From NCBI RefSeq assembly GCF_019083995.1, contig NZ_JAHRCU010000010.1:1-64000 (forward strand): 64,000 nucleotides of DNA, in the 5' to 3' direction. Source of the DNA: Roseococcus sp. SDR (GTDB lineage: Bacteria > Pseudomonadota > Alphaproteobacteria > Acetobacterales > Acetobacteraceae). Shown here piece after piece: positions 1 to 64,000 of the stretch; within the stretch, counting starts at the first letter, position 1, and the number at the start of each line of letters is the position of its first letter. The notes beneath the pieces are model-generated. The model saw only the letters and a program-made list of their open reading frames with translations, did not search any database and had not been told where the DNA came from. The translations under genes and the position numbers were made by a program.

Positions 1-1
1 G

Positions 2-127
2 GGCGACAATGTCTCGATGGATGTCGAGCTGATCGCGCCGATCGCGATGGATGAGGGCCTGCGCTTCGCGATCCGCGAAGGTGGCCGCACCGTCGGCGCC
101 GGCGTCGTCGCCAGCATCGCGAAGTAA
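2..127 (+). CDS. tuf: Elongation factor Tu, C-terminal fragment
   Basis: Only the last 41 codons are in the window; the reading frame starts at base 2. EF-Tu carries aminoacyl-tRNA to the ribosome as a GTP complex. The visible part is the end of domain 3, including the family's conserved tail ([15 protein letters not shown]). It stops 14 bases before rpsJ, the standard fusA-tuf-rpsJ junction of the str and S10 operons, so the gene is almost certainly intact upstream of the window. Confidence 0.95.
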
Positions 128-141
128 GCGGGCCACCCACC

Positions 142-450
142 ATGGACAGCCAAAATATCCGCATCCGCCTCAAGGCGTTCGATCACCGCGTGCTGGATGG
201 CAGCACGCGGGAGATCGTGCAGACCGCGAAGCGGACCGGTGCGCGCGTGCGGGGTCCGATCCCGCTGCCGACGCAGATCGAGCGTTTCACGGTGAACCGC
301 TCGCCTCACGTGGACAAGAAGAGCCGCGAGCAGTTCGAGATTCGGACGCATCGCCGGCTTCTCGACATCGTCGACCCCACCCCGCAGACCGTGGACGCGC
401 TGATGAAGCTCGACCTCGCCTCCGGCGTGGACGTCGAGATCAAGATCTGA
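142..450 (+). CDS. rpsJ: 30S ribosomal protein S10
   Basis: 102 aa, the usual S10 length. It is a head protein of the small subunit and, in the family, also pairs with NusB in antitermination. The sequence begins [19 protein letters not shown] and carries the typical internal motif RTHRRLLDI. It is the first gene of the S10 operon, 14 bases after tuf. No strong Shine-Dalgarno sequence is visible, so translation may be coupled to tuf. rplC follows after 10 bases. Confidence 0.97.
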
Positions 451-460
451 GGACGGAATC

Positions 461-1144
461 ATGGCCACCCAGGTCCGTACCGGGTTGATCGCGCGCAAGC
501 TCGGCATGACCCGTCTTTTCAATGATGATGGCACCACCACGCCGGTGACCGTGCTCCACCTCGACGCCGTCCGCGTCGTGGCGCAGCGCACGGCCGAGAA
601 GGATGGCTACACCGCCCTCCAGGTCGGCATCGGCAAGGCGAAGGCCAAGAACGTCTCCAAGGCCAATCGCGGCCACTTCGCCAAGGCTGGCGTCGAAGCG
701 CCGCTGAAGGTGACGGAGTTCCGCGTGGACCCGGCCGCCCTCGTCGAGCCTGGCACGGCGCTGACGGTCGCCCATTTCGTGGCAGGCCAGAAGGTCGATG
801 TCACGGGCACCTCGAAGGGCAAGGGCTTCGCGGGCGCGATGAAGCGCTGGAACTTCGCGGGCCTCGAGGCCTCGCACGGCGTGTCCATCAGCCACCGCTC
901 GCACGGCTCCACCGGCAACCGCCAGGATCCGGGCAAGACCTTCAAGAACAAGAAGATGGCGGGCCATCTCGGCGTCGAGCGCATCACCACGCAGAACCTC
1001 GTGATCGCCGGTCACGATGCGGAGCGCGGCCTGCTGCTCATCAAGGGCTCCATCCCGGGCTCCGCCGGCGGCTATGTGCTGGTGCGTGACGCCGTGAAGC
1101 GCGCGCGGCCGGCCGATGCGCCGTTCCCCACTGCGACGGTCTGA
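461..1144 (+). CDS. rplC: 50S ribosomal protein L3
   Basis: 227 aa. L3 is an early-assembly protein near the peptidyl-transferase centre. The N-terminus ([13 protein letters not shown]) and the [13 protein letters not shown] and SHRSHGSTG stretches are diagnostic. The alanine- and proline-rich tail after about residue 210 is slightly longer than in E. coli L3. It lies in the S10 operon with rplD 10 bases downstream. The start is the only ATG that places the conserved N-terminus correctly. Confidence 0.97.
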
Positions 1145-1154
1145 GGTCAGGTCC

Positions 1155-1775
1155 ATGCAAGTTTCCGTCATCACTCTGGACAATGCGCCGGCCGGCCAGG
1201 CCGAGCTGCCGGACGAGATCTTCGCCGCCGCTCCCCGGGCCGACATCATGGCCCGCGTGGTTCACTGGCAGCTGGCCAAGCGCCGCGCCGGCACCCACAA
1301 GGCCAAGGGCATGGGCGAGGTTTCGGGTACGACCAAGAAGCCCTATCGCCAGAAGGGCACGGGCTCGGCCCGCCAGGGCTCGCTGCGCGCCCCGCAGTTC
1401 CGCAAGGGCGGCGTGGTGCATGGCCCGGTCGTGCGCGACCATGGCTACAGCCTGAACAAGAAGGTCCGTCGCCTGGGCCTGATCTCCGCCCTCAGCCAGA
1501 AGGCCAAGGACGGCAAGCTCGTGGTGCTCGACGCCGCGACGGCCGACCAGACGGCCAAGACCGCCGCCATGGCCAAGCAGGTCAAGGCGCTGGGCTGGAC
1601 GAAGGCGCTGGTGATCGACGCCGAGGTGAATGATCACTTCGCGCGCGTGCTGCGCAACATCCCGGGCATGGACGCCCTGCCGACGGCGGGTGCGAATGTG
1701 TACGACATCCTCAACCATGACGTTCTCGTGGTCACCCGCGCCGGCGTCGAAGCCCTGAAGGAGCGCCTGGCATGA
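1155..1775 (+). CDS. rplD: 50S ribosomal protein L4
   Basis: 206 aa. L4 lines the peptide exit tunnel through its extended loop, visible here as the basic stretch [18 protein letters not shown]. An upstream in-frame ATG at 1116 lies inside rplC and would add 13 non-conserved residues. I chose 1155 because the protein then begins [10 protein letters not shown], as expected for the family. Its stop overlaps the rplW start (ATGA), which implies translational coupling. In E. coli L4 autoregulates this operon; nothing in the window shows that here. Confidence 0.96.
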
Positions 1776-2107
1776 GTGCTTCCATCAGCAAGCCGAAGGC
1801 TGCGCCGAAGATCAGCGCCGAGCGGATGTACCAGTGCATCCTCTCGCCGCTCGTGACCGAGAAGGCGACCGTGATGAGCGAGAAGGGCCAGTATGCCTTC
1901 CGCGTCGCGATGGATGCCTCCAAGCCTGAGATCAAGCAGGCGGTCGAGGGGCTGTTCGGCGTGAGCGTGCTCGCGGTGAACACGCTGGTCATGAAGGGCA
2001 AGGCCAAGCGCTTCAAGGGCCGTCCTGGCCAGCGCTCGGATTGGAAGAAGGCGATGGTGCGCCTGGCCGATGGCCAGAGCATCGATCTGACCACGGGGCT
2101 CAGCTAA
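1772..2107 (+). CDS. rplW: 50S ribosomal protein L23
   Basis: 111 aa. L23 sits at the exit-tunnel mouth and docks trigger factor and SRP. The core has [16 protein letters not shown] and [15 protein letters not shown], and an N-terminal lysine- and alanine-rich lead of about 18 residues precedes it. The first four bases overlap the end of rplD (ATGA). rplB follows after three bases. Confidence 0.96.
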
Positions 2108-2110
2108 GCG

Positions 2111-2947
2111 ATGTCGCTCAAGAACTTCAACCCGACGACGCCGAGCCTCCGCGGCACGGTTCTGATCGACCGCTCCGCCCTGTGGAAGGGCAAGCCGGTC
2201 AAGGGGCTGACGGAGGGCAAGAGCCACTCCGGCGGCCGCAACAACCATGGGCGCATCACCGTGCGGTTCCGTGGGGGCGGCCACAAGCAGTCCTACCGCA
2301 TCGTGGACTTCAAGCGCCGCGCCAATTGGGGCGTGCCGGCGACGGTGGAGCGGATCGAGTATGATCCGAACCGCACCGCCTTCATCGCGCTGATCAAGTA
2401 CACGAACAACGAGATCGCCTACATCCTGGCGCCGCAGCGCCTGAAGGTGGGCGACACGGTGATCGCGTCCGACAAGGCCGACATCAAGCCGGGCAACGCC
2501 ATGCCGCTGGGTGCGATCCCGGTCGGCACGGTGATCCACAACATCGAGCTGAAGCCGGGCGCGGGCGCCAAGGTGGCGCGTTCCGCCGGCACCTTCGCGC
2601 AGCTGGTCGGCAAGGATGCCGGCCTCGCGCAGGTCAAGCTCATGTCGGGCGAGCTGCGCACCGTGCGCAGCGAGTGCGTGGCCAGCATCGGTGCCGTGTC
2701 CAACCCGGACAACAGCAACCAGGATCTGGGCAAGGCGGGTCGCAGCCGCTGGCTGGGTCGCAAGCCGCATAACCGCGGCGTGACCATGAACCCCGTCGAC
2801 CACCCGCATGGTGGTGGTGAGGGCCGGACCTCCGGTGGTCGCCATCCGGTGACGCCGTGGGGCAAGCCGACCAAGGGTGCGAAGACGCGCAACAACAAGC
2901 GGACGGATCGCAATATCGTGCGCCGCCGCAACGCGACGAAGGGCTGA
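2111..2947 (+). CDS. rplB: 50S ribosomal protein L2
   Basis: 278 aa, the typical length. L2 binds 23S rRNA domain IV and is needed for subunit joining and peptidyl transfer. The signature C-terminal region [15 protein letters not shown] is present, including the conserved histidine, as is the N-terminal [18 protein letters not shown]. It lies three bases after rplW and five bases before rpsS in the S10 operon. Confidence 0.98.
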
Positions 2948-2952
2948 TCGCG

Positions 2953-3231
2953 ATGCCGCGCAGTGTATGGAAAGGGCCGTTCGTGGACGGCTACCTGCTC
3001 ACCAAGGCGGAGGCCGCTCGCGGCTCCACCCGCAATGAGCTGATCAAGACCTGGTCGCGCCGGAGCACGATCCTGCCGCAGTTCGTGGGCCTCACCTTCG
3101 GGGTCTACAACGGCAAGAAGTTCCTGCCCGTGCAGGTCACGGAGAACATGGTTGGCCACAAGCTCGGCGAATTCTCGCCGACGCGGACCTTCGGGGGTCA
3201 CTCGGCCGACAAGAAGGCGAAGCGGGGCTAA
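2953..3231 (+). CDS. rpsS: 30S ribosomal protein S19
   Basis: 92 aa, the usual length. S19 is a small-subunit head protein contacting S13 and the A-site finger. It begins [16 protein letters not shown] and contains [11 protein letters not shown] and [11 protein letters not shown]. The open frame extends upstream into rplB, but family length and N-terminus fix the start at 2953. The stop is three bases before rplV. Confidence 0.97.
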
Positions 3232-3234
3232 CCC

Positions 3235-3639
3235 ATGAGCAAGCCGAAACACGCCCGCGGTCTCGCGGACACGGAAGCGCAGGCCATCACGCACAACATC
3301 CGCGTGAGCCCGCTGAAGCTCAACCTGGTGGCTGCGATGATCCGCGGCGCGAAGGCGCAGGACGCCGTCGCGACGCTGACCTTCAGCAAGCGCCGCATCG
3401 CGCAGACGGTGAAGAAGACGCTCGAGAGCGCGATCGCCAATGCGGAGAACAACCACCAGCTCGATGTGGACCGCCTTGTGGTGGCCCGCGCCGAGGTGGG
3501 CCGTTCGATCGTGATGAAGCGCTTCGCGGCCCGCGGGCGTGGCAAGTCGTCGCGCATCGAGAAGTGGTTCAGCCACCTGAAGATCGTGGTCGCGGAACAG
3601 CAGGCGCCGGCGGCGTCCAGCGAAGCGAAGGCAGCTTAA
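3235..3639 (+). CDS. rplV: 50S ribosomal protein L22
   Basis: 134 aa. L22 spans the large subunit and its beta hairpin narrows the exit tunnel. The core is recognised by [15 protein letters not shown] and by the C-terminal hairpin segment [13 protein letters not shown] 10-residue alanine-rich tail follows the usual end. It lies in the S10 operon, one base before the rpsC start. Confidence 0.96.
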
Positions 3640-3640
3640 C

Positions 3641-4318
<678 letters not shown>

Positions 4319-4333
4319 CACAGGTGAACTGAC

Positions 4334-4756
4334 ATGTTGCAGCCGAAGCGAACCAAGTATCGGAAGGCCCATAAGGGCCGCATCAAGGGCGTGGCCAAGG
4401 GCGGCTTCACGCTGTCCTTCGGCGGCTATGGCCTGAAGGCGCTGGAGCCTGAGCGCGTGACGGCGCGGCAGATCGAGGCGGCCCGCCGCGCGATCACCCG
4501 TGCGATGAAGCGCCAGGGCCGCGTGTGGATCCGCATCTTCCCGGATGTGCCCGTCTCCTCCAAGCCCGCGGAAGTCCGCATGGGTTCGGGCAAGGGCGCG
4601 CCGGAATTCTGGGTGTCCCGCGTGAAGCCGGGCCGGATCATGTTCGAGATCGACGGCGTCCCCGTGGACACGGCGCGTGAGGCGCTGTCCCTCGGTGCGG
4701 CGAAGCTGCCGATCCGCACGAAGATTGTCGCGCGTCTCGGCGCGACGGAGGCCTGA
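4334..4756 (+). CDS. rplP: 50S ribosomal protein L16
   Basis: 140 aa. L16 helps position tRNA in the A and P sites. It begins [16 protein letters not shown] and includes [20 protein letters not shown] and [13 protein letters not shown], both family hallmarks. rpmC starts four bases after the stop, following a Shine-Dalgarno-like GAGG overlapping the stop region. Confidence 0.97.
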
Positions 4757-4760
4757 GGTC

Positions 4761-4967
4761 ATGACCAAGATCGTGGACATCCGCACCAAGACGGAAGATG
4801 AGTTGGGCGGCCTGCTGCTCGACCTTCGGAAGGAGCAGTTCAACCTGCGTTTCCAGCGTGCCACCGGGCAGCTGGAAGCGACGGGCCGCATCCAGGCGGT
4901 TCGTCGTGATATCGCCCGTGTGAAAACCGTCCTGGCCGAGCGTTCGCGCGCGGCCGCCAAGGCCTGA
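4761..4967 (+). CDS. rpmC: 50S ribosomal protein L29
   Basis: 68 aa. L29 is a small helical protein next to L23 at the tunnel exit. The sequence begins [20 protein letters not shown] and contains the conserved [17 protein letters not shown] and [11 protein letters not shown]. The frame is open upstream into rplP (from 4677), but those residues are not ribosomal-protein-like, so the ATG at 4761 is taken as the start. rpsQ follows after 16 bases with an AGAGGAG Shine-Dalgarno. Confidence 0.95.
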
Positions 4968-4983
4968 AGAGGAGACCCCGGCC

Positions 4984-5247
4984 ATGCCGAAGCGAGTCCT
5001 CACCGGGCGGGTTGTCAGCGACAAGATGGACAAGACGATCACCGTCTTGGTCGAGCGTCGCGTGATGCATCCGCTCTACAAGAAGTTCATTCGCCGCTCG
5101 AAGAAGTACGCGGCGCATGACGAAACCAACCTCTGCAAGGAGGGCGACCTCGTTTCCATCGAGGAGTGCCCGCCGATCAGCAAGCGCAAGACCTGGATGG
5201 TCGTCGCCCGCAACGGCGCGCCGATCGGTGAAGGAGCGGCGGCATGA
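4984..5247 (+). CDS. rpsQ: 30S ribosomal protein S17
   Basis: 87 aa. S17 is a primary 16S rRNA binder in the subunit body. The OB-fold motifs [33 protein letters not shown] and [11 protein letters not shown] are clear. The start is preceded by AGAGGAG. The stop overlaps the rplN start by four bases (ATGA). Confidence 0.97.
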
Positions 5248-5612
5248 TCTCGGTCGAATCCAACCTCGACGTCGCTGACAACAGCGGCGCGCGCCGGGTG
5301 CAGTGCATCAAGGTGCTGGGTGGCTCGAAGCGCCGCACGGCGTCCGTCGGTGACATCATCGTCGTCGCCGTGCAGGAAGCCATTCCCCGCGGCAAGGTGA
5401 AGAAGGGCTCGGTCGAGCGCGCGGTCATCGTGCGCACCTCCTATCCCGTCCGCCGCCCGGACGGCTCGGCGATCCGCTTCGACCGCAATGCGGCCGTGCT
5501 GATCAACAAGTCGAACGAGCCGATCGGCACCCGTATCTTTGGGCCGGTCGTTCGTGAGCTGCGCGCGCGCAAGTTCATGAAGATCATCTCGCTGGCGCCG
5601 GAGGTGCTGTAA
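5244..5612 (+). CDS. rplN: 50S ribosomal protein L14
   Basis: 122 aa, exactly the common length. L14 lies at the subunit interface and contacts 16S helix 14. The sequence has [17 protein letters not shown] and the C-terminal [19 protein letters not shown]. It opens the spc part of the cluster and is translationally coupled to rpsQ by a four-base overlap. Confidence 0.98.
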
Positions 5613-5614
5613 TC

Positions 5615-5935
5615 ATGGCCGCCAAGATCAAGAAGGGCGACCGGGTGCACGTGCTCTCGGGCCGCGACAAGGGCAAGCGCGGCGAGGTGCTGCGCGTGAT
5701 CCCGACCGAAAACCGCGCCGTGGTGCAGGGCGTGAACCTGGTCAAGAAGCACACGAAGCAGACGCGCGTGGGCGAGACCGGTGGCATCGTCTCCAAGGAG
5801 GCGACGATCGACCTGTCCAACCTGGCGCTGATTGACCCGAAGACGGACAAGCCCACCCGCGTCGGCTTCCGCGTCCTGGAGGATGGGAAGAAGGTTCGCG
5901 TGGCCAAGGGCTCTGGTGAGGTGCTCGACGCATGA
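5615..5935 (+). CDS. rplX: 50S ribosomal protein L24
   Basis: 106 aa. L24 is an assembly-initiating protein with a KOW motif, visible as [20 protein letters not shown] near the N-terminus. The middle stretch [11 protein letters not shown] and the C-terminal [17 protein letters not shown] are typical. Its last four bases overlap the start of rplE (ATGA). Confidence 0.97.
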
Positions 5936-6615
5936 GCGGGACGAAGAAGGGCAACGCGCCCGGCAACAAGAACAAGCCCGCGGCGAAGAAGCCCGAGGCC
6001 GGCGAGGTCAGCAACCGCCGCGTGGAGGCCGTGCCGGCCGCCCCCGGCCCGGCTGCCGCCTCCTGGTCCGAGCCGACGCGCCTGCAGGTCGTGTACAACG
6101 AGGTCGTCCGCAAGAAGCTGCAGGACGAGTTCGGCTACACGAACCCGATGGAAGTGCCGAAACTCGAGAAGATCGTGATCAACATGGGCGTGGGCGAAGC
6201 CGCCGGCGACCAGAAGAAGCTCGACGCCGCGGTCGCGGACCTGACGATGATCGCCGGCCAGAAGCCGGTGCGCACGCGGGCCAAGAAGGCGATCGCGGGC
6301 TTCAAGATCCGCGAGGGCCAGGCGATCGGCTGCAAGGTCACGCTGCGCAAGGCCCGCATGTACGAGTTCCTGGACCGCCTGGTCACGATCGCGCTGCCGC
6401 GCGTCCGTGACTTCCGCGGCATCCCCGGCAATCGTGGCTTCGACGGTCGTGGCAATTATGCGCTCGGCCTGAAGGAGCAGATCGTGTTCCCCGAGATCAA
6501 CTACGACAAGGTTGATCAGGTGCGCGGCATGGACATCGTGTTCGTCACGACGGCGAAGACGGACAAGGAAGCCAAGGCGCTGCTGAAGGCTTTCGATCTC
6601 CCCTTCGTCAACTGA
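5932..6615 (+). CDS. rplE: 50S ribosomal protein L5, with N-terminal extension
   Basis: 227 aa against about 179 in E. coli. L5 binds 5S rRNA and forms the B1b bridge. The core begins near residue 50 ([20 protein letters not shown]) and contains [25 protein letters not shown] and [17 protein letters not shown]. The first roughly 48 residues are lysine-, alanine- and proline-rich low complexity absent from standard L5. The ATG overlaps the rplX stop (ATGA), and there is no ATG nearer the core, so the extension is probably translated. Otherwise a GTG at the VVY of the core would be needed. Confidence 0.95.
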
Positions 6616-6670
6616 ATCATTGGAAAACCGCCAGCTTGAGGCTGGCAGGTTCCGGAGGACCACAGACCAA

Positions 6671-6976
6671 ATGGCCAAGACCTCTTCTGTCGAGAAGAAC
6701 AAGCGCCGCGAGAAGCTGACCGCGGCGCACGCCAAGAAGCGCGCCGCGCTGAAGGCGATCGTGATGAACCGCGAGACGCCGATCGAGGACCGCTTCGAGG
6801 CGACCTTGAAGCTCGCGCAGATGCCGCGCAACGGTGCGAAGAACCGCATCCGCCTGCGCTGCGAATTGACCGGGCGCCCGCGTGGCAACTACCGGAAGTT
6901 CAAGCTCAGCCGCAACCAGCTGCGGGACCTGGCCAACAAGGGCCAGCTCCCCGGTGTGGTCAAGGCGAGCTGGTAA
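6671..6976 (+). CDS. rpsN: 30S ribosomal protein S14
   Basis: 101 aa, the zinc-free long type of S14. It begins [16 protein letters not shown] and ends with the conserved [18 protein letters not shown] and [15 protein letters not shown]. The frame is open from 6620, but the 55-base spacer after rplE carries a GGAGG-like Shine-Dalgarno just before 6671, and family alignment fixes this start. Confidence 0.97.
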
Positions 6977-6988
6977 GGAGCCTGGCCC

Positions 6989-7387
6989 ATGTCCATGTCC
7001 GACCCCTTGGGTGACCTGCTCACCCGCATCCGCAACGCCCATGGCGCCCGCCAGACCCGTTGCGTCGCCCCGGCCTCGCGCCTGAAGACCGACGTGCTCG
7101 ACGTGCTGAAGCGCGAGGGCTACATCCGCGCCTGGCGCGTGGAGGAGCTGCGCGCCGGCGTCAGCCAGATCGAGATCGAGCTGAAATATTCCGAGGGCGA
7201 GCCCGCCATCAAGGAGATCAAGCGCGTCTCGAAGCCGGGCCGCCGCGTCTACTCCAAGATCAAGGAGCTGCCGAAGTTCTACAGCGGCCTCGGGATCTCC
7301 ATTCTGTCCACGCCGCGTGGCGTGATGAGCGATGCCGAGGCCCGCGCTGCCAATGTTGGCGGCGAAGTCCTCTGCCGCGTGTTCTGA
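6989..7387 (+). CDS. rpsH: 30S ribosomal protein S8
   Basis: 132 aa. S8 is a central-domain 16S rRNA binder and, in E. coli, the spc operon translational repressor. The sequence starts MSMSDPLGDLLTRIRNAHGA and ends ISILSTPRGVMSDAEARAAN followed by GGEVLCRVF. A second ATG two codons in is an equally possible start. rplF follows after 12 bases. Confidence 0.97.
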   Translation: MSMSDPLGDLLTRIRNAHGARQTRCVAPASRLKTDVLDVLKREGYIRAWRVEELRAGVSQIEIELKYSEGEPAIKEIKRVSKPGRRVYSKIKELPKFYSGLGISILSTPRGVMSDAEARAANVGGEVLCRVF

Positions 7388-7399
7388 TCGGGGGCCAGC

Positions 7400-7933
7400 A
7401 TGTCTCGCGTTGGTAAATATCCGGTCCCCGTGCCTGCCGGCGTCCAGCTCTCGCTGGCCGGCCGCACGCTGGTGGCCAAGGGCAAGCTCGGTGAGCTGAA
7501 GCTCGACCTGACGGACGCGGTGGATCTCGACATCCGCGCGAACGAAGTGGCCGTGCTGCCGCGTGGCAAGAGCGTGCGTGAGCGCACCCTCTGGGGCACG
7601 ACGCGCAGCCTGGTCGAGGGCATGGTGCAGGGCGTCTCCACGGGCTTCTCGAAGTCCATGGAAATCACCGGCACCGGTTACAAGGCGGCCGTGGTCGGCA
7701 ACGATCTGGTGCTGAACCTCGGCTACAGCCATGAGATCCGCTACCCGGTTCCCGCCGGCATCAAGATCAGCTGCGAGCGCCCGACCGCGATCAAGGTCGA
7801 GGGCGTGGACAAGCAGAAGGTCGGCCAGGTGGCTGCCGAGATCCGTGCCTATCGCGGCCCCGAGCCCTATAAGGGCAAGGGCGTGAAGTACGACAATGAA
7901 ACCATCCTCCGGAAGGAGGGGAAGAAGAAGTAA
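7400..7933 (+). CDS. rplF: 50S ribosomal protein L6
   Basis: 177 aa. L6 lies near the factor-binding stalk base. It starts [16 protein letters not shown] and contains the paired L6 domains, with [36 protein letters not shown] and the C-terminal [17 protein letters not shown]. The stop TAA shares its last base with the ATG of rplR. Confidence 0.98.
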
Positions 7934-8295
7934 TGGCCGACAAACTCGCATTGCGGGATCGCCGTCGGGCGCGCCTGCGCTACCAGATCAAGGTGAAGGG
8001 CGGTGGCCGTCCTCGCCTGTCGGTCTTCCGCTCGGGCCGTCACATCTACGCCCAGGTGATCGACGACGCCGCTGGCCGGACCGTCGCCGCCGCCTCGACG
8101 CTGGAGAAGGACCTTCGTTCGAGCCTGAAGACGGGCGCCGACAAGGACGCCGCCGTCACGGTGGGCAAGCTGGTGGCCGAGCGTGCGCTCGCCGCCGGGG
8201 TTTCCGCGGTGGTCTTTGACCGTGGGCCCTTCCTCTATCATGGCCGCGTCAAGGCGCTGGCGGAGGCCGCCCGCGAGGGCGGCCTGTCCTTCTGA
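7933..8295 (+). CDS. rplR: 50S ribosomal protein L18
   Basis: 120 aa. L18 binds 5S rRNA with L5 and L25. The conserved elements are [20 protein letters not shown] near the N-terminus and [23 protein letters not shown] at the C-terminus, where most families have [14 protein letters not shown]; here the second glycine and tyrosine are P and F. It overlaps the rplF stop by one base. Confidence 0.97.
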
Positions 8296-8313
8296 GCCGC
8301 GGGGAGATCGAAT

Positions 8314-8946
8314 ATGGCACGTGAACCGCGCAGTGGCGGCGATGGCGAGAACCGGGGGCGTGGCCGTGGCCGCGACCGCGACCAGAACCGCAACCAGCCC
8401 GAGCGGGAGCAGGGTGACGAGCTGCAGGACAAGCTGGTCACGATCAACCGCGTCGCGAAGGTGGTGAAGGGTGGCCGTCGCTTCAGCTTTGCAGCCCTCG
8501 TCGTCGTGGGTGACCAGAAGGGCCGCGTGGGCTGGGGTTCGGGCAAGGCGCGTGAAGTGCCGGAGGCGATCCGCAAGGCCACCGAGCGCGCCAAGAAGGG
8601 CATGATCCGCGTTCCGATGCGCGAGAGCCGCACGCTCCACCACGACGTGGTCGGCGTCTTCGGCGCCGGCAAGGTGGTGCTGCGTTCGGCCCCGGCCGGT
8701 ACGGGCATCATCGCGGGCGGCCCGATGCGCGCCGTCTTCGAGACGCTGGGCATGGGCGACGTGGTGGCGAAGTGCACCGGCTCGACCAACCCGCACAACA
8801 TGGTGAAGGCGACCTTCGCCGCTCTCTCGCAGGCGACCAGCCCGCGCAGCGTGGCGAACCGCCGTGGCAAGAAGGTCGCTGACCTGATGGGTCCGCGCAA
8901 GGATGGGGCCGCCGAGGCGGCGCCGGAGGCTGTGGCCAATGTCTGA
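8314..8946 (+). CDS. rpsE: 30S ribosomal protein S5, with Arg/Asp/Asn-rich N-terminus
   Basis: 210 aa against about 167 in E. coli. S5 shapes the mRNA entry channel and affects decoding accuracy. The dsRBD-like core starts near residue 37 ([20 protein letters not shown]) and includes [17 protein letters not shown] and [13 protein letters not shown]. The first 36 residues are a charged, RG/RD-rich leader. Such leaders occur in alphaproteobacterial S5 proteins. It overlaps rpmD by eight bases. Confidence 0.97.
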
Positions 8947-9124
8947 GAAGAAGACGGTCCGGGTGACGCAGGTCGCGTCGGGCAACGGGAAGAAGCCCGG
9001 TCAGCAGGAGACGCTGATCGGCCTCGGCCTGAACAAGATCAACCGCTCGCGCGAGCTGGAGGATACGCCCGCGGTGCGCGGCATGATCCGCAAGGTGGCG
9101 CATCTCATCAAGGTGGAGGGCTGA
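8939..9124 (+). CDS. rpmD: 50S ribosomal protein L30
   Basis: 61 aa. L30 is a small ferredoxin-like-fold protein of the large subunit. The diagnostic part is the stretch from [20 protein letters not shown] to the [11 protein letters not shown] end. The ATG at 8939 lies inside the end of rpsE, and a further upstream in-frame ATG (8903) would add non-conserved residues. Translation is probably coupled to rpsE. Confidence 0.96.
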
Positions 9125-9161
9125 TCGCGGCAACGCGGTCATTCCTTCAAAGGACATGGTC

Positions 9162-9656
9162 ATGAAGCTCAACGAATTGCGTGACAACGAGGGCGCGCGG
9201 CCGAAGTTCAAGCGCGTCGGTCGCGGCATCGGCTCCGGCAAGGGCAAGACCTCCGGCCGTGGCGTGAAGGGCCAGAAGGCCCGCACCGGCGTCTCGCTGA
9301 ACGGCTTCGAGGGTGGTCAGCTCCCGATTTATCGGCGTCTGCCGAAGCGCGGGTTCAAGAACATCTTCCGCCTGGAATACACGGCGCTGAACATCGGCAC
9401 GCTGGACAAGGCGATCGAGGCCGGCAAGCTCTCCGCCGATGCCGAGATCACCGAGGCCGCGCTGCGCGAGGCCGGCATCGTCCGCCAGGGCAAGAAGTTT
9501 GCCGGCGTGCGTCTGCTCGGCCAGGGCGAGATCAAGCGCGCGGTGAAGATCTCCGTCTCCGGCGCTTCGGCGGCCGCCATCGCGGCGGTCGAGGCGGCGG
9601 GCGGCACGGTCACTGTGCTGGCCGCTGCGCCGGCGGCGGAAGCCGCCGCGGAGTGA
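9162..9656 (+). CDS. rplO: 50S ribosomal protein L15
   Basis: 164 aa. L15 is a late-assembly protein with a long glycine-rich arm, here [17 protein letters not shown] and [10 protein letters not shown]. An ATG at 9156 is two codons upstream, but the AAAGGA Shine-Dalgarno at 9149-9154 would be only one base from it. Spacing is correct for 9162, which also gives the standard N-terminus [12 protein letters not shown]. The C-terminal 25 residues are alanine-rich. secY follows after 50 bases. Confidence 0.96.
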
Positions 9657-9706
9657 TCCGCGGGACTTCGCCAGGCGGCATGGACAGGTCTCAGGAGGTT
9701 TAGGGC

Positions 9707-11062
9707 ATGGCGTCGGCCACGGATCAGCTCGCGAACAGCCTGAATTTCGGCGTGCTTTCGAAGGCGACCGAGCTGAAGAACCGCATCTGGTTCACGCTCG
9801 GCGCCCTGATCGTCTATCGCCTTGGCACCTATATCCCGGTGCCAGGGGTGGATGCGGCCGTGATGGGTGAGATGCTGCGCCAGCATGGCGGCGGCATCCT
9901 CGGCATGTTCGACATGTTCACGGGTGGCGCGCTGGGCCGCATGACGGTCTTCGCCCTGAACATCATGCCCTATATCTCGGCCTCGATCATCGTCCAGTTG
10001 ATGACGGCGGCGATTCCCTCCTGGGAGGCGCTGAAGAAGGAAGGCGAGAGCGGGCGCAAGAAGCTCAACCAATACACGCGCTACCTGACGCTGGTGATCG
10101 CCATCGTGCAGGCCTACGGCATTTCCGTCGGGCTCGAAGGGATTCGCGGCACGACCGGTTCGGCGGTGGCCGATCCGGGCATGGCCTTCCGCATCTCCTG
10201 CGTGATCACGCTGGTGGGCGGCACCATGTTCCTGATGTGGCTGGGCGAGCAGATCACCGCGCGCGGCGTGGGCAACGGCATCTCGCTCATCATCTTCGCG
10301 GGCATCGTCGCGAATCTGCCCTCGGCGCTGGTCTCCACGCTGGAGCTGGGCCGGACGGGCGCGCTCTCCACCTTCTTCATCATCTTCTTCCTGCTGGCCG
10401 CGCTCGGCACCATCGCCCTCGTGGTCTTCATGGAGCGCGCCCAGCGGCGGATCCCCGTGCAGTATCCGAAGCGCCAGGTGGGCAATCGGATGTTCGGCGG
10501 CGAGAATACGCATCTGCCGCTGAAGCTGAACACGGCGGGCGTCATTCCGCCGATCTTCGCCTCCTCGCTGCTGCTGCTGCCGGCCACCATCGCGGGCTTC
10601 AGCACGGATCGCACGGCGGATACCTGGCTGCAGAGCATGGCGAACATGCTGGCCCATGGTCAGCCCCTCTATATGGGGCTCTACATGGCGCTCATCGTGT
10701 TCTTCGCCTTCTTCTACACGGCCGTGGTGTTCAACCCGACCGAGACGGCGGACAACCTGAAGAAGTATGGCGGCTTCGTGCCCGGCATCCGGCCCGGGCA
10801 GCACACCGCCGACTACCTCGACCGGGTGCTGACGCGACTGACGGTGGTGGGCGCCATCTACCTCTGCATCGTCTGCATCATCCCCGAGATCCTGATCTCG
10901 AACTACGGCGTCCCCTTCTACTTCGGCGGCACGTCCCTCCTGATCATCGTGACCGTCACGATGGACACGGTGGCGCAGGTGCAGTCACATCTCTTCGCCC
11001 ACCAATATGAGGGCCTGATCAAGAAAGCCCGTCTGGGCGGTCGCGGCCCCAGGCCGCGCTAG
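9707..11062 (+). CDS. secY: Preprotein translocase subunit SecY
   Basis: 451 aa, ten transmembrane segments. SecY is the protein-conducting channel of the SecYEG inner-membrane translocon. Seen in the sequence are the plug region after [10 protein letters not shown]2 [15 protein letters not shown], the [15 protein letters not shown] motif and the cytosolic loop [15 protein letters not shown] that binds SecA and ribosomes. It sits in its normal place at the end of the spc operon, before adk, with an AGGAGG Shine-Dalgarno. Confidence 0.98.
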
Positions 11063-11072
11063 GGAGAGACGC

Positions 11073-11726
11073 ATGAACCTGATCCTTCTGGGGCCCCCGG
11101 GCGCCGGCAAAGGCACCCAGGCGAAGATCCTGGAGCAGCGCTTCGGCCTGGTGCAGGTCTCGACCGGCGACATGCTGCGGGCCGAGGTGAAGTCGGGCTC
11201 GGCCATCGGGCTTGAGGCCAAGGCCATCATGGAGCGCGGTGCGCTGGTGCCCGATTCGATCATCACCGCGATGATCGCCTCGCGCGTGAAGCAGCCGGAT
11301 GCGGCCAAGGGCTTCATCCTGGACGGTTTTCCGCGCACGGCGCCTCAGGCGGCCGCGCTGGATGAGATGCTGCGCGAGAACGGCATGGTCCTCGACCATG
11401 TCATCGAGCTCAAGGTGGATGACGCGGCGCTGGTGGAGCGCATCTCGGGTCGCTTCACCTGCGGCAAGTGCGGCGAGGGCTACCACGACCATTTCAAGCA
11501 GCCGAAGGTGGCCGGCGTGTGCGACGTGTGCGGCGGCACCGAGTTCACCCGCCGCGCCGACGACAAGGCGGAGACGGTGGGGGCGCGCCTGGCCGCCTAT
11601 CACAGCCAGACGGCGCCGCTGCTTCCCTATTATGCCGCGCAGGGCAAGCTGCGCAGCGTGGATGGCATGGCGGACATGTCCGACGTGACCATCGCTTTGA
11701 CGAGGATTCTTTCGCCGACGGCTTGA
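11073..11726 (+). CDS. adk: Adenylate kinase with zinc-type LID domain
   Basis: 217 aa. It interconverts ATP + AMP and 2 ADP in the cytosol. The P-loop is [10 protein letters not shown] at the N-terminus, followed by the AMP-binding STGDMLR and DGFPRT motifs. The LID domain has four cysteines in a CGKC...CDVC arrangement, the structural metal-binding pattern known from Gram-positive and some alphaproteobacterial kinases; E. coli Adk lacks it. It lies directly after secY, 10 bases apart, as in other alphaproteobacteria. Confidence 0.97.
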
Positions 11727-11938
11727 CGCGGGGACAGCCTTGGTTCTATGTGCGCGCCTTCCACGGGCGCGGCGTGTCTCCAGGGCACTCTTCGGCCGCG
11801 TTTTGTTTTGCCTGTCCACTCTAGGGCACGAGTCGCCCGGGCAGGCGTTCGGGGTTTGAAAATTTCGCCGTAAGGCCGGGCAACCGGAACCGCGGTAACC
11901 ATAAGACGGGCCCTCCCGGGGGCCACAGGAGCTAGAAC
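11727..11938 (+). promoter_or_regulatory. adk-rpsM intergenic leader of the alpha operon
   Basis: This 212-base gap is the largest inside the ribosomal cluster and is GC-rich without an open frame that looks real. It ends with a short hairpin (GGCCC at 11909-11913 pairing with GGGCC at 11920-11924) immediately before the AGGAG Shine-Dalgarno of rpsM. In E. coli the alpha leader is the S4 control site, but rpsD is not in this cluster, so any similar role here is only inference. A promoter for rpsM-rplQ is likely, but no -35/-10 pair is convincing. Confidence 0.35.
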
Positions 11939-12316
11939 GTGGCGCGTATCGCTGGCGTGAACATCCCCACCAACAAGCGCGTGGTGATTTCGCTGCGCTA
12001 TATCTACGGCATCGGCCCGCAGAACGCGGTGGCGATCTGTGAGCAGGTGGGGATTCCGGCCGAGCGCCGCGTGAACCAGCTGACCGATGAAGAGATCGTG
12101 AAGCTGCGCGAGGTGATCGACCGCGACTACCGCGTGGAGGGTGACCTCCGCCGCGAAGTGGCGATGAACATCAAGCGCCTCATGGACATGGCCTGCTACC
12201 GCGGCCTGCGGCATCGCCGTGGTCTGCCGGTGCGCGGCCAGCGCACGCACACGAATGCGCGCACGCGCAAGGGCAAGGCCGTGGCCATTGCCGGTAAGAA
12301 GAAGGTGACGAAGTAA
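11939..12316 (+). CDS. rpsM: 30S ribosomal protein S13
   Basis: 125 aa. S13 forms the head bridges to the large subunit. The start codon is GTG, eight bases after AGGAG, giving [15 protein letters not shown]. The H2TH region ([12 protein letters not shown]) and the basic tail [15 protein letters not shown] are typical. Its stop TAA shares one base with the rpsK ATG. Confidence 0.97.
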
Positions 12317-12711
12317 TGGCTCGCAGCCCCGGCGGTTCCCGCCCGAAGAAGAAAGAGCGCAAGAACATCAGCTCCGGCGTGGCGCATGTTCTGGCGACCT
12401 TCAACAACACCATCGTGACCATCACGGACGCCCAGGGCAATTCCATCGCCTGGTCCTCCTCGGGCTCGAAGGGCTTCAAGGGCAGCCGCAAGAGCACGCC
12501 CTATGCCGCCCAGATGGCCGCCGAGGATGCCGGCATGAAGGCCCGCGAGCATGGCATGGAGACCGTCGAGGTGATGGTCTCGGGCCCCGGTTCGGGCCGC
12601 GAGTCGGCGCTGCGCGCGCTGCAGTCGGTGGGCTTCCACGTGACGGCGATCCGCGATGTGACGCCCATCCCGCACAATGGCTGCCGCCCGCGCAAGCGCC
12701 GGCGCGTCTGA
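12316..12711 (+). CDS. rpsK: 30S ribosomal protein S11
   Basis: 131 aa. S11 is a platform protein near the E site. Core motifs are [40 protein letters not shown] and the C-terminal [18 protein letters not shown]. It is coupled to rpsM by a one-base overlap. A strong hairpin with a T-run lies just downstream, before rpoA. Confidence 0.98.
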
Positions 12712-12727
12712 GCTTCGCGCTTTGAGA

Positions 12728-12766
12728 CCGCGGGTGCGCCGGTGACGGCCGCGCCCGCGGATTTTT
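12728..12766 (+). terminator. Intrinsic-terminator-like hairpin between rpsK and rpoA
   Basis: CCGCGGG (12728-12734) pairs with CCCGCGG (12754-12760), with additional GC pairing possible in the loop, and is followed directly by ATTTTTGG and a second TTTT. This looks like a rho-independent terminator. It lies within what is usually one alpha operon, so it may attenuate transcription or mark a separate rpoA-rplQ transcript. Confidence 0.7.
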
Positions 12767-12827
12767 GGTTTTGTGAGCATCCCGCCCGGCCCTGGCCGGG
12801 AGCCGATCCGCTCAAGGAGAGACACCC

Positions 12828-13844
12828 TTGCTCGAACGCAACTGGCAATCCCTGATCAAGCCCGAGAAGCTCCAGGTCGAGTCGGGCAGCACCGATCTGC
12901 GTCAGGCGACCCTGGTGGCCGAGCCGCTGGAGCGTGGCTTCGGCCAGACGCTGGGCAATGCGCTGCGCCGCATCCTGCTCTCTTCGCTGCAGGGCGCGGC
13001 GGTCACGGGCGTGAAGATCGACGGCGTGCTGCATGAATTCAGCAGCCTGACCGGCGCGCGCGAGGATGTCACCGACATCATCCTGAACCTGAAGCAGCTG
13101 GCCATCCGCTACAATGGCGAGGGCGCCAAGCGCCTGATGCTCACGGCGACCGGCCCCGGCGAAGTCACCGCCGCGATGATCCAGACCACGGGCGACATCG
13201 AGATCGCGAACCCCGAGCTGGTGATCTGCACGCTGGATGACGGCGCGAAGCTCTCCATGGAGCTCACGGTGCAGGTCGGCCGTGGCTATGTGCCGGCCGC
13301 GATGAACCGCCCCGAGGATGCGCCGATCGGCATGATCCCGGTGGATGCGATCTACTCACCGGTCCGCAAGGTCTCCTACAAGGTCGAGCCGACCCGCGTG
13401 GGCCAGGTGACCGACTATGACCGCCTGGTGCTCTCGCTCGAGACCAATGGCACGATCGTCCCCGAGGACGCCGTGGCGCTCGCCGCCCGCATCCTCCAGG
13501 ACCAGCTCGCACTCTTCGTGACCTTCGAAGAGCCGCGCGAGAAGGCCCGCGACGAGGTGGAGGACGACCTCCCCTTCAACCGCAACCTGCTGCGCAAGGT
13601 GGACGAGCTGGAGCTGTCGGTCCGTTCGGCGAACTGCCTGAAGAACGACAACATCGTCTATATCGGCGACCTGGTGCAGAAGTCCGAGCAGGAAATGCTG
13701 CGGACGCCGAATTTCGGCCGCAAGTCGCTGAACGAGATCAAGGAAGTGCTGGCCTCGATGGGGCTTTCGCTGGGCATGCCCGTTATGGGCTGGCCGCCGG
13801 AGAACATCGAGGATCTGGCGAAGCGGATCGAGGATCCGTTTTAA
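12828..13844 (+). CDS. rpoA: DNA-directed RNA polymerase subunit alpha
   Basis: 338 aa. It is the scaffold of RNA polymerase, with an N-terminal dimerisation domain and a C-terminal DNA/activator-binding domain. The start is TTG, preceded by AAGGAGAG, and gives [20 protein letters not shown], matching the family start; no ATG fits. [20 protein letters not shown] marks the NTD, and the CTD helix-hairpin-helix has [17 protein letters not shown]. It follows the rpsK terminator-like hairpin. Confidence 0.97.
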
Positions 13845-13847
13845 CGG

Positions 13848-13950
13848 CCCTCAAGCGCCGGGCGGCGGCTCCGCCGCCTTGGCTTCGCCGCGCCGCGGTC
13901 TCGCGGGTGGCTAGGGTGGTTGGGCGGCGCCGGCCGCGGTGCGGCCGGAT
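13848..13950 (+). repeat. Interspersed double-hairpin repeat, copy 1
   Basis: It begins CCCTCAAGCGCCGGGCG three bases after the rpoA stop. The first hairpin is GGCGGCGGCTCCGCCGCC, followed by TTGGCTTCGCCGCG. The far end has a second hairpin, CCGGCCGCGGTGCGGCCGG. The same arrangement recurs near 29333, 45334 (inverted) and 59239-59480. It holds no credible gene. It may be a REP/MITE-type element and could also act in termination or mRNA stability after rpoA. Confidence 0.75.
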
Positions 13951-14029
13951 CCTCTGGGTTGGGCGCTTGTCGCTGGCAGGCGCGGTTTGAATTGGTGATT
14001 GCGGCCCTGGCCGCTGATGGAGACTTGTT

Positions 14030-14452
14030 ATGCGTCACGGTATGGCCAATCGGAAGCTGGGCGTCACCTCGACCCATCGCGCGGCGATGTTCCGCAACAT
14101 GGCGACCAGCCTGCTGAAGCACGAGCAGATCACCACCACGCTGCCCAAGGCGAAGGAGCTGCGCCCCTATACGGAGCGCCTCATCACGCTCGCCAAGCGC
14201 GGTGGCCTGCATGCCCGCCGCCAGGCGCATGCGATCGTCATGGATGACGCGGTGGTCGAGAAGCTCTTCACCACGATCGCCGAGCGCTACAAGACGCGCA
14301 ATGGCGGCTATTGCCGCGTGCTCAAGGCCGGCTTCCGCTACGGCGATGCCGCCGCCATGGCCGTGATCGAGCTGGTGGACCGCGACGTGGCCGCCAAGGG
14401 CCTGGACAGCGGCCCGAAGCCGGAAGCGACCGAGGAGCAGGAGGCGGCGTAA
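14030..14452 (+). CDS. rplQ: 50S ribosomal protein L17
   Basis: 140 aa. L17 is located near the tunnel exit. It starts [20 protein letters not shown] and contains [19 protein letters not shown] and [14 protein letters not shown]. The C-terminal 15 residues are acidic and variable. It closes the cluster. Repeat copy 1 separates it from rpoA, and an intrinsic terminator follows. Confidence 0.97.
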
Positions 14453-14479
14453 GCCGGCCTTCCACGGCGCGTCCCGAAC

Positions 14480-14517
14480 AAGGGGCGAGGGGGCAACCTC
14501 TCGCCCCTTTTTCTTTT
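14480..14517 (+). terminator. Intrinsic terminator of the ribosomal cluster
   Basis: GGGGCGAG (14482-14489) pairs with CTCGCCCC (14499-14506), followed by a T-rich tract TTTTTCTTTT. It lies 28 bases after the rplQ stop and is a strong rho-independent terminator. Confidence 0.88.
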
Positions 14518-14596
14518 GCGGGCGCTGTCGAAATCCGGGAGGCTCGCGGCTCATGGCGTCGAGGGGATGATCCCTCACAACCCAGGAGACCACGCC

Positions 14597-15292
14597 ATGC
14601 AATACGCCCTGCTCGTCGCCGAGCCGCCCCGCGAGGTGGCCAAGCGCCAGGACCCCGCCGCCGCGCCCGCTTATTGGGGGGCCTGGGCCAGCTACATGGG
14701 GGCGCTCGGCCAGGCCGGGATCATGCGCGGCGGGCAGGGGCTGGAGCCGGCCATGCTCGCCACGACGCTGCGCCTGCGTGACGGACAGCGCCATGTGCAG
14801 GACGGGCCCTATGCCGACAGCAAGGAGCAGCTGGGCGGCTTCGTGCCGCTCTTGGAGCAGAGCCCCTTTGCCTGGTCCCGTCGGCTGCTGGCCGAGGCGG
14901 AGGCGCTGCTGCGTGAGGCGTCGCGGGCGGCGACACTCGGGCGGTTCCAGATCGAGGCTGCGATCCAGTCCGTGCATGTGGAAATGCGGCTGACCGGGGC
15001 CGATCGCAGCGGGGCCTTGCTGGGCCTCTATGACGTGCCGGCGCGGCTTTCGCCCATGGCGGGCGTGCTGGTGGCGCGGGCGGCGGCACTGGCCGAGGCG
15101 GGCCAGGCGCATGCGGCCCTGCGCGAGCTGGACGGGATGGCGGAGGCGCTTGTTGGCTACCAGCCCTGGTGGGCGACGCGCGCCCATGTGCTGGACCGTC
15201 TGGGGGACGGCGATGCGGCGCGGGAGGCGCGGCGCCGGGCGGCCGGGGTGACGGAGGACCCGGCGGTCAGGGCCTGGCTGCTGGCTCGTTGA
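14597..15292 (+). CDS. Chimeric YCII/DGPF-domain protein joined to an ECF-sigma C-terminal tail
   Basis: 231 aa. Residues 1-80 look like a YCII-superfamily 'DGPF' protein: MQYALLVAEP start, RDGQRHVQDGPYADSKEQLGG, with the DGPF motif as DGPY at 69-72. From about residue 85 the sequence changes to what resembles the TPR-like C-terminal extension of ECF42-type sigma factors (GRFQIEAAIQSVH, LSPMAGVLVARAAALAEAG, GYQPWWATRAHVLDRLG). The DGPF C-terminal half and both DNA-binding sigma domains are absent. DGPF genes normally lie beside such sigma genes, so an internal deletion fusing neighbours is likely. The ATG follows AGGAG. It overlaps the convergent gene at 15267 by 26 bases. It could be a remnant or a retained new protein; no function is assigned. 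Confidence 0.7.
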   Translation: MQYALLVAEPPREVAKRQDPAAAPAYWGAWASYMGALGQAGIMRGGQGLEPAMLATTLRLRDGQRHVQDGPYADSKEQLGGFVPLLEQSPFAWSRRLLAEAEALLREASRAATLGRFQIEAAIQSVHVEMRLTGADRSGALLGLYDVPARLSPMAGVLVARAAALAEAGQAHAALRELDGMAEALVGYQPWWATRAHVLDRLGDGDAAREARRRAAGVTEDPAVRAWLLAR

Positions 15293-15701
15293 AGCGCATC
15301 TGCGCCGCCATCTCGGGGGCGAACTCCATCAGGGCGGGGCGCAAGGCGGCGGGCCAGGGCGCCACGCGGGGCGGGATGAAGAGGGAGGGCCGGTCCCCCT
15401 CCAGCAGCAGGATCACCACGGATTCCGTCTGGGTGTCGAAGCCCAGGAAGACGCGCGCCTCGGCTGTCACGCCGTAGCCGTGGATCCAGGGGGCGGTGAC
15501 GGCGAGTGGCGGGCCGGCGCCGCGCAGCGTGTCGCTGACGAGGCGCTGCCGGCCGGCCGCCATGGAGCGCAGGCGGGGGCCGACGGCGGGGTGGCGAGCC
15601 AGCTCCAGCACGGGCTGGCCGGCGAGTTCCAGTACCTCGGGCGCCTCGGCGCGGGCGACCCCCGGCAGCAGCGCGAAGGCCAGGAGTGCGCGCCTATTCA
15701 A
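15267..15701 (-). CDS. Secreted hypothetical protein
   Basis: 144 aa. The start is TTG at 15701, inside the last codons of the Bug receptor gene upstream (eight-base overlap). This gives MNRRALLAFALLPGVARAEA, a clean Sec signal peptide. The mature part (about 125 aa) has no motif I recognise, with segments TAPWIHGYGVTAEARVFLGF and RPSLFIPP. It is co-transcribed and coupled with the Bug receptor, so a periplasmic role linked to that receptor is possible but unsupported. Confidence 0.6.
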   Translation of the reverse strand: MNRRALLAFALLPGVARAEAPEVLELAGQPVLELARHPAVGPRLRSMAAGRQRLVSDTLRGAGPPLAVTAPWIHGYGVTAEARVFLGFDTQTESVVILLLEGDRPSLFIPPRVAPWPAALRPALMEFAPEMAAQMRFNEPAARP

Positions 15702-16653
15702 TGCGGATATTCGCCACGCGCACCAGCTCGGCCATGCTGGCGCGGCCCTGCGTCACGAAGCGGGCGAAATCCTCGGGGCTGTTGCCGACCGGCACGGCGG
15801 CAAGCTGGGCGAGGCGCGCCTGGACCGGCGCCTCGGCCAGCGTCGCCACCAGCGCCGCATGGATGGCGGCGATGGGGGCGGCGGGCGTGCCGGCGGGGGC
15901 GAAGAGGGCGGCCCATTCGCTGATCTCGATGCCCGGCGTGCCGAGCTCGGCGAAGGTCGGGATCTCGGGGCGGAGCGGCACGCGCTGCGCGGCGGAGACG
16001 GCGATGAAGCGCGCGCGGCCGCTATCCACGATGGGCCCGGCCGAGAGCATGGTGATGAAGCAGCCATCCAGCGTGCCGGCCGCGAGATCGCGCGCCGCAT
16101 CGGCACCGCCGCGATAGGGGACGTGCGTCGTCTCGATGCCGGCCGCGCGGTTGAGCTGGGCGAGGCCGAGATGGCCGGCTGTGGCGTTCCCCTGGGTGCC
16201 GATGTTGAGCGGCTGGCGGCGGGCCAGGGCGATGAACTCGGCCAGGTTTCGGGCCGGCAGGTCGGCCTTCACGGCCAGCACCTGCGGGAAGGTGCAGACC
16301 AGCGAGATGGGGGTGAAGGCAGTGGCGTAGTCGAAGGGCAGGCCGCGCAGCAGGCTCGGGTTCACGATGTGGCTGGAGGCGTCCATCAGCAGCGTGGTGC
16401 CATCGGGCGCGCTGCGGGCGACCTCGCCGCCGCCGACCGAGCCGCTGGCACCGGTGCGGTTCTCGACGACGATGGAGGTGCCAAGGCGCTCGCTCATGCG
16501 GGGGGTGATGCTGCGCGTCGCGCTGTCGGCAGCGCCGCCCGCGGCGAAGGGCACGACGATGCGGATGGGGCGGGCCTGCTGGGCGCGCGCGAGGCGTGGC
16601 GCGGCGAGGGCGAGCGCGGGCAAGGCGAGGGCGAGGCGGCGCGGCGTGGTCAT
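15694..16653 (-). CDS. Bug-family (TctC) tripartite tricarboxylate receptor, copy 1
   Basis: 319 aa. It is a periplasmic solute receptor of the TTT family, which binds small carboxylates. The signal peptide is MTTPRRLALALPALALAAPRLARA. The ligand-loop signature appears as PIRIVVPFAAGGAADSATR, and the second family motif as VVENRTGASGSVGGGEVARSA. No TctA/TctB membrane genes are in the window, as is usual for Bug proteins, so the transport partner and ligand are unknown. The next gene overlaps its 3' end. Confidence 0.93.
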   Translation of the reverse strand: MTTPRRLALALPALALAAPRLARAQQARPIRIVVPFAAGGAADSATRSITPRMSERLGTSIVVENRTGASGSVGGGEVARSAPDGTTLLMDASSHIVNPSLLRGLPFDYATAFTPISLVCTFPQVLAVKADLPARNLAEFIALARRQPLNIGTQGNATAGHLGLAQLNRAAGIETTHVPYRGGADAARDLAAGTLDGCFITMLSAGPIVDSGRARFIAVSAAQRVPLRPEIPTFAELGTPGIEISEWAALFAPAGTPAAPIAAIHAALVATLAEAPVQARLAQLAAVPVGNSPEDFARFVTQGRASMAELVRVANIRIE

Positions 16654-16705
16654 GCGGGTCTCCCGGATGCTGGTGGCGAGGAGATCGGCCGGGCGGGCGG
16701 GTGCG

Positions 16706-17467
16706 TCAAGCCGCCTTCGGCTCGAAGCGCATCAGCAGCGCGTTGCGCCAGGTGGGGGGCAGCGCGCCGGTCACGCGGCTCATCGCATAGAGGCCCCAGG
16801 GATAGACCACGCGCAGCCTGCCGGCGCGGATGCCGGCGAGCGTGCGCTGCGCGGCCTCCTCCGGCTCCATCAGGCCGGGCATGGGGAAGGCGTTGCGGTC
16901 GGTGATGGCGGTGCGGATGAAGCCGGGGCAGATGGCGTGCAGGCGGATGCCGCGCTGGCGCTCCGTGGCATCGCGCGCCTCGGCCCAGCGCTGCACGGCG
17001 GATTTGCTGGCGCAATAGGCGGGCGCGGTGGGGCCGGCCACGAAGGCGGCGATGGAGGCGATGACGGCGACGCGGCCGCGCAGCCCATCGGCACCCGGCG
17101 GCTGTTCGACCATGGCCTCGATGGCGGGCAGGCAGGTGTTCAGCACGCCGGTCACATTGGTGTCGAAGATGTCGCGCACCACCTCGGGCGCTTCCATGCC
17201 GGTGCCCGTGCCGGCGCTGATGCCGGCATTGGCGATGACGAGATCGAGCCGCCCGGCGCCTGCGATCCAGGCCCGCATGCCCGCGGCGTCCCGGACATCG
17301 AGGCCGACCGGGTGCACCGTGGCGCCCTTCGCCGCGCAGGCGGTGGTGGTGGCGGCCAGGCGCGTCACGTCGCGCGCCGAGAGATGCAGGGTGACACCGG
17401 GGGCGGCGCATTCGCGCGCCAGCGCCGCGCCAAGCCCGGCCGAGGCGCCGGTGATGAGGATGCCCAT
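16706..17467 (-). CDS. SDR-family oxidoreductase
   Basis: 253 aa. It is a classical short-chain dehydrogenase/reductase, cytosolic and NAD(P)-dependent. The Rossmann nucleotide motif TGASAGLG is at the N-terminus, NAG follows at about residue 80, and the catalytic YxxxK is in APAYCASKSAVQRW with an upstream serine (VAVIASIAAF). The C-terminal region after FIRTAIT is family-typical. The substrate cannot be read from sequence. It lies 18 bases downstream of the ABC permease and may be co-transcribed with it. Confidence 0.9.
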   Translation of the reverse strand: MGILITGASAGLGAALARECAAPGVTLHLSARDVTRLAATTTACAAKGATVHPVGLDVRDAAGMRAWIAGAGRLDLVIANAGISAGTGTGMEAPEVVRDIFDTNVTGVLNTCLPAIEAMVEQPPGADGLRGRVAVIASIAAFVAGPTAPAYCASKSAVQRWAEARDATERQRGIRLHAICPGFIRTAITDRNAFPMPGLMEPEEAAQRTLAGIRAGRLRVVYPWGLYAMSRVTGALPPTWRNALLMRFEPKAA

Positions 17468-17485
17468 ATCCAGTCCCGCTGAGGT

Positions 17486-18232
17486 TCAGGCGGATTTGGC
17501 GGGCGCCTCGCTCCGTGTCGAGAGGCTGCGCGAGAGGATCGCGTCCTTGCTGCCGCCCATCACCTCGGCGGCGAGCGAGCCGGGGATGGCGGCGCGGCGC
17601 TCGGCGGTGACGAAGAGGCGGGCGATGAGCGTGCAGATCGTGTAGTAGATCAGCGCCACTAGGCTGTAGATCAGCAGCACGCGGAAGGTGGCGCTCGCCA
17701 GCAATTCGCCCGAGCGCATGAGCTCCAGCACCGAGATGGTGGCAACCAGCGAGGTCTCCTTCACCAGCACCGTCGCGTAATTGCCGAGCGCGGGCAGGAT
17801 GGTGCGGAAGGCCTGGGGGGCGACCACGAGCGCGAAGGATTGCAGCGGGCTGAGGCCCAGCGCGAGGGCCGCCTGGCGCTGGCCGCGATCCACCGCCTGG
17901 ATGCCGCCGCGGAAGAGCTCGGCCAGATAGGCGCCGAAATTGAGGCTGAGCGCGAGGACGCCCGCCACGAAGGCGGGCATGACGATGCCGAGCTCGGGCA
18001 GGCCGTAATAGATGTAGAAGATCTGCAGCAGCAGCGGCGTGCCGCGGATGAGCGAGATGAAGCCGCGTGCGGGCGCCGAGAGCAGCGTGACGCCGGACAT
18101 GCGCGCGCCGCAGACGAGCAGGCCGACGGTGACGGCACCCACGGCCGAGCAGGCGGCGAGCGCCAGCGTCCAGACCGCGCCGCGCAGCAGCGCGGGCATG
18201 TAGAGCAGGATTTCAGCCCAGAGCTCGGCCAT
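17486..18232 (-). CDS. Amino-acid-type ABC transporter permease (HisM/GlnP family)
   Basis: 248 aa, about five transmembrane helices. It is an inner-membrane permease of the polar amino-acid/opine uptake family. The EAA loop for ATPase docking is visible as ALALGLSPLQSFALVVAPQA, followed by FRTILPALGNYATVLVKETSL, a strong family signature. It starts four bases after the binding-protein gene. No ATPase gene is in this cluster, so it must borrow one encoded elsewhere. Confidence 0.92.
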   Translation of the reverse strand: MAELWAEILLYMPALLRGAVWTLALAACSAVGAVTVGLLVCGARMSGVTLLSAPARGFISLIRGTPLLLQIFYIYYGLPELGIVMPAFVAGVLALSLNFGAYLAELFRGGIQAVDRGQRQAALALGLSPLQSFALVVAPQAFRTILPALGNYATVLVKETSLVATISVLELMRSGELLASATFRVLLIYSLVALIYYTICTLIARLFVTAERRAAIPGSLAAEVMGGSKDAILSRSLSTRSEAPAKSA

Positions 18233-18236
18233 CAGC

Positions 18237-19034
18237 TCAAGGGATCAGCGTGTCGGGGATGTCCCAGCTGGTGAGGATGCGCAGCAGCTCGCCCTCGGCC
18301 TTGATCGCTGCCACCGCCGTGTTCACGGCGGCGAGCAGCGTCGCGTTGCCCTTGGCGACCGCCATGCCGATCTGCCAGCGATTCACGGGCGTATAGCCCT
18401 GGACGAGCTTGAGGTCGGTGAGGCGCCGCGCGCGGAGCTGATAGGCGATGCTGGGCGGGTCGATGAGGGCCACGTCAATGCGGCCGGCGCGCAGGTCCAG
18501 CAGCATGGTGGGCGCGTCGGGATAGGTCCGCACCTCGCGGATGCCGGGGACGGCGCGCAGCATCTCGAGCTGCACGGTGCCGACCTGGGCGCCGACATTC
18601 TGGCCGGAGAGGGCGTTGAGGTCGGGGTAGGCGCGGTTGTTGTTGCCGCGCGTCACGAAGCCCTCGCCCCAGCCATAGATGGGGATCGAGAAATCCAGCA
18701 CCTCGGCGCGGGCGGGCGTGATGAAGAGGGGGGCCGACATGAGGTCGGCGCGGCCGCTCGTGATCTCGCCGATCAGGCTGCCGAAGGGCACTTCGGAGAA
18801 GGTGGCGCGCACGCCGATCCGCCGCGCGACGGATTCGCCCACCTCGAACATGATGCCGCGCAGCGTGTTCGTCGTCGGGTCCAGAAAGCCATGCGGCGGC
18901 GAGGCGGAGGTGGTGACGATGCGCAGCGTGCCGCGCTGGCGGATCGCATCCAGCGACTGGGCGCTGGCAAGGCCGGCGGGCAGGCCGAGGCCCGCGGCGA
19001 GAAGGAGGGAACGGCGGCTGGTCTCGACACTCAC
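18237..19034 (-). CDS. Amino-acid-type ABC transporter substrate-binding protein
   Basis: 265 aa. It is a periplasmic binding protein of the SBP_bac_3 family. The start is GTG at 19034 with AGGAGA six bases upstream; the frame is open far beyond, but that part is antisense to the next gene. The signal peptide is VETSRRSLLLAAGLGLPAGLASA, with a twin-arginine-like SRRSLLL that could also suit Sec. The mature start LDAIRQRGTLRIVTTSASPP and PLFITPARAEVLDFSIPIY fit the family. It is paired with the permease and divergent from the ureohydrolase-like gene 87 bases away. Confidence 0.9.
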   Translation of the reverse strand: MSVETSRRSLLLAAGLGLPAGLASAQSLDAIRQRGTLRIVTTSASPPHGFLDPTTNTLRGIMFEVGESVARRIGVRATFSEVPFGSLIGEITSGRADLMSAPLFITPARAEVLDFSIPIYGWGEGFVTRGNNNRAYPDLNALSGQNVGAQVGTVQLEMLRAVPGIREVRTYPDAPTMLLDLRAGRIDVALIDPPSIAYQLRARRLTDLKLVQGYTPVNRWQIGMAVAKGNATLLAAVNTAVAAIKAEGELLRILTSWDIPDTLIP

Positions 19035-19121
19035 GGCGCATCTCCTGCTGTCTGGCGTGAGATTGACCGAGCCTCCCGCGATGCACAAGACTTGTCCGGA
19101 ACTCTGCTGGAGCTGCGATCC
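19035..19121. promoter_or_regulatory. Shared divergent promoter region, binding protein / ureohydrolase-like gene
   Basis: These 87 bases must carry promoters for both divergent genes. A perfect palindrome ACAAG-A-CTTGT lies at 19085-19095 and could be an operator. GGAG at 19109-19112 is the probable Shine-Dalgarno of the plus-strand gene. No regulator gene is adjacent. The operator call is inference only. Confidence 0.35.
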
Positions 19122-20057
19122 ATGGCCTCCCCCTTCACGCCGCCGCTGACCTTCATGGGCATGCCCGCGGGTGCGCCGGGGCCGGGCAATCGCGTGGCCA
19201 TTCTGGGCGTGCCGTTTGATTGCGGCATCCACCCCTTCCGCATCGGCAGCCGCGAGGGGCCGGCCAGCGTGCGCGCGCAATCGGGGCTGACGCGGCGGCA
19301 TCATCCCACGCTGGCGGATGTGGATATCCCGACGCTGCTGGGCGCGGTGGATGCCGGCGATGTCGCGGGCATCACGCCGGGGAAGATCGCCGAGGCGCAT
19401 CCGCTGATCGAGGCGGCGGCGGATGCGATCCTGACGGCGGGCGCGGTGCCGATCGGCATCGGTGGCGATGGCTCGGTCTCGCTGCCGCTCATGCGCGCGG
19501 CGGCGCGGCATCATCCGGGGCTGGTGGCGCTGCATGTGGACAGCCACACGGATGCCTATCCGTACAATCCGGATGACCCCTTCGATGCGTCGAACCAGTT
19601 CACCCATGCCGCCGAGGAAGGCCTGGTGGACCCGAATTCCACCTGGCATGTCGGCATCCGCGGCTTCACCGGCGTGCGCGGCGTGCTGAAGCATGCGGAC
19701 AAGCTCGGCTTTCGCGTGCTGACGACGGAGGATCTGATCCGCCGCGGCACGGCGCAGGCGATGACCGAGTTCCGCGAGGTGGTGGCGGACCGGCCGCTCT
19801 ATCTGTGCTGGGACATGGATGTGTTCGACCCGTCGGTGGCGCCCGGTGTCGCGACGCCCTCCTGGGGCGGGCTGACGGCGCGGGAGGGGATCGAGCTGAT
19901 GCGCAGCCTCTCCGGGCTGAACATCGTGGCGATGGATTTCAACACGGTGAGCCCGGGGCATGATGTGCAGGGGATGGCGGCCTCGCTTTGCGGGCACATG
20001 ATGATGGAGGCGATGATCCTGCTGGCCGGGCGCTGGGGGCTGCTGCCGGAGGGGTGA
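19122..20057 (+). CDS. Ureohydrolase-fold (arginase/agmatinase family) protein lacking key catalytic residues
   Basis: 311 aa. Overall it aligns with agmatinases: GGDxS (114-118), DSHTD (140-144), EEGLVDP, WDMDVFDP (230-237), GGLT. Three positions that matter in E. coli SpeB differ. The first metal-ligand histidine of GGDH is Gly117, the loop histidine of FDHGT is Ala156, and the guanidinium-binding glutamate after MD-V-V is Thr275. D140, H142, D144, D231 and D233 remain, so one metal site may survive. It is divergent from an amino-acid-type ABC binding protein and permease, which suggests a nitrogenous substrate. It probably does not hydrolyse ordinary guanidines. The start at 19122 was chosen for its GGAG; the longer frame upstream is antisense. 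Confidence 0.85.
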   Translation: MASPFTPPLTFMGMPAGAPGPGNRVAILGVPFDCGIHPFRIGSREGPASVRAQSGLTRRHHPTLADVDIPTLLGAVDAGDVAGITPGKIAEAHPLIEAAADAILTAGAVPIGIGGDGSVSLPLMRAAARHHPGLVALHVDSHTDAYPYNPDDPFDASNQFTHAAEEGLVDPNSTWHVGIRGFTGVRGVLKHADKLGFRVLTTEDLIRRGTAQAMTEFREVVADRPLYLCWDMDVFDPSVAPGVATPSWGGLTAREGIELMRSLSGLNIVAMDFNTVSPGHDVQGMAASLCGHMMMEAMILLAGRWGLLPEG

Positions 20058-20098
20058 CACTCCCTGGACAGGCTGCGCGGCGCGGAGGACAAGCGGGG

Positions 20099-20998
20099 AT
20101 GACCCAACGTCTCTGCAGCATGACGGGCTTCGCGCGTGAGGCCGGACTTCTCCCCGATGGCACCGCCTTCGCCTGGGAGATGAAATCGGTGAATGGGCGC
20201 GGGCTGGAGCTGCGCTTCCGCCTGCCGCCGGGGCTCGATGCGCTGGAAGGCCCGGCGCGCGAGGCGGCGGCCAAGCGCTTCAAGCGCGGCAATGTGCAGA
20301 TCGGCCTGACCTTGAAGCAGGAGGGCCGCGCGCCGCTCTCGCCCGACATGGCGGCCCTCGACCGGATGGTGGAGCTGGCGGAGGCCTTGGCTGCGCGGCT
20401 CGGCGCGGAGAAGCCGCGGGCCGAGGCGCTGCTGGGCTTGCCCGGGATTTTCCGCGCCGAACAGCCCGAGCCGAGCGAGGCGGAGGAGGAGGCGCGCCGT
20501 GCGGCGCTGCTGGCCGCCTTCCAGCGCGCGCTGGCGGCGCTGTGGGATTCGCGCGCGGCGGAGGGGGCGCGGCTTTCGGGCATCCTCACCGCGCTTTTGG
20601 ATGAGATCGAGGCGCTGTGCGCGGCGGCTGCGACGGAGGCCGCGACGCAGCCGGCCGCGCAGCGCGCGAAGCTGATGGAAAGCCTGGACGCGCTGCTGGG
20701 CGAGAGTGGACGCGCGCGCTTCTCCGAGGATCGTCTCGTGCAGGAGGTGGCGCTGCTCGCCGCGAAATCCGATGTGCGGGAGGAGCTGGACCGGCTGGGC
20801 GCGCATCTCGCCGCCGCCCGCGCCTTGGTGGCGGAAGGCGAGGGGGCGGGGCGGAAGCTCGATTTCCTGGTGCAGGAATTCGTGCGCGAGGCGAATACGC
20901 TGTGCAGCAAATCGGCGAGCGTGGCGCTGACGCGGATCGGGCTGGAGTTGAAGGCCGCCATCGAGCGGCTGCGGGAGCAGGCGGCCAATGTTGAGTGA
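20099..20998 (+). CDS. yicC: YicC-family endoribonuclease
   Basis: 299 aa. YicC proteins are cytosolic endoribonucleases with an N-terminal YicC-like domain and a C-terminal DUF1732 domain. The start MTQRLCSMTGFAREAG and the ends DFLVQEFVREANTLCSKS and LTRIGLELKAAIERLREQ(A)ANVE are diagnostic. It overlaps gmk by 11 bases, the common yicC-gmk pairing. The upstream in-frame stretch from 19988 overlaps the previous gene and is not used. Confidence 0.9.
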   Translation: MTQRLCSMTGFAREAGLLPDGTAFAWEMKSVNGRGLELRFRLPPGLDALEGPAREAAAKRFKRGNVQIGLTLKQEGRAPLSPDMAALDRMVELAEALAARLGAEKPRAEALLGLPGIFRAEQPEPSEAEEEARRAALLAAFQRALAALWDSRAAEGARLSGILTALLDEIEALCAAAATEAATQPAAQRAKLMESLDALLGESGRARFSEDRLVQEVALLAAKSDVREELDRLGAHLAAARALVAEGEGAGRKLDFLVQEFVREANTLCSKSASVALTRIGLELKAAIERLREQAANVE

Positions 20999-21620
20999 TG
21001 CCCCACGCAGAGGCGTTTGCTTGGTCCTCGCCTCCGCGCCGGGCGGCGGCAAGACCAGCGTCTCGCGCGAATTGCTGAAGACCGAGCCGGAGCTCTCGCT
21101 TTCCGTCAGCGCCACCACCCGCGCGCCGCGCCCGGGCGAGGAGGAGGGCGTGCACTACTTCTTCCGCACGCAGGAGCAATTCGCGGCCATGGTCGCGGCC
21201 GACGAGCTGCTGGAGCATGCGACCTTCCTCGGCCGCTCCTACGGCACGCCGCGCGCGGCGGTGGAGGCGGCGCTGTCGGCGGGGCGCGACGTGCTGTTCG
21301 ACATCGAATGGCAGGGGCACCGGCAGCTGCGCGAGAAGATGCCGGCGGATGTGGTGGGCATCTTCCTGCTGCCACCCTCGATCGAGGAGCTGGAGCGCCG
21401 CCTGCGCGGCCGCAACCAGGACAGCGACGAGGAGATCGCGAAGCGCATGAAGGCCGCCCGCACCGAGCTCGCCCATTGGGACGAGTTCGACCATGTGCTG
21501 GTGAATGAGGATTTCTCGGCGACCGTGGCGGCGGTGCGCGCCGTGCTGCATGCGGCGCGCACGCATCGCAGCCGACAGCCCTGGCTGCCGGGCTTCGCGG
21601 CCCGATTGCTCGGCGCGTGA
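20988..21620 (+). CDS. gmk: Guanylate kinase
   Basis: 210 aa. It phosphorylates GMP to GDP. The P-loop is ASAPGGGKTS, slightly different from the common GPSGAGKS but keeping GxxxxGKT. The GMP-binding segment is SVSATTRAPRPGEEEGVHYFF. It starts inside the end of yicC, and its stop overlaps the GTG of the following AEC gene, so three genes appear translationally coupled. Confidence 0.95.
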   Translation: MLSDAPRRGVCLVLASAPGGGKTSVSRELLKTEPELSLSVSATTRAPRPGEEEGVHYFFRTQEQFAAMVAADELLEHATFLGRSYGTPRAAVEAALSAGRDVLFDIEWQGHRQLREKMPADVVGIFLLPPSIEELERRLRGRNQDSDEEIAKRMKAARTELAHWDEFDHVLVNEDFSATVAAVRAVLHAARTHRSRQPWLPGFAARLLGA

Positions 21621-22549
21621 GGGAGGCCTTCCTCGTCCTGATCGAGGTGGTGGCGCCGATCTTCGCCATCATCGCCGCCGGGTATTTCTGCGCGGCGCGC
21701 AACATCGTGGATGCGGCGGGGTTCAAGGGGCTGAACGTCTTCGCCTTCTCGCTGGCGGCGCCCGCGCTGCTCTTCGCCAGCGGCACGGCGGGGCACCAGG
21801 GCGGAGGGGCGGCGGCCTTCGCGTATTTCCTTGCGGCGGGTCTGCTCTATGCCGTGGTGCTCTGGGGCGCGCGGCGGGCCGGCATGGGGCTGGCGGCGGG
21901 CGGGATGCTGGCGCTCGATGTCAGCTACGGCAACACGGTGATGATGGGCATTCCGCTCATCCTCGCCGCCTTCGGCACGCCGGGGCTTTCCATCCTGCTG
22001 ACCATCCTGGCCCTGCATTCCATGGTGCTGCTGGGGGCTGCGACGGTGGTGGCCGAGATCGGGCAGAATGACCGCGCCGCACCCCTCAAGCTGCTGAAGA
22101 CCACGGCGCTGGGTGTGGCGCGCAATCCGGTGGTGATGGCGGTGATCCTCGCCATGCTCTGGAGCACGCTGCATCTGCCGGTGCCGGGTGCCGCGCGGCG
22201 CACGCTGGAATTGCTGGGGGCCGCTTCGCCGCCCGTGGCGCTCTTCTGCCTGGGCGGCAGCCTGCGCGGCTTCGATGCGCGGCATGCCTGGAAGCAGATG
22301 TCGGTGACCGTCTCGCTCAAGCTGGTGGCGCTGCCGCTGCTGGTCTGGGCCATCACGGCGGCGATGGGGCTTTCGGAGCTGGAGATCGCGGTGGCGGTGG
22401 TGACGGCGGCGCTGCCAACCGGCGCCAATGCCTTCCTGCTGGCGCGGCGCTATGCGGTGGGGACGGAAGCCTCGGGCGCCTCCGTCCTGGTCTCCACGCT
22501 GCTCTCGCTGCTCACGCTGACGGTGCTGCTGGCGGTGTTCCGGCCGTAG
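21617..22549 (+). CDS. AEC-family transporter (auxin efflux carrier-like)
   Basis: 310 aa, about ten transmembrane helices. AEC proteins are inner-membrane carriers of organic acids such as malate and malonate, or of auxin in plants. The N-terminal VVAPIFAIIAAGYFCAARN, the middle DVSYGNTVMMGIPLI and the C-terminal ALPTGANAFLLARRY are characteristic. The start is GTG within the gmk stop (GTGA). Its 3' end overlaps the convergent NCS2-like gene by 38 bases. The substrate is unknown. Confidence 0.88.
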   Translation: MREAFLVLIEVVAPIFAIIAAGYFCAARNIVDAAGFKGLNVFAFSLAAPALLFASGTAGHQGGGAAAFAYFLAAGLLYAVVLWGARRAGMGLAAGGMLALDVSYGNTVMMGIPLILAAFGTPGLSILLTILALHSMVLLGAATVVAEIGQNDRAAPLKLLKTTALGVARNPVVMAVILAMLWSTLHLPVPGAARRTLELLGAASPPVALFCLGGSLRGFDARHAWKQMSVTVSLKLVALPLLVWAITAAMGLSELEIAVAVVTAALPTGANAFLLARRYAVGTEASGASVLVSTLLSLLTLTVLLAVFRP

Positions 22550-24137
22550 CTTCGGCCTTGGGCGCGGGCTTCAGCTTCGCCTTGGCCTTCGCCACCAGAT
22601 CCTCCACCCAGGCCGGCGCCTGCCCCTCCTGCCGGGCGCAGGCCATGAGGAACACCGCCACCATGAGGTAGGCGAAGGCGAGTGCCGGCGTCACCGCGAA
22701 GCCCACCGCCGGGCCATGCATCAGGCCGAAGAAGGTCATCACCGCGCCGGCCGCCGCGAAGCCCGAGGCCTTCACATAGTCGCGCTCGATGATGAAGACG
22801 GCGATGGCGCCGAGCACGAGGCCACCCAGGATCGCGCCCTCGCCCATCACGGCCAGGCCCGGATAGAGCACGCCCATGCCGATCAGCTTGTCCATGCCGA
22901 CGGCGGCCGCATTGGTGCCGGCGGCCCCCAGCGCGCCATCGATCAGCGTCTTCGCCCAATGCGCGAGATGCGGCGTGAGTGAGAGGACGACGGCCGGCGC
23001 ATGGCCCTTCGGCACCTCCTGGAAGGCCTGCGCGCCAATCAGCATGCCGATGTAGAGCAGGATGGGCGCGATCGCGACGACGGGCACCAGCGCCAGCAGC
23101 ACCGAGGCGATGCCGAGCCAGGTGAAGACCAGCACCGCCACACCCGTCGCCGCCGAATAGCCGATGCGCCCGCCCATGGATTTCCAGCCCGGGTGGCCGA
23201 TATAGACGGCGTTGATGAAGGGGTTGCCCATGCAGCAGCCGATCAGGCTCACCACGCCATCCGCCGTCAGCACGCGCGTGGTGGGGTAGTGGTCGCCGGC
23301 GGCTTCGGCGCTCTCCACATTGTCCAGCGCTTCCACGAGGTCATAGATGCCGAAGGGAATGGCGGTGACCAGGATGATGCCGATGAACTGGAAACCGCCG
23401 AAGACATGCCCGATGGCGGGGATGGGAATGTGCAGCCCCAATTGGCTGAAGGAGGCGCCGAGTGCCGTCAGCCCCACGCCGCCGAAGCCGAGGCCGATGG
23501 CCGCCGCCCCCCAGGCGATGACCAGGCCGAAGGCGATGGCCACCAGCCCCGCCGGAATGTTGCGCGGATAGCGGAAGCCGCCGAACCAGGCGACGAGGAT
23601 CACCGCGAAGCAGATGAGGCCGAGGATCGGCGTCATGAACATCTCCAGCGCCGGGCGCATGGCGATGAAGGTGACGGAGACGCCGGCCAGCGTGCCGAGC
23701 AGGGCGGCGCGCGGCGTGATGCGGCGGATCCAGGGGGCGGCATGCGCGCCGAAGATGAGCACGAAGCTCTGGATGAAGACCCAGGTGAGCCCGGCCTCCC
23801 ACCCCTTGATCGGATCGCCCGTCATCCGCGCGATGGGCATCATGATGACGAGGCAGACGACGAACATGTGCGGCACTGAAATGCCGGAGGGCAGGGCGCA
23901 GACATCCGAGCGCCCCGTCTCCTTCATCAGGCGCCAGCCGAGCCAGGCGTAGTAGCCGGTGGAGAGGAACATCATGAGGCCGGCCGCGGGCAGGATGCGG
24001 CCGAAGACGATCTCATCCGGCATGCCGACGACGAAGCGCAGCAGGCCGGTCAGCACCAGCAGGTTGACCAGGATATTGGTGCCGAAGCCGAACAGGGCGT
24101 TCCAGTCGCCCGGCGTCCAGAGTTGCGTGCGCATCAT
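22512..24137 (-). CDS. NCS2-like purine/pyrimidine-type permease
   Basis: 541 aa, roughly 12-14 transmembrane segments. It resembles nucleobase:cation symporter-2/AzgA-type permeases, with motifs such as [20 protein letters not shown] and [21 protein letters not shown]. The C-terminus carries a 35-residue lysine-, alanine- and proline-rich tail. Its ATG overlaps the stop of the cysteine hydrolase upstream by four bases, so the two are coupled and the permease probably imports that enzyme's substrate or a precursor. The exact substrate is unknown. Confidence 0.85.
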
Positions 24138-24811
24138 GCGGGGCTCTCCCTGAGGGCGGTGGTGGCGGCGGCGGAAGACGCGACCCAGCCGAAGATCCCG
24201 CCTTGGGCATGGATCATGGCGAGGGCGGCGGTGTGGAATGCGGGGAAGTAGGAGGCGCAGGCATCGCTGATGACGGCGCAGCGGAAGCCGCGGTCATTGG
24301 CCTCTCTGACGGTCGTGCTGACGCAGACCTCGGTGGTGACGCCGGCGACCAGCAGCGCCTCGATACCGCGGTTGCGCAGGATGTTCTCGAGGTCCGTCGC
24401 CCAGAAGGCGCCCTTGCCGGGCTTGTCCAGCACCACCTCGCCGGGGAGCGGCGCCAGTTCGGGGATGATGTCGTGCCCGGCCTCGCCGCGCACCAGGATG
24501 CGGCCCATGGGGCCGGGGTCGCCGATGCGCATGCCGGGCGGGCTGCGGGTGAGCTTGGCGGGCGGGCAATCGGTCAGGTCGGGGCGGTGGCCCTCGCGCG
24601 TGTGGATCACGAGCAGTCCGGCGGCGCGGCTGGCGGCGAGCAGTGCGGCGCAGGGGGCGATGGCCGAGTGGAGCTGTGACACGTCATTGCCCAGCGCCGC
24701 GCCGAAGCCGCCGGGCTCCAGGAAGTCGCGCTGCATGTCGATGATGATCGTGGCCGTGCGGGCGGGCTCGAAGGTGAAGGGGCCAGGCAGGGCCTCGATC
24801 CGACGCAGCAT
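24134..24811 (-). CDS. Isochorismatase-family amidohydrolase, biuret-hydrolase-like
   Basis: 225 aa, cytosolic cysteine hydrolase. The catalytic triad can be read as Asp25 (IIIDMQRDF), Lys130 (DKPGKGAF) and Cys163 (TTEVCVST). The stretches [31 protein letters not shown] and AQGGIFG match what I remember of Rhizobium BiuH, which turns biuret into allophanate. A related ureido or carbamoyl substrate is also possible. The start at 24811 follows GGAGGG with six-base spacing; a TTG at 24817 is the alternative. It is coupled to the NCS2-like permease. No allophanate hydrolase or AtzD/TrzD gene is nearby. Confidence 0.82.
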
Positions 24812-24949
24812 GCACAACCCTCCGGGTGTCGGAGGGAGTTAGCCCGGGCGCCGCAGGGTCTGGTGCGATAAAATGCGTGCGAATGGGGCGATTCCGCCGG
24901 GGTGACGGGTGGAATCGCCCTGAATCACGGCGTCATGCCGCGAAATTGG
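24812..24949. other. Intergenic region with a 10-bp inverted repeat
   Basis: The gap separates the ppx 3' end from the hydrolase start. GGGCGATTCC (24886-24895) and GGAATCGCCC (24911-24920) form a perfect 10-bp stem with a 15-base loop. It lies 30 bases past the ppx stop and could end that transcript, but no T-run follows on the minus strand. Confidence 0.45.
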
Positions 24950-26434
24950 TCAGGCGACGTCCAGCGCCGGGTCCAGGCCGAGGGCGAGTGCCAGCACCTC
25001 CAGCCGGCGCAGCACGCTTTCGCCCGCGAAGACGCCGGCGCCCTGTTCGAGGCGCAGCACCAGCCGCCGCCCGCGCCGTTCAAGCTGCGTGGCATCGAGC
25101 AGGGAGGGCACGCCGCCCGAGAGGGTATAGGCGAGGCGCAAAGCAGCGCCGAGAATCTCCGCCCGCCGCACCGAGGCGGCGGAGAGCAGCAGCCGCGCGG
25201 GGGCGAGCCAGGGCGCCTGCGGGTCGGCCTCGTAGCGCAGGGCGGCCACCAGCGCCAGGAAGGCGCGGGCGTGGTGGTCGAGGCCCACGCCATGCAGGCG
25301 CAGCAGGCGGAAGAAGGCCTGTTCGGCGCGATATTCCGGGTGGTCCAGCGCGCCGCTGTCACTGATCCAGCAGGCGGCGATGCGCAGGCCGGGCTCGGCA
25401 TCGCCCTCCTCGATCAGCGGCTCCGTCCAGCGCAGAAGCGCGGGCGGCAGGCCGGGATCGCGGCCGAGGCGGAGGCCGATCTCCTGCGCGGCGGCCAGCA
25501 GCGGGTCGCGCGCGCGCTCGGCCGCGTGCAGGCGGCGGCCATACCAGCCCTCCCGCAGCCCATTGGCCGAGAAGACGACGCGCGCGGCGCCGGAGGCCCG
25601 TAGCACGCGGCGCATCACCACGGCGGCGAAGGGCAGATCGCCCACGCGCTTGGTGGGTGCGGCGGGCATGCGCTCCAGCGATTTGCGCGGCGCGTTCATG
25701 ACCACGCCCGCGAGGTCGCGCGCTTCCTCACGGCGGATCGCGTAGTGATGCACGATGGAGAGCGGATAGCCCGTCTGCGCGATATGGATGCGGGCCAGCG
25801 CGCGGAAGGTGCCGCCGACGAGGAAGAGGTCCTTCACCGGCGTGGCGCCGAGCCAGGGCACACGCTTCAATTCGGCCTCGGCGATGCTGCGCGCGCGCGC
25901 GATGTCGCCCTCCGCGCGGTCGGCGAGGCGGATGGTGCCGAGCGGCAGCGACGCCGTCTCCATGATGCGGCCCTGCACGAGGCGGACGAGTTCGAGCGAG
26001 CCGCCGCCCAGATCGCCCAGCACGCCATCGGCCTGGGGTACGCCGAGCAGCAGGCCCTCGGCCGAGAAGCGCGCCTCCTCATCGCCCGAGAGGATGGTGA
26101 TGCGCGCGCCGGGCATCACCTGCTCCAGGCCCGCCATGAAGGCGGCGCCGTTGGTCGCATCGCGCACCGCGGCCGTCGCCAGCACCTCCACCGGATCGGC
26201 GCCCATGCCCTGGGCCAGCGCGTGGTAGCGGCCGAGCACGGTCAGCGTCTGCGCGGCGGCTTCCTCGTTCAGCAGGCCGGTGCTGTGCAGGCCGCGGCCG
26301 AGGCCCAGCACCGCCTTCTCGTTGAAGATCGCATGCGGGTTGCGCAACAGGCCCTCATAGACGACGAGGCGCACGGAGTTGGAGCCGAGATCCACCACGC
26401 CGAAACGGGGCGGGTGCTGGGGCGAAGTCGCCAT
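24950..26434 (-). CDS. ppx: Exopolyphosphatase / guanosine pentaphosphatase (Ppx/GppA)
   Basis: 494 aa. It degrades polyphosphate chains to phosphate, and in some members converts pppGpp to ppGpp. The ASKHA-fold motifs are GVVDLGSNSVRLVVYEG near the N-terminus, EVLATAAVRDATNG, ILSGDEEARFSAEG and VLGDLGGGSLELV. The start at 26434 has AGGA eight bases upstream, within the end of ppk. It lies four bases after ppk, so synthesis and breakdown enzymes are in one operon. Confidence 0.94.
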   Translation of the reverse strand: MATSPQHPPRFGVVDLGSNSVRLVVYEGLLRNPHAIFNEKAVLGLGRGLHSTGLLNEEAAAQTLTVLGRYHALAQGMGADPVEVLATAAVRDATNGAAFMAGLEQVMPGARITILSGDEEARFSAEGLLLGVPQADGVLGDLGGGSLELVRLVQGRIMETASLPLGTIRLADRAEGDIARARSIAEAELKRVPWLGATPVKDLFLVGGTFRALARIHIAQTGYPLSIVHHYAIRREEARDLAGVVMNAPRKSLERMPAAPTKRVGDLPFAAVVMRRVLRASGAARVVFSANGLREGWYGRRLHAAERARDPLLAAAQEIGLRLGRDPGLPPALLRWTEPLIEEGDAEPGLRIAACWISDSGALDHPEYRAEQAFFRLLRLHGVGLDHHARAFLALVAALRYEADPQAPWLAPARLLLSAASVRRAEILGAALRLAYTLSGGVPSLLDATQLERRGRRLVLRLEQGAGVFAGESVLRRLEVLALALGLDPALDVA

Positions 26435-26438
26435 CAAA

Positions 26439-28607
26439 TCAATCCTGATGCAGTCGGTCCGTCTTGGGGCGGCGCGCCGGCGGGCGGGGCTTGGGCGCGT
26501 GGAGCGCGCTGCCCCGGCCGGAGAGGGAGGGGTTGGTCATGAAATACTCATGCGCCGAGAATTGGCGCGGATCGGGCGTGCGGCGGCGCCAGGTGCCATC
26601 CGGCTCCAGGTCCCAGCTCTGTGCGGCGTCGCGCAGGTTGACCACCATGATCTGGTCCAGCACCTGGGCATGCACGGTGGCGTTCTCGACCGGCACCATG
26701 GTCTCCACGCGCCAATCCATGTTGCGCGCCATCCAGTCGGCCGAGGAGATGTAGACGCGGGCGCGGCGGCTGGGCAGGCGGTGGCCATTGCCGAAGCAGT
26801 AGATGCGGGAATGCTCCAGGAAGCGGCCCACGATGCTCTTCACGCGGATGTTTTCGGAGAGGCCGGGCACGCCGGGGCGCAGGCAGCAGATGCCGCGCAC
26901 GACGCATTCGACGCGCACGCCCGCCTGGCTCGCGCGATACAGCGCGTCGATCAGCTCATTATCCACCAGGCTGTTCATCTTGAGCCAGATGCCGCCGGGC
27001 TTGCCGGCCATGGCGAAGGCGATCTCCTGCTCGATCAGGCCCATCAGCGAGGGGCGGATGGTGAGCGGTGCGAAAGCGAGCCGTTCCATCGCCTCGGGCC
27101 GGGCATAGCCGGTCATGTAGTTGAACAGCTTGGAGGCATCGCGCGTCAGCACCGGGTCGGCCGTGAAGAAGCTGAGGTCGGTGTAGATGCGCGCCGTGAT
27201 GGGATGGTAGTTGCCCGTGCCGAAATGCGCGTAGCTGCGCAGGCTCTGCCCCTCGCGCCGGATGACGAGGCTGATCTTGGCGTGGGTCTTGAGCTCGACG
27301 AAGCCATAGACGACCTGCACGCCGGCCGCCTCCAGCTCGCGCGCGATGGAGATGTTGCGCTCCTCGTCGAAGCGCGCCTTCAGCTCCACCATGGCGGTGA
27401 CGGATTTGCCGGCCTCGGCCGCCTCGATCAGGGCGCGGGCGATGGGGCTGTCGCGGCTCGTGCGGTAGAGCGTCTGCTTGATGCCGACCACATTGGGGTC
27501 GCGCGCCGCCTGGCGCAGGAACTGCACCACCACGTCGAAGCTCTCATAGGGGTGGTGGACCACGATGTCCTTGGCGCGGATCGCGGCGAAGCAATCGCCG
27601 CCGAAATCCAGGATGCGTTCGGGGAAGCGCGGCGTGTAGGGCGTGAACAGCAGGTCCGGCCGGTCATCCACGATCAGCGCCTTGAGGTCCGCCACACCCA
27701 GCAGCCCGTCCACGGTGAAGACGGCGTTGCGGTCGGCGTCCAGCTCCTCGGCTACGAAGTCGATCATGTCGGACGGCATGCGCGCATCGACCGCGAGGCG
27801 GATGGCACGCCCGCGACGGCGGCGCTTCAGCGCCGTTTCGTAGCTGCGGACCAGATCCTCGGCCTCTTCCTCGAATTCCACGTCGGTGTCGCGGATCAGG
27901 CGGAACAGGCCGCGCTCGGCCGGGATGAAGCCAGGGAAGAGGTGGTGCAGGTTCAGCGCCACCACATCCTCCAGCACGACGAAGCGGATGCCGCCCTCCA
28001 TGCTCGCCGGCATGCGGATGAAGCGGTCCACCTGGGGCGGCAGGTTGATCAGCGCCCGCATGGTGCCGCCATCCTCCTCGCGCACCAGCTTCAGCACCAT
28101 GCAGAGGGCGAGGTTGGAGATGAAGGGGAAGGGGTGGGCGGGGTCAACCGCGAGCGGCGTGATGAGCGGGAAGATGCGCTCGAGGAAGTAGTGCTCCAGC
28201 CAGGCGACATCCACCGGCTGCAGCTCATCGGCGTCCAGCACGGCGAAGCCGGCGGGGCGGAGCAGATGGCGCAGCGTCCGCCAGGCCTCCTGCTGACCCT
28301 CGATCAGCGTCGCACCCCGCGCCTGGATGGCGGCGAGCTGCTGGGTGGGCGAGAGGCCATCCGGCGTCAGCGCCTGCACGCCCTCGCGTTCCTGCCCGAC
28401 CAGGCCGGCGACGCGCACCGAGTAGAATTCGTCGAGGTTGGAGCCGGAGATGGCGACGAATCTGAGGCGTTCGAGCAGCGGGTGCTGGGGGTTCGCTGCC
28501 TCCTCCAGCACGCGCGTGTTGAAGTCGAGCCAGGAGAGCTCCCGGTTGAAGAAGCGGCCCGGATCGGTGAGCGGCTGGGGAAAGGGGATGGCTTCGGCGG
28601 TGGACAT
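26439..28607 (-). CDS. ppk1: Polyphosphate kinase 1
   Basis: 722 aa. It reversibly makes polyphosphate from ATP. The N-terminal domain starts [20 protein letters not shown]. The catalytic phosphohistidine region is [21 protein letters not shown], and the second HKD-like region is [19 protein letters not shown]. The length matches the family. A 20-residue proline- and arginine-rich tail follows the usual end. It is in an operon with ppx downstream and hdaA ten bases upstream, the normal alphaproteobacterial order. Confidence 0.97.
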
Positions 28608-28616
28608 GCGGCGAGC

Positions 28617-29324
28617 CTATAGCAAGGCCGCGCCGGGGGGCACCGCTTCCGCGTCGGATGTCTCCGAACCGTCATCCATCAGGGGGGCGAGCACGGCCAG
28701 CGAGGCGGCGCGCGTCAGGCGGCGGCCGGCGGCGAGCGAGGCGCGGTCGAGGCGCGCCACGGCTTCCGCCATCACCGCGGCGCGGCGAGGCAGGCGGCGG
28801 CGGAGCGTGGTGAGGAGCGCCGGGTCGAGCGCGATCTGCCGATCGGCCAGATGCTTGGCGAGGAGCGCGTCGAGCAGCGCGTCCGAGGGTTCATCGAGCA
28901 GGGCGACGGCGGTGGCGGCGAGGCGCGAGCGGAGATCGGGCAGCGCCACGCGCCAGCGGGATGGCGGGCGGGCGGCGGCCATCAGCAGAGGCAGCCGGGC
29001 CTCGGCGCAGGCGTTGATGAGGTGGAAGAGGGCGGCTTCCTCGCCGGGGAGGTCGGCCTCGTCCAGCGCCACGCCGCGGGTCGGCGCCTCGGGCAGGCCG
29101 GTCAGGCTGGGGCCGCGCAGCAGGGTCCAGCCCTCGGCCTCGGCCGTGGCGTGCAGCAGATGCGTCTTGCCGGTGCCGGGCGGGCCGGCGAGCAGCAGGC
29201 GGCCATCGGGCCAGCGATCCGGCGCCGAGAGCCAGCGCAGCGCCTCGTCATTGCTGGCGTCGGGCACGAAATCCGCGGCGGCGTAGGAGGGCTGGGCCTC
29301 CAGCTGCAAGAGCAGCTGGGTCAT
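28617..29324 (-). CDS. hdaA: DnaA-related regulatory ATPase (Hda/HdaA-like)
   Basis: 235 aa. Hda-type proteins bind the sliding clamp and stimulate DnaA-ATP hydrolysis to prevent over-initiation. The N-terminal MTQLLLQLEAQPSY contains a clamp-binding-like QLLLQL. Walker A is GPPGTGKTHLL and the Walker B region is GVALDEADLPG. The C-terminal lid helices follow, without a DnaA domain IV. Its place between an AI-2E gene and ppk is shared with other alphaproteobacteria. Repeat copy 2 lies in its upstream region. Confidence 0.9.
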   Translation of the reverse strand: MTQLLLQLEAQPSYAAADFVPDASNDEALRWLSAPDRWPDGRLLLAGPPGTGKTHLLHATAEAEGWTLLRGPSLTGLPEAPTRGVALDEADLPGEEAALFHLINACAEARLPLLMAAARPPSRWRVALPDLRSRLAATAVALLDEPSDALLDALLAKHLADRQIALDPALLTTLRRRLPRRAAVMAEAVARLDRASLAAGRRLTRAASLAVLAPLMDDGSETSDAEAVPPGAALL

Positions 29325-29332
29325 TGTTTTCG

Positions 29333-29436
29333 GCCCTCAGACGGCGGGCGCCGGCTCCGCCGGCTTGCCTTCGCGCCGTGCCGGGTGCGCGGGTGGGAAG
29401 CGCGGTCTGGGCGCGCCGGCCGCGGTGCGGCCGGAT
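29333..29436 (+). repeat. Interspersed double-hairpin repeat, copy 2
   Basis: It has the same layout as copy 1: CCCTCAGACGGCGGGCG, then the hairpin GCCGGCTCCGCCGGC, CTTGCCTTCGCGCCG, and the second hairpin CCGGCCGCGGTGCGGCCGG. It occupies most of the 136-base gap between the AI-2E stop and the hdaA start (both minus strand), so it sits inside a likely operon in the hdaA leader. Confidence 0.75.
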
Positions 29437-29460
29437 TTTCCATGCGCATCGCGGGTTGGG

Positions 29461-30585
29461 TCACAATCCTGTCCTCGGCGGGTCGAGGTAGAGGGGGCTT
29501 TCCAGGTAGCGCCGCAGCCAGTGGCGGGCGAGGACGCCGATCGCGGCCGCGATGGGCACGGCCAGCAGCACGCCCAGGAAGCCGAAGGCCACACCGCCCG
29601 CGAAGAGCGCGAAGATGACCCAGACCGCGTGCAGCTCCACCCGGTCCCCGATCAGCCGGGGGTAGATGATATAGGCCTCCAGCACCTGGCCCACGACGAA
29701 GACGGCGACGACCATCAGCACGCCGTTCCAGTCGCCCCATTGGCCGATGGCGAGCAGCACGGCGAGCGCGAAGCCGGTGAAGGAGCCGACATAGGGGATG
29801 AAGGAGAGGAAGCCCGAGATCAGCCCGATCATCAGCCCGAGTTCGAGCCCGATCAGCGAGAGCGCGCTGGCATAGAAGACGCCGAGTGCCAGGCAGCAGA
29901 GCAATTGCCCGCGCAGCCAGGCCGAGAGCACGCGGTCCATGTCGCGCGCCAATTGCCGGAGCGAGGCGGCGGAGCGGCGGGGCAGCCAGCTCTCCATCCG
30001 CGCCATGATGCCCGGCCAGTCGCGCAGCAGGTAGAAGCTGACGACGGGGGTGACGATGGCCAGCGTGAAGACGTTGAACAGCGCGAAGCCACCGCCGATG
30101 AGGCGCGTGGCGGCGGTGCCGAGCCAGCTGACCATGGCGCCCGCCTGGCCGATGATGAGTTCGCGCAGGCGGGCATCCACCATCTCGGGGCCGGCCGCTT
30201 CCTCGAGCGAGAGCAGGAAGTCCCGCAGATTGGCGTTGATGGTGGCGATGTAGCCGGGCAGGCGCGCCAGCAGGATGCCGATCTGCGCGATGATGAGCGG
30301 GTAGAGCAGCAGCAGGGCCAGCAGGCCGAGCAGCAGCAGCAGGAAGACCAGCCCCATGGCGGCGACGCCGCGCGGCACGCCGAGGCGGGCGAGGCGCGTG
30401 GCCAGCGGGTCAAGGAAATAGGCGATGCAGATGGCCAGCACGAAGGGGGTGAGGATCCCCGCGAAGAGCCAGAAGGCGGAGACCAGTACGGCCAGCACGC
30501 CCAGCGTCAGCATGGTGCGCTGGCGGCGGGTGGCGACCATCGGGCCCGGGCGGCCGCGGCCGGGGGCGGGGATCAGGTCGCTCAT
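29461..30585 (-). CDS. AI-2E family transporter (PerM-like)
   Basis: 374 aa with about seven to eight transmembrane segments. The family includes the AI-2 exporter TqsA and various permeases, so a specific substrate should not be assumed. Visible features are the N-terminal helical pair, a central soluble stretch (residues about 130-175), and the family-typical SFLSFIPYVGSFTGFALAVL and GPVGQ-like VVGQVLEAYIIYPRLIG. Its start overlaps the phosphatidyltransferase stop (ATGA). Confidence 0.88.
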   Translation of the reverse strand: MSDLIPAPGRGRPGPMVATRRQRTMLTLGVLAVLVSAFWLFAGILTPFVLAICIAYFLDPLATRLARLGVPRGVAAMGLVFLLLLLGLLALLLLYPLIIAQIGILLARLPGYIATINANLRDFLLSLEEAAGPEMVDARLRELIIGQAGAMVSWLGTAATRLIGGGFALFNVFTLAIVTPVVSFYLLRDWPGIMARMESWLPRRSAASLRQLARDMDRVLSAWLRGQLLCCLALGVFYASALSLIGLELGLMIGLISGFLSFIPYVGSFTGFALAVLLAIGQWGDWNGVLMVVAVFVVGQVLEAYIIYPRLIGDRVELHAVWVIFALFAGGVAFGFLGVLLAVPIAAAIGVLARHWLRRYLESPLYLDPPRTGL

Positions 30586-31142
30586 GCGGGCATGCGGCGC
30601 GCGGCCTGCACGACATAGGCGATGCCCGAGGCGGCCGTGCTGGCCGCGACCAGCCAGATGAGCAGCGTGACCGCGGTTTCCATCGGCACGGCGAAGCCAT
30701 GGACGAAGAGGGCCAGCGCGGCGAGCGCGATCTGCAGCAGCGTGTTCAGCTTGCTGATCCAGAGCGGCTTGATGGGTGGCCGGTTGCCCACCATCCAGAG
30801 CAGGGTGAGGCCGCCCACGATCACGAGGTCACGGAAGACGACGAGGATGGCGAGCCAGTCGGGCAGCACGCCGATGGCGGCGAGCGTGACATAGACCGAG
30901 ACGAGCAGCGCCTTGTCCGCCACCGGGTCGAGCAGCGCGCCGATGGCCGAGCGCGCGTTGCGCACGCGGGCCAGCCATCCGTCCAGCGCGTCCGAGATTC
31001 CGGCGGCGAGGAAGAGCAGGAAGGCATGGTCCAGCCGGTGCTGCAGGATGAGCCAGATGGTGCCCGGCACGGCGAAGAGCCGCGCCAGCGTGATGACGTT
31101 GGGCAGCGTCAGCAGGACCTGTGGGGGCGGGCTGTCGCTCAT
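30582..31142 (-). CDS. CDP-alcohol phosphatidyltransferase (PgsA-like)
   Basis: 186 aa with about five membrane helices. It transfers a phosphatidyl group from CDP-diacylglycerol to an alcohol; PgsA makes phosphatidylglycerol phosphate. The complete family signature D-x2-DG-x2-AR-x8-G-x3-D-x3-D is present from SDALDGWLAR to DPVADK. The start at 31142 gives MSDSPPPQVLLTLPNVITLARL; the longer frame upstream overlaps the preceding gene. Which alcohol is used cannot be read from sequence, but the PgsA type fits best. Confidence 0.9.
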   Translation of the reverse strand: MSDSPPPQVLLTLPNVITLARLFAVPGTIWLILQHRLDHAFLLFLAAGISDALDGWLARVRNARSAIGALLDPVADKALLVSVYVTLAAIGVLPDWLAILVVFRDLVIVGGLTLLWMVGNRPPIKPLWISKLNTLLQIALAALALFVHGFAVPMETAVTLLIWLVAASTAASGIAYVVQAARRMPA

Positions 31143-31155
31143 CGCGGGTGCGGGC

Positions 31156-31836
31156 TCAGCCCCCGGAACCCAGCGCGACCTGCCAGCTGGCGCCATTCTC
31201 GGTGACGATCAGGCCCGCGCCGCCGAGCGCCGCCGCGGCCTCGCCCGCCGGTTGCCGCAGGCCGAGCCGGAAGCGCGCCGCATCCATGCTGAGCGAGATG
31301 ATCTCCATGCTCGCCACGCTGCCCGAGGCGCGCAGCCGGCGCCGCAGCTCCAGCCATTCGGAGAGGGAGCTGTGCCGGCTGCTGGCTTCCATGAAGGACT
31401 GCGCCGCCATGGGGATGTTGAGCGCGAGGCCGCCGCCGCCCCCGGCCGGCGGCGTGAAGCTGCGCCCGGTTGTGGAGGCGACGAGGCCCGGGTTGAACTG
31501 CACGGTGAGCCGCCCGGAATAGCGCGTGGGGGTGGTGCGCTCCTCCTCCACGATGAGGGCGGCGACCATGTTTTCGAGTTGCGAATCCGGCGGGATGGGG
31601 CCGCCCGTGGCGCCCGTCTGTTCCAGCAGGCGCTGCCAGGCGATGCGCCGCGCACTGGCATGGGCGCGGTCACGGGCGAGGACGGCGTTCTCGGCCGTGG
31701 CCTCGGCCGGGACGCCGCGCTGGACCAGGGGGTTGTCCTGGGCGGCCAGGGGGGCGCAATACAGGAGGAGCAGCGCGGCCGCCGCCAGCAGATGTCGGGC
31801 CATCGATTGTCGGATTGTCGCGCCGCCCCTGACCAT
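31156..31836 (-). CDS. DUF2066 domain-containing exported protein
   Basis: 226 aa. It carries a signal peptide ([22 protein letters not shown]) after 11 extra residues if the ATG at 31836 is used. That ATG has an AAGAGG Shine-Dalgarno; the ATG at 31803 gives a cleaner signal but no clear Shine-Dalgarno. The domain has the [18 protein letters not shown] and [12 protein letters not shown] segments seen in DUF2066 proteins, which commonly neighbour purM. The function is unknown. It heads a minus-strand run through to ppx and is divergent from purM. Confidence 0.72.
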
Positions 31837-31885
31837 CTATCCCATCCTCTTCATTCCATGTCCGTGTAGCCCATCGGAGGCGGCC

Positions 31886-32965
31886 CTGAACAGTTCCGAG
31901 AAGCCCGAAGCCCCCGCGCAGGGCCTGACCTATGCCGCCGCCGGGGTGGATATCGAGGCGGGCGATGCGCTGGTCGAGCGGATCAAGCCGCTCGCTCGCA
32001 GCACCAATCGCGCGGGCAGCATGGGGGGCCTGGGCGGCTTCGGCGCTCTGTTCGACCTGAAGGCGGCGGGCTTCACCGACCCGGTGCTGATCTCCTCCAC
32101 CGATGGCGTGGGCACCAAGCTGCGCCTGGCGATCAAGGCGGGCATCCATGGCAAGGTCGGCATCGACCTCGTCGCCATGTGCGTGAACGACCTGATCGTG
32201 CAGGGGGGTGAGCCGCTTTTCTTCCTGGACTATTTCGCCACCGGGAAACTCGATGTCGCGCAGGCGGCCGAGGTCGTCTCGGGCATCGCCGAGGGCTGCC
32301 GCCAGGCGGGCTGCGCGCTGGTGGGTGGCGAGACGGCCGAGATGCCCGGCATGTATCACGGCGGCGATTATGACCTGGCTGGCTTCTCGGTGGGCGCGGC
32401 CGAGCGCGGCGCGCTGCTGCCGAAGGAGGTCGGGCCGGGCGATGTGCTGATCGGGCTCGGCTCCTCCGGCGTGCATTCCAACGGGTTTTCGCTGGTGCGG
32501 CGGGTGATCGCGGCGGCGGGGCTGGCGCTGACGGATGAGGCGCCCTTCGCGCCGGGGATGAGCCTGGGCGAGGCGCTGCTGGCGCCGACGCGCATCTATG
32601 TGAAGCCGCTGCTGGCGCTGCATCGCGCGGGGCTGCTCAAGGCGGCCGCGCATATCACGGGCGGCGGGCTGCCGGGCAACCTGCCGCGCGTGCTGCCCGA
32701 GGGCGTGGGGGCGGAGGTCGTGGCCGGTTCCTGGCCGGTGCCGCCGGTGTTTTCCTGGCTGGCGAAGGCGGGCGGCGTGGCCGAGGCCGAGATGCTGCGC
32801 GTCTTCAATTGCGGGCTCGGCATGGTCTGCGTGGTGGCCGAGGCGGATGCGGAGGCCGTGCTGTCGCATCTCACGGCTTCGGGCGAGGCGGCGTTCCGGG
32901 TGGGGCGCCTCGTCGCCGCGACGGGCGAGGCGGAAGTGACCATGCAAGGTACGCTCGGCCTGTGA
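31886..32965 (+). CDS. purM: Phosphoribosylformylglycinamidine cyclo-ligase, apparent CTG start
   Basis: 359 aa. It catalyses the fifth step of purine synthesis (FGAM to AIR) with ATP. Clear motifs are [53 protein letters not shown] and [21 protein letters not shown]. The family N-terminus requires a start about 10-12 residues before LTYAAAG. No ATG, GTG or TTG lies there in frame. CTG at 31886 has GGAGG five bases upstream and is the best start. Its stop overlaps the purN GTG. Confidence 0.93.
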
Positions 32966-33642
32966 ACCGGCCGCGCGTCGCGATCCTGATCTCCGGCCGC
33001 GGCTCCAATATGGTGGCCCTGCTGGAAGCGGCGGCGCATCCCGACTACCCGGCCGACATTGCTCTCGTCATCTCCAACCGCGCCGATGCGGGCGGGCTCG
33101 ACCGTGCCAGGGACATGGGGGTGCCGGCGCTGGTGGTGCCGAGCCGCGGCCGCACGCGCGAGGATTTCGAGGCCGAGCTCGGCGCCGTGCTGGCGCGGGA
33201 GGGAATCGAGATCCTGGCGCTGGCGGGCTTCATGCGCGTGCTCACGGCGGGCTTCGTCTCCGCCTGGGAGGGGCGGATGATCAACATCCATCCCTCGCTG
33301 CTGCCGAGCTTCCCGGGCCTCGACACCCATGCGCGCGCGCTGGCCGCCGGGGTCCGCCTGCATGGCTGCACGGTGCATCTCGTGAGTGCCGGCGTGGATG
33401 AGGGGCCGATCCTGGCGCAGGCGGCCGTGCCCGTGCAGATGCATGATACGGAGGAGACGTTGGCCGCCCGTGTGCTGGAGCAGGAGCACCGGCTGTATCC
33501 GGCGGCACTCGCCTGGCTCGCGGCGGGGCGGGTGCGGGTGCAGGCGGGCCGCGCCTATGTGGCGGCGGCGGATGCGCGCGGGCGCCTCGTGAACCCCTTG
33601 CCGGCCGGCGCGGCAGTTTCTACACAAGCCCCACGCGATTGA
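32962..33642 (+). CDS. purN: Phosphoribosylglycinamide formyltransferase
   Basis: 226 aa. It transfers a formyl group from 10-formyl-tetrahydrofolate to GAR in purine synthesis. The start is GTG overlapping the purM stop (GTGA), giving [20 protein letters not shown]. Catalytic motifs are [13 protein letters not shown] and [20 protein letters not shown]-terminal extension of about 25 residues follows the usual end. The two genes form a purMN operon. Confidence 0.95.
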
Positions 33643-33653
33643 GGAACAAGGGC

Positions 33654-33812
33654 ATGGCCGAACAGCCGATGAGCATCGAGATGGTCGAAGTGAAGGCCGA
33701 GGACATCATGGGCGAGCGCCGTGACATGTTCGATGGCTTCATCACCGCCACCAAGTGGGGCATCGGCGCCACGGTCGTCTTGCTGGTCGCCATCTACCTC
33801 TTCTTCGGCTGA
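33654..33812 (+). CDS. aa3-type cytochrome c oxidase subunit IV, 52 aa
   Basis: 52 aa, a short single-spanning inner-membrane protein. The N-terminal half is soluble and acidic (MAEQPMSIEMVEVKAED). It is followed by RDMFDGFITATKWGIGATVV and a helix ending LLVAIYLFFG. The F-x-x-F-x-x-x-T-K-W-G pattern with one C-terminal helix matches the small bacterial aa3 oxidase subunit IV family. GAGG lies upstream of the ATG. It is 11 bases after purN and is not near other oxidase genes. An unrelated small membrane protein remains possible. Confidence 0.75.
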   Translation: MAEQPMSIEMVEVKAEDIMGERRDMFDGFITATKWGIGATVVLLVAIYLFFG

Positions 33813-33827
33813 TCCGGGCGCCCGCCG

Positions 33828-34538
33828 GTGAAGCGGGCGCTGCCGCGGGGCGAGCATGCGCTCCACCCGCTTCTGCTGGCGCTCCTTCTGCTCATGCTGG
33901 GCGTGAAGCCGCTGGTCGAGATGGGCTGGCTGCCGCGCTTCTCCCTCGCGCTGGGGCTGCAGGCCGTGATCCTGGCGGGGCTGTTCTGCCTCGATTCGGC
34001 GCGCAACCGCCGCCGGCACCTTGTCATCGCCGCGCTGCTGACCGGGGCGGGCCTGCAGGGGCTGGCGCTGGGCCTGCCGGGCGGCCCGCCGGGGCTGGTC
34101 GCGGCCGGGGCGGCGGCGCTTTCGCTCGCCGTGCTGATGGTGGCGATCCTCGTGCAGGTCTTCGCCGCGGGGCCCGTCACCATGCGCCGCATCGAAGGGG
34201 CGATCGCGGCCTATCTCTTGATCGGCCTGATCTTCGCGTGCCTGTTTGACCTGGTGCAGGGGCTCGACCCCGGCGCTTTCCAATACAACGGCCCGGCGCC
34301 GGAGGCCCGGCAGGTGGTGGGGCACCTCTTCTTCAGCTTCGTCACGCTGACCACCACGGGCTATGGCGATGTGGTGCCGGTGCATCCGGTGGCGCGGGCG
34401 CTCGCCATCCTCGAGGCGCTGATCGGGCAGCTCTACCTCGCGATCCTGCTGGCGCGGCTGGTTTCGCTGGAGATCGCGCATCGCCGGGACGGCGCGGGGG
34501 AAAGCCGTCGGGATGGCGGGAAGCCCGACCCCAAATGA
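33828..34538 (+). CDS. Two-pore-type potassium channel family protein
   Basis: 236 aa. The C-terminal pore module has the selectivity filter TLTTTGYGDVVPVHP between two membrane helices, so it should be a K+-selective pore. Before it are about four further hydrophobic helices (residues 10-130) without charged voltage-sensor arginines. The start is GTG, 15 bases after the small oxidase subunit. It has no RCK/TrkA-N domain. It ends at a strong terminator shared with ndk. Confidence 0.88.
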   Translation: MKRALPRGEHALHPLLLALLLLMLGVKPLVEMGWLPRFSLALGLQAVILAGLFCLDSARNRRRHLVIAALLTGAGLQGLALGLPGGPPGLVAAGAAALSLAVLMVAILVQVFAAGPVTMRRIEGAIAAYLLIGLIFACLFDLVQGLDPGAFQYNGPAPEARQVVGHLFFSFVTLTTTGYGDVVPVHPVARALAILEALIGQLYLAILLARLVSLEIAHRRDGAGESRRDGGKPDPK

Positions 34539-34567
34539 AAAAGGCCGGGCGTTTCCGCCCGGCCTTT
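34538..34567. terminator. Bidirectional intrinsic terminator between the channel gene and ndk
   Basis: GGCCGGGC (34543-34550) pairs with GCCCGGCC (34557-34564), loop GTTTCC. On the minus strand it is followed by TTTTT (for ndk), on the plus strand by TTT (for the channel gene). Both genes end within about 30 bases of it. Confidence 0.88.
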
Positions 34568-34590
34568 CATGATCGGCGCGGTGTGGCCGC

Positions 34591-35013
34591 TCAGCCGACC
34601 AGTTCGCAGCCCGCGAAGAAATAGGCGATCTCGATCGCGGCATTCTCCAGGCTGTCGCTGCCATGCACGCTGTTCGCCTCGATGCTCTCGGCGAACATCT
34701 TGCGGATGGTGCCCTCGGCAGCGTTGGCGGGGTTGGTGGCGCCCATCAGGTCGCGATGGGCCTGCACGGCGTTCTCGCCTTCCAGCACCTGCACGACCAC
34801 GGGACCGGAGACCATGAAGTCCACCAGGTCATTGTAGAAGGGGCGGGCGGCGTGCACCTCGTAGAACTTCTTGGCGTGCTGGCGGCTCATCCAGATGCGC
34901 TTCTGCGCGATGATGCGCAGGCCGGCCTTCTCGTAGACGGCGTTGATGGCGCCGGTCAGGTTGCGGCGCGTGGCGTCCGGCTTGATGATGCTGAAGGTGC
35001 GTTCGATGGCCAT
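34591..35013 (-). CDS. ndk: Nucleoside diphosphate kinase
   Basis: 140 aa, the usual length. It transfers the gamma phosphate between nucleoside triphosphates and diphosphates through a phosphohistidine. [18 protein letters not shown] starts the protein, and the active-site region [20 protein letters not shown] contains the catalytic histidine. It is monocistronic, with its own terminator. Confidence 0.97.
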
Positions 35014-35151
35014 GGAGGGCGTCCCTTGACGTGATGTGGGGGGCAATTGCCCAAGCCCGCGCTGGGACGCAAGCCCCGGGCGGCAGATTCGCGGGGCTGG
35101 GGCCGCATATCGGGCATGTCCCGGCGCCGTGATTCTGGGTAAACCGCGCGC

Positions 35152-37020
35152 ATGACCGTGCTCACCATTCAAGACCTGACCATCCGCATGGCCGGCCGCC
35201 CGCTGATGGAGGGCGCCTCGCTGCAGGTGGACACCGGCCGGAAGATCGGGCTTGTCGGGCGCAATGGCGCCGGGAAATCCACGCTGATCAAGGCGATCCT
35301 GGGCGAGTTGCAGCCCGATGGCGGCGAGATCCGCATCGCCCAGCGCGCGCGGCTCGGCCATGTGGCGCAGGAGACGCCGGCGGGCGAGACGGCGCTGCTC
35401 GACATCGTGCTGGAGGCGGATACGGAGCGCGCCGCCCTGCTGGCCGAGCTGGAGGCCCATCCCGAGCCGGTGCGGGCGGGCGAGATCCATGAGCGGCTGC
35501 TGGCGATCCAGGCCGATGCGGCGCCGGCCCGCGCCGCGACCATCCTGGCCGGCCTCGGTTTCGACGCCGAGGCGCAGCAGCGGCCGAGCTCGGAATTCTC
35601 GGGCGGCTGGCGCATGCGCGTCAGCCTGGCCCGCGCGCTGTTCCTGGAGCCCGATCTGCTGCTGCTGGATGAGCCGACCAACCACCTCGACCTCGAGGCG
35701 GCCATGTGGCTGGAGGGCTGGATCCAGCGCTTTTCGGGGGCGGCCATCATCATCAGCCATGACCGGGGGCTCTTGGAGCGCTGCGTGGATTCCATCGCGC
35801 ATCTGGATCGGCAGAAGATCACGCTCTACCCGGGCAATTTCGACAATTTCGTGCGGGTGCGGACCGAGCGCGCGGCGCAGGTGGTGGCGCAGAATGCGCG
35901 GATCGCGGCGCAGCGGGCGCATATGCAGGCCTTCGTGGACCGCTTCCGCGCCAAGGCCACCAAGGCCCGCCAGGCGCAGTCCCGCCTCAAGGCGCTGGAA
36001 CGCCTGCCGGCGATCGAGAGCGTGATCGAGGATGTGGCGACCCGCTTCGAATTCCCGCAGCCCGAGCCATTGCCGCCGCCCATCCTGACCGTCAGCCGCG
36101 GGCGGGCGGGCTATGGCAATCATGTGGTGCTGCGCGACCTGGATATCCGCATTGACCAGGAGGACCGGATCGCGCTCTTGGGCGCCAACGGCAATGGCAA
36201 GTCCACGCTGGCCAAGGTGCTGGCGGGGCGGCTCAGCCCGCTCTCGGGCGAGGTGCATCGGGACCGGCGGATGCGCGTAGGGTATTTCGCGCAGCATCAG
36301 GAGGATGACCTGGATCTGGAGGGCACGCCGCTCAGTCACATGATGGACGCGCTGCCGAAGGCCACGCCAGGGCAATGCCGCTCGCAGCTCGCGCGCTTCG
36401 GCCTCGATTCCGAGCGGGCGGAGACGCCGGTGAAGGGGCTTTCGGGCGGCGAGAAGGCGCGGCTGCTGATGGCGCTGACGACGCGCGACGCGCCGCACAT
36501 GCTCATCCTGGACGAGCCCACCAACCACCTGGACATCGATGCGCGCGAGGCGCTGGTGAAGGCGCTGGCGGATTACGAGGGGGCGGTGGTGCTGATCAGC
36601 CACGACCCGCATCTGGTGGAGCTGGTGGCGGACCGGCTCTGGCTGGTGGGCGGCGGGAAGGTCACGCCCTTCGATGGCGACCTGGATGACTATCGCGCGC
36701 AGCTGGGCGGCCGCACGGCGGCGGCGGCGCGGCGCGAGGAGCGCAAGGATGAGCGCAAGCAGGGGCGGGTCGCCGGCGTCGAGGCGCGGGCGGCGCATGC
36801 GCCGCTGCGGGCGCGGCTGAAGGGCATCGAGGTCACGCTCGAGAAGCTGAACGACGAGGCCAAGGTGATCGAGACGGCGCTGGCCGATCCGCGCCTCTAT
36901 GAGCGCAACAAGACCGACCTGATCGCCCGCGCCACGGCGCGGCGCGCCGCCATCGCCAAGGAAGTCGAGCGGCTGGAGATGGAGTGGCTGGAGATCACGG
37001 AGAAGCTGGAGGCGGCGTGA
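35152..37020 (+). CDS. ABC-F family ATP-binding protein
   Basis: 622 aa. It has two fused ABC ATPase domains without membrane segments, typical of ABC-F proteins that act on ribosomes. Walker A motifs are GRNGAGKST and GANGNGKST, signatures are FSGGWRMR and LSGGEKAR, and Walker B is [13 protein letters not shown] and [14 protein letters not shown] basic linker lies between the domains (about residues 230-300) and a charged coiled-coil C-terminus begins near 530. It resembles the YheS/Uup side of the family. Its last 26 bases overlap the convergent PIN-domain gene. Confidence 0.93.
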
Positions 37021-37372
37021 GGGCGAGCAGCGCCTTGTCCAGCGTGATCAGGGGTGCATCCAGGCGGCGGGCGAGCCAGAGATAGCTCGCGTCGAAGTGG
37101 GTGAGGCGTGTGGCCTCGGCGAGGGCGAGGACCTCGGCGTGGTCCACGGGATATTCCTCGATGGCGAGGCGCGTGTGCAGCGCGTAGCCGGCCAGGAAGG
37201 CTTCGCGCAGCGTCGGCTGCCGCCGACACTTGATCTGGCAGACATTCGCCAACTCATAGCCAAAGAGGGTGGGGGCGGCGAGGCGATGGCCCTCGATCCG
37301 CGCCAGGACCTCCGGCCCTTCGGCTTCGTCGAAGACCAGCGCGGCGATGGCGGAGGCGTCAACGATCCGCAA
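36995..37372 (-). CDS. vapC: VapC-type PIN-domain toxin
   Basis: 125 aa. PIN toxins are Mg2+-dependent endoribonucleases that cut tRNA or rRNA. All four acidic residues are visible: Asp5 (IVDASAI), Glu40 (FGYEL), Asp94 ([11 protein letters not shown]) and Asp112 (ITLDK). The start is TTG at 37372, overlapping the antitoxin gene by 14 bases; an upstream frame exists but adds non-PIN residues. Its end overlaps the ABC-F gene tail-to-tail by 26 bases. Confidence 0.9.
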
Positions 37373-37610
37373 GATTGTCCCGGTCGCGGTCGGCGCGGAT
37401 GATCTCCACACTGTCGCTCGGCGTCTTGATGCCGAGGGCGCGGATCTCCGCCAGCAAGGCAGCGGTGTCCACGCCCGGCTTCTCCATCGCGGCCTTCTCG
37501 ATGATGGCTAGGAGTTCGCCCTGAAGGGAGCGGTGGTTGCGGGAGGCGCGTTCGCGGAGGCGCTCGACCACCTCGTCGGGGGCGTTCTTGATGGAGAGGG
37601 TGACGGGCAT
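37359..37610 (-). CDS. vapB: FitA/VapB-type antitoxin
   Basis: 83 aa. The N-terminus MPVTLSIKNAPDEVVERLRERASRNHRSLQ, split here around residue 20, is a ribbon-helix-helix DNA-binding domain of the FitA/Phd-like kind. The C-terminal part, rich in acidic residues, should wrap the toxin. The start at 37610 is preferred over the upstream non-conserved frame. It is first in the antitoxin-toxin pair and probably autoregulated, as in the family. Confidence 0.87.
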   Translation of the reverse strand: MPVTLSIKNAPDEVVERLRERASRNHRSLQGELLAIIEKAAMEKPGVDTAALLAEIRALGIKTPSDSVEIIRADRDRDNLADR

Positions 37611-37655
37611 GGTTCCACTTTGGCTCCAGAGTGGCGCCATTATGGAGCCAAGGGT

Positions 37656-38570
37656 TCAGGCTTTCAACGCCAATTGCGCGAGGCCCAGCAGGCCGGGCTG
37701 CGGGTGGGTGATGCGCCGCACCGGCACGCGGGCGAGGTAGCTCCGCATGCGGGGGCGATCCTGGAAGCGTTCCAGGAAGGCGGCGCGGTCGGTGGGGACA
37801 CGGGCGACACCGCCGGCGAGAGATACGCCGCCGCGCGCACCGAGCAGCAGGGCCACATCGCCGCAGAAACCCGCGAGGCCGCGCCAGAAGATGGCCAGCG
37901 CCTCCTGCGCCACGGGGCAGCCGGCTTCGGCGGCGGCGCTGATCTCGGGGCCATCGCGGGGCGGGACGGCGATGCCGCGCAGTTCGGCGATGCCTTCATG
38001 CAGCGTGGCGAGGCCGAGGCCGGAGAGGAAGTCTTCCGCGCAGACGGCGCCTTGGCGGGCGCTGAGCCAGGCCAGCAGGGCGGCTTCGGTCGCATCGCGC
38101 GGGGCGAAGCCCATATGGCCGGCCTCGGTCGCCAGCGCGCCATGGCCGGGGAGGAAGCCGGCGACGCCGAGGCCGGTGCCGGGGGCGATGATGGCCTGGG
38201 GCGCGCCTGGGACGGCTTCGCCCGCCTGCCAGGTTTCAAGATCATCCGGGGTGAGGGCCGGCAGCGCCCAGGCCATGGCTTCGAGGTCGTTCACGAGGCG
38301 CAGGCTGGTCAGGCCGAGGGCGGCGGCCAGCGCGGGCGCGTCGAAATGCCAGGCAGCGTTGGTCAGGCTTGCGCGATCGCCCTCGATGGGGCCGGCGATG
38401 GCAAGGATCGCGCGCGTGGCCGGGCCAAGCACCGCCAGCGCGGCCTGGATGGCGGCGAGCGGTGTGGCGTGCTCCGCCACGCGCTGGGCCACGACCACGC
38501 CATAGCGGCCGCCGCTGGCCAGCGCGAAGCGGGCCTGGGTGCCGCCGATATCGCCGATCAGCGTGCTCAC
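37656..38570 (-). CDS. glk: Glucokinase
   Basis: 304 aa. It phosphorylates glucose with ATP. The phosphate-1 motif is IGDIGGTQARFAL, the sugar-binding segment is LRLVNDLEAMAWALP, and APGTGLGVAGF is the adenosine-type motif. GHGALATEAGHMGFAP carries the conserved Glu and His. The start is GTG in a GTGA overlap with the CitE-like gene, so it is the last gene of a four-gene operon whose other members act on CoA thioesters, an unusual setting for glucokinase. Confidence 0.93.
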   Translation of the reverse strand: MSTLIGDIGGTQARFALASGGRYGVVVAQRVAEHATPLAAIQAALAVLGPATRAILAIAGPIEGDRASLTNAAWHFDAPALAAALGLTSLRLVNDLEAMAWALPALTPDDLETWQAGEAVPGAPQAIIAPGTGLGVAGFLPGHGALATEAGHMGFAPRDATEAALLAWLSARQGAVCAEDFLSGLGLATLHEGIAELRGIAVPPRDGPEISAAAEAGCPVAQEALAIFWRGLAGFCGDVALLLGARGGVSLAGGVARVPTDRAAFLERFQDRPRMRSYLARVPVRRITHPQPGLLGLAQLALKA

Positions 38571-39421
38571 GCGGCGGCGGCTTCCTCGCTGAGGGCGATG
38601 ATGCGCTCCATGCGCGGCACCAGGTCCATGGCGATGAATTCGCCATCCACCAGCGCCACCGCCTCACCGCGCGCGGCGGCCTGCGCGTAGGCGGCGACGA
38701 AGCGGCGGGCCTTTTCCACCTCGGCCGCATCGGGGGTGAAGGCGGCGTTGATGGGGGCGATCTGGTCGGGATGGAAGACCACCTTGCCGGAGAAGCCGAG
38801 CTCCTTGGCGGCCAGCGCATCGGCATGCGTCGCTTCCACGTCGCGCAGGCCGAGCAGATAGGGCGCGTCGATCGCCTGGATGCCGACCGCGCCGCAGGCG
38901 GCGGCGATGGTGGCGCGGGGGAATTCCAGCGCGCGGGCGGTGAGCGCGCCGCCGGTCTGCAGCGTGTAGTCGCCCGGGCCGAAGAACATGCCGACGAGGT
39001 TGGGCGAGGCATCGGCGATGGCCAGCGCGTTCAGCACGCCGCGCGGCGTCTCCAGCGTCGCGATGATGCCGATGTCGCGGCCCGCCAGCGCGGCGTCGAG
39101 CTGCTGGAGCTGCGCCGCACTCTCCACCTTGGGCACCAGCAGCGCGTCGAGGTGATCGAGCGGCAGGGCGGCGAGGTCACGCGCGAAATCCTCGGTGCCG
39201 ATGCCATTGATGCGCACCGCGCGCTCGCGCCGGCCGAAATGCACCTCGCGCAGCACGGCGGCGATGGTGGCGCGGGCCTCCTCCTTGCGGCTGGGGGGCA
39301 CGCCATCCTCGAGGTCGAAGGCGAGGCTGTCGGCTTGCAGGGTCGCGGCCTTTTCCAGGCGCTCGCGGCGGTGGCCGGGGGTGATCATCATGGAGCGGCG
39401 CAGGCGCCAGGGCTTGGTCAT
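38567..39421 (-). CDS. HpcH/HpaI (CitE-like) CoA-ester lyase, copy 1
   Basis: 284 aa. It is a Mg2+-dependent TIM-barrel enzyme cleaving 3-hydroxy-acyl-CoA esters such as malyl- or citramalyl-CoA. It begins with RRSMMITPGHRRERLEKA, followed by SLAFDLEDGVPPSRKEEA (metal-binding acidic pair), RAVRINGIGTEDFARD and IATLETPRGVLNA. GMFFGPGDYTLQTG replaces the commoner 'GSEDL'. It is coupled to the GntR gene upstream (ATGA) and to glk downstream. The real substrate is unknown. Confidence 0.88.
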   Translation of the reverse strand: MTKPWRLRRSMMITPGHRRERLEKAATLQADSLAFDLEDGVPPSRKEEARATIAAVLREVHFGRRERAVRINGIGTEDFARDLAALPLDHLDALLVPKVESAAQLQQLDAALAGRDIGIIATLETPRGVLNALAIADASPNLVGMFFGPGDYTLQTGGALTARALEFPRATIAAACGAVGIQAIDAPYLLGLRDVEATHADALAAKELGFSGKVVFHPDQIAPINAAFTPDAAEVEKARRFVAAYAQAAARGEAVALVDGEFIAMDLVPRMERIIALSEEAAAA

Positions 39422-40098
39422 GCGGGGATTCCAGCGGGTGGGGTGAGGCCGAGGCGGCGGAAGCCGCTGTCCAGGATGACGCGGCGGAACTCGGCTTCCG
39501 CGCGGTCGGGGTCGCCCGAGCGCAGCGCGGCGAGGAGGTGGTCGTGGTTCTGCAGCACGCCGGCGCCGCCTCCCTCGAAATCCGGGTGACGGTGCAGAAA
39601 CAGGCGCACCAGATGCGACATGGACAGCCAGGCGCGCAGCAGGAATTCATTGCCCGATTGGCGGCAGACCAGCTCGTGGAAATGCCAGTCGGCGTCGCGC
39701 CATTCGGCGACGCGGCCGGCGCGGGCGGCCTTCAGGATGCGCGCGTGCTGCGCCTCCAGCTCCTTCAGTTGCGCCGGTGTGGCGCGGGCGGCGAGCAGGC
39801 GGGCGGCCATGCCTTCCAGCGTGGCCCGCATCACCACCATCTGCGCCGCCTGCTCGGGCGAGACCTGGGCCACGCGGGGCGAGCGGCCGGGCTGGCGTTC
39901 CACCAGGCCCTCGCCCTCCAGCGCCTTCAGCGCCTCCCGCAAAGGCCCGCGGCTCACGCCGAAGCGGGCGGCGAGGCTCGCTTCGATGATCCGCTCGCCC
40001 GGCGCCAATTCGCCCGCGCGCATCGCCTCGACCATGCGCGCGGCCAGCGTCTCCGGGAGGGAGGCGCGGGGCGGCAAGGTCCAGGCGCCATCGGCCAT
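39418..40098 (-). CDS. GntR-family (FadR/FCD) transcriptional regulator
   Basis: 226 aa. The N-terminal winged helix has LAARMVEAMRAGELAPGERI and LAARFGVSRGPLREALKAL, classic GntR motifs. The C-terminal all-helical FCD domain has metal-ligand-like histidines in WRDADWHFHELVCRQSGN. FCD regulators usually sense carboxylates or acyl derivatives. It lies directly between the CoA-transferase (abutting stop/start) and the CitE-like gene, so it most likely controls this operon and perhaps the divergent Bug receptor. Confidence 0.93.
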   Translation of the reverse strand: MADGAWTLPPRASLPETLAARMVEAMRAGELAPGERIIEASLAARFGVSRGPLREALKALEGEGLVERQPGRSPRVAQVSPEQAAQMVVMRATLEGMAARLLAARATPAQLKELEAQHARILKAARAGRVAEWRDADWHFHELVCRQSGNEFLLRAWLSMSHLVRLFLHRHPDFEGGGAGVLQNHDHLLAALRSGDPDRAEAEFRRVILDSGFRRLGLTPPAGIPA

Positions 40099-41310
40099 TC
40101 AGATGACCTGCAGCTTGGTGAGGCGCTCGATCTCGGCCTCGTCCAGCTTCAGCCAATCCTTGTAGACCTCGTCATTGTGCTCGCCCATGGAGGGGCCGAG
40201 CCACTTCACCTGGCCGGGCGTGTCGGTCAGGCGCGGGACGAGGTTGGGGATGGCGAGTTCGCCGACGCGGGGGTCCTGCATGCGCAGGATATTGCCGCGA
40301 TGGGCGTATTGCGGGTCCTGGAAGATCTCATCCACCGAATAGACCGGGCCGCAGGGCACCTGCTCGCGCTCGCAGATCGCCATGAGTTCGTCGCGCGTGT
40401 ACTGGCTGGTCCAGTTGCCGACATATTCATCCACCTCGGCGCGCGCGGCCTCGCGCTGCTTGATCTTCCCCCACTTGCCCTCATTGGCCCATTCGGGAAC
40501 GCCCATGGCATCGGCCAGGCGCGCGAAGATCTTGTCCGAGGTGCAGGCGATGGCGATCCAGCGCTTGTCCTTGGTGGGATAATGGCTGTGCGGCACGACA
40601 TTGACGGTGCCCGGCCCCATGCGCTCGCGCACATAGCCGTTGAGCTGGAAGGAGGGGGCGAGCTCATCCAGGATGCGGAAGATCGGCTCATAGAGGCCGA
40701 TATCCACGACCTGGCCGCGGCCCGTCTTCTCGCGCGCCTGGATCGCCAGCAGCGCGCCGAGCGCGCCATAGAGGCCGGCCAGATAGTCGGGGATGGTGGC
40801 GGAGCCGGGCGTGACCGGCGGGCGATCCGGATAGCCCGCGAGGTAGGAGAGGCCGCCAAAGGCATTGCCGATGCGGCCGAAGCCGGGGCGGCCGCTATAG
40901 GGGCCGGTCTGCCCATAGCCCGAGATGCGGACCATGATGAGGCGGGGGTTCACCTCCTTCATCACATCCCAGCCCAGGCCCCATTTCTCCAGCGTGCCGG
41001 GCTGGAAGTTTTCCACGAGGATATCCGCCTCGGAGACCATGCGCTTCAGCAGCGCCGCGCCATCGGGCTTGCGCAGGTCGAGCGTGGCCGAGCGCTTGTT
41101 CCGGCATTCGGAGAGCCAGGGGAGCGTCTCGCCGCATTCGGTGACGGTGCCGAATTTCCGCAGCGGGTCGCCGACGATGGGCAGCTCCAGCTTGATGACG
41201 TCGGCGCCGAATTCGGCGAGCTGCGTGGAGCAGAAGGGGCCGGCCAGGAAGCTCGAGACGTCAATGACACGAATGCCGTCGAGCGGCATGACCTTGGGGG
41301 TTTCGGACAT
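40099..41310 (-). CDS. Class III CoA-transferase (CaiB/BaiF family), copy 1
   Basis: 403 aa. It moves CoA between carboxylic acids through an aspartyl-CoA intermediate. PLDGIRVIDVSSFLAGPFCS opens the protein. LAEFGADVIKLELPIVGDPLR, NKRSATLDLRKPDG and DILVENFQPGTLEKWGLGWD follow, the last containing the catalytic Asp region. ISGYGQTGPYSGRPGFG is also typical. The start at 41310 has GAGGAAA. It heads an operon with a GntR regulator, CitE-like lyase and glk. Confidence 0.93.
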   Translation of the reverse strand: MSETPKVMPLDGIRVIDVSSFLAGPFCSTQLAEFGADVIKLELPIVGDPLRKFGTVTECGETLPWLSECRNKRSATLDLRKPDGAALLKRMVSEADILVENFQPGTLEKWGLGWDVMKEVNPRLIMVRISGYGQTGPYSGRPGFGRIGNAFGGLSYLAGYPDRPPVTPGSATIPDYLAGLYGALGALLAIQAREKTGRGQVVDIGLYEPIFRILDELAPSFQLNGYVRERMGPGTVNVVPHSHYPTKDKRWIAIACTSDKIFARLADAMGVPEWANEGKWGKIKQREAARAEVDEYVGNWTSQYTRDELMAICEREQVPCGPVYSVDEIFQDPQYAHRGNILRMQDPRVGELAIPNLVPRLTDTPGQVKWLGPSMGEHNDEVYKDWLKLDEAEIERLTKLQVI

Positions 41311-41399
41311 GGTTTCCTCGGGTTGAATTCTGTTGACAGTTTGCACTGGCCAAATTTGTCCGGTCAAGCCAGGATGGGGAAAATCCTGGGAGGACGAAG
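41311..41399. promoter_or_regulatory. Divergent control region, CoA-transferase operon / Bug receptor
   Basis: It is an 89-base gap between divergent starts. A perfect palindrome CTGT-TG-ACAG lies at 41330-41339, overlapping a TTGACA (41333-41338) that could be a plus-strand -35 box. A match to a good -10 is not obvious. The neighbouring GntR-family regulator is the natural candidate to bind here; this is inference. Confidence 0.4.
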
Positions 41400-42362
41400 A
41401 TGATCCAGATCACCCGACGGACGGCGCTGCTCGGCGCGCTGGCGACACCTGCCTTGGCGCAGGGTTCCAACTGGCCGCAGCGGCCGGTGCGCATCATCGT
41501 CCCCTATGCCGCGGGCGGCGGGACGGACCTCACGACGCGCGCGGTGATGGAGGCGGTGGGCCAGCGGCTGAACCGGCCCATCATCATCGAGAACCGGCCG
41601 GGGGCGGATGGCGCCATCGGCAGCGAGGTGGTGGCGCGCAGCGCGCCGGATGGCCACACGCTGACCGGCATCAACCCGACGCATCTCCTGCTGCGCCACA
41701 CGGCGGCGAGCCTGCCCTATGACCCCACGGCGGATTTCACGCCGATCGCCGTCTTCGCGCTTTATTCCTTCGTGCTGCTGGCGGCCGCCGATGCGCCCTT
41801 CCGCGACGTGCCGGGGCTGATCGCCGCCGCCCGCGCGCGGCCGGGTGCGATTGCGCATGGCACGGCGGATGTGGCCTCCGGTGTCGTCGCCGCGCAATTC
41901 GCCAAGGCCGCGGGGATCGAGCTGAACGAGATCCGCTATGCGGGCGGCGGCGCCTCGACGCGCGACCTGATGGGCGGGCATCTGCCGCTCGCCTGGGTGA
42001 GCACGGCGACGGCGATGCCGCTGATGCAGAGCGACCGCATCCGCATCATCGCCGTGACCTCGCCGCGCCCCTCGCCCTTCCTGCCGGAGGTGCCGAACTT
42101 CGCCTCGCTCGGGCTCGCATCGGCCAGTTATGAGGGCTGGTTCGGGCTCTGGGGGCCGGCGCGGATGGCGCCCGATGTGGTGGAGCGCATCAATGCCGAG
42201 GCGAATGCGGCCGCCGCGACCGAGGCGGTGCAGGCACGCTTCCGCACCCTGGCGGTGGAGCCTGGCGCGCTGGATGTGGCGGGCGTGCAGGCGCTGATGC
42301 GCGAGGATGCGGCGCGCTGGGCGCGGGCGGCGCAGGAAGGGCTGTTGCGCAGGGCTTCCTGA
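41400..42362 (+). CDS. Bug-family (TctC) receptor, copy 2
   Basis: 320 aa. The signal peptide is QITRRTALLGALATPALAQG, with adjacent arginines. The family motifs are RIIVPYAAGGGTDLTTRAVM and IIENRPGADGAIGSEVVA. It has a GGGAGGA Shine-Dalgarno. Divergence from a CoA-transferase/CitE-like operon suggests it captures the carboxylate those enzymes activate and cleave. No TctA/B genes are nearby. Confidence 0.93.
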   Translation: MIQITRRTALLGALATPALAQGSNWPQRPVRIIVPYAAGGGTDLTTRAVMEAVGQRLNRPIIIENRPGADGAIGSEVVARSAPDGHTLTGINPTHLLLRHTAASLPYDPTADFTPIAVFALYSFVLLAAADAPFRDVPGLIAAARARPGAIAHGTADVASGVVAAQFAKAAGIELNEIRYAGGGASTRDLMGGHLPLAWVSTATAMPLMQSDRIRIIAVTSPRPSPFLPEVPNFASLGLASASYEGWFGLWGPARMAPDVVERINAEANAAAATEAVQARFRTLAVEPGALDVAGVQALMREDAARWARAAQEGLLRRAS

Positions 42363-42429
42363 GGCCCGGTTGCCTCATGCCGCGTCGCATGCTGGCCTGG
42401 GGTGAAACAACCGCCCAGGAGCGCCGCAG

Positions 42430-43611
42430 ATGAGCACCGAAACCGAGATCACCAACTGGCTCGCCACCCAGCAGCAGGCGATGCTGGATGCGCTGCAGGC
42501 CATGGTGAACACCGATGGCGGCAGCTACGACAAGGCCGGCGTGGATGCCGTGGGCGCCATCGTGAAGGAATTCTGCGAGGGCCATGGGCTGACCGTGGAA
42601 ACCGTGCGCGGCGAGAAATTCGGCGACTGCATCCGCGCCATCCTGCCGCATGAAGGCACGGCCCGCGCGCGCGGCAATCATGCGCAGAACATCGTGCTGA
42701 TGGGGCACCGGGACACCGTCTTCCCCAAGGGCGAGCCGACGCGCCGGCCCTTCACCATCAAGGATGGCCGCGCTTATGGGCCCGGTGTCGCGGACATGAA
42801 GGGGGGCCTGGTGATGAACATGTTCGTCCTCGCCGCCTTCAAGAAGTTCGGCGGCGCGCCGGGGCCGATGGTGGGGCTCTTCACCGGCGATGAGGAGATC
42901 GGCAGCCCCGAGGGCCGCGCGGTGATCGAGGAGGAGGCGCGCGGCGCGCGCGTCGTGTTCAATTCCGAGCCGGGGCGGCCTTCGGGTGGCGTCGTCACCG
43001 GGCGCAAGGGCGGCGTGTTCTCGATCTTCGAGATCGAGGGCAAGGCGGCGCATTCGGGTGGCAATTTCACCGCCGGCATCTCGGCGATCGGCGAGCTCGC
43101 GCACAAGATCGTCGCCATCCATGCGCTGACGGATCTGGAGCGCGGGATCACGCTGAATGTCGGCCTGGTCTCGGGCGGGCAGAGCGTGAATACGGTGGCG
43201 CCCTCGGCCGTGGGGCAGATTGACCTGCGCTATGTGAACCCGGCCGATCGCGACGAGATCGTGGCGAAGCTGCATGAGATCGTGGCGCATAGCTACGTGC
43301 CCGGCACCAAGGCGAAGCTCACGATCAAGGGCGAATTCCTGCCGCTGACGCAGGATGCCGCCGCCGCGAAGCTGTTCGATCTCTACAAGGGTGCCGCGGC
43401 CGATGCGGGGCTTTCGGTGACGGGCGAATTCTCGGGCGGTTGCGCGGATAGCGGCTTCACCGCCGCGCAGGGCGCGCCGACCCTCTGCTCGGTGGGGCCG
43501 GTGGGTGGCCTCGCACATAGCCCGGAGGAGTATCTGGAGATCGCCTCCTTCGTGCCGCGCGCGCAGGCGCTGGCGCGGTCGGTGTTCCGGCTGGAGCAGG
43601 CGGGGCTTTAA
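42430..43611 (+). CDS. M20-family metallopeptidase (carboxypeptidase G2/ArgE-like)
   Basis: 393 aa. It is a zinc-dependent hydrolase of terminal amino acids or N-acyl groups. Metal-site motifs: MGHRDTVFP (His and catalytic Asp), GPGVADMKGG (bridging Asp), FTGDEEIGSPEG (catalytic Glu-Glu) and NSEPGR. The dimerisation domain follows from GKAAHSGGNF, and the last ligand histidine is in GLAHSPEEY. There is no signal peptide, so it is cytosolic. It lies 67 bases after the Bug receptor in the same direction, so co-expression is possible. Confidence 0.92.
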   Translation: MSTETEITNWLATQQQAMLDALQAMVNTDGGSYDKAGVDAVGAIVKEFCEGHGLTVETVRGEKFGDCIRAILPHEGTARARGNHAQNIVLMGHRDTVFPKGEPTRRPFTIKDGRAYGPGVADMKGGLVMNMFVLAAFKKFGGAPGPMVGLFTGDEEIGSPEGRAVIEEEARGARVVFNSEPGRPSGGVVTGRKGGVFSIFEIEGKAAHSGGNFTAGISAIGELAHKIVAIHALTDLERGITLNVGLVSGGQSVNTVAPSAVGQIDLRYVNPADRDEIVAKLHEIVAHSYVPGTKAKLTIKGEFLPLTQDAAAAKLFDLYKGAAADAGLSVTGEFSGGCADSGFTAAQGAPTLCSVGPVGGLAHSPEEYLEIASFVPRAQALARSVFRLEQAGL

Positions 43612-44375
43612 CGCGAAGCTGCGATCGTCGCGGCGGGGACGGCGAGGCCGGTCGCCGTCTCGACCGCCGCGCGGGACGCGACACCCGCGACGGCCCAGCC
43701 GCCGGGCGCGGCGATCAGCAGGGGCGCGCCGCTGACGCCGCGCGTGCCGGCGCAGTCATGCAGCAGCATGCCGGCACTGGTGACGCCGAGCACGCGGCAG
43801 GCCGTGTCCGCCAGCAGCACCTCCGGCCGGTCCTGCTGGTAGCCGGCGAGGGTGAGCGGCGTGCGCGGGGCGGGCAGGGCATTCAGCAGCGGCAGCGTCG
43901 CCGCGCGCGGGGCGATGTCGCGCGCCAGCGTCAGGATCGCCCAGTCGGAATCGGCCGGTGCGCCGGGGCCGGGGCGATAGCCGGGGCCGGTGCGGAAGCT
44001 CACCACCTGCGCCTGCGCGGCCTGAGCGCCGCGCTCATAGCCGAGCAGGACATGCACGCTCCCGGGCTGGACCAGGTTCTCGGTGCGGCGGGCGATGAGG
44101 CAATGCGCGGCGGTCAGCACCTGGTTGGGGGCGATCAGCGCGCCGGTGCAGCGCCCGCCCAGGCCATGCTGCACGCGGGCGAGTGCCTGGAAGGGCATCA
44201 CGCGCGCATCCACGGGGCGGCGGGGATCCTGCGGGCCGATGCCGGGCAGGATGTCGCGCGGGATGGGGCGTTCCTGCGCGTGAGAGGCGATCGGGACGAG
44301 CAGGAGCCAGGCGAGCCAGCCTAGGCTTCCCTTGTGGCGCAAGGTTTGCATCGCGCGCAGCATGACCCATTCCAT
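43608..44375 (-). CDS. Trypsin-like serine protease, exported
   Basis: 255 aa from ATG 44375 (alternatives 44363 and 44351). The signal region ends LAWLLLVPIASHAQ. The chymotrypsin-fold triad is visible: His in VLTAAHCLIA, Asp in DSDWAILTLARD, Ser in GTRGVSGAPLLIA (family GDSGGP replaced by GVSGAP). Cysteines at the His and Ser loops suggest disulfides. The AAGGAGGAG before 44375 lies inside the divergent Bug gene, so the two 5' ends overlap. Its 3' end overlaps the M20 gene by four bases. Confidence 0.83.
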   Translation of the reverse strand: MEWVMLRAMQTLRHKGSLGWLAWLLLVPIASHAQERPIPRDILPGIGPQDPRRPVDARVMPFQALARVQHGLGGRCTGALIAPNQVLTAAHCLIARRTENLVQPGSVHVLLGYERGAQAAQAQVVSFRTGPGYRPGPGAPADSDWAILTLARDIAPRAATLPLLNALPAPRTPLTLAGYQQDRPEVLLADTACRVLGVTSAGMLLHDCAGTRGVSGAPLLIAAPGGWAVAGVASRAAVETATGLAVPAATIAASR

Positions 44376-45321
44376 CCCCCGCCGTCTCCTCCTTGCCACG
44401 CCCGCGCTGCTGCCCATGGCGGCCTCCGCGCAGGGCTTTCCGGATCGTCCCGTGCGGATGATCGTGCCGTTTCCACCGGGAGGTGCAGCCGATTTCCTGG
44501 GCCGCGTGGTGGGCGAGCGGATGTCCCGCGGCTTGGGCCAGCCGGTGACCATCGAGAATCGCAGTGGCGCGGGCGGGAATATCGGCACGGCCGCGGCGGC
44601 GCAGGCGGAGCGCGATGGGCAGACGCTGCTGCTGAACGGCGTGCCCATCGCGGTGAACCGGTTCCTGTTTGCCACGCTGCCCTTCGATGCGGAGCGGGAT
44701 TTCACGCCGCTCGGCATGATCGCGGTCGTGCCGAACATCATGGTGGTGCCGGTCTCGCTGCCGGTGAACAGCGTGGCGGAGTTCGTGGCTTTGGCGCGGA
44801 CGCGGCCGATGAATTACGCCTCCATCGGCAATGGCACCTCGCTGCATCTGGCGGGCGCGCAGTTCAGCCTGGCGACGGGGCTGAACCTCACGCATGTCCC
44901 GTATCGGGAGACGAGTGCGGCGAATAATGACCTGATGGCGGGGCGTGTGGAGGTGATGTTCCAGACCATCTCGGCCGCGGCGGAGCTGGTGCGGGGCGGG
45001 CGGATGAAGGCCCTGGCGGTGACGAGTGCGGAGCGTGCGCCGGGCTTCGCCGAGGTGCCGACGCTGCGCGAGGCGGGGGTGGATCTGGTCTCGGTGGGCT
45101 GGTTCGGCTTGTTCCTGCCGCGGGGTGTCGCGGCGGATCGCGTGGCGCGGCTGGAGGCGGAGTTGCTGGCGTCCGTGCGGGATGAGGCGGTGGCGGCGCG
45201 CATCACCGGCAGTGGGAGCATTCCCCGCGCGATGCCCGGCGCCGATTTCGCGGCTTTCATCGCGGAGGAGGTGCGCCGTTTGGGTGATCTGGTCCGCGCG
45301 GCGGGCATCCGCGCGGACTGA
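44362..45321 (+). CDS. Bug-family (TctC) receptor, copy 3
   Basis: 319 aa. The signal peptide is MTHSIPRRLLLATPALLPMAASA, followed by RPVRMIVPFPPGGAADFLGR and VTIENRSGAGGNIGTAAAA, the two Bug signatures. The ATG at 44362 lacks a good Shine-Dalgarno; a TTG at 44332 is an alternative. It overlaps head-to-head with the protease gene. Repeat copy 3 lies 12 bases after its stop. Confidence 0.9.
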   Translation: MTHSIPRRLLLATPALLPMAASAQGFPDRPVRMIVPFPPGGAADFLGRVVGERMSRGLGQPVTIENRSGAGGNIGTAAAAQAERDGQTLLLNGVPIAVNRFLFATLPFDAERDFTPLGMIAVVPNIMVVPVSLPVNSVAEFVALARTRPMNYASIGNGTSLHLAGAQFSLATGLNLTHVPYRETSAANNDLMAGRVEVMFQTISAAAELVRGGRMKALAVTSAERAPGFAEVPTLREAGVDLVSVGWFGLFLPRGVAADRVARLEAELLASVRDEAVAARITGSGSIPRAMPGADFAAFIAEEVRRLGDLVRAAGIRAD

Positions 45322-45333
45322 GCCGACAGAACC

Positions 45334-45439
45334 ATCCGGCCGCACAGCGGCCGGCGCCGCCCAAGTGACCGCGCCGCCGGGCGATCCCGTGGCGCGGCGA
45401 AGCCAAGGCGGCGGAGCCGCCGCCCGGCGCCTGAGGGCG
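45334..45439 (-). repeat. Interspersed double-hairpin repeat, copy 3 (inverted)
   Basis: Read on the minus strand it starts CCCTCAGGCGCCGGGCGGCG, continues with the GGCGGCTCCGCCGCC hairpin and TTGGCTTCGCCGCG, and ends with the CCGGCCGC...GCGGCCGG hairpin. It is nearly identical to copy 1 in its first 45 bases. It lies between two convergent stop codons (45321 and 45444). Confidence 0.78.
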
Positions 45440-45443
45440 GAGA

Positions 45444-46472
45444 CTAAGTCAGCTGCCGCTCGGCGGCGGGCGGCAGGAACCGATCCGTATAGAACCGATC
45501 CGGCGAGGGCATGTCGCCCAGGTTGAAGGCCGCCTTCACCGCTTCGATCTGGCGCGCGAAGCGCGGCGCTTCCATGACGCCGAGGCCGAGGCGGCGGACA
45601 TTGGGGCTGTCCACGAGTTCGGTCATCGCCATGTTCTGGCGGACGGTTTCGATCGCGACGTCGGTCAGCGGTTCGCGGGCGCGGAGCGCCTCGATGGCGG
45701 CGGCGCGGTTGGCGAAGGCCCAGCGCAGCGAGCGGATCATGCCGTGGGTCACGGCGCGCACGGCGTCGGGGTTGCGCTCCATATAGGTGCGGGTGGTGAG
45801 CAGGACGGAGCCGTAGAAGAAGTCGAGCCCGTGCTCGCGGTAGCGGAAGATGCGCTGCGCCGGCAGGTCCATGCCGAGCGCACGGAGCGAGAGCGCGGTG
45901 GAGGTGACGAAGCCCGTGATGCCGTCGGCGCGGCGCTGCACCAGCATGGGCTCGCGCAGCTCGGGCGCCACGGACATCCAATTGATGGAGCTGACGGGGA
46001 TGTTGTTCACGGCCGCGAAGGCCGGGAAGACCTGGCGGCCGCCGTCGAATTCGGGGGCGGCCAGTGTCTTGCCGGCGAGCATGGAGATGTTGGTGATGGG
46101 GCCATCGGCGCGCACGGTGACGGCGGTGGGCGCCTGGTCCCACAGCAGGCCGACGGCGATCAGGTCATTGTTCGGGTTCTGCGACATGAAGCGCAGCGTG
46201 GGCGTGGGGTCGCACATCGCGATGTCGAAGGTGCCGGCCGCCATGTCGAGCGGGATGCGGGCGGAGCCGAAGCCGCGGCTGATGGTGATGTCCACGCCGG
46301 CCTCGCGGAAGAAGCCCTGGCGCTCGCCCGCGATGCCGAAGGCGTAGGGGCCGTTCAGGATCCAGTCGAAGGCGAAGCGCACGGTGGGGCGCGCCTGGGC
46401 GTTGGCGACATGGGGTGCCGCGAGCAGCGCGGAGGCGCCGAGCAGGAGGCGGCGGGAGGGGTGAAACGCCAT
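45444..46472 (-). CDS. ABC transporter substrate-binding protein, NMT1/THI5-like
   Basis: 342 aa. The signal peptide is FHPSRRLLLGASALLAAPHVANA. The mature start VRFAFDWILNGPYAFGIA and the strings QGFFREAGVDITISRGFGS and FDIAMCDPTPTLRF match the NMT1/SsuA-like family, whose members bind pyrimidine precursors, nitriles or sulfonates. The start has AGGAG. No permease or ATPase is adjacent. It is divergent from rutBCD, so a pyrimidine or its breakdown product is a reasonable guess for its ligand. Confidence 0.87.
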   Translation of the reverse strand: MAFHPSRRLLLGASALLAAPHVANAQARPTVRFAFDWILNGPYAFGIAGERQGFFREAGVDITISRGFGSARIPLDMAAGTFDIAMCDPTPTLRFMSQNPNNDLIAVGLLWDQAPTAVTVRADGPITNISMLAGKTLAAPEFDGGRQVFPAFAAVNNIPVSSINWMSVAPELREPMLVQRRADGITGFVTSTALSLRALGMDLPAQRIFRYREHGLDFFYGSVLLTTRTYMERNPDAVRAVTHGMIRSLRWAFANRAAAIEALRAREPLTDVAIETVRQNMAMTELVDSPNVRRLGLGVMEAPRFARQIEAVKAAFNLGDMPSPDRFYTDRFLPPAAERQLT

Positions 46473-46731
46473 GCGGAGGCTCCTTTGCGCGGGGGGCGAA
46501 GCGGCCCGCCCGGATGCATGAAATCTCCGCATGCGCGGGGGGCGCGTCCAGCGCGAAGGGCGCGCGGCGGGGAGGGGCTGGACGGGTTCCGCCTGTGGCG
46601 CTGGCAACTGCGTCTTGGATTGCCTTTTCGTAAGGCAGCGCGGGCGGAACGATTTGGCGTGTGTGGGTTGGCCGGGCTGGCTCGCCGGGGCGCGCTTTTG
46701 CATGATGCGCGCCAGCCGAGGAGTTTGCCCG
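46473..46731. promoter_or_regulatory. Divergent intergenic region, binding protein / rutB
   Basis: The gap is 259 bases with no credible gene. It contains a small hairpin (GCCTT/AAGGC around 46621-46636) and an inverted pair GTTCCGCC/GGCGGAAC flanking it. These could be operator or leader elements; no regulator gene is adjacent. The rutB Shine-Dalgarno GAGGAG lies near 46719. Confidence 0.35.
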
Positions 46732-47454
46732 ATGTCAGAGCCTGCCGGATTTGTGCCCGTGATCACGCGCGAGGCGGTCACGCTGCCGGCGCGGCCCGAG
46801 CCGATCCGGCTGAACCCGGCCGAGACGGCCATGATCATCGTGGACATGCAGAACGCCTATGCCTCGCCGGGCGGCTATCTCGACATTGCGGGCTTCGACA
46901 TCGCGGGGTGTGAGGCCGTGATCCAGCGCGCGGCGGTGGCGGCGGAGGCGGCGCGGCGCGCGGGCATCCAGGTGATCTATTTCCAGAATGGCTGGGACCC
47001 CGACTACAAGGAGGCAGGCACGCCCGCTTCCCCCAATTGGCACAAGTCCAATGCGCTGAAGACCATGCGCAAGCGGCCGGAGCTGGCGGGGACGCTGCTC
47101 GCCAAGGGCGGCTGGGATTATGCGCTGGTGGAGGCGCTGGCGCCCAAGCCGGGCGACCTGGTGGTGCCCAAGCCGCGCTATTCCGGCTTCTTCAACACGA
47201 ACATCGATAGCCTTTTGCGCGCGCGGGGCATCCGCAACATCGTCTTCACCGGTGTCGCGACGAATGTCTGCGTCGAGAGCTCGCTGCGCGATGCGTTCCA
47301 TCTCGAGTATTTCGGCATCGTGCTGGAGGATGCGACGCATGCGGCGGGGCCGGATTTCGCGCAGAAGGCGGCACTCTACAACATCGAGACCTTCTTCGGA
47401 TGGGTCTCCACCGTCGCGGATTTCTGCGGCGCGATCGGTCAATCGCCTGAATAG
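46732..47454 (+). CDS. rutB: Ureidoacrylate amidohydrolase RutB
   Basis: 240 aa. It hydrolyses (peroxy)ureidoacrylate to aminoacrylate, CO2 and ammonia in the Rut uracil pathway. Long stretches coincide with E. coli Rut[18 protein letters not shown] (Asp of the triad), [22 protein letters not shown] (Lys) and [15 protein letters not shown] (Cys), then [13 protein letters not shown]. The N-terminus is about 10 residues longer. It is followed nine bases later by rutC. Confidence 0.95.
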
Positions 47455-47463
47455 GAGAAAGCC

Positions 47464-47850
47464 ATGCCCTTCAGCCCCGTGATCCCCGCCGGTTCCGGCA
47501 AGCCGTTGGCACCCTATTCGCCCGGCGCGCTGGCGGATGGCGTGCTCTATGTCTCGGGCACGCTGCCCTTCGACCGCGACAACAATGTGATGCATCTGGG
47601 CGATGCGGCGGCGCAGACGCGGCTCGTGCTGGAGACGATCAAGGGCGTGATCGAGGCGGCGGGCGGGACGATGGCGGATGTGGTGATGAACCACATCTTC
47701 CTGACCGACTGGGCGAACTACGCCGCGCTGAACGCCGTCTATGCCGAGTATTTCCCGGGCGACAAGCCGGCGCGCTATTGCATCCAGTGCGGCCTGGTGA
47801 AGCCGGGCGCGCTGGTCGAGATCGCGACCGTGGCGCATATCGGCAAGTGA
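47464..47850 (+). CDS. rutC: 3-aminoacrylate deaminase RutC (RidA family)
   Basis: 128 aa. It removes the amino group of 3-aminoacrylate to give malonic semialdehyde. It closely follows E. coli RutC: the [20 protein letters not shown] start, [39 protein letters not shown] and [10 protein letters not shown]. The cysteine in the CIQCG segment and the arginine of KPAR are kept. AGGAGAAA precedes the ATG. It overlaps rutD (GTGA). Confidence 0.95.
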
Positions 47851-48611
47851 AGTTCGATCTGACGGGCGCGGGTGAGGAGGTGGTTCTCCTCTCCGCGGGG
47901 CTGGGTGGCGCTGCGGCCTTCTGGGCGCCGCAGCGCGCGGCGCTGGAGGCGAAGTTCCGCGTGCTGGGCTTCGACCAACGCGGGACGGGACGCAATGCGG
48001 AGCCGCTGCCGGACGGCTACACGATCGGGCATATGGCCGATGACGTGATCGCCGTGATGGATGCGGCGGGCGTGTCGCGCGTGCATGTCCTGGGCCATGC
48101 GCTGGGCGGTCTGGTGGGCCTCGATCTCGCGCGGCGGTTTCCCGATCGCGTCGGCAAGCTGGTGCTGGTGAATGCCTGGGCGAAGGTGGACCGGCATTCT
48201 GAGCGGTGCTTCGACATCCGCATCGGCATCCTGCACAGCCAGGGGCCGGCGGCTTACGTGGCGGCGCAGCCGTTGTTCCTGCACACGGCGCCGTACATGT
48301 CCGCCAACCACGAAAAGATCAGCGCCGAGGTCGCGCATGGGACGGCGCATTTCCAGGGCGCCGAGAACCTGCTGAAGCGCATCGGCGCGCTGCGGGCCTT
48401 CGACGCGCGCGCGGATCTGGCGCAGATCACGGCGCCGACGCTGGTGGCGGCCTCGCGCGATGACCTGCTGGTGCCCTGGACGGCGTCCGAGGCGCTGGCG
48501 GCCGGGCTGCCCCATGCGGAGCTCTGGGTGACGCCGGAGGGCGGGCATGCCTTCAGCGTGGAGCAGCCGGAGGTCTTCAATCCGAAGCTGATGGAATTCC
48601 TCACCGCCTGA
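47847..48611 (+). CDS. rutD: Alpha/beta-hydrolase RutD
   Basis: 254 aa. RutD accelerates breakdown of aminoacrylate or carbamate in the Rut pathway. The start is GTG overlapping the rutC stop. Motifs are [40 protein letters not shown] and the terminal [13 protein letters not shown]. The nucleophile elbow reads GHALG, with Ala where hydrolases have Ser; E. coli RutD shows the same. [13 protein letters not shown] is also shared. No rutA, rutE, rutF or rutG follows. Confidence 0.93.
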
Positions 48612-48697
48612 CCCCGCCCATGTAACGGTCCTTGCGCGCGCCGGGATTTTGGCGCGAGGATGCCCCCGCCGGGAACAAGACCCCAGAGGAGGCACTC

Positions 48698-50194
48698 ATG
48701 GGCGGTTTCCTGACCGATGACGACATCGCGGCGCTGCGCCCTGCGGAAGAGGCGATGTTCGCCTCGCCCATCCCGACCCAGGTGGTGAGCTCCGACGAAT
48801 TCTGGCCCATCCCGCAGACCGAGCGGCAGAAGCAGGTCGAGGCGCGGATCAAGGACATGGCGGATACGATCGGCCCGAAGCAGGGCATGGATCGGCGCCG
48901 CTTCCTGCAGACCAATGCGGGCATGGCGGCGGCCTTCCTCGCGATGAACGAGGTCTATGGCCCGCTCTATGCCGTGAGCCGCGCCGAGGCGCAGACGGCG
49001 GGGGCGGCCGACATGCGCACGGCCGCACTTCGCAACCAGTTCGTGATGGATGTGCACACGCATTTCCTGCGGCCCGACACGCGCATCATGACCTTCGTGA
49101 ACCAGCGCCGCGCGGTCGGCCAGGCCGGCTGGAACCCGGATCTGGTGGGGCGCGAGCAGACCATCCAGGACCTGATGGAGGCCAATTGGTTCAAGGAGGT
49201 CTTCCTCGACAGCGACACCAAGGTGGCGCTGATCTCGGGCGCGCCGTCCGAGGAGCTGCAGGACTGGTTCCTCACCAATGACATGAAGTTCGATGCCCGC
49301 AAGCGCGTGAACGACGCGGCGGGCAACAAGCGCGTGCTGAGCCATGCGATCTTCACCCCCGGCAAGCCCGGCTGGATGGACGAGGTGGAGCGCTGCATCG
49401 AGCAGCTCAAGCCCGACAGCTGGAAGGGCTATACGATCGGCGACAACACCAACAAGCATCTCGCGATCCATCCCTGGCGGATGGATGACGAGCGGGTGAT
49501 GTATCCCTTCTATGAGCGCATCCTGCGCGCGGGGAACAACATCGTCTGCGTCCATAAGGGGCTGTTTCCGCCGCAGGTGGAGCAGCAGTTTCCGCACCTC
49601 ACGCCCTTTGCCCGCGTGGATGATGTGGGGAAGGCGGCGCGGGACTGGCCGCAGATCAACTTCGTCATCTACCACTCGGCCTATCGCTTCGCCGGCGGCG
49701 GGCGGGCCGAGCAGGGCTGGGCGCAGTTCCAGCAGACCGGGCGCGTGGATTGGGTGAGTGATCTCGCCGAGATTCCGGCGAAGTATGGCGTGAACAATGT
49801 CTATGGCGATCTCGGGCAGATCTTCGCGCAGAGCACGGTGGTGGAGCCGCAGTTGTGCGCGGCGATGATGGGCATCCTCATCAAGGGGCTGGGTGCCGAT
49901 CACGTGGTCTGGGGCACGGATGCGATCTGGACCGGCAGCCCGCAATGGCAGATCGAATCCCTGCGGCGCCTCGAAATCCCGGAGGAGATGCAGCGGCGCT
50001 ATGGCTTCGCGCCGCTCGGCGCACCCGATGGGCCGGTGAAGAATGCGATCTTCGGCGAGACCTCGGCCAGGATGTACAACTACACGCGCCGCGCCGCCCT
50101 GGAGAATGACGGCGTGGCGCGGGTGAAGGCCGAATACGCGATGAACGGGCCGGGGCGGAGCAACCTCGCCTATGGGTATGTGGCTGCGGGTTAG
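48698..50194 (+). CDS. Amidohydrolase-2 family protein with internal Tat-like signal
   Basis: 498 aa. The TIM-barrel metal-dependent hydrolase part starts near residue 115 with FVMDVHTHF (His120, His122) and continues with FVIYHSAYRF and HVVWGTDAIW (late Asp). Unusually, about 63 polar residues precede a twin-arginine-like motif, DRRRFLQT (Arg66-68), with a short hydrophobic run and AEAQ at 96-99, so a Tat signal sits inside the N-terminus. Start 48698 has AGAGGAGG. It is 86 bases after rutD and could belong to the same unit. The substrate is unknown. Confidence 0.85.
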   Translation: MGGFLTDDDIAALRPAEEAMFASPIPTQVVSSDEFWPIPQTERQKQVEARIKDMADTIGPKQGMDRRRFLQTNAGMAAAFLAMNEVYGPLYAVSRAEAQTAGAADMRTAALRNQFVMDVHTHFLRPDTRIMTFVNQRRAVGQAGWNPDLVGREQTIQDLMEANWFKEVFLDSDTKVALISGAPSEELQDWFLTNDMKFDARKRVNDAAGNKRVLSHAIFTPGKPGWMDEVERCIEQLKPDSWKGYTIGDNTNKHLAIHPWRMDDERVMYPFYERILRAGNNIVCVHKGLFPPQVEQQFPHLTPFARVDDVGKAARDWPQINFVIYHSAYRFAGGGRAEQGWAQFQQTGRVDWVSDLAEIPAKYGVNNVYGDLGQIFAQSTVVEPQLCAAMMGILIKGLGADHVVWGTDAIWTGSPQWQIESLRRLEIPEEMQRRYGFAPLGAPDGPVKNAIFGETSARMYNYTRRAALENDGVARVKAEYAMNGPGRSNLAYGYVAAG

Positions 50195-50247
50195 AGTCTG
50201 ATCGCCTTTGGCGCATGCCAAAGGCGTGAATCAGCCTCTCGGCAACG

Positions 50248-50793
50248 TCACGCCGGGAGCGGGAAGCGGTCGAGATAGGGCTGGTATTCCGGCTCCACGT
50301 CGATCGCGAGGCTCGCCAGCGTGCGGACGACGGCGCAGTAGAAGGAGGCGGTGACCGTCAGGTCCACCATCTGCTCATTGGTCAGATGGGCCTGGAGTTC
50401 GCGGAAGGTCGCCTCGCTCATCGCGCCGGCATAGACCTCTCGCGCGCCCTTCAGCACGAGCTTCGCCAGCGGCTCCAGGCTGTTGGGTTGGCCCGCCGTC
50501 TCGGCGATCAGGGCTTCGATATCGGCATCCGTCACGCCGAAGTCGTGGCCGATCTTCACATGGTGCGACCATTCATAGGGCGAGCGCGCGAGCCAGCCGA
50601 CCTGGAGGATGGCGAGTTCGCGCAGGCGCGGGTCGAGCTTCGCGTCATAGCGGATGTATTGGCCCAATCCGCCGAAGGCGCGGGCGGCGCCGGGGCTGTT
50701 CACCAGGCAGCGATGCAGCGTGATCATCCGCTTGAGCAGCGGGCGGTCCTCCTCGGCGAGATCCTCGGGGCTGAGATAGGGCAGGCGGGCCAT
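50248..50793 (-). CDS. Carboxymuconolactone decarboxylase (CMD/AhpD-like) family protein
   Basis: 181 aa, all-helical. The CMD domain is seen as LDPRLRELAILQVGWLARSPYEWSHH (split) and KIGHDFGVTDADIEAL. The EWxHH segment is kept, but the CxxC of peroxidase-active AhpD members is absent, so it is of the non-redox CMD type. The start at 50793 has GGAGGAAA. It is divergent from the Bug/CoA-transferase operon, and their starts are only about 85 bases apart. The substrate is unknown. Confidence 0.87.
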   Translation of the reverse strand: MARLPYLSPEDLAEEDRPLLKRMITLHRCLVNSPGAARAFGGLGQYIRYDAKLDPRLRELAILQVGWLARSPYEWSHHVKIGHDFGVTDADIEALIAETAGQPNSLEPLAKLVLKGAREVYAGAMSEATFRELQAHLTNEQMVDLTVTASFYCAVVRTLASLAIDVEPEYQPYLDRFPLPA

Positions 50794-50878
50794 GCGTTTC
50801 CTCCTGGGTTGTGGCGGGAGGGTGGACCCAAGCGCCGTTCGTGGAAAGAATGGGGCAAAAGAAGCACGAGGAAGCCCC

Positions 50879-51847
50879 TTGCCCATCACCACCCGCCGCG
50901 CCGCGCTGATCGGCGCGCTCGCGGCACCCGGCATCGCCCGCGCCGCCTTCCCCGAGCGCAGCATCCGGCTGCTCGTGCCCTATGGCGGTGGCGGGCAGAC
51001 GGACATCGTCTCGCGCGTCACGGCCGAGGCGCTGTCGCAGCGTCTGGGGCAGGTGGTGCTGGCGGATAACCGCCCGGGCGGCGCGGGCAACCTGGCAGCC
51101 GAGACGCTGGCCCGGGGGCCGGCCGATGGCTACACCATCATGGTCGCGACCATGGGCACCAACAGCGGCGTGAATGCGCTGATGTATCGCGCGCTGGGCT
51201 ATGACTGGGAGCGGGACTTCGCGCCGATCGGGCATTTCTGCTCCACCAGCAATGTGCTGCTGGTGCACAACTCCATCCCCGCGCCGGATTTCCCCGCGCT
51301 GATCGCCTGGATCCGCGCCAATCCGGGGCGCTTCACCTATGCCTCGGCGGGCGTGGGTGCCATCACGCATCTCATCATGGAGGATCTGGGCGCGCGGCTC
51401 GGCCTCGACATGGTGCATGTGCCCTACCGGCAAAGCACCCAGGCGATGACGGACCTGCTCTCGGGCCGCGTGCATGCGCGCTGCCTCGGCCTGCCGGAGG
51501 GCGAGACGGTGCGCGGGCAGAACAGCATCCGCGCGGTAGCCGTGACGAGCGCGACGCGGCGGGAGAATTGGCCGGGCGTGCCGACCATGGGCGAGACGGT
51601 GCCGGGCTTCACCGGCTCCTCCTATTTCGGGCTGACGGCGCGGGCGGGCACGCCGCCGGAGGCGATCGCCCGCATTTCCGAGGCGCTGAACGATGCGCTG
51701 CGCGACCCGCGCGTGCGTGGCGCCTATGAGCGTGTCGGCGCCGATCCCGCGCCGCAGAATTCGCCTGCCGATTTCCAGCGGACCATCCGCGCCGCGCATG
51801 ACCAATGGGCGCCGCTGATCCGCCGCCTCAACCTCGTCGCCGAATAG
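50879..51847 (+). CDS. Bug-family (TctC) receptor, copy 4
   Basis: 322 aa. The start is TTG at 50879 with GAGGAAG upstream; the resulting PITTRRAALIGALAAPGIARA is a normal signal peptide, and no ATG fits. Family motifs are RLLVPYGGGGQTDIVSR and VLADNRPGGAGNLAAETLA. It is the first gene of an operon with a FAS1-like hydratase, CoA-transferase and CitE-like lyase, so it likely binds the carboxylate processed by them. Confidence 0.92.
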   Translation: MPITTRRAALIGALAAPGIARAAFPERSIRLLVPYGGGGQTDIVSRVTAEALSQRLGQVVLADNRPGGAGNLAAETLARGPADGYTIMVATMGTNSGVNALMYRALGYDWERDFAPIGHFCSTSNVLLVHNSIPAPDFPALIAWIRANPGRFTYASAGVGAITHLIMEDLGARLGLDMVHVPYRQSTQAMTDLLSGRVHARCLGLPEGETVRGQNSIRAVAVTSATRRENWPGVPTMGETVPGFTGSSYFGLTARAGTPPEAIARISEALNDALRDPRVRGAYERVGADPAPQNSPADFQRTIRAAHDQWAPLIRRLNLVAE

Positions 51848-51855
51848 GGTTTGCC

Positions 51856-52722
51856 ATGGATTTCGTGATCGCCATCGAGAAGGTGCGCCAGGATTGGCTG
51901 GGGCGCGTGCGCATCATCGAGGATGACGTCTCGCCCAGCATGCTGCGGCGGATCGCCGCCATGCTCGACCTGGACCCTGACGCCTATCCGCGCGGCACGG
52001 TGCTGCCGCCGCATTGGGTTTCGCTCTTTGCGCAGGAAAGCGCGCGGCAGGGGGATATCGGCGTGGATGGGCACCCCGAGCCGGGCGTGACGCTGCCGCC
52101 CATCCCGCTGCCGCGCCGCATGGGGGCCGGGCGGCGCGTGACGCTGCCGGGGCAGCTGCGCGTGGGGGATGCGCTCACCAAGCGTGCGGAGGTGGCGGCG
52201 ATCGAGCCCAAGAAGGCGCGGACGGGCACGATCTGCGTGCTGACCATGCGGCACAGCTACCTGGTGGGTGGCGAGGTGATCGCGGTGGATGAGTTCGACG
52301 CGATCTATCGCGAGGCGGTGCCGCCGGGCACGCCCTCGCCGGTCAATCCGGGCACGCCGGCGCCGACCGATGCCGCCTGGACGCGCGAGGCGCAGGTCTC
52401 CAACGCGCTGGTGTTTCGCTATTCGGCGGTGACGTGGAATGCGCATCGCATCCATTACGACGCGGATTATGCGCGTGAGGCGGAGGGCTATCCGGCGCTG
52501 GTGCAGAATGGCGGGCTGACCATGCAATTGCTGCTGGATGCGGCGGTGGAGAACACGCCGGGGCATCGCCTCGCGGGCTACACCGCGCGGCTGACGCGGC
52601 CGATCTATGTCGGCGCGCGCATCACGCTGGCGGGTGGCGCGCTGGAAGGCGGCCGCATGCGCGCCTGGGTGGCGGATCAGGACGGAAAACTCTGCGCCGA
52701 GATGGAGCTGGACTTCGCATGA
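51856..52722 (+). CDS. FAS1/HTD2-like dehydratase (mesaconyl- or itaconyl-CoA hydratase type)
   Basis: 288 aa. It is a double-hotdog protein: an N-terminal FAS1-like dehydratase domain (to about residue 150) and a C-terminal MaoC-like half with FRYSAVTWNAHRIHYDADYA, where the histidine and aspartate of the hydratase motif lie, then YPALVQNGGLTMQLLLDA. HTD2-like members include mesaconyl-C4-CoA hydratase of the 3-hydroxypropionate cycle. Eight bases separate it from the Bug gene, and its stop overlaps the CoA-transferase (ATGA). The context favours hydration of an unsaturated dicarboxyl-CoA to citramalyl-CoA. Confidence 0.87.
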   Translation: MDFVIAIEKVRQDWLGRVRIIEDDVSPSMLRRIAAMLDLDPDAYPRGTVLPPHWVSLFAQESARQGDIGVDGHPEPGVTLPPIPLPRRMGAGRRVTLPGQLRVGDALTKRAEVAAIEPKKARTGTICVLTMRHSYLVGGEVIAVDEFDAIYREAVPPGTPSPVNPGTPAPTDAAWTREAQVSNALVFRYSAVTWNAHRIHYDADYAREAEGYPALVQNGGLTMQLLLDAAVENTPGHRLAGYTARLTRPIYVGARITLAGGALEGGRMRAWVADQDGKLCAEMELDFA

Positions 52723-53921
52723 GCGGGCCGCTGGATGGCGTGAAGGTGGTGGACCTCACCACCGTGGTGGTGGGGCCGATCGCCACACGCACCCTGGCCG
52801 ACCAGGGTGCGGATGTGATCAAGGTGGAGGCGCCGGGGGGCGATATCCTGCGCTTCCTCGCCGCCGGCAGCCGGACGCCGGCGATGAGCGGGAAGTTCAT
52901 CAACTTCAACCGCAACAAGCGCAGCATCGGGCTCGACATCAAGCAGCCCGAGGGGCTGGCGGCGATGAAGGCGCTGCTCGCGCGCGCCGATGTCTTCGTG
53001 ACCAATGTGCGGCCGCAGGGGCTGGAGCGTGCGGGGCTCGACTTCGCTTCGCTGCATGCGTTGAATCCGCGGCTGATCCATTGCGGCATCGTCGCCTTCG
53101 GCAAGGGCGGGCGCTACTACAACCGGCCGGCCTATGACCCGATCATCCAGTCGCTTTCGGGCGTCGCCGGCACCTTCCATCGCGCGACGGGCGAGCCGCG
53201 CTTCGTGCCCATGGTGATGACGGACCACACGACGGGGCTGATCGCAGCCCAATCCGTGGGCTTCGCGCTGTATCGCCGCGAGAAGACGGGTGTGGGCGAG
53301 GCCATCGAGGTACCGATGTTCGAGAACATGGCGTCCTTCGTGATGAGCGAGCATCTGGGGGCGGCGACCTTCGATCCGCCGGAGGGGCCGTCGGGCGATG
53401 CGCGGCTGCTCTCGCCGGATTACCGCCCGCTGCCGACGAAGGATGGCTACCTGACGGTGCGGCCCAACAACAACCGCCAGGCCTTCGCCTTCTTCGACGC
53501 CATCGGGCGGCCGGAGCTGAAGGAGGATCCGCGCTTCAGGACGGCGCTGACGCGCACGCAGAACGCGCCGGATTATTTCCGCGTGCAGGTGGAGGCGCTG
53601 GCGACGAAGACCACGGCCGAGTGGCTGGAGATCTTCGCCAAGGCCGATGTGCCGGCCGGGCCGTACAACGAAATTGATGACCTGCTGGAGGACCCGCATC
53701 TGGCCGAGGTGGGCTTCTGGCATTTCGACGAGCATCCGACCGAGGGGCGCATCCGCCGCACGCGCGTGCCCAACACCTTCAGCGGCGGCATGCGGGAGGA
53801 GGTGCTGCCCGCGCCGCAGCTCGGCCGCAACACGCGGGAGGTGCTGCGCGAGCTGGGGCATGACGAGGCCATGATCAGCGCCATGCTGGAAAGCGGTTCG
53901 GCCTTCGAGGGGTTGAGCTGA
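52719..53921 (+). CDS. Class III CoA-transferase (CaiB/BaiF family), copy 2
   Basis: 400 aa. PLDGVKVVDLTTVVVGPIAT opens the protein. LADQGADVIKVEAPGGDILR, FNRNKRSIGLDIKQPEG and ARADVFVTNVRPQGLERAGL follow, the last holding the residue region that forms the aspartyl-CoA intermediate (here with Asn in TNVRP, as in several members). It is coupled to the hydratase before it by a four-base overlap and to the lyase after it by one base. It probably activates the acid imported via the Bug receptor. Confidence 0.93.
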   Translation: MSGPLDGVKVVDLTTVVVGPIATRTLADQGADVIKVEAPGGDILRFLAAGSRTPAMSGKFINFNRNKRSIGLDIKQPEGLAAMKALLARADVFVTNVRPQGLERAGLDFASLHALNPRLIHCGIVAFGKGGRYYNRPAYDPIIQSLSGVAGTFHRATGEPRFVPMVMTDHTTGLIAAQSVGFALYRREKTGVGEAIEVPMFENMASFVMSEHLGAATFDPPEGPSGDARLLSPDYRPLPTKDGYLTVRPNNNRQAFAFFDAIGRPELKEDPRFRTALTRTQNAPDYFRVQVEALATKTTAEWLEIFAKADVPAGPYNEIDDLLEDPHLAEVGFWHFDEHPTEGRIRRTRVPNTFSGGMREEVLPAPQLGRNTREVLRELGHDEAMISAMLESGSAFEGLS

Positions 53922-54781
53922 TGGCCGCACCGAATTGGCGTTCGCTGCTCTTCGTGCCGGCGACGGCGGAGAAGTTCGTGGCGCGTGCGCATACGCGCGG
54001 CGCGGATGTGATCATCCTCGATCTGGAGGACAGCATCCCGCCGGATGGGAAGGAGGCGGCGCGGGCCGCGCTGCCGGCGGCGGCGAAGCAGGTGGGGCAG
54101 GCCGGCGCCGATGTCTGCGTGCGGATCAACCGGCCGCTGGAGATGAGCGTGCCCGACATCGCGGCCGCCGTGATGCCGGAGGTCTCCGTGCTCATGCTGC
54201 CCAAGGTGATGGGGGCGGAGCATGTGCGCCTGCTCTCCGAGGTGGTGGCGGTGCGGGAGGCGGCCTTGGGGCTGCCCATCGGGCATACGCGCTTCATCGG
54301 CGTCGTGGAGACGCCGCAGGCCTTGCCGAACCTGGTGGCGATTGCGGGGGCTGATCCGCGGATGGCGGGCTTGGGGGTGGGGAGTGAGGATCTCTCCACC
54401 GAGCTGGAGGCGGTGCCGGGGGCGGATTCGCTTTACGTCTTCGGGATGATGTGCGTGGCGGCGGCGCGCGGGGCGGGGATCCTGCCCATGGGCTCGATTG
54501 GTGCCTTTGCGGATTTCTCGGATCTGGAGGCGTATCGGCAATCCTTGCGGCGGTCGCGGAGGTTGGGGTTTGGCTGTGCCTCCTGCATTCATCCGGCGCA
54601 GGTGCCGATCATCAATGAGGAGTATGGGCCTTCGCCGGTGGAGGTGGATCGCGCGCGGCGTTTGATCGCGGCGTTTGACGAGGCCTTGTCCTTGGGTCAA
54701 GGCGCGGTCGCCTTCGAGGGCGCGATGATCGACCTGCCCGTCGTCGAGCGCGCCCGCAGGCTTTTGGCGCGCGCCCGGTAA
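53921..54781 (+). CDS. HpcH/HpaI (CitE-like) CoA-ester lyase, copy 2
   Basis: 286 aa. RSLLFVPATAEKFVARAHTRG and VIILDLEDSIPPDGKEAAR are the start and first metal-site motif, and VCVRINRPLEMSVPDI and RFIGVVETPQALPNLVAI follow. LGVGSEDLSTELEA is the standard SEDL motif. The family cleaves malyl-, methylmalyl- or citramalyl-CoA. It closes the Bug-hydratase-transferase-lyase operon, starting on the last base of the transferase stop. An intrinsic terminator follows. Confidence 0.92.
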   Translation: MAAPNWRSLLFVPATAEKFVARAHTRGADVIILDLEDSIPPDGKEAARAALPAAAKQVGQAGADVCVRINRPLEMSVPDIAAAVMPEVSVLMLPKVMGAEHVRLLSEVVAVREAALGLPIGHTRFIGVVETPQALPNLVAIAGADPRMAGLGVGSEDLSTELEAVPGADSLYVFGMMCVAAARGAGILPMGSIGAFADFSDLEAYRQSLRRSRRLGFGCASCIHPAQVPIINEEYGPSPVEVDRARRLIAAFDEALSLGQGAVAFEGAMIDLPVVERARRLLARAR

Positions 54782-54787
54782 TGGGGT

Positions 54788-54826
54788 CTGGGGCCTTTCG
54801 GCCCCAGCCGCCGGAGGCCCTTTTTT
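54788..54826 (+). terminator. Intrinsic terminator after the CoA-ester operon
   Basis: CTGGGGCC (54788-54795) pairs with GGCCCCAG (54800-54807). Alternatively GGGCCT (54791-54796) pairs with AGGCCC (54815-54820), directly followed by TTTTTT (54821-54826). Either form gives a rho-independent stop just after the lyase gene. Confidence 0.8.
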
Positions 54827-55067
54827 ACTCGGTAATCAGCTTTTCCTTGGCGAGCGTGACCAGCTGCAGCAGCGCCGCCGCGAGCGCCAGCCTGTCGCGC
54901 GGGTCATCGCCGGCCATCGGATGGCTTTCGGCTTCGCGGCGCATGCGGGCGGCGAATTGGTCGAGCATGCCGGCGGGGTCGGGCGATTGGCGGGCTTCGG
55001 CGACGAGCAGGCGGGAGACCACGGCTTCCAGCGCGGCGAGGCGGATATTCGGGTCGGGCTGGTGCAT
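54825..55067 (-). CDS. Small hypothetical protein, 80 aa
   Basis: 80 aa, helical and without membrane segments or signal. The sequence reads as two amphipathic helices (IRLAALEAVVSRLLVAEA and RLALAAALLQLVTLAKEKL) joined by a charged middle. AAGGAG precedes the ATG, which supports translation. It is downstream of the enolase-superfamily gene in the same direction with a 55-base gap. I do not recognise a family. Confidence 0.65.
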   Translation of the reverse strand: MHQPDPNIRLAALEAVVSRLLVAEARQSPDPAGMLDQFAARMRREAESHPMAGDDPRDRLALAAALLQLVTLAKEKLITE

Positions 55068-55122
55068 GGGAATCTCCTTATGGCGGGTGATGGTGCCGCT
55101 GAACCGGCCTCAGCGGCAATGG

Positions 55123-56280
55123 TCAGCCGAGGCGCGGATCGAGCCAGGGCTGCGCCATGGGTTGCCAGGGGGTGGCGCGGGCGTCGGCTTCGTCGAGGGC
55201 GAGGCCGAGGCCCGGGGTGGTCGGCAGGGGGGCGGTACCCGCCAGGAAGCGCTGGTCGGCGCCTTCAGTCATGGTGAAGAAGCGCTCGGTCTCGCCGAAC
55301 TGGACTTCCAGGGGAAGCAGGTTGGGCAGCGTCGCGCAAAGCTGCACGGAATGGCCGTGGCAGATCGGGCCGGTCGGGTTGTGGGGCGCGATCTCGATGC
55401 CGGCTGTCTGGGCCAGGGCCGCGATGCGGGTGATCTCGCCATGGCCGCCGGCGTATTTGATGTCGGGCATCAGCACGTCGTAGCAGCCGGACTCGATGAG
55501 GGGGCGATAGGCGGCGAGGCCGGCCAGCGTCTCGGCGCCGGCGAGGCGCATGCCCTGTGCATTGGCGAGGCCGCGCAAGCGGCGGATCTCGGCGTGGTTG
55601 GCCTCGGAGACGGGGCATTCCAGCCAGAAGAGGTTGAGGGGTGCCAGGTCGCGGATGAGGCCCGCGGCACCGCCGGGCGAGAAGCGCCAATGCGCGTCCA
55701 CCATCACATCCACGGATGGGCCCACGGCGTCGCGCACGGCGGCGATGCGGGCGAGGCCTTCGGCATAGGCGGCGCGTAGCGCGGGGTCTGCGGCGTCCTC
55801 CCAGACCATGGGCTCGAAGGGGGCGAGCTTCACCGCGCGGAAGCCGGCGGCCATGGCGCGCTGTGCGGCGGCGGCGAAGCCCTCGGGCGTTCGGGGCGCT
55901 GCGCCGCGGTTGATGTTGGCGTAGAGGGGCACGTTCTCGCGCAGGGCGCCGCCCAGCATGGCGTGGATGGGGCGGCCCGCTTCCTGGCCTGCCAGGTCCC
56001 AGAGGGCCTGTTCCAGGGCGGAGACGAGGCTGTGGGTGACGAGGCCACCCGGCGCATGCGGCAGCAGGCGGGCCAGGCGGTTGCGGGAAGCCGCGTCCTC
56101 ACCCACCAGGCGGGGTGCGAGGCGCGCGGCCTCGGCGGCGAGGAGCGCCTCGTGATCCGAGAGGGTGCATTCGCCGGTGCCGGTGCGGCCGCACTCGGTG
56201 CGGACCTGCAGGAAGCACCAGTTGGTCTTGGGCGTGACGTTCACGCCCAGGAACTCGACCGCGGCGATGCGCATGCTCAT
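55123..56280 (-). CDS. Enolase-superfamily sugar-acid dehydratase (mandelate racemase/MLE family)
   Basis: 385 aa. The N-terminal capping domain is followed by the barrel with AVKLAPFEP (Lys region), VDVMVDAHWRFSP (first metal Asp), LFWLECPVSE (Glu), LAGAETLAG (Glu), MPDIKYAGG (Asp) and IEIAPHNPTGP (catalytic His). The His-Asp dyad places it in the mandelate-racemase or galactonate/gluconate-type dehydratase group. The substrate is uncertain. It starts 10 bases after the Bug receptor stop (ATG 56280; an ATG two codons in is an alternative), so receptor and enzyme probably serve the same sugar acid. Confidence 0.9.
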   Translation of the reverse strand: MSMRIAAVEFLGVNVTPKTNWCFLQVRTECGRTGTGECTLSDHEALLAAEAARLAPRLVGEDAASRNRLARLLPHAPGGLVTHSLVSALEQALWDLAGQEAGRPIHAMLGGALRENVPLYANINRGAAPRTPEGFAAAAQRAMAAGFRAVKLAPFEPMVWEDAADPALRAAYAEGLARIAAVRDAVGPSVDVMVDAHWRFSPGGAAGLIRDLAPLNLFWLECPVSEANHAEIRRLRGLANAQGMRLAGAETLAGLAAYRPLIESGCYDVLMPDIKYAGGHGEITRIAALAQTAGIEIAPHNPTGPICHGHSVQLCATLPNLLPLEVQFGETERFFTMTEGADQRFLAGTAPLPTTPGLGLALDEADARATPWQPMAQPWLDPRLG

Positions 56281-56290
56281 CGCCCGCCGC

Positions 56291-57259
56291 TCACTGCGCC
56301 TGGATGTTTGCGGCCTCGGCCAGGCGGCGCCATTGGCCGATATCGGCCGTGACCCGCGCCCGGAGCTCGGCCGGCGTGGAGATGACGAGGGCACCCCCCA
56401 ACAGCCGGATGCGCTCGGCCAGGTCATGGTTGTCGCGCAGCTTCGCCAGTTCGCTCCCCAGCTTTTCTCGGATGCCGCCCGGCGTGCCGCGCGGGGCGAA
56501 GAGGGCGTTCCAGGCCAGCGTCTCGAAGCCGGCCAGGCCCGCTTCCTCCATGGTCGGGATCTCGGGCAGGCCGGGATCGCGCGTGCGGGTGGTGACGGCG
56601 AGGAGGCGGACTTCGCCCGCGCGGGCCTGGGGCATGATGTTGACCAGGTTGGCGAAGGCGACCGGCGCCTCGCCCGTCACCACCGCCTGGGCGAGGCCGG
56701 CGGCGCCGCGATAGGGCACGTGCTGGATGTCGAGGCCGGTGCGGCTCAGGAAGAGCGCCATGGACATATGCGCGGAGGAGCCGATGCCGGCCGAGGCATA
56801 GCTGAGCTGGCCGGGGCGGGCGCGCACATAGGCGATGAGCTCGGCCACGCTGTTCACCGGGATCTGGCGGGGATTCACGAAGAGCGTGTTGGGGCCGATG
56901 ACCAGCAGCGAGACGGGGTCAAAGGCGGTGAGCAGGTCATAGGGCAGGTCGCGGTAGATGGCGGCGTTGATGCCGTTGGAGCCGGCATTGCCGAGCAGGA
57001 AGGTGCTGCCGTCGGGGGCGGCGCGGAAGGCGGCCTCCACGCCGATGCGCCCGCCGGCGCCGGTGCGGTTCTCGACCACCCAGGGCTGGCCCAGGGCCGC
57101 TTCCAGCAGGGGGGCGAAGAGGCGGGCCGTCACGTCATTGCCGGTGCCGGGCGTGTCGGGGACGATGAGGCGGATGGGGCGGCTCGGCCAGCTCTGCGCG
57201 ATCGCGGGCGTGGCGAGCGTGCCCATCGCCATGGCCAAACCCGTGCGCCGTGTGAACAT
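56291..57259 (-). CDS. Bug-family (TctC) receptor, copy 5
   Basis: 322 aa. The signal peptide is RRTGLAMAMGTLATPAIAQS. The family motifs are RPIRLIVPDTPGTGNDVTAR, a variant of the usual PFxxGG loop with PDTPGTG, and WVVENRTGAGGRIGVEAA. It has a strong AAGGAGG Shine-Dalgarno. It is operonic with the enolase-superfamily dehydratase, which suggests an aldonate or aldarate-like ligand rather than a tricarboxylate. Confidence 0.92.
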   Translation of the reverse strand: MFTRRTGLAMAMGTLATPAIAQSWPSRPIRLIVPDTPGTGNDVTARLFAPLLEAALGQPWVVENRTGAGGRIGVEAAFRAAPDGSTFLLGNAGSNGINAAIYRDLPYDLLTAFDPVSLLVIGPNTLFVNPRQIPVNSVAELIAYVRARPGQLSYASAGIGSSAHMSMALFLSRTGLDIQHVPYRGAAGLAQAVVTGEAPVAFANLVNIMPQARAGEVRLLAVTTRTRDPGLPEIPTMEEAGLAGFETLAWNALFAPRGTPGGIREKLGSELAKLRDNHDLAERIRLLGGALVISTPAELRARVTADIGQWRRLAEAANIQAQ

Positions 57260-57325
57260 CCCCTGCCTCCTTGATCTTGGGCCGCAGCTTGGCCGTGGCC
57301 GCGGGGGGTGCGCAAGCGCGGGAGG

Positions 57326-57351
57326 TTGAAAGGGCCTGCGCCGCCATACAT
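57326..57351 (+). promoter_or_regulatory. Candidate heat-shock-type promoter of htpG
   Basis: GTTGAAA (TTGAAA at 57326-57331) is followed after 12-13 bases by CCATACAT (57344-57351). This resembles, imperfectly, RpoH promoters of alphaproteobacteria (CTTG...CYTATNT). It lies about 35 bases upstream of the htpG start. A housekeeping promoter is also possible. Confidence 0.35.
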
Positions 57352-57386
57352 ATCGCGGCCGGCCCGATTTTCAGACTGGAGGCACA

Positions 57387-59201
57387 ATGAGCGAGACGGT
57401 GGAACGGCACGAATTCGGCGCGGAGGTGGGGCGGCTGCTCGACCTCGTGGTGCATGCGCTCTACTCGGAGCGCGAGATTTTTCTCCGCGAGCTGGTGGCC
57501 AATGCGGCGGATGCGACGGATCGCCGCCGCTTCGAGGCGCTGACGAACGAGGCGCTGGCGCTCCCGGCCGAAGCCAAGCTGCGCATCACGCCGGACAAGG
57601 CCGCGCGGACGCTGACGATCTCCGATTCCGGCATCGGCATGGGCAAGGCGGAGCTGGCGCAGCATCTGGGCACCATCGCGCGCTCGGGCACGCGGGCCTT
57701 CGCGCAATCGCTGGCGGATGCGCCCGCCAGCGAGAAGCCGAGCCTGATCGGCCAGTTCGGCGTGGGCTTCTATTCGGCCTTCATGGTGGCCGAGCGCGTG
57801 GAAGTCACCTCCCGCCGCGCGGGGACGGAGGAGGCCTGGCTCTGGGCCTCCGAGGGCAAGGGCGACTACACGCTGGCGCCGGCCGAGCGCGCCGATGCGG
57901 GCACTGACATCGTGCTGCACATGAAGGCCGATGCGGAGGAGTTCCTGGAGCCCTTCCGCCTCAAGGCCATCATCCGCAAATGGGCGGACCATATCGCCAT
58001 CCCCATCCTCGTCGTGAACGAGGGCAAGGAGGAGCCGGCCAATGAGGGCACGGCGCTCTGGCAGAAGCCGAAATCCGAGGTGAGCGAGGAGAGCTACACC
58101 GAGTTCTACCGCCATCTCGGCCACATGTTCGACAGCCCCTGGGCCACGCTGCACTGGCGGGCGGAGGGCGCGCTGGATTTCTCGGCGCTGCTCTTCATCC
58201 CCGGCATGAAGCCCTTCCAGGCGGTGGAGGATGAGCGGGTGAGCCGCGTGCGGCTGCATGTGCGCCGCATGTTCATCACCGATGAGGCGGAGCTGCTGCC
58301 GCCCTTCCTGCGCTTCGTGCAGGGCGTGGTGGACACGGAGGATTTGCCGCTCAACGTCTCGCGCGAGATGCTGCAATCCACGCCGGTGCTGGCGCGCATC
58401 CGCCGGGCTGTCACGAACCGCGTGCTGTCGGAGTTGAAGACCAAGGCGAAGGACGCCGAGGGCTATGCCAAGTTCTGGGAGAATTTCGGCTCGGTCCTGA
58501 AGGAGGGCGTCTGGGAGCCGGGCGAGCACCAGAAGGATGTGGCGGGGCTGCTGCGCTTCCGCTCCACCGCCGTGGAAGGCTGGACCTCGCTCGCCGACTA
58601 CGTCTCCCGCATGAAGGAGGGGCAGGAGGCGATCCATGTCCTCGTCGGCGACAATGCCGAGACGCTGGCGAAGTCGCCCCAGCTGGAGGGCTATCGTGCG
58701 CGCGGGCTCGAGGTGCTGCTGCTCTCCGAGCAGATCGATGCCTTCTGGCCGGAGCGGCTCGCTGAGTTCGACGGCAAGCCGATCCGCAGCATCACCCAGG
58801 GCGCGGCCAAGCTCTCGCCCGCCGACGGGGAGGCGGCGCCCGATGTCTCGGCGCTGCTGGAGCGGCTGAAGACGGCGCTCTCGGAGCATGTCTCGGAGGT
58901 GCGGGCGACGGACCGGCTGGTGGAGAGTGCGGCGGTGCTGGCGGCCGGCGAATTTGGCCCGGACCTCGCCATGCAGCGGCTGCTGCGGCGCGCGGGGCGC
59001 GGCTTTGCGGGCGGCCTGCCGGTGCTGGAGATCAATCCGCGCCATGCGCTGATCGCGAAGCTGGCCGAGGGCGGGCTGGATGATGCGGCGCTGGCCGAGC
59101 AGGCGGGGCTGATCTTCGATCTCGCGCGGCTGCAGGATGGCGATGCGCCGCGCGACCCCGCGGATTTCGCGCGCCGCGTGGCGGCGGCACTGGCGGGCTG
59201 A
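57387..59201 (+). CDS. htpG: Molecular chaperone HtpG (Hsp90)
   Basis: 604 aa. It is a cytosolic ATP-dependent chaperone. The N-terminal GHKL ATPase has [30 protein letters not shown] and [15 protein letters not shown]. The middle domain has LFIPGMKPF-type client and ATP contacts and [20 protein letters not shown]-terminal dimerisation domain is present. The Shine-Dalgarno is GGAGG. It is monocistronic, followed by a 330-base repeat-filled gap. Confidence 0.97.
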
Positions 59202-59238
59202 GCCATCATGTCAGGCGCACGAAGGCCTCACCTTCGTG

Positions 59239-59480
59239 CCCTCGGACGCCGGGCGGGCCGCCTCCGCGGCGCGCTTTCGCGCGCTCGGCCCTCCGGGCCG
59301 CAGGCCGGAACCTTGTGCGCTGGGTCTCATACCGACACCCATGGGGACGACTGATGGAGTGATACCAAATCGCGTGGTCCGTGACTCACGCCCGCCGAAG
59401 GCGGGCGAGGCCGCGAATGCGGCCCGCCGGCAGTCCGGCGAAGCCAAGCGGCCGGAGGCCGCGCCCGGCGTCTGAGGGCA
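59239..59480. repeat. Composite repeat: two inverted copies of the double-hairpin element (copy 4)
   Basis: The 330-base gap between htpG and the response regulator holds no credible gene. It begins, at 59239, with CCCTCGGACGCCGGGCG, and ends at 59478 with the inverted form (minus strand CCCTCAGACGCCGGGCG). The two copies thus face each other and bound a 240-base unit. The right copy shares the CTTGGCTTCGCCG box with copies 1 and 3. The middle (59320-59390) is less GC-rich. It could be a mobile MITE-like unit formed by paired REP-like ends. Confidence 0.7.
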
Positions 59481-59482
59481 GG

Positions 59483-59528
59483 AAAAACATGGCACATCCC
59501 ATGGATCGGTCACGATCCATGGGATGTG
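59483..59528 (-). terminator. Perfect 16-bp palindromic terminator of the response regulator
   Basis: CACATCCCATGGATCG (59493-59508) pairs without mismatch with 59513-59528 around a GTCA loop. On the minus strand TTTTT follows (59487-59483). It begins three bases past the response-regulator stop, so it acts as its intrinsic terminator. Confidence 0.82.
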
Positions 59529-59531
59529 GTA

Positions 59532-60245
59532 TCAGTCCTTGGGCGGCACGAAGATGTAGCCCACGCCGCGGACGGAGCGGATCGCCTCCGGCTTGGCGGG
59601 GTCGGCCTCCACCTTGCGGCGCAGGCGCATGATGCGGTTGTCGATCGCGCGGTCGAAGACCTCGGCCTCGCGATGGGCGGCCGTCTCCAGCAGCCATTCG
59701 CGCGTCAGCGGGCGGTTGGGGTGCTTCACCAGCAGGGCCAGCAGGTCGAATTCGCTGGCGGAGAGCACATCCTCCGTGCCGTCGGCCAGGATCAGCACGC
59801 GGCGCTCCAGGTTCAGCCGTGCGGTGCCGACGCGCATCTCGGTCAGCAGCGCGGGGGGCGGCGGCGCCTCGGCCGCGCGGCGCAGCAGGGCCTTGATGCG
59901 GGCCAGCAGCTCGCGCGGCTCGAAGGGCTTGGTGACGTAGTCATCGGCGCCGGATTCGAGGCCCACCACGCGGTCCACCGTGTCGCCCGCCGCGGTCAGC
60001 ATGATGATGCCCATGCGCGAGGAGCGGGCGCGGGCCCAGCGGGCGAGGGCGAAGCCGTCCTCCGCCTCGTTCAGATGGACGTCGAAGAGCGCGAGGTCGG
60101 GCAGGCTCTGTGCGTGCTCGCGCTTGAATTCCGCGCCGGAGGCGAAGGTGGCGGGGCGAAGCCCGTGCTGGGCGAGATATTCGCTGACGATCCGCCGCTG
60201 GAGCGGATCATCCTCGACCAGAGCGAGCCGCGTCGGCCCGCTCAT
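59532..60245 (-). CDS. OmpR/PhoB-family response regulator, orphan
   Basis: 237 aa. The receiver domain has the acidic pocket LVEDD, phosphoacceptor Asp in LALFDVHLN, and VTKPFEP with the conserved Lys. The C-terminal winged helix (from about residue 135) has LSASEFDLLALLVKHPNRPLTR and IMRLRRKVEADP followed by IRSVRGVGYIF. No histidine kinase gene is adjacent, so the partner is unknown. The small acidic gene 77 bases upstream may be co-transcribed. Confidence 0.93.
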   Translation of the reverse strand: MSGPTRLALVEDDPLQRRIVSEYLAQHGLRPATFASGAEFKREHAQSLPDLALFDVHLNEAEDGFALARWARARSSRMGIIMLTAAGDTVDRVVGLESGADDYVTKPFEPRELLARIKALLRRAAEAPPPPALLTEMRVGTARLNLERRVLILADGTEDVLSASEFDLLALLVKHPNRPLTREWLLETAAHREAEVFDRAIDNRIMRLRRKVEADPAKPEAIRSVRGVGYIFVPPKD

Positions 60246-60322
60246 CGCAACGTCTCATGCGTGGAGCGAATCCCGTCCATGCGCCATTGGAGGCGCATCA
60301 CGGGCGGAATGACAAGATGGCG

Positions 60323-60610
60323 CTACTGCTCGCCATCCGCCTCGGGGTGGCGGAGGTGCCAGAGACGCTCATGGGCGGCCACCAGCGTCTCGATGTTGCG
60401 GCGGCGGTTGATGTCGGGCGAGATGGGTCGGCGCGTCAGCATCATCTCGAGCACACGGAGCAGTTGCTCGGCCACTTCGAAATCGGCCTGGTCACAGGCC
60501 TGGTGGAAGGCGACCAGGATCTTGTCCGAGAGGCGGCGGCCCTGGCGGGGGGCGGCGCCACCCCGGGCGCCCTCCTCCATCCCTTCCGTGCGGTCATCAT
60601 CTTCCGCCAT
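60323..60610 (-). CDS. Small hypothetical protein, 95 aa
   Basis: 95 aa. A charged N-terminus (MAEDDDRTEGMEEGARGG) precedes a helical core LSDKILVAFHQACDQADFEVAEQLLRVLE that looks like a short helical-repeat or dimerising segment, ending ETLVAAHERLWHLRHPEA. AAGGAG lies before the ATG at 60610; the longer frame upstream is not supported. It lies between a SCO gene and an orphan response regulator, all on the minus strand. I do not recognise a named family. Confidence 0.75.
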   Translation of the reverse strand: MAEDDDRTEGMEEGARGGAAPRQGRRLSDKILVAFHQACDQADFEVAEQLLRVLEMMLTRRPISPDINRRRNIETLVAAHERLWHLRHPEADGEQ

Positions 60611-60689
60611 GCGAAACTCCTTAGGTGGCCGGAACGAGGGCCACGATTCCGGTAAGGTTATGCGCCAGATCGGGGATGCTCGCCAAGGG

Positions 60690-61385
60690 TCACGAACCCG
60701 GGTTCCTCGGCGCGCGCAGCTGCGCCTGGACGGCGGCGGCGATGGCCTCGGGGCTGGTTTCCGGGCGGAAGAGGGCGCGCACCCGCGCATCGGGGCCGAC
60801 CAGGTAGATGAAGCTGGAGTGGTCCATCAGATAGTCCGTCATCTCCGGCCGCTGCACCCGGGCGTAATAGACGCGGTAGCGGCGGGCGGCGGCGGCGATC
60901 TGCTCGGGCGTGCCGGTCAGGCCCTGGAGTCGGGGATGGAAGCGCGAGACATAATCCGCCAGCTGGGCCGGCGTGTCGCGCTGCGGATCGATGGTGATGA
61001 GGATCGGCGTCACCTGTTCGGCCTGCGGGCCGAGCGAATCGAGAGCGGCGGCGATGGTGCCGAGCTCGGTCGGGCAGACATCGGGGCAATAGGTGAAGCC
61101 GAAATAGACCAGCAGCCAGCGCCCGGCGAAATCGCGCTCGGTGACGGTGCGGCCGTCCTGGTTCACCAGCTCGAAGGGGCCGCCGAGCTGCATGCCGGCG
61201 GGCAGCTGCATGCCGCCGCCGCTGGCCGTGGGCGCGGCCACCTCCTGGCCGAAGACGCTGGCGAGGCGGTTGGCGAAGGCCTCGCCCAGGCTTTCCTGGG
61301 GCGATTTGCTGACCCAGGCATAGGCCCAGATGCCGGCGACCAGCGCCAGGAGGAAGATGCTGGAATAACGGATGATGCGAAGCAT
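60690..61385 (-). CDS. SCO1/SenC family protein
   Basis: 231 aa. It is a membrane-anchored periplasmic thioredoxin-fold copper chaperone that assists cytochrome oxidase CuA assembly. An N-terminal anchor (YSSIFLLALVAGIWAYAWV) is followed by the copper site FGFTYCPDVCPTELG (CxxxC) and the late histidine in LMDHSSFIYLVGP. It is not next to oxidase structural genes here, but a small aa3 subunit IV is encoded elsewhere in the window. Confidence 0.93.
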   Translation of the reverse strand: MLRIIRYSSIFLLALVAGIWAYAWVSKSPQESLGEAFANRLASVFGQEVAAPTASGGGMQLPAGMQLGGPFELVNQDGRTVTERDFAGRWLLVYFGFTYCPDVCPTELGTIAAALDSLGPQAEQVTPILITIDPQRDTPAQLADYVSRFHPRLQGLTGTPEQIAAAARRYRVYYARVQRPEMTDYLMDHSSFIYLVGPDARVRALFRPETSPEAIAAAVQAQLRAPRNPGS

Positions 61386-61441
61386 GGCGGGGAGTTAGCG
61401 CCCCCCCGCCATGTCTTCAATGCGCAGCGACGCCGGTCTGC

Positions 61442-62497
61442 TCAGTGCCGGGCGTCGATCTCGATCGCGCCCTCGGGCTGGGCGGAGGTGAAGGTGCCAT
61501 CCGCGAAGGCCTCCTCCCAGGAGCCTTCCGTCGAGGCCTTGGAGTATTCCGTGGCGCGGTTCTCGAAGAAGTTCGTGTGCTCGATGGCGTTGAGCATCTC
61601 ATCCAGCCAGGGCAGCGGGTTCTTCTCGATGTGGTAGAGGGATTCGAGGCCCAGCTGCTGCAGGCGGCGGTCGGCGATGAAGCGGATATACTTCTTCACG
61701 TCATCGGCCGTCAGGCCCTCGACGCCGCCCAGCTCGAAGGCGAGGTCGATGAAGGCGTCCTCATGGTCCACGATGGTGGCGCAGATCAGATAGAGGTCGC
61801 GCTTCAGCTCCTCGGTCCAGATCTCCGGGTTCTCCTGCACGAAGGTGCGGAAGAGGCGGATGACGGAGAGGCAGTGCAGCGTCTCGTCGCGCACCGACCA
61901 GCTCACCACCTGGCCCATGCCCTTCATCTTGTTGAAGCGCGGGAAGTTCATGAGGATCGCGAAGGAGGCGAAGAGCTGCAGGCCCTCGGTGAAGGCGCCG
62001 AAGGCGGCCAGCGTCTTGGCGATCTCGGTCTTGTTCTCGACCGAGAAGGAATGCATGTAGTCGTACTTGTCCTTCATCTCCTTGTACTTCAGGAAGGCCG
62101 TGTATTCGATTTCCGGCATCCCGATGGTATCGAGAAGATGGCTGTAGGCGGCGATGTGGATCGTCTCGGTGTTGCTGAACGCCGACATCATCATCAGCAC
62201 TTCGGTCGGCTTGAAGACCTGGCTGTACTGCTTCATGTAGCAGTTGTTCACCTCGACATCCGCCTGGGTGAAGAAGCGGAAGATCTGCGTGAGCAGGTTC
62301 TTCTCACCGGGGGTGAGGTTCTTCTGCCAGTCCTTCACGTCATCGGCGAGCGGCACCTCCTCCGGCAGCCAATGGATGCGCTGCTGCTGCAGCCAGGCCT
62401 CATAGGCCCAAGGGTAGCGGAAGGGCTTGTAGACCGGGTTGGAGGTCAGGAGGTCGAACTTCACGGGAAGCTCGTCAATGGAAATGCCGTCAGCCAT
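61442..62497 (-). CDS. nrdB: Ribonucleotide reductase class Ia, beta subunit
   Basis: 351 aa. NrdB carries the diiron-tyrosyl radical for dNTP synthesis. Iron-ligand helices are visible in FFTQADVEVNNCYMKQ, SNTETIHIAAYSHLL, VRDETLHCLSVIRLF and ATIVDHEDAFIDLAFELG, and a Tyr after EYTAFLKYKEM lies in the radical region. The C-terminal tail should bind NrdA. It is downstream of nrdA on the same strand, separated by a 219-base gap that contains a palindromic element. Confidence 0.95.
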   Translation of the reverse strand: MADGISIDELPVKFDLLTSNPVYKPFRYPWAYEAWLQQQRIHWLPEEVPLADDVKDWQKNLTPGEKNLLTQIFRFFTQADVEVNNCYMKQYSQVFKPTEVLMMMSAFSNTETIHIAAYSHLLDTIGMPEIEYTAFLKYKEMKDKYDYMHSFSVENKTEIAKTLAAFGAFTEGLQLFASFAILMNFPRFNKMKGMGQVVSWSVRDETLHCLSVIRLFRTFVQENPEIWTEELKRDLYLICATIVDHEDAFIDLAFELGGVEGLTADDVKKYIRFIADRRLQQLGLESLYHIEKNPLPWLDEMLNAIEHTNFFENRATEYSKASTEGSWEEAFADGTFTSAQPEGAIEIDARH

Positions 62498-62527
62498 GGC
62501 TTTGCCCCGGATTGGATGGTGTTGAAG

Positions 62528-62709
62528 CCAGGGGCTCTGCCCCTGGGACCCCGGCAGGAAACTTAGTTTCCTGCACCTTCTTTGTATTTAGATCGGCCCA
62601 AAAACTCGCAAGGACCAAGAAAAAAATTTATTTGGCGAAATAATCAATCAGATGAAGGTGCAGGAAACTAAGTTTCCTGCTGGGGAGTGTGAGGGGCAAA
62701 GCCCCTCAT
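62528..62709. repeat. Palindromic MITE-like element between nrdA and nrdB
   Basis: An exact 27-bp inverted repeat occupies 62554-62580 and 62654-62680. Each arm contains its own palindrome (GCAGGAAACT / AGTTTCCTGC around one base). Outside each arm is a GGGGC-TYT-GCCCC hairpin (62530-62545 and 62692-62706). The 73-base core (62581-62653) is AT-rich, unlike the surroundings. It has no coding capacity. A nrdB promoter may lie in the core. Layout and base composition suggest an inserted non-autonomous element. Confidence 0.7.
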
Positions 62710-62716
62710 GACCCCT

Positions 62717-64000
62717 TTACTGGCACGCCAGACACTCTTCATAATTGGTCGAAGCCGGCGGCGGTGCTTGCAGTGGGAGCGTCGCCTCGTCCTTGTGGCG
62801 CGTCATCACATCGCTCTGGCCCACCACCTTTTCGCTGACGGCGTCGGCGCGCTGGATGGAGAGGCTGCGGCAGTAGTAGAGCGACTTCACGCCCTTCTTC
62901 CACGCCATCATGTGGATCTGGTGCAGGTCCCGCTTGTGGACGTTCGCGGGCAGGAAGAGGTTGAGCGACTGCGCCTGGCAGATGAAGGGCGTGCGGTCGG
63001 CCGCGTGTTCCACCACCCAGCGCTGGTCGAGCTCGAAGGCGGTCTTGAAGACGGCCTTTTCCTGCTCGGTCAGGAAGTCGAGGTGCTGGACCGAGCCCTT
63101 GTTGACCGTGATGGTCGTCCAGGTGTCGCTGTCGTCGCGGCCGTGCTGCTCCAGCACCTTCTTCAGGTAGGGGTTGCGCACGATGTAGGAGCCGGAGAGC
63201 GTCTTGTGGTTGTAGACATTCGCCGCGATCGGCTCGATGCCGGGCGAGGCGCCGCCGCAGATGATGGAGATGGACGCCGTCGGCGCGATCGCCATCTTGT
63301 TCGAGAAGCGCTCCATGAAGCCGTATTCGGCCGCATCCGGGCAGGGGCCGCGCTCTTCCGCCAGCAGGCGCGAGGCGTTGTCGGCCTGGGTGCGGATGTG
63401 GCGGAACATCTTCTTGTTCCAGACCTTCGCGATCACGCTCTCGAAGGGCACGCCCATGCCTTGCAGGAAGGAGTGGAAGCCCATCACGCCGAGGCCGACC
63501 GAACGCTCGCGCATCGCGGAATAGCGGGCCTTGGCCATGCTGTCCGGCGCGGTGTCGATGAAGTTCTGGATGACATTGTCCAGGAAGCGCATGACGTCCG
63601 TGATGAAGAGCGGATCGTCCTTCCACTCCATCCAGGTCTCGAGGTTCAGCGAGGAGAGGCAGCACACGGCCGTGCGCTGCTCGCCATGCTGGTCGATGCC
63701 GGTGGGCAGCGTGATCTCGGAGCAGAGGTTCGAGGTCTTCACCTCGAGGCCGGCGAGCTTGTGGTGCTCGGGGCGGGCGTTGTTCACATGGTCAGAGAAG
63801 ATGAAGTAGGGCTCGCCCGTCTCGATGCGGGCGGTGAGCATGCGGATCCAGAGCGAGCGGGCCGAGACGGTGCGCACGATGGCGCCGTCCTTGGGCGAGG
63901 TGAGCGCCCAGGCCTCGTCATTCTCGACGGCGCGCATGAACTTGTCCGACAGCAGGATGCCGTGGTGCAGGTTCAGCGCCTTGCGGTTCGGATCACCGCC
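62717..64000 (-). CDS. nrdA: Ribonucleotide reductase class Ia, alpha subunit, C-terminal part
   Basis: 427 codons are in the window; the 5' end lies beyond it, and the frame is open to base 64000. NrdA holds the active site for ribonucleotide reduction. TSNLCSEITLPT carries the thiyl-radical Cys, AVCCLSSLNLE the second redox Cys, GVKSLYYCRS the tyrosine pair of radical transfer, and STNYEECLACQ the redox-active C-terminal cysteines. NKMAIAPTASISIICGGASPG is also typical. The palindromic element starts seven bases after its stop. Confidence 0.96.
   Translation of the reverse strand, partial: GGDPNRKALNLHHGILLSDKFMRAVENDEAWALTSPKDGAIVRTVSARSLWIRMLTARIETGEPYFIFSDHVNNARPEHHKLAGLEVKTSNLCSEITLPTGIDQHGEQRTAVCCLSSLNLETWMEWKDDPLFITDVMRFLDNVIQNFIDTAPDSMAKARYSAMRERSVGLGVMGFHSFLQGMGVPFESVIAKVWNKKMFRHIRTQADNASRLLAEERGPCPDAAEYGFMERFSNKMAIAPTASISIICGGASPGIEPIAANVYNHKTLSGSYIVRNPYLKKVLEQHGRDDSDTWTTITVNKGSVQHLDFLTEQEKAVFKTAFELDQRWVVEHAADRTPFICQAQSLNLFLPANVHKRDLHQIHMMAWKKGVKSLYYCRSLSIQRADAVSEKVVGQSDVMTRHKDEATLPLQAPPPASTNYEECLACQ

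Follow-up and report, generated by a model that had tools for sequence, protein, structure and literature searches.

A conserved GGDG subfamily of arginase-family proteins altered at three catalytic positions

We found that the gene at positions 19122-20057 of the window, the 64,000-nucleotide stretch of Roseococcus sp. SDR DNA analysed here, encodes a member of a conserved ureohydrolase subfamily in which a metal-ligand His, the catalytic His and the guanidinium-binding Glu have been replaced together and the metal motifs DxHxD and DxD have been kept. We put the chances at about even that the proteins of this GGDG subfamily are still metal-dependent C-N hydrolases that have abandoned guanidines.

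The protein and its altered active site

The plus-strand open reading frame, free of internal stops, encodes 311 amino acids. The protein has both attributes of the ureohydrolase superfamily, a full-length match to the Pfam Arginase model PF00491 (217.5 bits against a cut-off of 22, E 3e-64, model positions 2-278 of 280) and the arginase alpha/beta fold. The AlphaFold2 model (mean pLDDT 93.8) superposes best on proclavaminate amidinohydrolase (1gq6; Z 43.6, rmsd 1.9, 296 aligned residues), with guanidinopropionase (3niq, Z 41.4) and E. coli agmatinase (7lol, Z 40.8) as other matches, and the best sequence match among solved structures is 3-guanidinopropionase (3nip, E 4e-47). The equivalog scores fall below the cut-offs for agmatinase (TIGR01230, 136.9 bits against 174.3), formimidoylglutamase HutG (TIGR01227, 83.3 against 229.15) and arginase (58 against 227.6). 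The single other arginase-family gene of this genome, on contig C17, is canonical (GGDH, THGT, VEVSP). The gene and the residues discussed below are as follows.

19122..20057, + strand: arginase-family (PF00491) protein of the GGDG subfamily, 311 aa (open reading frame, Pfam, relatives and tree)
19230..19232, + strand: H37, an insertion in the beta1-alpha1 loop that is absent from SpeB (alignment; loop from DSSP of the model)
19470..19472, + strand: G117, in place of the metal-A ligand His126 of SpeB (Gly in 71 of 71)
19539..19553, + strand: D140-S-H142-T-D144, the kept metal motif DxHxD (invariant in relatives)
19587..19589, + strand: A156, in place of the catalytic His163 of SpeB (never His in relatives)
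19812..19820, + strand: D231-M232-D233, the kept metal motif DxD (invariant in relatives)
19863..19865, + strand: W248, in the loop after the DxD motif (Trp in 70 of 71 members, non-Trp in canonical members)
19941..19946, + strand: N274-T275, in place of V273-E274 of SpeB, E274 being the guanidinium-binding Glu (alignment)

Alignment with E. coli SpeB bears out the three catalytic replacements, and the intact DxHxD and DxD motifs, that the sequence-only reading had proposed: G117, A156 and T275 correspond to H126, H163 and E274, and D140, H142, D144, D231 and D233 correspond to D149, H151, D153, D230 and D232. Five of the six canonical ligands (H, D-x-H-x-D, D-x-D) are therefore retained, the first His being Gly throughout the subfamily. 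Its loss does not exclude superfamily membership, since Asn occupies the same position in accepted formiminoglutamases. The catalytic His163 and guanidinium-binding Glu274 that mark agmatinases are A156 and T275, and the Glu that HutG enzymes keep before N/D-P is likewise T275. The protein resembles SpeB in fold, in its DxHxD and DxD ligands and in length, and differs from it in the G/A/T triad and in the additional H37, W248 and N274. Both 3nip and 1gq6 carry GGDH, HGT and the Glu preceding VSP, all three of which are missing here.

A single conserved clade

A scan of our genome collection recovered 60 loci at 95 to 45% identity, every one of them GGDG. Their hosts are mainly Alphaproteobacteria and Actinomycetota; the proteobacterial ones comprise Acetobacteraceae, Rhizobiales, Rhodobacterales-type lineages, Rhodospirillales MAGs and one Betaproteobacteria MAG, and the actinomycetotal ones Nonomuraea, Leucobacter, Agromyces, Nocardioides and Pseudonocardia. 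Among genomes of the same family, 22 of 249 hold a relative that is 59% or more identical; below these, identity drops to 40% or less for the canonical paralogues. In a class-wide sample a member, again GGDG, is present in 16 of 289 genomes.

In a tree built with the diagnostic columns masked, the 71 members form one clade (SH-aLRT 100), all GGDG, with a single change on the tree. The altered positions are conserved jointly, as expected of the separate subfamily that had been suggested: all 71 members have Gly at position 117, and none has His at position 156 (A 26, P 21, N 12, T 9, S 2, G 1) or Glu at position 275 (T 69, C 1, A 1). N274 is Asn in all 71 members, and position 37 is His in 66 of the 70 that have a residue there. 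The positions conserved in the clade and unlike those of canonical members are H37 (the insertion), Y146, H176, C229, M232, F235, W248, N274 and T275. The clade is thus defined by G117, N274, T/C/A275 and a non-His residue at 156. The tree gives it a single origin, and dN/dS between close pairs, 0.02-0.23, shows purifying selection. The case that would have undone the idea, normal His/His/Glu homologues around a sole degenerate copy, does not arise, since all 71 relatives are altered; conservation, tree and dN/dS together rule out a degenerate single copy, and conservation across relatives excludes sequencing error and drift as sources of the three changes.

The status of the clade as a distinct subfamily is well supported by these sequence comparisons, which place it as an unnamed bacterial branch, a variant within the known arginase/agmatinase superfamily. 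Members carry the NCBI label 'arginase family protein' (for example in Methylobacterium, Bosea and Caballeronia), and we found no paper naming the subfamily in the open-access literature searched, most subscription journals being outside reach.

The nearest outgroup (L025, L029, L031; SH-aLRT 95) has Ala in place of the catalytic His and keeps GGDH and Glu, which suggests that the catalytic His was lost first and the metal-A His and Glu later. These outgroup loci also have DUF1989 genes and an SBP_bac_3/permease pair.

Loci L154, L155 and L156 represent the sister clade: GGDH and Glu are kept, Ala stands where the catalytic His would be, and DUF1989 genes and an SBP/permease pair are encoded nearby. 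A distant arginase-family protein (L133, genome G261) has Gln at the metal-A ligand (GGDQ) and retains HGM and Glu.

Gene neighbourhoods

As the sequence-only reading had described, the gene diverges from an ABC uptake pair; the gap between them is 87 bp.

17486..18232, - strand: ABC permease of amino-acid type with the HEQRo 3TM domain (profile matches)
18237..19034, - strand: SBP_bac_3 amino-acid-type ABC substrate-binding protein with a signal-like N-terminus (profile matches)
19035..19121, no strand: divergent intergenic region, 87 bp up to the ATG start codon at 19122 (neither a sigma-70-like nor an Rfam match)

The pair has no ATPase gene next to it, and neither a sigma-70-like promoter nor a terminator consensus was found in the 19035-19121 region. 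A guanidine riboswitch was considered and rejected: neither it nor any other structured RNA reached gathering score between 16000 and 26000 of the window, and in seven related loci the only match was an unrelated suhB.

Of seven close relatives, four (L033, L034, L037, L039) have the pair next to the gene; it was not found in L035, L036 and L038, which counts against an importer-fed enzyme. The expectation that it would stay adjacent thus holds in part: the importer linkage is recurrent in several lineages, yet patchy among near relatives. The nearest outside copy of the window pair lies beside the Caballeronia homologue (SBP 48%, permease 61%). Across 85 unique loci, the permease cluster occurs within five genes of the subfamily gene in 21, compared with none of 427 distant genes (p 5e-5, kinship ignored), and M20 genes occur in 13 (p 0.013, kinship again ignored); LysR genes (14), the SBP cluster (14) and M28 genes (10) are other neighbours. 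On the Methylobacterium plasmid pNYY1_1 the PGAP annotation reads M28, LysR, then ATPase, SBP, permease, M20 and arginase family protein. In Leucobacter/Agromyces and in Caballeronia a gamma-glutamyltransferase-family gene and a GntR regulator accompany the importer, with RidA and an aminotransferase also present at the Caballeronia locus. The Methylobacterium and Caballeronia members have the accessions WP_083461112.1 and WP_213234515.1. Bosea pNBC550 holds an AtzE-family amidohydrolase (601 bits, cut-off 461) with FMN monooxygenase, flavin reductase, creatininase-family and PuuE-like genes. An arginine deiminase/dimethylargininase-type gene (PF02274) lies upstream in three loci, together with another ABC set; an SMP-30/gluconolactonase-type gene (Pfam SGL, 180 bits) is found nearby in 11 Acetobacteraceae loci (L157, L160-L162, L165-L170, L049); and the Rhodospirillales MAG loci have no importer beside the subfamily gene.

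What these neighbourhoods have in common points to small nitrogen compounds that contain amide or ureido bonds; no single substrate follows, since the neighbours vary between lineages. Because the gene often stands beside nutrient importers, the enzyme probably degrades a nitrogen compound other than guanidines that the cell takes up. The AtzE, creatininase-family, PuuE-like, gamma-glutamyltransferase and deiminase-type neighbours belong to ureido/amide chemistry and support the reading of the protein as an active hydrolase.

The neighbourhoods also bear on whether the protein is a pseudoenzyme that binds a ligand or acts as a partner subunit, in the manner of metformin hydrolase's beta subunit. 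All three catalytic positions are gone, a canonical paralogue is present elsewhere in the window genome, and in metformin hydrolase a degenerate arginase-family protein, MetCb, acts as binding partner of MetCa, which itself has Asn in place of the catalytic His (PMC11271267). However, the MetCb clade lacks three to five of the six ligands (PMC11271267), whereas five of six are invariant in the GGDG clade, and the clade has acquired conserved polar residues around the positions that changed. Metformin hydrolase is encoded by paired genes with Ni chaperones; the GGDG gene stands alone. We looked for such a pairing and reject it, a second arginase-family gene being adjacent in none of the 85 unique loci; a canonical speB about 6.6 kb away occurs in Bosea only. 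The non-catalytic binding role raised from the sequence is therefore distinctly unlikely, given the five invariant ligands and the lack of a partner ureohydrolase alongside.

Several further genes in and around the window were noted in passing. An isochorismatase-fold hydrolase near biuret amidohydrolase BiuH (24134-24817, - strand; 278 bits against a cut-off of 370) adjoins a 541-aa multi-pass membrane protein (22512-24137, - strand) that looks transporter-like and has no Pfam or NCBIfam match; a similar BiuH-like gene lies at a similar distance from the subfamily gene in L033. A TctC-like tripartite tricarboxylate receptor-type binding protein (15694-16653, - strand) clusters with a TctC Pfam match in L056. 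The window genome does not hold the full M20/M28/GGT operon beside 19122-20057; on other contigs it has an M28 relative (47%) and a gamma-glutamyltransferase-family relative (51%), its M20 relatives being only weak. That M28 relative (L181, 5498-7727, contig C3 of genome G000) adjoins a small gene, with peptide-type ABC and hydantoinase-like genes beside it, and the small gene resembles (49%) one that lies between deiminase-like and arginase-family genes in L151.

Metal site, substrate and mechanism

In E. coli SpeB, metal A is bound by H126, D149, D153 and D230 and metal B by D149, H151, D230 and D232; the tightly bound Mn is held through H151, and a single Mn in that site is considered enough for activity, whereas H126 belongs to the weak site (PMC8125230). 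By analogy, a single metal at the H151-equivalent site could suffice for catalysis in the GGDG clade. The analogy also counts against an active hydrolase, since single changes are each damaging in SpeB: H163F retains 3-5% of activity, and E274A, which alters the residue that binds guanidinium, 1-2% (PMC8125230). The universal loss of this Glu points away from guanidines, and a non-guanidine substrate for the subfamily, as had been proposed, is plausible.

The suggestion of at most one metal is not supported as stated. In the T. cruzi formiminoglutamase the ligand position holds Asn (GGGN) and HGT reads SGT, and this enzyme was solved with two Mn (the PDB title of 4mxr gives Mn2+2); the B. subtilis formimidoylglutamase (3m1r) has GGDN and NGT. 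An enzyme may thus lack both the metal-A His and the catalytic His and still be an active binuclear hydrolase. DcsB, the N-hydroxyarginine hydrolase of D-cycloserine biosynthesis, is of arginase type and cleaves a guanidino compound with Cys in place of the metal-A His and no catalytic His.

The formiminoglutamases make it conceivable that the GGDG proteins are binuclear amidine- or guanidine-type hydrolases acting on a formimino or guanidino substrate and tolerating loss of both His residues, as 4mxr and 3m1r (Asn for the metal-A His, Ser or Asn for the catalytic His) do. The sister clade near DUF1989 genes (SH-aLRT 95) also lacks the catalytic His, and the deiminase/dimethylargininase-like gene in three loci fits as well. 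However, the known formiminoglutamases keep the Glu (SELNP, VEVDP), where the GGDG clade has Thr, Cys or Ala in 71 of 71, and they are farther in sequence (3m1r 22%, 4mxr 23% identity); the HutG model gives 83 bits against a cut-off of 229, and no hut genes were noticed near subfamily loci. The added loss of Glu sets the clade apart from formiminoglutamases, and we consider such a function unlikely.

HDACs and acetylpolyamine amidohydrolases share the fold, and the HDAC Zn site is the arginase Mn-B site (PMC5454378), exactly the ligands of which are kept in the GGDG clade. Loss of the metal-A ligand could therefore have left a mono-metal, possibly Zn, site in a deacylase of N-acyl substrates, a function to which the M20 deacylase-type and M28 peptidase-type neighbours, with their hint of acyl or peptide conjugates, would be suited. 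Against this, the remaining metal-A ligand D144 is also invariant, although needless in a pure metal-B enzyme; the His-His/Tyr machinery of HDACs is not evident in the 311-aa sequence, which has no detectable relation to HDACs and matches the Arginase Pfam model instead; and the M20 and M28 neighbours could deacylate by themselves. A single-metal deacylase of this kind is quite unlikely.

Our preferred reading is the metal-dependent C-N hydrolase acting on non-guanidines, with which the invariance of five of six metal ligands in 71 sequences agrees. In the mechanism we propose, D140, H142, D231 and D233 would hold a metal in the tight metal-B site, and D144 would either keep a second metal or orient the hydroxide. 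The metal-bound hydroxide would attack an sp2 carbon belonging to a neutral ureido/carbamoyl or amide group, and N274/T275, standing where canonical members have the guanidinium-binding Glu, would hold this group. The neighbouring ABC importer would supply the substrate, or a precursor of it, as a small polar nitrogen compound, and some other residue, H37 in the beta1-alpha1 loop being the likeliest, would take over the proton transfer of the lost His163.

The model strands end at the DxHxD, DxD and N274-T275 motifs (DSSP of the model), and H37, placed by alignment and DSSP of the model only, is predicted to follow the first strand at the same edge as the ligand motifs. In guanidinases, specificity is governed by the loop position neighbouring that of H37, Thr105 (PMC11410670). 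For both reasons we infer that H37 is the best candidate for a new acid/base, or else a ligand. H176 was also considered as a new active-site residue; it is conserved in 70 of 71 members, yet the model puts it at a strand start, at the edge opposite the ligands, so it is probably structural. The key residues of the guanidinase GdmH are Thr105, His222, Trp313 and Glu344 (PMC11410670); judged at the Glu344 position alone, the protein departs from this set, the equivalent before the SP motif being T275.

A fuller scenario, which we offer tentatively and hold somewhat improbable, is that stepwise loss of the catalytic His and then of the metal-A His and Glu gave rise to a ureido/amide metalloenzyme with a new His/Trp/Asn pocket, possibly a single metal and HDAC-like convergence, serving several uptake-coupled nitrogen catabolic operons.

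For the family, the automatic labels arginase-family or agmatinase-like would lead to a false prediction of urea or polyamine production. A clade that lacks all three guanidine-specific positions and keeps its metal site is a clear test of substrate-class change in the arginase fold, in which the sister group looks like an intermediate, and the operons named above, with their binding proteins, offer direct handles on the substrate of the GGDG enzymes.
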